19,749 nucleotides of DNA from Asterionellopsis glacialis (taxonomy: Eukaryota > Bacillariophyta > Plagiogrammaphyceae > Rhaphoneidales > Asterionellopsidaceae), in the NCBI GenBank assembly GCA_014885115.2, contig WKLE02001996.1, forward strand, positions 1 to 19,749, written 5' to 3'. The stretch's first letter is position 1, and every line of letters starts with the position of its first letter. Of this stretch, positions 1 through 19,749 are shown one piece after another. The notes under the pieces are model-generated. The model saw only the letters and a list, made by a program, of their open reading frames with translations, was not told the DNA's origin and did no database searches. Made by a program: the position numbers and the translations under genes.

Positions 1-499
1 CTTACTTAGGAAAAATGACAACAATACACCCATACAAGCCGTCCACAACAATCGTGGGAGACTTCCTAGCACTCTACAGTATAATTTTATGTAGCAAAAA
101 GAAAACGGCGGGAAATGATTGGTTGGATTGTTTTTCGCGAGAGAAAATCGCGCATACATCATGTCTGGCCGACCTCATCTGGAACCGAATCCGAGATCCA
201 CCCAATCTGAAATCTGAAATCCTCTTTCTAAAGACGTTTAGAGATCCTTCTTTGCGGCCTGTCATCATAACCCCTACCACGTCGTGCTCTCCACAATGGC
301 GATCTAGACGAACTTTAGAGAGTCTCTCAGGGAAACAAAAACATAATCAACATCATCCACACATACTCTTTATCCTTTGGGTAGCCGTATACTCCGTATC
401 TCTCTAAATTATAAAGAGTACCTACAAGTCGTGTCCTTGAAAAATTACATCCCCAAAGAAAATTAAAGAAGAAACACAATCAATTACACAGTACACATC
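1..499. other. Intergenic region upstream of CSL4
   Basis: No credible gene is seen. An open frame at 15-407 has no recognisable domain and contains the dispersed 52 bp block in its coding sense, so it is taken as chance. The stretch probably holds the CSL4 promoter and 5' untranslated region. It contains the 78-129 block with an E2F-like site and a CCAAT box, followed at about 130-155 by a CG-rich patch with two CGCG words. The last 90 bases before the start codon are A-rich, as expected for a 5' leader. Confidence 0.6.
78..129 (+). repeat. Dispersed 52 bp block, copy 1, with E2F-like site and CCAAT box
   Basis: This block matches 7560-7611 at 51 of 52 positions in the same orientation; the only difference is G versus T in the GTAGC/GTATC word. 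It contains GGCGGGAAA at 107-115, the complement of the classic E2F/DP site TTTCCCGCC, and ATTGG at 118-122, an inverted CCAAT box. Similarity stops abruptly on both sides. It may be a conserved promoter module or a fragment of a dispersed repeat; regulation is inferred from motif identity only. Confidence 0.75.
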
Positions 500-1210
500 A
501 TGACGACAACCATGCAATCGTCACCCACATTACGATTTCAAATTGGAAGTACAGTGACACCTGGTGATCGTATTGGTAGTATACGTGAAGTATCTGCTGG
601 GAAAGGTACCTATGTACGTGGTGGACATGTATATGCAAGTGCAGTTGGTACATTGACATTGGACAATAGTATCGAATCATCGTCATCATCATCATCACAA
701 CCTTTAGTAGTAGTATCTGTGGAATTAGGAAAAGGACGTCAATATGCATCTTCTAAAGTACTAACTGTTGGGACGCTAATTTTAGGACGTGTATCACGTG
801 TCATGATGCAACAAGTTATTATTGATATGGTAGCTGCCGAACATATAGGTAGTTTGGTCGTACCAGGGAGTAGCAGTACCAGTCAACAACTTCCAGAAGG
901 TGTCATTCGGAAAGAAGATGCAAGATCACAAACAACGGAAGAAATATCATTAGATAAATGCTTTCATCCAGGTGATGTTGTCCTATGTCGTATATTGGCT
1001 TTGGGGGATTCGCGTAAATTCTTATTAACGACAGGTGAAACAGAATTAGGTGTCATACAAGCCATCTCCAAAGTGAGTGGTCAACCCATGATACCAACAT
1101 CATGGAATGAAATGGAATGTCCAATTACACATACCAAGGAATCTAGAAAATGTGCAAAACCATCCTCTGCATCTGCGTCATTGAGTACCACCATGACAAC
1201 CCAACATTGA
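500..1210 (+). CDS. CSL4: Exosome complex cap subunit CSL4 (EXOSC1-like)
   Basis: CSL4 is one of three RNA-binding cap subunits of the RNA exosome, which degrades and trims RNA 3' to 5' in nucleus and cytoplasm; the cap threads RNA into the ring. The 236-residue protein matches the family along its length. An N-terminal domain has PGDRIG (21-26) and GKGTYVRGGHVYAS (34-47). An S1-type RNA-binding domain spans about 88-165 with the hallmark GVIRKEDAR (134-142). The C-terminal domain has FHPGDVVLCRILALGD (155-170) and ends in a block around SWNEMECPITHTKESRK (201-217). Length is slightly above the human protein of about 195 residues because of a Ser run (60-66) and a Ser/Thr-rich tail after 221. 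The first ATG is used; a second in-frame ATG lies four codons on. No intron is seen. Confidence 0.93.
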   Translation: MTTTMQSSPTLRFQIGSTVTPGDRIGSIREVSAGKGTYVRGGHVYASAVGTLTLDNSIESSSSSSSQPLVVVSVELGKGRQYASSKVLTVGTLILGRVSRVMMQQVIIDMVAAEHIGSLVVPGSSSTSQQLPEGVIRKEDARSQTTEEISLDKCFHPGDVVLCRILALGDSRKFLLTTGETELGVIQAISKVSGQPMIPTSWNEMECPITHTKESRKCAKPSSASASLSTTMTTQH

Positions 1211-1531
1211 CGGGGGGTGAGGAAGGAAGGCAACACGTGAACAATTCATAGAATTTGATCTTTTTTCTTGTTCGGGAGTGAGGCGAGAAAGCATTGCATT
1301 ACTAACTAAATACTGTACTCTGTATACTTGAAACTACAAGAAAGTAATGATATTTTATAAAGAAAACTCCTTCCCTTTTAGAGAGAAGATATTAGAGACG
1401 GTACATGAAATTGTACTTTTTTAATCATTTGGCTTCCTACTATGATTTCATGTATTTATTTTCTTTGACTTTTTGCGGGTTTATAACCATTCGTATGTGT
1501 TTAATCGTCAAAAACACTGTGCGTACCAACG
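1211..1531. other. 3' flank of CSL4
   Basis: No gene is seen here. It is AT-rich with normal CpG frequency (for example near 1211, 1235, 1272 and 1505-1530), and probably holds the CSL4 3' untranslated region and terminator. The last CpG before the depleted tract is at 1530-1531. Confidence 0.5.
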
Positions 1532-2809
1532 TATATCCATAGATAACAGAAAACTAAAATATGTATCACAGTCTTTACAATATGTAGCAGTTGGGGGGAA
1601 GGGGTTTCTATATGTCTTGCAACTTGGACAATTAAAGAGTATGCTGTATGACAATCCAGTCTTTATGTGAGTCTCTTTCAGTGAGGATAACATATAAGCA
1701 CCATATAATACTATCTAGAATTCTTCATTTATGTTTGAGAGGTCTTCACACTTTTGAAAGAGATCAACAACAACAAGCTTGCTTCTAAAGGCCATCTAAG
1801 AATTTGCAGATAACATACCTGTGGTGGCTACACACTAACAAGGACTGTGAGGGGGAAATAAAGATACCTTACTACAAATAACATGAAATTTTGATATTGT
1901 TTTATTTTCATTCTCTGGATAGAATTTTTTAAACAAATCACAAATCAAGGTTGACTTGAACTAACTTCTTGCTTACTAGAGATTATTTTGATGAGCACCA
2001 GAATTCCAAAATTCTTTCAAGTAAGAAGACATTTCTGTAGAGTTATTTGTGACCTAGATTTCACAATGCATGTTTTCATAATGATGTAGACATTCAGGTA
2101 CTATTTGAAACAATGTCTTCTACAAAGACAAGTGGTATTGTTCAGAAGCAGAAAGAAGAAACTTAAGCACTCCTCACATATAACTGACTTGGCCATTATT
2201 TCAAAACCCACTGTGTCATCAATGACATCAGCAGCAAAAGTACTGAATTCATTGTGGTCTCTCTTTTCTAATCCATGGTCTTGAATATTATTGATATATT
2301 CCTGTTTTAGGTTATTAAATTCAATAACTTTAACAAGAACAATTTTCATCACAAGGTGGTGGTGATGCCCTTGAACATTTTTATGGTGGTGACCACCCAT
2401 CAAACTAGCACCATATTTACTAATAGTTTATAAAGCAGGGAAACACAGCAAATAAATAAAAGCCATAAGCAATATATGAATAACATTTTGTAATTTTAGT
2501 ACATGACTTACAGTATGATAACTTTATCTGGTGTGCACTTATTTAAGAAATAGTGAGGTTGAAAAACATTTTGATAGTAGTAGATTGCTTCATCCCTCTT
2601 GATTTTTGAAAGTCCAGGAAATCAATCAATTTGACTATTCTTCCTTTTTCATTATCATAAAGATTCTTTTTCCTCAGGACATCCACATGGCCAACAGACT
2701 TCTTACATGATCATAAGACACAGGGACAACTACTAAAAGGATTTGGGTTACCAGCAACCTTATTTTTTCTGTAATGCTGGAAAAGTAGGACTGTCTCAAC
2801 CTATGTTTG

Positions 2810-3205
2810 TCTTCATCTTCACATCCCATTGAAACCTGGATACTTGTTCATATATAAGGAGGAAGAAAAAACATTTGTAGGTTGCAATTTTTATATGTTG
2901 CTCTCCTAAAAGAATATGGATGAAGAAAAAACAACAGAACTAACATGCTTTATTATAGGGTTTCAAGGATTAATTTTTACAGTCATCTTCTTATTTTGAC
3001 AAACAAACATATAATTAAATTTGTAAAGTACTACATTTTCTTCTTCATGTTCACCCCAGTGAAACCTTCACAGTTATCTTGATCTCTGGAAAGACTAAAT
3101 TGAATGTATGAAATCACACTTTCTTCTTCATGTTCATTCCAGTAAAGCCTATATACATAGTACTTGTTAATATTAGAGGATGAAACCAAATTTGTTGTTG
3201 TGTTT
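2810..3205 (+). repeat. Diverged short repeats around a CTTCTTCATGTTC word
   Basis: Three related stretches were seen. One at 3036-3067 and one at 3119-3150 share the word TTCTTCTTCATGTTCA, then an imperfect CCAGT and AAACCT/AAAGCCT match. A looser copy starts near 2810, and its continuation (about 2838-2900) resembles the sequence after the third copy (about 3150-3205), sharing TACTTGTT, a purine-rich AGGA..GAA stretch, and TTG-rich sequence ending in TTTTTAT. The copies are strongly diverged and were aligned by eye. Confidence 0.45.
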
Positions 3206-3342
3206 TTATTTCTTTTGTCAGTCTACAAAAAAGAACAGATAATGACAAAAAAATGAACTATCAGCTTGCTTTAAGCTCCCATCAATCAACATTCATAGTC
3301 TTCTTAATCCATTTGCAAAATCCTACTTGCACCCTCTACTGC

Positions 3343-3486
3343 CAAAATTTCTGTTGTAAAAATCTCACTTGGTGATAAATTTTCCCTATGACAGCACCAT
3401 AAACAATCATTTACTAAATACAACAATTATAAGTATCATTTTGTTAAAACAATAAGTAAAAAAATTGATTTGAATGTTTTTAGGAT
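3343..3486 (+). repeat. Ancient direct repeat, copy A
   Basis: This stretch aligns in the same orientation with 3673-3822. Shared landmarks in order are CAAAATTTCT, a GTGATAAATTTT/GTGATGAAATTTT word, ATGACAGCACCAT versus GTGACAGTGCCAT, AATCA, a TATCATTTTGTTAAAA/CATCATTATGTTAAAA word, and a closing GTTTTTAG. Several differences are C-to-T or G-to-A changes. The match was aligned by eye and needs a gapped alignment. Confidence 0.55.
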
Positions 3487-3672
3487 ACATTTAGACCCTT
3501 TGGAATGCTTTGGACAACAATGCCTTTCAGGTGATATGATTAAGATGCACCATTGTCTCTCTCAGGTGTATTTCTTATGTAAATGATGATTAGATGCAAG
3601 GGGTGTCTACTAGTACTTTTGTCTACATAATTTCTGTGATATGCATAATAAAACTGTCTACACAGGAGAAGT

Positions 3673-3822
3673 CAAAATTTCTATTTTCTAAAAATATCCC
3701 TTAGTGATGAAATTTTACTGTGACAGTGCCATCATAGAAAATCAATCACCAAAAAAAAAGAATTATGTGCATCATTATGTTAAAAAAATACTTCAAAAAT
3801 TTGATGTAGGTGTTTTTAGTTA
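3673..3822 (+). repeat. Ancient direct repeat, copy B
   Basis: This is the partner of 3343-3486, starting 330 bases downstream, with the same landmarks in the same order and a few small gaps. Its presence suggests that the CpG-poor tract contains, or is built from, repeated units rather than unique sequence. Confidence 0.55.
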
Positions 3823-5050
3823 TTGCAGCAAGTTGAAAGTATTGATGTAGCAAATTGAAAACATGTAAATTGTCTTATTTGTAAAAAAACTTTCCAAAAT
3901 GATGGGATTAGGCTTTTTGTATCCACTCTCCACCCTTTACTAGTAGGATTTTAGAAGAACACCAACCAAAAATTATTTTAACCTGGTATATTTAGCACAC
4001 CTAGTATACCATTTAGTGTGTACAAGTTTACACTCTTCCACTTTACAAGAATAGCACCTTTGCACATCTGACTATGGATTTTTATTTCTCCACTAGTTCC
4101 TCATCCAATGTAACAATACAGCAGATCTCCTTAATCTTGGATTGTAGATCCTGCTGGGAAGACTACGTGCTTGTTCAACTCTTACCAGATTCTGAACTAC
4201 CATCTCCAGCCAATACCACTAACAAGTACTCCTCCTTGCTTGCTTAAACCAACCTGTTCCCCTCAATGCACCTTGCACACCCATGCTCTCAATTCCTCCT
4301 TAGTCCACTACTGGTAGCTTGCATTGCAAAACAAACCATATAACCTTTATATTACTTTTTAAAATTTAAAATAGGATTCCATTAATACTCACCCAGTTAT
4401 TCATGTAATGATGAAATCATGACTACTCAACCTAGGAACTATACAGAAAATCATGTTCTCACTGCAAAACATTTCACTTGCCACACTTATGGCCTTAGCT
4501 AAGAACCAAGACAACACTGTATGGTTACAATTCCTCTATGGGCGAGAGTATCATATATCTGGAAGAATGCACAGGAGAAATGGCTTCATCACAAAATGGA
4601 AACAATCAAGTCCTCAAAAATGGGCCCCACTCTATGTAGTGGCACAATAAACAAATCATCAACTTTTTATGCACCCTCTTGTCATTTTTGTATGTGTGAT
4701 ATCTAAGTATTATTTTTATGTGATATTTTTTGTATCTTTGATTCAGACAGATGGTTGGATTCTATTCTTTGCTCCCAAATCAATGAAAAAGACACCACTA
4801 TTGAATATTTCACAGGATGATGCAGTCCCAGCACTACCAAAGTGCATTGCTGTGATGATTTCTACTGATCCAGCTTGACTCTTCACAATCATCAAATGCC
4901 ACAAGTGGTTGTTGATCTCCATCACTAGTTGCTACCAGGTACAGCCCCTGCTAGAGTCCCATTGGCACCAGCAGCAAGAAATAGATTGGAAGTCTCCACA
5001 GAAATGAAATCAACTAACAAAACTATACTGCAAAAATAAGTGTGCTGGGC

Positions 5051-5070
5051 ATTATATTATATAATATTAT
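5051..5070. repeat. AT-only near-palindrome at the edge of the CpG-poor tract
   Basis: This 20-base A/T-only sequence equals its own reverse complement except at one symmetrical pair (positions 3 and 18). It lies 10 bases before the first CpG of normal flanking DNA at 5081. It could mark an insertion boundary or be a chance AT-rich hairpin. Confidence 0.4.
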
Positions 5071-5736
5071 AAATTGATGACGGTTCACAGTTCTGTTTTT
5101 AAATTTTGGCTCGCGACCCCAGTCTGCCCCAGTCTGACTTGATCGTTTCTGTCCATACGAAGAATTAGAGCTTTCGACGGGGTCGTAATTTTGCTGGAAA
5201 CGGAAAACCCCTTTTTCTTATTCTTATTTTTTCTTATTCTTATTTTCAATTTCTTTCTATTGGTACACAATTCTACATTTCTTCAATTTCTGATCATCAG
5301 AAAAAGAATAAGTAATAGGAATCATAACTTGATAAACAGCAGTGTGAACCAGCTTAGCCAATAATAATAATGTACTGGTTCGATAGTACGTACCTTTTCT
5401 AAAAGGAGGGGTATTGTTAGTTGTACTGTACCTGGGTATTGATTCAAAACTCTATACTCGCTGTAGAGGTGAAACATGATGTATAATTGATTACTCAGTA
5501 TAGAATTCTTTAGTACCTTTCTACAAGGAACACCCGAGGAAATAATCTGTATTCTGGAAGTAATTCAACATAGTAACAATTCGATTGTGTTATCAGCATG
5601 TCATACGTGATACGAACAAGTTGAAGTATAGAGAACCCCTCTTACAGTTCAGATCCAAAAATAACACTTTCGGAAAATAGTAATAAACATATTAGTTTTA
5701 AATCTTCGTAATAATAAATGTTCTTTCTGAAACCAT

Positions 5737-5767
5737 AAAGCTGTTTCCAAAGCTGTTTCATGAAACA
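5737..5767. repeat. 12 bp tandem word and 14 bp perfect palindrome
   Basis: AAAGCTGTTTC occurs twice, at 5737-5747 and 5749-5759, and the second copy runs into TGTTTCATGAAACA at 5754-5767, a perfect palindrome. Further TGAAAC words follow at about 5868 and 5901. The structure could form a small hairpin or bind a dimeric factor; no function can be assigned from sequence. Confidence 0.55.
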
Positions 5768-6138
5768 TCTATAGAAATGATCTATACTGTGTATTGTTTC
5801 GATTGTTATGTGATATGCCTTTCAAGACATTTTTTTGATGGAAACCGCAAGCAGTGAAAACAAGAACTTGAAACAGATGTTGAGATTGGTGAGTAGTCTT
5901 TTGAAACCGTCAACTGGCTCATTATTGTATCCATTCTCCTCTGTATACCGTAGGTCCTATATGGGAACTAAGGATAAAAAATCCAACAACGCACCATTGG
6001 CGTCATAATTGTAAAAACTCTTAAAAACTAGGCAAAAACAGAATGTAGTATAATGTAAAAAGAAAAATTTATAGTAGTATAATTTAGTATGTTTTGTGAT
6101 GTTGTTTTTCAATCCTTTTGTTCACATGAACTGTACGA

Positions 6139-6220
6139 GTAGGACTACTTTGAAGGAAGCAATGTAATGTCGTAGCTGCGAAGGACTACTTCGAAGGAAT
6201 CTGTGTAATATTGTATCTGC
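6139..6220. repeat. Diverged 41 bp tandem duplication
   Basis: Two adjacent 41-base units, 6139-6179 and 6180-6220, share 33 of 41 positions by eye. Common words are AGGACTACTT, GAAGGAA and GTAAT, with CTGC at the end. The pair probably lies in the 3' untranslated region or just downstream of the HMG-box gene. Confidence 0.65.
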
Positions 6221-6286
6221 ATTTGCTTGGACGTAGGAATAATATAAAGAACTATGGTGATGTTGTCACAGAAGTCATCAAGCTAG

Positions 6287-7096
6287 TTATATTTTTGGTT
6301 CACCGGGTGTGGAGTTTAATGAACATATAAAATCAATGCATTTATTGTCCAACTTGGATGCTAGATCATCAATGTTCTTTGCTGACAATATTTGTCCCAG
6401 GTTGCTGGTTTGTAGAGCTTGCCGACCAGCGTCGACAGAATTATCAATTGAATCAGAGAATAGAAAATCCTCTTGTGTATTTGATTCCTCAAGAACACTT
6501 GATAATTTGAAAATTATTGCTGTAGAATTCAACTCTTGACCATTAGATAGATCATGCTGTAAAGTACCATTTTCCTCAAAATTGAATGACTCAATTTGAC
6601 AATCATTGCTGATTGCGTTATGGCTTGTTGAGAGTTTTGGAATACTTTTACAACTGAGACTATCGGTACTACTTGGAAAGGTGAAGGGTCCTTCGATACT
6701 TGTGTTTGCGTTGCTGTGGTACTTGATGTTGGCGGTAGTCTTCTCTTGCCTTTCCTTCCAAGCTTTTAATTCAGCTTGACACCGCCTCATATCTTTCTGA
6801 GCCGCGATTTGGTACTCCTCTTTTCTTTCTTCCGACAAGCTCTTCCACTTGGCTGCTATCTTTCTATTAATGTCAGTGTATCCCATAGAACCTGGTCTTT
6901 TTCGACGTCGTCGATCCTTAACACCATATAATATCTTGGACACTTCTAGAGATGATAATTCACCACTATTCAAAGCCTCTTGTAGAATTCTTGAACGTTC
7001 CTCCTCGGCGAATATATGGTATGCCGAACGTGGTCTTCGAGGTCTTTCCATTGATGCAGGCATGTTTGTATACTTTGCTGTTCGCATTGCATTCAT
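6287..7096 (-). CDS. HMG-box protein with an insert inside the box
   Basis: The 269-residue protein carries one HMG box near its N terminus, so it is probably a nuclear DNA-binding or chromatin protein. Helix 1 begins at RPRRPRSAYHIFAEEER (18-34), the usual 'P..P.SAY..F..E.R' signature. Helices 2 and 3 are TDINRKIAAKWKSLSEER (74-91) followed by KEEYQIAAQKDMRRCQAELKAW (92-113). Between helix 1 and helix 2, where a standard box has only a short turn, lies about 35 residues (38-72) containing the basic run RRRRKR (62-67), a possible nuclear localisation signal. The C-terminal half (120-269) is rich in Ser, Asn and acidic residues without a known domain. The reading frame is unbroken and opens at the first ATG; alternative in-frame starts lie at codons 4 and 12. 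The gene is divergent from the reductase gene at 8208. Confidence 0.85.
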   Translation of the reverse strand: MNAMRTAKYTNMPASMERPRRPRSAYHIFAEEERSRILQEALNSGELSSLEVSKILYGVKDRRRRKRPGSMGYTDINRKIAAKWKSLSEERKEEYQIAAQKDMRRCQAELKAWKERQEKTTANIKYHSNANTSIEGPFTFPSSTDSLSCKSIPKLSTSHNAISNDCQIESFNFEENGTLQHDLSNGQELNSTAIIFKLSSVLEESNTQEDFLFSDSIDNSVDAGRQALQTSNLGQILSAKNIDDLASKLDNKCIDFICSLNSTPGEPKI

Positions 7097-7305
7097 CAGG
7101 ACTTGTGGTTGTTATGTTTGGTTTTTCGATTTTATGTTTGGACTGGGGTAACTCTCTAGGATGCACAATGGACAGCACGAGGCCTAGATTTGTATTATAT
7201 CAATGCTTACGTACAATTCCAAGTCAGAATACAGTACTACAGTTCCTGGGGTACAGATCGAGTCTAGCCTAGAGTCTCGATGATACAGGAACCAGGTAGG
7301 CGGGT

Positions 7306-7311
7306 CACGTG
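7306..7311. promoter_or_regulatory. CACGTG palindrome (G-box/E-box)
   Basis: A six-base CACGTG, the core site of bHLH and bZIP factors, lies 210 bases upstream of the HMG-box start codon, in the shared divergent region. It is a single short match and could be chance. Confidence 0.3.
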
Positions 7312-7559
7312 TGATGTCTGGTACATTTTTTAAGTTCAGGAGTGAAAACACGCTCTATGCTTCGGCTGTTTCCAAAATTTCTGTTTCACGACTACATTAT
7401 TAAATTTCTCACAGTACATTTATGAACCAAAACAGCTACCTACCGGTTCCGATTTTTCTGTAGAGATCCATCCTGTGTTTTTGATGTGGGATTAGTGACC
7501 ATGGTTTTCTTGTATATAATAATACAGTACAGGTACAGAAGGTAACTTACCATGTACGG

Positions 7560-7611
7560 AGTATAATTTTATGTATCAAAAAGAAAACGGCGGGAAATGA
7601 TTGGTTGGATT
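7560..7611 (+). repeat. Dispersed 52 bp block, copy 2, with E2F-like site and CCAAT box
   Basis: This is the partner of 78-129, identical at 51 of 52 positions and in the same orientation. GGCGGGAAA is at 7589-7597 and ATTGG at 7600-7604. It lies about 600 bases upstream of the reductase start codon, while copy 1 lies about 370 bases upstream of CSL4. Flanking bases are unrelated in the two copies. Confidence 0.75.
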
Positions 7612-8207
7612 CTAAGAAACCTTCTCTTGTAATTTCAGGAGGTTACCAGTAGGTCCTAAACGTACTTGTACAATGTTATTCATCCAGGAAATCATTTCAG
7701 AGAACCTCCAAAAAAATATTACTCCTATCATCTTAAAAAATCTTATGGTAGACTATACTGGAAGGTCTGTATGGTAGACTTTAACAGGTAGGAATGAGTA
7801 ATACCCCGTACAAGGTACGCATGTATGGATTAGTGATACACCAGTTGCGCTTACATAGCTTTGGTTCGTCCTGCCATGAAGGCATGCGTGTTTTTTCCAT
7901 CACATCGAGTTTTTCAGAACTTATGTATGGCTGCACGTATGATATTATGAAAAACACGCTTTATGTCATGTGTTTTGTCAGTGTCCTTGTCGTGCGCTAA
8001 ACTCGTATTTATAAATTAAACACATATTATAATAATACATCTTACAAAGCTTTTTCGAACGGAAACGTATTTTTGTTGTCTCGGACAATTTGACAAAACA
8101 CGCGCGCACCATTTGACATTGCGCCAATCCATCACCATTATTTTTTTTTGACATCTGCAGCAGCAATCTAAATCGAAATCAATTTCAAAATTCGCCAGCA
8201 CGCCACC

Positions 8208-9476
8208 ATGGGCACCAACTACGGCAGCATCGAAACACAGAACACCGACAACGAACAAATCTTCGCAGAAGAAGAAACAGCAGCAGAAAAAAAATCATCA
8301 ACGAAGAAGTCCTACACAGAAATTGTTCTGACATTGCTCTCCATCTGCTTGCTTTGTTCACTGTCCGTTGTCACTATCGGCCCAAATCAGAATTATCAAT
8401 CAACAAAACTCTTAGTGGGGTGGATGATAATGTCGGATGACACTAAACCCCTCCCGTCTCTTCCAACTTATCCAAGACGTCCATTTGGTACACGCAATGG
8501 TCGTAATGTTACATTACCTGTATTAGGATTTCCATCTGTTGCACTTGCTAGATTAGCTGATCCAACAGATCAACACATTGCAAATGAAGCTGTACGTCAT
8601 GCAGCAATTGATTTAGGTATTGCATATTTTGATGTTGCACCAGAATATGGTGATGGTGTTGCGCAAAATCGTTTAGGACCAGCATTAAAGCCATACCGGG
8701 ATGGTGTATTTTTAGCAGCAAAAACAATGTATCGTGATGCTAAAGGATCTAACATCGATTTACATAATACACTTCGTGCATTACAAACAGATCATTTGGA
8801 TTTATATCAATTTCATTCTATAAGTACGCAAAATGATATTGATGAAATATTAGGTGAGGGTGGCGCAATGGAAACATTTCAACAAGCAAAAAAAGATGGG
8901 CTTATCAAGGCAATAGGCTTTAGTGCACATTCAGAATCTATGGCTGTACAAATGATTCAAACTGGTTTAGTTGATACATGTATGTTTCCTATCAATTTTG
9001 TCTCCTATCATTATGGCAATATAGGTAAAGATGTATTAAACGCAGCAATAGAAAATGGTGTAGGTGTTATTGCTTTGAAGGCTGGTGCACGTGGTCGTTT
9101 AACAAATGAAACAGGTAATCCAATTATTGTACCAAAAGCTGGTAGTTTGCATCATATACCTGAATGGAAACGACAAGAAATGATACATTATCCTGTATAT
9201 ACTAGCAAGAAACATCCTACATGTTGGTATGAACCTGAAGATGATCCCGAGGAATTAAATAAATTAATTTTATGGTCATTGAATCAACCTGGTGTTACAG
9301 CTGTATTGCCACCGGGTGATCTTGATTTGTTGGATGGTATTTCGTCAATGTTACGTGACAAAAATGAAGTGCCATCATTTAATGATGATGATATGGAACA
9401 TATGTTGGACAGATACAAGGATATTGTACCAATTTTTCACGATCGAGATGAATCAGGAACAAAAGTATCAACATGA
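8208..9476 (+). CDS. Membrane-anchored aldo/keto reductase
   Basis: The 422-residue protein has an aldo/keto reductase barrel, which reduces aldehydes or ketones with NAD(P)H. The catalytic tetrad is visible in order: Asp142 and Tyr147 in YFDVAPEYGDG, Lys172 in FLAAKTMYRD, and His203 in LYQFHSIST. A later motif, LIKAIGFSAHS, is the usual strand after the active site. Substrate is unknown. The N-terminal 95 residues are extra: a polar head with Lys/Glu runs (1-36), one hydrophobic segment (about 37-58, ending in SLSVVTIG), then a linker. This suggests a type II anchor, location unknown. The start is the ATG in GCCACCATGG, a textbook strong Kozak context. The first 20 or so codons mostly end in C, whereas the barrel codons mostly end in A or T, so the head may have a separate origin. 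No intron is seen. Confidence 0.88.
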   Translation: MGTNYGSIETQNTDNEQIFAEEETAAEKKSSTKKSYTEIVLTLLSICLLCSLSVVTIGPNQNYQSTKLLVGWMIMSDDTKPLPSLPTYPRRPFGTRNGRNVTLPVLGFPSVALARLADPTDQHIANEAVRHAAIDLGIAYFDVAPEYGDGVAQNRLGPALKPYRDGVFLAAKTMYRDAKGSNIDLHNTLRALQTDHLDLYQFHSISTQNDIDEILGEGGAMETFQQAKKDGLIKAIGFSAHSESMAVQMIQTGLVDTCMFPINFVSYHYGNIGKDVLNAAIENGVGVIALKAGARGRLTNETGNPIIVPKAGSLHHIPEWKRQEMIHYPVYTSKKHPTCWYEPEDDPEELNKLILWSLNQPGVTAVLPPGDLDLLDGISSMLRDKNEVPSFNDDDMEHMLDRYKDIVPIFHDRDESGTKVST

Positions 9477-10349
9477 AGGAGTTTCTGCAAAGAAGCAGAA
9501 GGGTCTAATATGCTGGCAGTGAAATGCTGGTTTTTAGTCAACATTTTCAGATGTATGCTTGTGTCGTGCTCTACCAAAAGAAGTGAAAGAAGAGCAGAAT
9601 TACGAGCATTCACTCAACTTCATAATTCGTAGCAAACTTTATTTGTAAATTCTTTTAAAAACATGTTATCACAGTTTTATGCAAAAACAACCACAAATAT
9701 GGAACCGTTTTTCTTGGGTCGGAAATTGTCATTACTTTGTTCCTTCTTCCATCTTTTCCTTGGCAGCTTTAGGTAGTACCATAGATCACCCTGCATACAG
9801 CACCCTGGTTTCAGTGCTAATGTTTAGACCCAAGCAATTTAGTGGTTCGCCAACTTCATCCACACGTCATTAGAGGAGTTGCCTTGTCTACTTTTTAAAA
9901 AGATTAAATGACAAAGATACCTGAGTACGATTACAGGGCTCTCTCTCTCTACTCTAGAGAGAGGCCTAAAATATTGAAATCCGAATGGATCTGGGTGTCT
10001 CTCACAGGCGGCGGACAGGAGCGGTGGGCGTATATTCTCTTCCTGTAGAGAGGTGAGGCAAAATATATGAGTGGGAGCGTCCGAATCCAAGAATTTATCA
10101 TTTAGCCCATTATTTTTGGAGGTTCCGTCTGCCTGCGCTACCTTGATGTACCGGTATGTTGCTGATGGGCGATCTTGGATCTTAGATTTTCTTTTCTGAC
10201 ATCGCGACAAGTTCGCATCTCGCTCTTTTTGGAGTTCCCCCATTGTTTTAATTTTATACTGTATTAACATTACGAGTACTTACTGTTAGTATCGTTCAGT
10301 CTTCTTTGCATCATCATCTGATTTTCTTTTCTGCTGTGTGATAGAAACC
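9477..10349. other. Intergenic region between reductase and nitroreductase genes
   Basis: This holds the 3' untranslated region of the reductase and the promoter of the next gene. A CT/GA-rich hairpin-like patch occurs at about 9938-9964, where CTCTCTCTCT is followed after a few bases by AGAGAGAG. A 143-codon open frame on the minus strand (9839-10270) has no recognisable domain and was not called as a gene. Confidence 0.45.
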
Positions 10350-11330
10350 ATGTTGACGAAGAGTACGATGGTACGATTTCCAAGTATTTTATCACTAGTT
10401 CTCTTAATCTCTCGCTGCTATGCTTTTCGCATGCACCAACCCCAACAACATCACCATGTTTCTCGGAAGGATAATATTATGAAAACCAAACTATCCTCAA
10501 CGACATTCTTGCAAATGTCTTCTACAGAGCAACAACAGCAATTAACAGCTGAACAAGAACATGCACGTGAGGTGTTTTTTTCTCTTGTGACGGAGGAAAA
10601 GGATGGGACGAAAAAACTTGGATTACCAGATTTAGGTGATATGCTTCAAGCACTGGATATCGATGCATCACAAGAAGAGGCAGAGGCACTGTTTAAATAT
10701 TTGGATTCAGATGGGTCTGGTCAAATTAGTTTTGATGAATTTTTACCTTGGTATTCCGAAGCTGCTGAGGCTGCCAAGGCATCTGCATCTGTCTTTCAAG
10801 GTATCATTCAATCTCGTCGTACAGTTGATAGGTTCGATGAAACACCTGTGGATGATGCCGTACTTCGTCGTGCTATTGAATGTGCCATTGCTGCACCTAA
10901 CCGTCGTCTAACTGAGCCGTGGAGATTTGTACGTTTAGGACCAGAAACTATAGCCGAACTTGCTGAATTTAAACGCAAAGTAGACGGTGATGAAGGATCA
11001 TTCCAACGTTGGACGAAAATTCCAGGTTGGTGTGTTGTTACCTACGCAAGACGTAAAGAAGACAATTGGGCACAGAGGGAAGATTTTAAAAGTGTGTGCT
11101 GTGCCGTCGAGAACTTCATGTTGAGCATGTGGAGTGAGGGTATTGGATCTAAATGGACAGATGGACCTATCCAACGCACACCTGAGTTTGCTAAAATTTG
11201 TGGTATTGATACTGAAAAAGAAAAGGTTGCAGGTGTTATTTGGTATGGGTTTGCTAGTGGTGGTCTTGGTGATGCAATTCCTAAAACAAGAAAAAAGGGA
11301 GTCGATGAAGTTCTTACCTTTATGCCTTGA
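10350..11330 (+). CDS. Plastid-targeted EF-hand/nitroreductase fusion protein
   Basis: The 326-residue protein joins a calcium-binding EF-hand to a nitroreductase-type flavoprotein domain. Residues 7-25 form a hydrophobic signal peptide ending in RCYAF; a Phe right after the predicted cleavage site, followed by a basic Ser/His/Lys-rich stretch, is the diatom plastid-import pattern. A canonical EF-hand loop runs D119-E130 (DSDGSGQISFDE); an upstream partner near 80-100 is degenerate. The nitroreductase fold starts at SRRTVDRFDETPV (155-167), with the APN..LTEPWRF region (182-193) typical of FMN binding, and ends near the C terminus. Such enzymes transfer electrons from NAD(P)H to nitro compounds, quinones or flavins; the substrate here is unknown. 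The frame also opens at an upstream GTG, but the ATG at 10350 fits a eukaryotic start; an ATG at 10368 is an alternative. Calcium control is inferred from domain content. Confidence 0.88.
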   Translation: MLTKSTMVRFPSILSLVLLISRCYAFRMHQPQQHHHVSRKDNIMKTKLSSTTFLQMSSTEQQQQLTAEQEHAREVFFSLVTEEKDGTKKLGLPDLGDMLQALDIDASQEEAEALFKYLDSDGSGQISFDEFLPWYSEAAEAAKASASVFQGIIQSRRTVDRFDETPVDDAVLRRAIECAIAAPNRRLTEPWRFVRLGPETIAELAEFKRKVDGDEGSFQRWTKIPGWCVVTYARRKEDNWAQREDFKSVCCAVENFMLSMWSEGIGSKWTDGPIQRTPEFAKICGIDTEKEKVAGVIWYGFASGGLGDAIPKTRKKGVDEVLTFMP

Positions 11331-11529
11331 ACGGATTCTAAAACAAAAAATCAAAAGTCAGTTTAGTGTCAATGATTTTGGTCGGGAGAAAAGTAGAAGT
11401 TTAGAATTAAGGTAAAACAAACTAAGAAAGATTAATCAACCACTGGTCCTATTATGAAATTCAAAATTTGTTCAAAAACTTTGGGATTTAACACCATTTT
11501 GAATTAACCAAGAGATGTTGTTTCCTAGC
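11331..11529. other. Short convergent spacer
   Basis: About 200 bases separate the stop codons of the nitroreductase (+) and F-box (-) genes, so their 3' untranslated regions must nearly meet or overlap. Nothing else is visible. Confidence 0.5.
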
Positions 11530-12243
11530 CTAACTTCTAATGCGCGGGCAGATTGTTTCTCCAGTGAACCTATGGTCACCAGGAATTTGAATAGCGGTTG
11601 CTTGTGTTGTCGTGTCTTTTTTCCATGCGTATCCGTCATACAGATACTTTTCATACCCCTCTGAAGGATCTTGTACCGATGCTGCAACTTTTGTCAATGT
11701 CCATCCTGTAGCATCAAGTTCTGGGGAAGGCAAGTAAACCCAGTGAGTGTATACGTGGTCGTTCATCTTATCCCGATTTATAAATGTAACCCACGATGAC
11801 TTATCACATTTCCAGCACTTGACTGGTAATGAACAATCACTTTTCATCAAGTTGTTGCATGCAATCCTGTCAAGGTACTTTGGTGGATAATCCTCTCTAG
11901 TAAAAAGTGGATGGTGCCTAACACGCCATGATTGTCCACGTATCCCGTATAATTTTTCCTTACAATTGGATGTTTGGCACAGAGGTGTTACCTTTTTCAG
12001 CCAAAGCTGTTGAAAAAGTGAATACCAAGCACTGGTAGTTCCTGAAGGTACAAAGGTTGTACCGTAATACGACCTTACGAAATCTTTCCAGAGCTTTTGT
12101 TGTGCCTTGCCTTCATCGCCTTTTTCGATCAGTAATGTCTGTCGGAAAAAATGCGAAACACTACCAAGATTCAAAGCTACATCAACGCCACCGAAGGAGA
12201 CTATATGATGTATAATTTCGTTTGGAATATGTTCTAAATTCAT
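11530..12243 (-). CDS. F-box protein with Cys-rich C-terminal half
   Basis: The 237-residue protein opens with an F-box-like segment: LEHIPNEIIHHIVSFGG at 3-19, then ALNLGSVSHFFRQTL at 23-37. F-box proteins bind SKP1 and bring substrates to SCF ubiquitin ligases. After it comes LWKDFVRSYYG (51-61), a common continuation in this protein type, followed by a Trp-rich region. Cysteines occur in clusters (CQTSNC at about 89-94; CSLPVKCWKC at about 137-146), which might bind a metal; this is a guess from spacing. No substrate-binding repeat (LRR, Kelch or WD40) is present. The frame is unbroken from ATG to TAG and no intron is seen. It is convergent with the nitroreductase gene. The substrate cannot be inferred. 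Confidence 0.75.
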   Translation of the reverse strand: MNLEHIPNEIIHHIVSFGGVDVALNLGSVSHFFRQTLLIEKGDEGKAQQKLWKDFVRSYYGTTFVPSGTTSAWYSLFQQLWLKKVTPLCQTSNCKEKLYGIRGQSWRVRHHPLFTREDYPPKYLDRIACNNLMKSDCSLPVKCWKCDKSSWVTFINRDKMNDHVYTHWVYLPSPELDATGWTLTKVAASVQDPSEGYEKYLYDGYAWKKDTTTQATAIQIPGDHRFTGETICPRIRS

Positions 12244-12486
12244 ACTTTTATATTGTTGTGTTCTTTCGTCTGCACAATATCGGTATCTCTTTTTCTTTTA
12301 TCAGTCTTTATGTGCGGACTTTTGATACATTAGAGAAGTACGCTTTAGCTTTCAAAGTGACGCTTTCAAGAACAAGGAATTCAATACTGCACTGACTGAC
12401 TGCTGCATCAAGGTTGTACCTGGTAATCTGAAAACGACATGTGAGATCCAAGACTAAATTAAAATTGTGATGAGACACACACGTCT

Positions 12487-12521
12487 GGAGAAACCAGTGG
12501 AGAAACCAGTGGAGAAACCAC
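12487..12521. repeat. Three tandem copies of a 12 bp unit
   Basis: GGAGAAACCAGT is repeated at 12487-12498 and 12499-12510, followed by GGAGAAACCAC at 12511-12521. The copies are near-identical, so the array is young or still variable in length. It lies about 245 bases upstream of the F-box start codon. Confidence 0.85.
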
Positions 12522-13080
12522 ATGCTTTGTGCTGCCCAAAAAATAATAAAAAATATTCTACTCTGTTCGTACTGGGTACCATCGTAAGGTCACAGTACGT
12601 GCATGAGCCCTGCTGTAGTCTGTACCTGGTACGGTAGAGTTTCTTTCGTTGTGGTTGGAAGTAGATAGGTGTATGATTATTTATGGGATGACGTATTTGT
12701 GATGTCAAGAAATCACAATTTTCAATCCTTATCGCTGATTGGACAACAATAATTTGATTCAACATACTTTATTATGATACTAACCCAATCCGTAATATCT
12801 GAATCACTACTTACATCATTACTCGTAATCCATTGTAGTCTTTATTGTACACATTATATTATAATGAAAATTGATTTCACTTTTCTTGATAAGTGTGTAG
12901 AGAATATTGTCCAGAACTTGAATCATCTATTCTAAACAGATCGCAAGTATTCCAGATGATAAAGTAGAATAGACGAATGCAAACTAAGATTGGCGTTGAA
13001 AATAATGTAGTGTAAGTAGTACAACCTACGTGTTATGTAATGATTGTGTCCGCCGATACAGTTGTTAGTTTATCAGCGTG

Positions 13081-13252
13081 CTAGGTACTAGTACCTGGGT
13101 ACCTGTAACGTTTCATCATTAGACCTGGGGTACCAGCCGCTACCTATGAAATACCCGTACCTTGCACTGTACCAGGTAGCTGTTAGCCTACCTGTGTACC
13201 TGGGGGTACCTCTGGTAATGAAATGGTCAGTACCTACTGGTAAATACATGGT
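13081..13252. repeat. Dense cluster of GGTA/TACC words including GGTACC palindromes
   Basis: Within about 170 bases, GGTA or its complement TACC occurs close to 20 times, including three GGTACC palindromes at about 13098, 13119 and 13205. Many carry the context TACCTGGGTACC or TACCAGGTA, so the tract can fold back on itself at several points. Thinner clusters of the same words occur at about 5385-5440, 7436-7560 and 12568-12640, always outside genes. It may be a factor-binding array or a short palindromic repeat; the role is unknown. Confidence 0.65.
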
Positions 13253-13843
13253 AGGAACGCAAAGGGTGAAAAAGCAGAATGTTTTCCAGCGCGTCGACAT
13301 TAGCATGCCCCCGCCGACCACTTGCTGTTGGTGCGAGCTAAAAAGGCGTCACAAGAGTTTGGAGTGCGGCAGGTCTACTCGAACAAAATACCAGTACCGC
13401 AGGCTACATGCTACTGCGGAACGGTACTTTTTCTGTAGCTCCGAGGAGAGAGTGTACGTTGTTGAAGCAGAAAAAGCAAGGGGTAAGTAAGGGCACCAGT
13501 GCTGCAGCGGCAGACTGGAAGGCGTTAAACCAGTAGCAACTCGATCACGACTGCGAGACAAAGTACAGTGTGACACAAAGACTTGTGGCTGTAATCTACT
13601 TTCGACAAAAAGCTGACATCATAGAGGTAGTTTTCGTTTTGGTAAGGTCTCTTTAGAAAGGAGCTTTGATAAATAATATACCTTGGTGCTCCGTCCCGTG
13701 CATAGTGAGTTAGTCCCATAATTTAATTCTGTGGAGGCATTTAAAGTACAATTGAGTTACGCGGAACTTTTTCAGTTTGGTCAAGGGACTCTGTCGCTGA
13801 ACACAACCTACATTGTTATTTTCAAGTTTTGTAGAGATTGTGT

Positions 13844-16800
13844 ATGAGTACTCCTGCAATAGCAATGATGTCTCAAGTGGCTACGGCTACTCCCGCGTCA
13901 TCTTCCAATAATAATTCAAGCAATACCAGCAACAGTTCTGGCAATAACACGGGCAGTGGTACAAACGCTAATAATAATGAGAATAATCCCAGCAGCGACA
14001 GTGCTGTCAGTAACGCTAATTCAAAGCAATCTGTGTCACCACCTCCCATGATGCCGAATGGGGATGGGTCTGCTCCTCAAAGGCCTTTCAATAATGCAAG
14101 CAACAGCAGTGCAAACAACAAATCAATGCAGAATAAAGCAAGTGCCTCTGCCTCCGCTGCTACCGGGGTAGTCTTACATCCTCAATTACAGCAGGTACAC
14201 CAACATCATCAACAGCAGCAGCAGCATATACAACATCAACATTTGCAACAACATTTGCTTCATCATCAACATCCTCATAGTCTACAGCACCAACAACATA
14301 ATCAACAGGCCCAACAACACCTTTATCAACAGCAGCAGCAGCACCAACATCAGCATCATAACCAGCAACAACTCCATGAACAACAACAACAACAACAACA
14401 ACAACAGCAAGATTTGGAAGAATTAATTCATCCAGGTGATCCTCTTCCATCTGATCTACGTAAAATTTTAATGGTTGTGGCACGATCAGGGAATTGTTCA
14501 TGGTTATCTTGGAATACACCACATTTGCCACTTGCAGAAATAATGTCATCTTCACAATCTGAATCAGGTGGTTCAACGGCAACTGCTATCTCTTCCAACA
14601 AGGCGAGACATTTTACTACGGCTCATCGCAATACAGAGAAAAGTACTAGCAAACAACAACAACAGCAACAACACCAGCAGCAATCGCAACACCAGCAACA
14701 CCCACCAACAACACCACCTGTACCTGCTGCGGCTCTTACAGCTTCTCCTGCTGCTCCATCTACTACTACGGCAACACCACCACCAACAACCGCACCGTCA
14801 ACAACTTATAATCCAACGACAACTGCATCACCAAATCAACCTCCAACACCAGCACCATCGCCTGCCGCCTCGCCATATCATCAGAGCCAGCAGCAACAGC
14901 AACAACAACTGCCTCAATCCCAACAACATCAACCGGCACCCGCAGCAGCAGCGTCGTCGTCATCATCATCACCACTCCATAGCACTGTACCACCTCGTAA
15001 AAAACGAAGGAATGGATTACATTCATCTATAGGACGTAGACGATATGGTGCCGAGTCTGGTACAAAATCACCTGCATCCCAAGTAACGGGTGGACGGAAA
15101 CGTCCATTATTCCTTATACGGACCACATCGTCTTCCACCACATCCAGTATGTTTTCCACAGGATCCGTTGGATCTGGACGTACATCCGGATCCGAACCGG
15201 ATGATTCTACACAATACGAATGTGATTCGGAGGGTACATCGGCCACAACCAATTCAGAATTAAGTGTGGGTGAACGTCGAGAACAATTACGTAAAAAGGT
15301 GACCATCCAAAAAACATCTTCCGGTGTTTCATCCTATACACAACGTGAGGCAGCACAACCACGATTTAAAACATTGCGAGAGGCAACACGGGTAGCACTT
15401 GGACTTGTTCTGGATCATTTTTATAAATACAGAGGTGGATACAAATTAAGTCCTGCAGAATTAAGACGTAATGCTACTGTAGAACAGCAGCAGCAGCAAC
15501 AACAACAACAACAAAGTACTGCTCCCAATCATTCATCATCGGTGACAAATGGAGCATCCAATACGAACAATAATAACAATGGTCCTACAACAAGTGGCCA
15601 TGGAAGTAACAAGGGGAATAATCCAGGAGGAAGTAATAATAACAGTAGCAAGGCAGTAGCAGGGTCGCCTTCGCAATATGCATTAAAGTTATCTCCTGAA
15701 GGTGTATTTCAACAACGTCGGAAACGTTTATTAGCCTTGCTGGGTGAAACGGATGATGAAATGGAAAATGAAGGACGATCTTCCAGTAGTGGCAGTGGTA
15801 TGATGATGGCATCGAAAGATTCTCATTCAACACCTCATCCAAATAGTACCCCATCATCTAAGCATAACAATGATGAAAGTGATACTAACATGAATCCATC
15901 ATCATCTTCTTCTCAACGGCATCAACGGGGCCACCATCATCAACCCAATAATAATAATACCACCAGCAGCAGCAGTAGGCAAATGTCCAAAAAGAAACGT
16001 GTCAAGTATCTCAAATCTGCTTCTGCGAATAACGAGGGACCACCATTTACCATTCAACGATTGGCCGAGGTATTAGTTAGTCCTGAAAGGTACTACACCC
16101 AAACGCACAAATTATGTAATTGTTTGGAAAAATTACTTTTAGTAACATCCTCATCTACTGCATTTGGAGGACATACCGGAGGTGATACGTCTCAAAGTAG
16201 AAGAGAGGTGCGTCATAAAGTATTGTTTGTCCGCTTCGTGTCATTCGGCAACGTGAAACACGAGGATACTTCTTGAATAATTTTCTCACACATATTCATC
16301 GTCTCTCCTGTTCAATGTATTTTTTGGAACACCCTGAATTAGGCACGAGAACTTGCTGCTCTTGCCAATGAAAAGGAACGCGAACGTCGTTTACGTCGTC
16401 GTATGTCATCCGTATCATCTGTGGATGATTTAGAAGAGAAGGATGGCAACCAGGGAAGACCAAATTCAATATCATCTTCAGAAATGCCACCCTTTTCTGA
16501 GAATTCAAAGAAACCACCATCTGAAAATTCTGCAACAAGCAAGAATACGGAAGATCCCGAAAATTCAGCACATGCTCGCGAATTCCTCGAGGCAGCTGCG
16601 CGAGCATCACTCCGAAGTAAATTTGATCATGTTGCTATTGATCCACATGCTGCGTCTGCCGCGGCCGAACGTGTTGGGGTTGGGCGTGCATCGTCTCCAC
16701 CACCGCCTAGTCTTAATATGTCAGCATCACCACAAAACATCGCTCTTCAAGCTCATGGGACCGGCGGTTTCGTCCGCCAACATTTGCAAGATCAACCAGG

Positions 16801-17461
16801 AGGGCCAGTGGTTGGAGAATCTTATTCGGACGCATTGGCTCATCACCACTTGTTGACGAGATCGCCATCACCAATTTTGTTTTCAGGCCCTGATTCAGCC
16901 ATGCATCTGTTGCAAATGCACCATGCAGCTGCATTGGCAGGGATGCCTGTAAGTGGAAACCCACTGGATATTGTAATTGACCCTGGAACTACTTCGGCAA
17001 CGGCAGCATCAGCTGCTGCTGCTGGAGGTGCAGGTGGACCAATCCCCGTAGGATCTGCTGCAGCAGCAGCCGCGGCAGCTGCTGCGGGTGACGATGGAGA
17101 TCCGGAAGCTGATCCGGGCCGTTCATCAGCGTCGAACTCAGATGTCGATTCCGAGTCAGACGATGTTTCATTGGACGATTCAGCATCTGATCGTAGTGAT
17201 GGATCTGATACAGGATCATTGAAAGATGCACCTTACGAACCGTTTACAGCAGCACGTGTGATGGCTCTCAATAGGATGCAACAACAGCAGAGGTCGCAAA
17301 GTAGAGCATTGAACCCAGCACTCCCTTCGACGGGATCACATCTAGGTGATGGTTTCCGTCCACCTGCAGATTCGGAGTACCAGAGCGGTGATAGTGTTGA
17401 TTCTATGGTAGCTGAAGATTCTGGTGGAAGTGATTCGTCGTCATCCGACTTGGCAGATTAA
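13844..17461 (+). CDS. PPP4R2: PPP4R2-like protein phosphatase 4 regulatory subunit, with one intron
   Basis: The gene has two exons, 13844-16207 and 16343-17461, giving about 1160 residues. PPP4R2 is a regulatory subunit of protein phosphatase 4 (PP4), which acts in DNA repair and centrosome and splicing control in animals and yeast (Psy4). Family segments appear in order but far apart: LPSDLRKILMVVARSGNCSW (201-220), a helix at TLREATRVALGLVLDHFYKY (510-529), RRKRLLALLGE (about 624-635), and PPFTIQRLAEVL..PERYY (733-751) with CLEKLLLVTSS (about 761-771). The spaces are filled by Gln/His, Thr/Pro, Ser and Asn tracts. Known homologues are about 400-450 residues, so this one is greatly enlarged. 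Exon 2 adds a charged helix (ARELAALANEKERERRLRRR), Ser/Asp-rich and poly-Ala regions, and a segment around ARVMALNRMQQQQ. The ATG at 13844 follows an in-frame TTG that also opens the frame; another ATG lies at 13865. Confidence 0.82.
14185..14412 (+). repeat. Gln/His-coding CAA/CAG/CAT tract
   Basis: A long run of CAA, CAG, CAT and CAC codons encodes a His/Gln-rich stretch of the PPP4R2-like protein and ends in an almost pure (CAA)n block at about 14383-14409. Similar shorter CAA/CAG blocks lie at 14653-14700, 14885-14930 and 15484-15513. Slippage at such triplets probably drives the growth of this protein. Confidence 0.85.
16208..16342 (+). other. Intron of the PPP4R2-like gene
   Basis: This 135 bp phase-0 intron begins GTGCGT and ends TTAG. 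Splicing joins ...SQSRRE to ARELAALANEKE and links two long open frames in register. Without splicing, translation would read 22 extra codons and stop at 16274-16276, dropping the last third of the protein. The junction is predicted from sequence; no transcript was available. Confidence 0.82.
17055..17089 (+). repeat. Poly-alanine GCN tract
   Basis: A run of GCT, GCA, GCC and GCG codons encodes about ten consecutive alanines in exon 2 of the PPP4R2-like gene; a shorter Ala run lies just before it at about 17004-17023. Mixed codon choice suggests it is older than the CAA tracts. Confidence 0.75.
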
Positions 17462-17823
17462 AGAAAAGCAGAGCTTTGAGATTATAAAGATTTCGATATC
17501 AACGAATGCCAAATCCACTAATATTATTATACAAACACATTTACACACGGGTATTGTACGCCCGTCTCATTAAAAGCATGGCATATATAATATTGTAACA
17601 CATGATTAACATGAAACATATAACTTGGGATCTATTTTTTGGAAATTATTAGTTTTTGATGTAAGCTTCGGCAAGGCATTCTGTACCTGGAGGATCCGGG
17701 AATTTTGAGAAAACGGATACAGACAAACGCTTTCATTCAATACACAATCATTAAAAAAAATATGTAGAATGTATCGAATAATATGTACTGGGGGTATCGG
17801 GATTTTCCATTTTTCCGTGCTTC
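17462..17823. other. 3' flank of the PPP4R2-like gene
   Basis: No gene is seen. The stretch is AT-rich and contains likely 3' untranslated sequence. It lies between the PPP4R2-like stop codon and the 3' end of the minus-strand pseudogene. Confidence 0.5.
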
Positions 17824-18622
17824 TCATTTTATTCGAACTATGCTCCAGTACAAAGTCATTTTATCCTCTGTGGCATCGTGCCCTTTGAGATAGGATCGAC
17901 ATTTGGAATTGGGAACTAAAGGAAATTGAAAACTAAAGGAAATTGAATTTCGTCCTGTTGGCTTTCACTCAAAGATGATTCTGGACACTTGGCAAGATTC
18001 TCTTTGACAGTTTCTGAAAACTGTTGTTCTGCGTCTAGTCCAGCTGTCAATGCCATTCTCTAAAAATCCTTCATTTCAGAATCAGAGAAAATATCACTCA
18101 AGCCATAGTTGTCGCTTTTTGCTGCATTTCACATTCCCATTAGAATCTTTTTTGGGTTTGACTGAGATGTGAGGACAATGACCTTGCGGGTTCAGAAGGT
18201 GCCAAATGGGTTTGTAAGATTCGACATCTTGTGGAGTATAGAATAAACCTTCTGGAATAGCACAAAATACCGCAACAAGTCACTTCACCACGGTGTGGAT
18301 TATAACTGAGCACGTATCGTCACACTTGTCCAAATATTTTCGAGCTGTACAAAGATTTCAGTAAATCTGACATTGTACACGATTGATTTTCAAATACCAA
18401 ATCTATTAAATTACGGTAATGGTAAACACTCTTGCACACTTTGAGTTATATTGTAAAGGTTTCTTTTGTGATTTGCCATGTACAATTCATGGTCTCCCAT
18501 CTCAAATTAGTTGGATGGTGAGCTACTGTAAATTCCGAATCCTCTAAGGTATCGTTGCCAATCGAGACACCCATCGAAGCAATGGGACGACGACTCAAGA
18601 GCTGGACGTTGCAGAAAAATCA
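17824..18622 (-). pseudogene. Decayed protein-coding gene of unknown function
   Basis: The minus strand carries a chain of protein-like segments in changing frames. From the 5' end: 18613-18449 (55 codons, with LLSRRPIASMG and NLRWETMNCTW) to a TAA at 18448-18446; the same frame goes on from 18445 to a TGA at 18322-18320 (with YRNLIDLVFENQS). A second frame follows at 18279-18094 (AIPEGLFYTPQDVESYKPIW, then LLNPQGHCPH). It passes at the T5/A5 run near 18114-18119 into a third frame (NYGLSDIFSDSEMKDF), is cut by TAG at 18062-18060, and continues RMALTAGLDAEQQF to 17948. There a 17 bp duplication breaks it; reading past one copy, the frame goes on to a natural TGA at 17826-17824. These are at least two stops plus two or more frameshifts in 800 bases. 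CpG is normal. Short introns could explain one or two breaks, but not all. No family was recognised. Confidence 0.62.
17914..17947 (-). repeat. Exact 17 bp tandem duplication inside the pseudogene
   Basis: AACTAAAGGAAATTGAA occurs twice back to back, at 17914-17930 and 17931-17947. Because 17 is not a multiple of three, it shifts the minus-strand frame. With a single copy, the downstream sequence would stay open for about 27 more codons to the TGA at 17826-17824. The exact identity suggests a recent event. Confidence 0.85.
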
Positions 18623-18749
18623 AATTTCTTTATATTTCAAAAAATGACCGATGATTGATGTTCATTGTTAAACTATTATTCCCAGTGCTTCCCTGTGTAT
18701 CCTCAAGCTGTTTCAAATTCTTGGCATTGTATGCATATTCAGCATTCAT

Positions 18750-19463
18750 TTAGGTATCATCATAAGCTAGTACTTGTGTAGGTCCATCAATTTCAACAAT
18801 ATCACTTTCATCAGTTTCTTTCGTTGTACTGGACACTATTGTTTTGGTTTTGGTTTTGGTTGTCGTGTCCCATAGGGTTGGACGATCACATAATCGTCGA
18901 CGTTTCGGATAATGTTCACCCATTAGTGTTCGAGGTCGTAATTTCATATCATCTACAACGATTTGCCAATTTGTATTATAATGTGTATAACGTTTTAATG
19001 TACCTCGTGCAAGTACAGATGGTTGTTTTTCCCATTGTGTATTGGACACAGCCTCACCAAATGAATGAAGAATTTGTTCTGACATTTCTGCCGTTAAGGG
19101 TTGTGTACTTGGATGGTCTTCTTTTCTACCATCATCATCATCATTATCATCATCCTCGTTATTAGGACTTGCCTGTGATTCATCATCTTTCTTTTCACTC
19201 TTATCATCATTATCGGATGTTCTTGATGAGGAATCTTCATGATGATGCTGTTTACCTGTTTTTATTTTTGATTCTTCTTTATCCATCATTTGTAATTCGT
19301 GAAGTGCTTCATTTAAACATTGACCAATTATGTTATTCCGTGCAATCTGTACTACCAAATGTTTCTCTGGCTTTGGAAGACAATAATTGTGGTGTTCACT
19401 ATGGTTCTCGTTCTCTCCATCATCCACTAGGCTACTTGGATGAGTTGACGCAGGAACAGACAT
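18750..19463 (-). CDS. GTF2A2: TFIIA gamma (small) subunit, divergent, with acidic insert
   Basis: TFIIA binds TBP on promoter DNA and stabilises transcription initiation by RNA polymerase II. The gamma subunit is normally about 110 residues: an N-terminal helix pair then a beta-barrel half. Both parts are visible in this 237-residue protein. IIGQCLNEALHELQMM (45-60) fits the family 'LG.SL.E.LDEL' helix. LTAEMSEQILHSFGEAVSN (123-141) fits the second helix. LARGTLKRYTHYNTNWQIVV (151-170) then DDMKLR fits 'RGSL.TYR.CDNVWTF.L.DVEF'. Between the two helices, where the usual protein has no gap, lies about 60 residues (62-121) of Lys/His and Asp/Glu/Asn sequence. A 35-residue N-terminal extension and a tail with KRRR (187-190) are also extra. 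The frame is unbroken, with ATG at 19463. The identification comes from pattern matching and is fairly strong for the C-terminal half. Confidence 0.78.
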   Translation of the reverse strand: MSVPASTHPSSLVDDGENENHSEHHNYCLPKPEKHLVVQIARNNIIGQCLNEALHELQMMDKEESKIKTGKQHHHEDSSSRTSDNDDKSEKKDDESQASPNNEDDDNDDDDGRKEDHPSTQPLTAEMSEQILHSFGEAVSNTQWEKQPSVLARGTLKRYTHYNTNWQIVVDDMKLRPRTLMGEHYPKRRRLCDRPTLWDTTTKTKTKTIVSSTTKETDESDIVEIDGPTQVLAYDDT

Positions 19464-19749
19464 TCTGCTACTTTTCGTTTGCAGGTTATCTTGTAGTTAG
19501 TCGTTTGTAGAGAATGATTCTTTTTCGTTTGTGGGATCTTCAATTAATTTCCCAATCTATCCCATTTTCCAAACTTTATAGCCCCTCAAGCAGATCTTGT
19601 TGGATTTCAGTTTTGTGGGACAGGTGGCTTGCGGTGTTCTTTCGTTGCGTTGCTGTCGGTCAAAACATGAAGAGAGTTATGAAATGAGGCAGTTTTACGA
19701 GTTGAGAGACGCGGTAACGGAGGGAAGAATTTTATGATTTGTACATGAT
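19464..19749. other. Upstream region of the TFIIA gamma gene
   Basis: This holds the probable promoter and 5' untranslated region of the minus-strand gene. No open frame with protein-like content reaches the window edge, and no RNA gene was recognised. Confidence 0.5.

Follow-up and report, generated by a model that had tools for sequence, protein, structure and literature searches.

A near-CpG-free island in the diatom Asterionellopsis glacialis, consistent with long decay under CG methylation

Introduction

In the diatoms P. tricornutum and C. cryptica, DNA methylation has been described in the CG context and in connection with transposable elements (TEs) and repeats. In P. tricornutum, TEs are the major targets of the CG methylation that disappears without DNMT5a, and loss of this enzyme leads to global loss of CG methylation and to overexpression of young TEs (PMC9998398). 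The genome of C. cryptica has stretches of high methylation, up to 30 kb long, that correspond to repeats and lie beside unmethylated gene-rich regions (PMC5124317).

The mutational consequence of such methylation is familiar from vertebrates, where old, silenced, methylated repeats decay by conversion of CpG to TpG and CpA, and where the residual CpG observed/expected ratio (o/e) of the genome is roughly 0.2. Here, we analyse a stretch of A. glacialis DNA, hereafter the window, which spans positions 1 to 19,749 of contig C706; this contig is 77.5 kb long and belongs to an assembly of 40.3 Mb and 1503 contigs. A sequence-only reading had noticed within it a tract of about 3.5 kb almost devoid of CpG, and had proposed that heavy, long-lasting CG methylation of a single insertion, followed by deamination, was the cause.

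Results

Successive CpG dinucleotides in this part of the window fall at positions 1530, 4166, 4543 and 5081, leaving just two (4166..4167 and 4543..4544) in 1532-5080. The sequence-only reading had given exactly these two in about 3550 bases, with none in the first 2.6 kb. It had put the expected number at 80-100; we compute 99 from C x G / length (o/e 0.02), or 78 at the ratio found in the rest of the window (o/e 0.79), and the Poisson probability of two or fewer CpGs in 1532-5080, given a mean of 78.4, is 2.9e-31. Elsewhere in the window, the longest gap without a CpG is 295 bases. A two-state segmentation with hand-set rates returns the desert as one segment without strand, 1531..5080, with 2 CpGs in 3.55 kb, an o/e of 0.02 and a GC content of 0.34, lower than the 0.40 of the rest of the window. 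Other dinucleotides remain common, again as first described: the o/e of GpC is 0.92 in the tract versus 0.93 in the rest of the window, that of TpG is raised (1.41 versus 1.20) and that of CpA is hardly raised (1.35 versus 1.31). The surplus of TpG and CpA over the flank ratio comes, by arithmetic from the counts, to about 45, against about 76 missing CpGs, and so explains only part of the loss. The CWG ratio is 0.91 for the tract alone and 1.14 for the remainder of the window, a small difference that counts against a strictly CG-only loss. The CpG desert itself is confirmed as a real feature of this DNA.

Both edges are sharp: the 300 bases beyond each border hold 9 CpGs, and the 300 bases within it hold none. 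The ordinary CpG content attributed to the flanks is likewise borne out by the ratio of the rest of the window and by the neighbouring genes, both of which are CpG-normal; the right flank does contain a 180-base gap without CpG, at 5201-5381. To the left lies the gene for CSL4, an exosome component (500..1210, + strand), whose protein has an identical counterpart encoded by an MMETSP transcript and whose matches, among those listed (120 of 144), include Epithemia, Amphora and Bacillariaceae. To the right lies a gene for an HMG-box protein (6287..7096, - strand). The desert thus sits between the convergent 3' ends of these two genes and, since the window starts at a contig end, begins 1.5 kb from that end. 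No tRNA genes and no Rfam families at gathering score were found in the window, and a general repeat scan of the window listed none at the edges, 1531 and 5080.

Searching the tract against the genome returned two partial relatives, on contigs C318 and C209 (such counts being lower bounds), while the rest of the tract found no further match, which under the same bound does not imply single copy. The relative on C318 is an intact EXD1-like gene, a 305-residue open frame with a 3'-5' exonuclease domain and a KH domain. Its counterpart in the tract, recognized by both DNA and protein match, is a broken EXD1-like 3'-5' exonuclease gene fragment at 4686..5042 (- strand); the DNA identity is 77% over 4737-5042 (- strand), and the protein match at 4686-4880 is interrupted by one TGA and two TAA codons. 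A protein search of the genome with the EXD1-like sequence gave the C318 gene, the tract fragment and one distant relative on C713; matches elsewhere, among those listed (120 of 136), include Chaetoceros, Thalassiosira, Conticribra, Stephanodiscus, Cyclotella and Attheya. With an intact gene on C318 and stops in the version found here, the fragment in the tract is a dead, partial copy of a host gene. The relative on C209 is a degenerate repeat, present in the tract as two copies (2790-3039 and 3091-3288, - strand) and at several places inside a desert on C209 (nhmmer E 2.3e-5 and 5e-5); tract positions 2961-3231 share 70% identity with it. A degenerate direct repeat is also present, its copies at 3343..3483 and 3673..3819 (+ strand) being 74% identical. 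The GC-richer piece at 3900-4740, used as a genome query, matched itself alone. A clean tandem array was considered and rejected, as the rows that TRF detected, both in the tract and in locus L003, were all short.

A TE insertion would be expected to carry a TE protein domain, and none was found in the tract: a six-frame Pfam search at E 0.1, with stops read as X, found no domains of any kind. The same method did detect two decayed RVT_2 fragments, one of which has a CpG o/e of 0.06, so the blank result for the tract cannot simply be put down to the method. The tract may instead be non-coding or older DNA.

The EXD1-like fragment allows the fate of individual CpGs to be followed. All six CpGs of the intact C318 gene that align with the tract are gone, two having become TG, two CA, one CC and one AA; transitions affect 0.42 of C/G positions in CpG versus 0.07 of other C/G (p 3.5e-3, on 6 CpGs). 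The reverse test, of the tract onto the C318 gene, has nothing to count, since no CpG is left in the part of the tract that aligns. RVT_2 retroelement copies show the same pattern in several comparisons. In the 94%-identical pair L039/L044, the corresponding values are 0.29 versus 0.03 (p 3e-6) and, in the other direction, 0.19 versus 0.04 (p 7e-3); for L049/L045 they are 0.41 versus 0.11 (p 9e-4) and 0.40 versus 0.11 (p 0.02). Going from the open copy L035, CpG transitions are in excess in L038, L037 and L041 (p 1.9e-3, 1.3e-4 and 1.4e-2), and the excess is non-significant in the other two of five comparisons, L043 and L047 (p 0.12 and 0.13). In reverse, no excess is seen from L038, L037 or L041 onto L035, which is what a less decayed L035 would give.

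Across 20 RVT_2 copies, picked near the top of the match list rather than randomly, CpG o/e is graded from 0.06 to 0.99. The 12 copies with stops have a median of 0.45 versus 0.73 for the 8 without, a non-significant difference (p 0.09). Here, the stop classes were taken from the profile match table, and CpG o/e is independent of strand; counts from the frame with fewest stops were left unused for L046, L052 and L054 (opposite strand) and for L049 (two matches). A hand count of in-frame stops in 50 RVT_2 matches gave 27 TGA, 16 TAA and 8 TAG (n=51), and the 27/51 share of TGA, the product of a transition in CGA, exceeds an assumed 0.28, our own estimate from composition (p 1.5e-4). The CWG ratio over six deserts, the tract among them, is 0.95 versus 1.00 in pooled normal DNA. 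With CpA undepleted and CWG near normal, the loss is mainly CG-specific and does not follow classical RIP.

The tract is not unique. We sampled ten contigs, picked by their numbers, in 19 stretches (157,004 non-N bases); in 569 overlapping one-kb windows, CpG o/e has a median of 0.77, a 10th percentile of 0.18 and a 5th percentile of 0.07. Severe deserts, with o/e of 0.03-0.07, occupy 13,488 of the 157,004 sampled bases and occur in three of the ten contigs (twice in C1, and in C50 and C200). By the two-state segmentation, C100 is intermediate, with an o/e of about 0.2 over 16,813 bases, and six of the ten contigs contain no desert. A further severe desert of about 5.9 kb lies inside C209, an 87-kb contig, with CpG-normal DNA on both sides; it was found via the repeat that it has in common with the tract and so stands outside the by-number sample. 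The idea of one special insertion is therefore not supported, as severe deserts occur at five further places (C1 twice, C50, C200 and C209) and the general repeat scan gave no sign of a single insertion event at the edges of the tract. We regard the tract as one case of a recurrent type of island in this genome. Depletion throughout intergenic DNA, which would have spoken against the earlier account, is not what the sample median of 0.77 indicates, intergenic and other DNA being taken together in that figure.

The borders of these deserts vary in sharpness. Counting CpGs per 300 bases, outside/inside at the left edge and inside/outside at the right, we obtain 6/1 and 1/7 for C209, whose borders were set by hand, 12/0 and 1/11 for C50 (the left outside being 179 bases only), 14/0 and 1/4 for the second C1 desert, 4/0 and 0/5 for C200, and 3/0 and 1/2 for the first C1 desert. 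The edges are thus sharp in C209, in C50 and at the left of the second C1 desert, moderate in C200 and weak in the first C1 desert. Pfam at E 0.01 found no domain in C50:180-4125, C200:10001-14980, C1:867-5840 or C100:1-4980. Comparing the deserts with one another brought up only the repeat common to the tract and C209, and the C50 desert as a genome query matched itself and one further stretch of 78 bases. For C100, nucleosome-spaced residual CpGs were considered and rejected; the histogram of distances among its 240 CpGs is without periodic signal by eye.

A profile search of the genome with PF00145 gave eight matches on six contigs. Open frames on C1019 and C368 match one distinct PDB sequence only, 7r76 (E 8.8e-26 and 1.8e-40), a chain named DNA repair protein Rad8 in its file and which we take to be Cryptococcus DNMT5. 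Frames on C398 and C44 match DNMT1-named chains, some of them presumably plant chromomethylases, along with bacterial enzymes, the best match for C44 being HaeIII; a frame on C597 matches HhaI-type enzymes. Judged from one open frame each, two DNMT5-type genes appear to be present in this genome.

Finally, the counts allow a rough estimate of the strength of erosion. The six deserts together contain 33 CpGs and 3,476 TpG plus CpA in 22,943 bases. If a balance is assumed, the ratio of the CpG transition rate to the rate of T-to-C change comes out at about 53 (38-77), where a predominance of transitions and a single history for all deserts are further, and bare, assumptions. With deserts still losing CpGs, the true ratio would be higher than about 53. 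The pair L039/L044 gives about 10-fold relative to transitions at other C/G (0.29 versus 0.03), which is a different comparison.

Discussion

We consider it very probable that the tract is a silenced, non-functional island whose CpGs were lost through CG methylation and deamination of 5-methylcytosine. Several features expected of such an island are found: CpG is depleted and GpC is not, four of six CpGs of a homologue have given way to TpG or CpA, and putative genes for a CG maintenance methyltransferase are present. In outline, old non-functional DNA between two gene 3' ends, including a dead EXD1-like copy and degenerate repeats, would have been kept CG-methylated over a long time, presumably maintained by DNMT5. 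Conversion of 5-methylcytosine to T would have turned CpG into TpG and CpA until almost none remained. Flanking genic DNA would have stayed unmethylated and kept its CpGs; the edges would then be where the methylated domain stopped, as we infer, or else where an inserted piece ends. The cause put forward in the sequence-only reading, long CG methylation with deamination, is thus probably right, as suggested by three proxies: the changes from CpG to TpG and CpA relative to a homologue, the confinement of the loss to CG, and the putative DNMT5-type genes. The missing protein domain counts against this explanation, though decayed RVT_2 copies are detectable.

Could the CpGs have been lost in a burst instead, by a RIP-like or deaminase-driven process mutating duplicated DNA at CpG? 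The tract does contain a duplicated gene fragment and repeats, and its CpG loss is almost total, as a burst would have it. However, CpG o/e is graded over the 20 retroelement copies and the 94%-identical pair has lost its CpGs only in part, both as slow decay predicts. The classical target of RIP is CpA, and RIP raises TpA/ApT; here, CpA is undepleted (o/e 1.35) and TpA/ApT, at 0.82, only slightly exceeds its value of 0.75 elsewhere in the window. The C to T decay of duplicated DNA is common to fungal RIP and to this genome, whereas the intact CpA and the grading of loss among copies set the latter apart, and we judge a burst to be very unlikely. The sequence-only reading had also considered that the DNA might be foreign, or the assembly chimeric, with a dinucleotide bias of its own. 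The low GC of the tract, the lack of matches for most of its length and its position 1.5 kb from a contig end would fit, but part of a gene from the same assembly lies within the tract, which also shares a repeat with a desert enclosed by CpG-normal DNA within the 87-kb contig C209, and further deserts occur in C1, C50 and C200. We accordingly disfavour this alternative, which seems highly improbable. Avoidance of CpG by selection, or a special chromosome function such as that of an AT-rich, centromere-like element, would agree with the AT-richness (GC 0.34) and sharp bounds of the tract. Yet severe desert, at 13,488 of the 157,004 bases in the sample, is too abundant for a single short centromere on each chromosome; moreover, beyond the repeat of the tract and C209 no resemblance among the deserts came to light, and GpC is normal. 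An explanation of this kind is scarcely credible to us.

If decay under CG methylation is the right reading, CpG loss is a record of past methylation written in DNA only, and the sequence by itself would then suffice to map methylated domains and their borders. A loss so nearly complete would also offer a measurable handle on the mutagenicity of CG methylation in a lineage with DNMT5-type enzymes. CpG-free islands further raise the question of how they stay silent. It is conceivable, though we think it rather doubtful, that CG methylation consumes its own substrate almost wholly, leaving the DNMT5-type enzyme without CpGs, so that silence needs another basis. In that event, silence could rest, for example, on histone marks. 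Among titles and abstract openings, mostly from journals outside subscription, a literature search found no such deserts described in diatoms.

How do these islands compare with known systems? The path from CpG to TpG and CpA is common to the decay of vertebrate genomes and to that seen here; the six deserts, with an o/e of about 0.05, lie lower than the roughly 0.2 of vertebrates. Closer at hand are the CG-methylated TEs and repeats of P. tricornutum and C. cryptica. The likeness extends to the CG context, to TEs and repeats as targets and to most genes being unmethylated and, for P. tricornutum, to DNMT5-type enzymes (PMC9998398, PMC5124317). By analogy, a binary methylome like that of C. 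cryptica may be what the deserts resemble in fossil form. Unlike the methylated TEs of those two species, the tract is almost without CpG and without a recognizable TE domain, and its methylation is read from CpG loss only. The process is a known one, of which the tract would be a new example in a diatom, and it is the near-total erasure of CpG that is striking.

Six of the contigs seen carry severely CpG-depleted segments (deserts) or segments in the intermediate state with a CpG observed/expected ratio (o/e) of about 0.2, and in four of them such a segment begins no more than 1.6 kb from the contig start. Two-state segmentation places the first such segment at position 867 of C1, 180 of C50, 1531 of C706 (the contig that contains the window) and 1 of C100; in C200 and C209, neither kind of segment begins so close to the start. 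Desert-type DNA may be favoured by assembly breaks. C100 (L011–L013) is a 22-kb contig in the intermediate state, with an overall CpG o/e of 0.31 and values of about 0.2 in three segments, and is possibly a younger silenced region.

Strong depletion of TpA is seen over the 10 kb of C500:1-10000 (L018), with an o/e of 0.23 versus 0.65 in pooled CpG-normal DNA, a reference that itself includes this stretch. TpG is raised over the same 10 kb (o/e 1.59), and the long open frames look LINE-like when judged by eye.

Two DNMT1-like proteins are present, on C398 (L024) and C44 (L025). The chromodomain match in the C398 protein scores 24.9 bits, just below the Pfam cut-off of 25.1 bits. According to PMC9998398, DNMT1 is apparently missing from most of the microeukaryote databases searched in that study.

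Elsewhere in the window, a 41-base tandem repeat (two copies, 6141-6220) lies just downstream of the HMG-box gene end, and an open frame at 13838-16276 contains long glutamine, asparagine and serine runs, with a PPP4R2 match at its C-terminus. A repeat scan also finds a 52-base sequence twice, at 98% identity: one copy lies before CSL4 (78-129), the other (7560-7611) in the interval that separates the HMG-box gene from the aldo-keto reductase gene, two genes in divergent orientation. Part of it, GGCGGGAAA, resembles an E2F site; given this likeness, the 52-base sequence may be a promoter element common to both sites.
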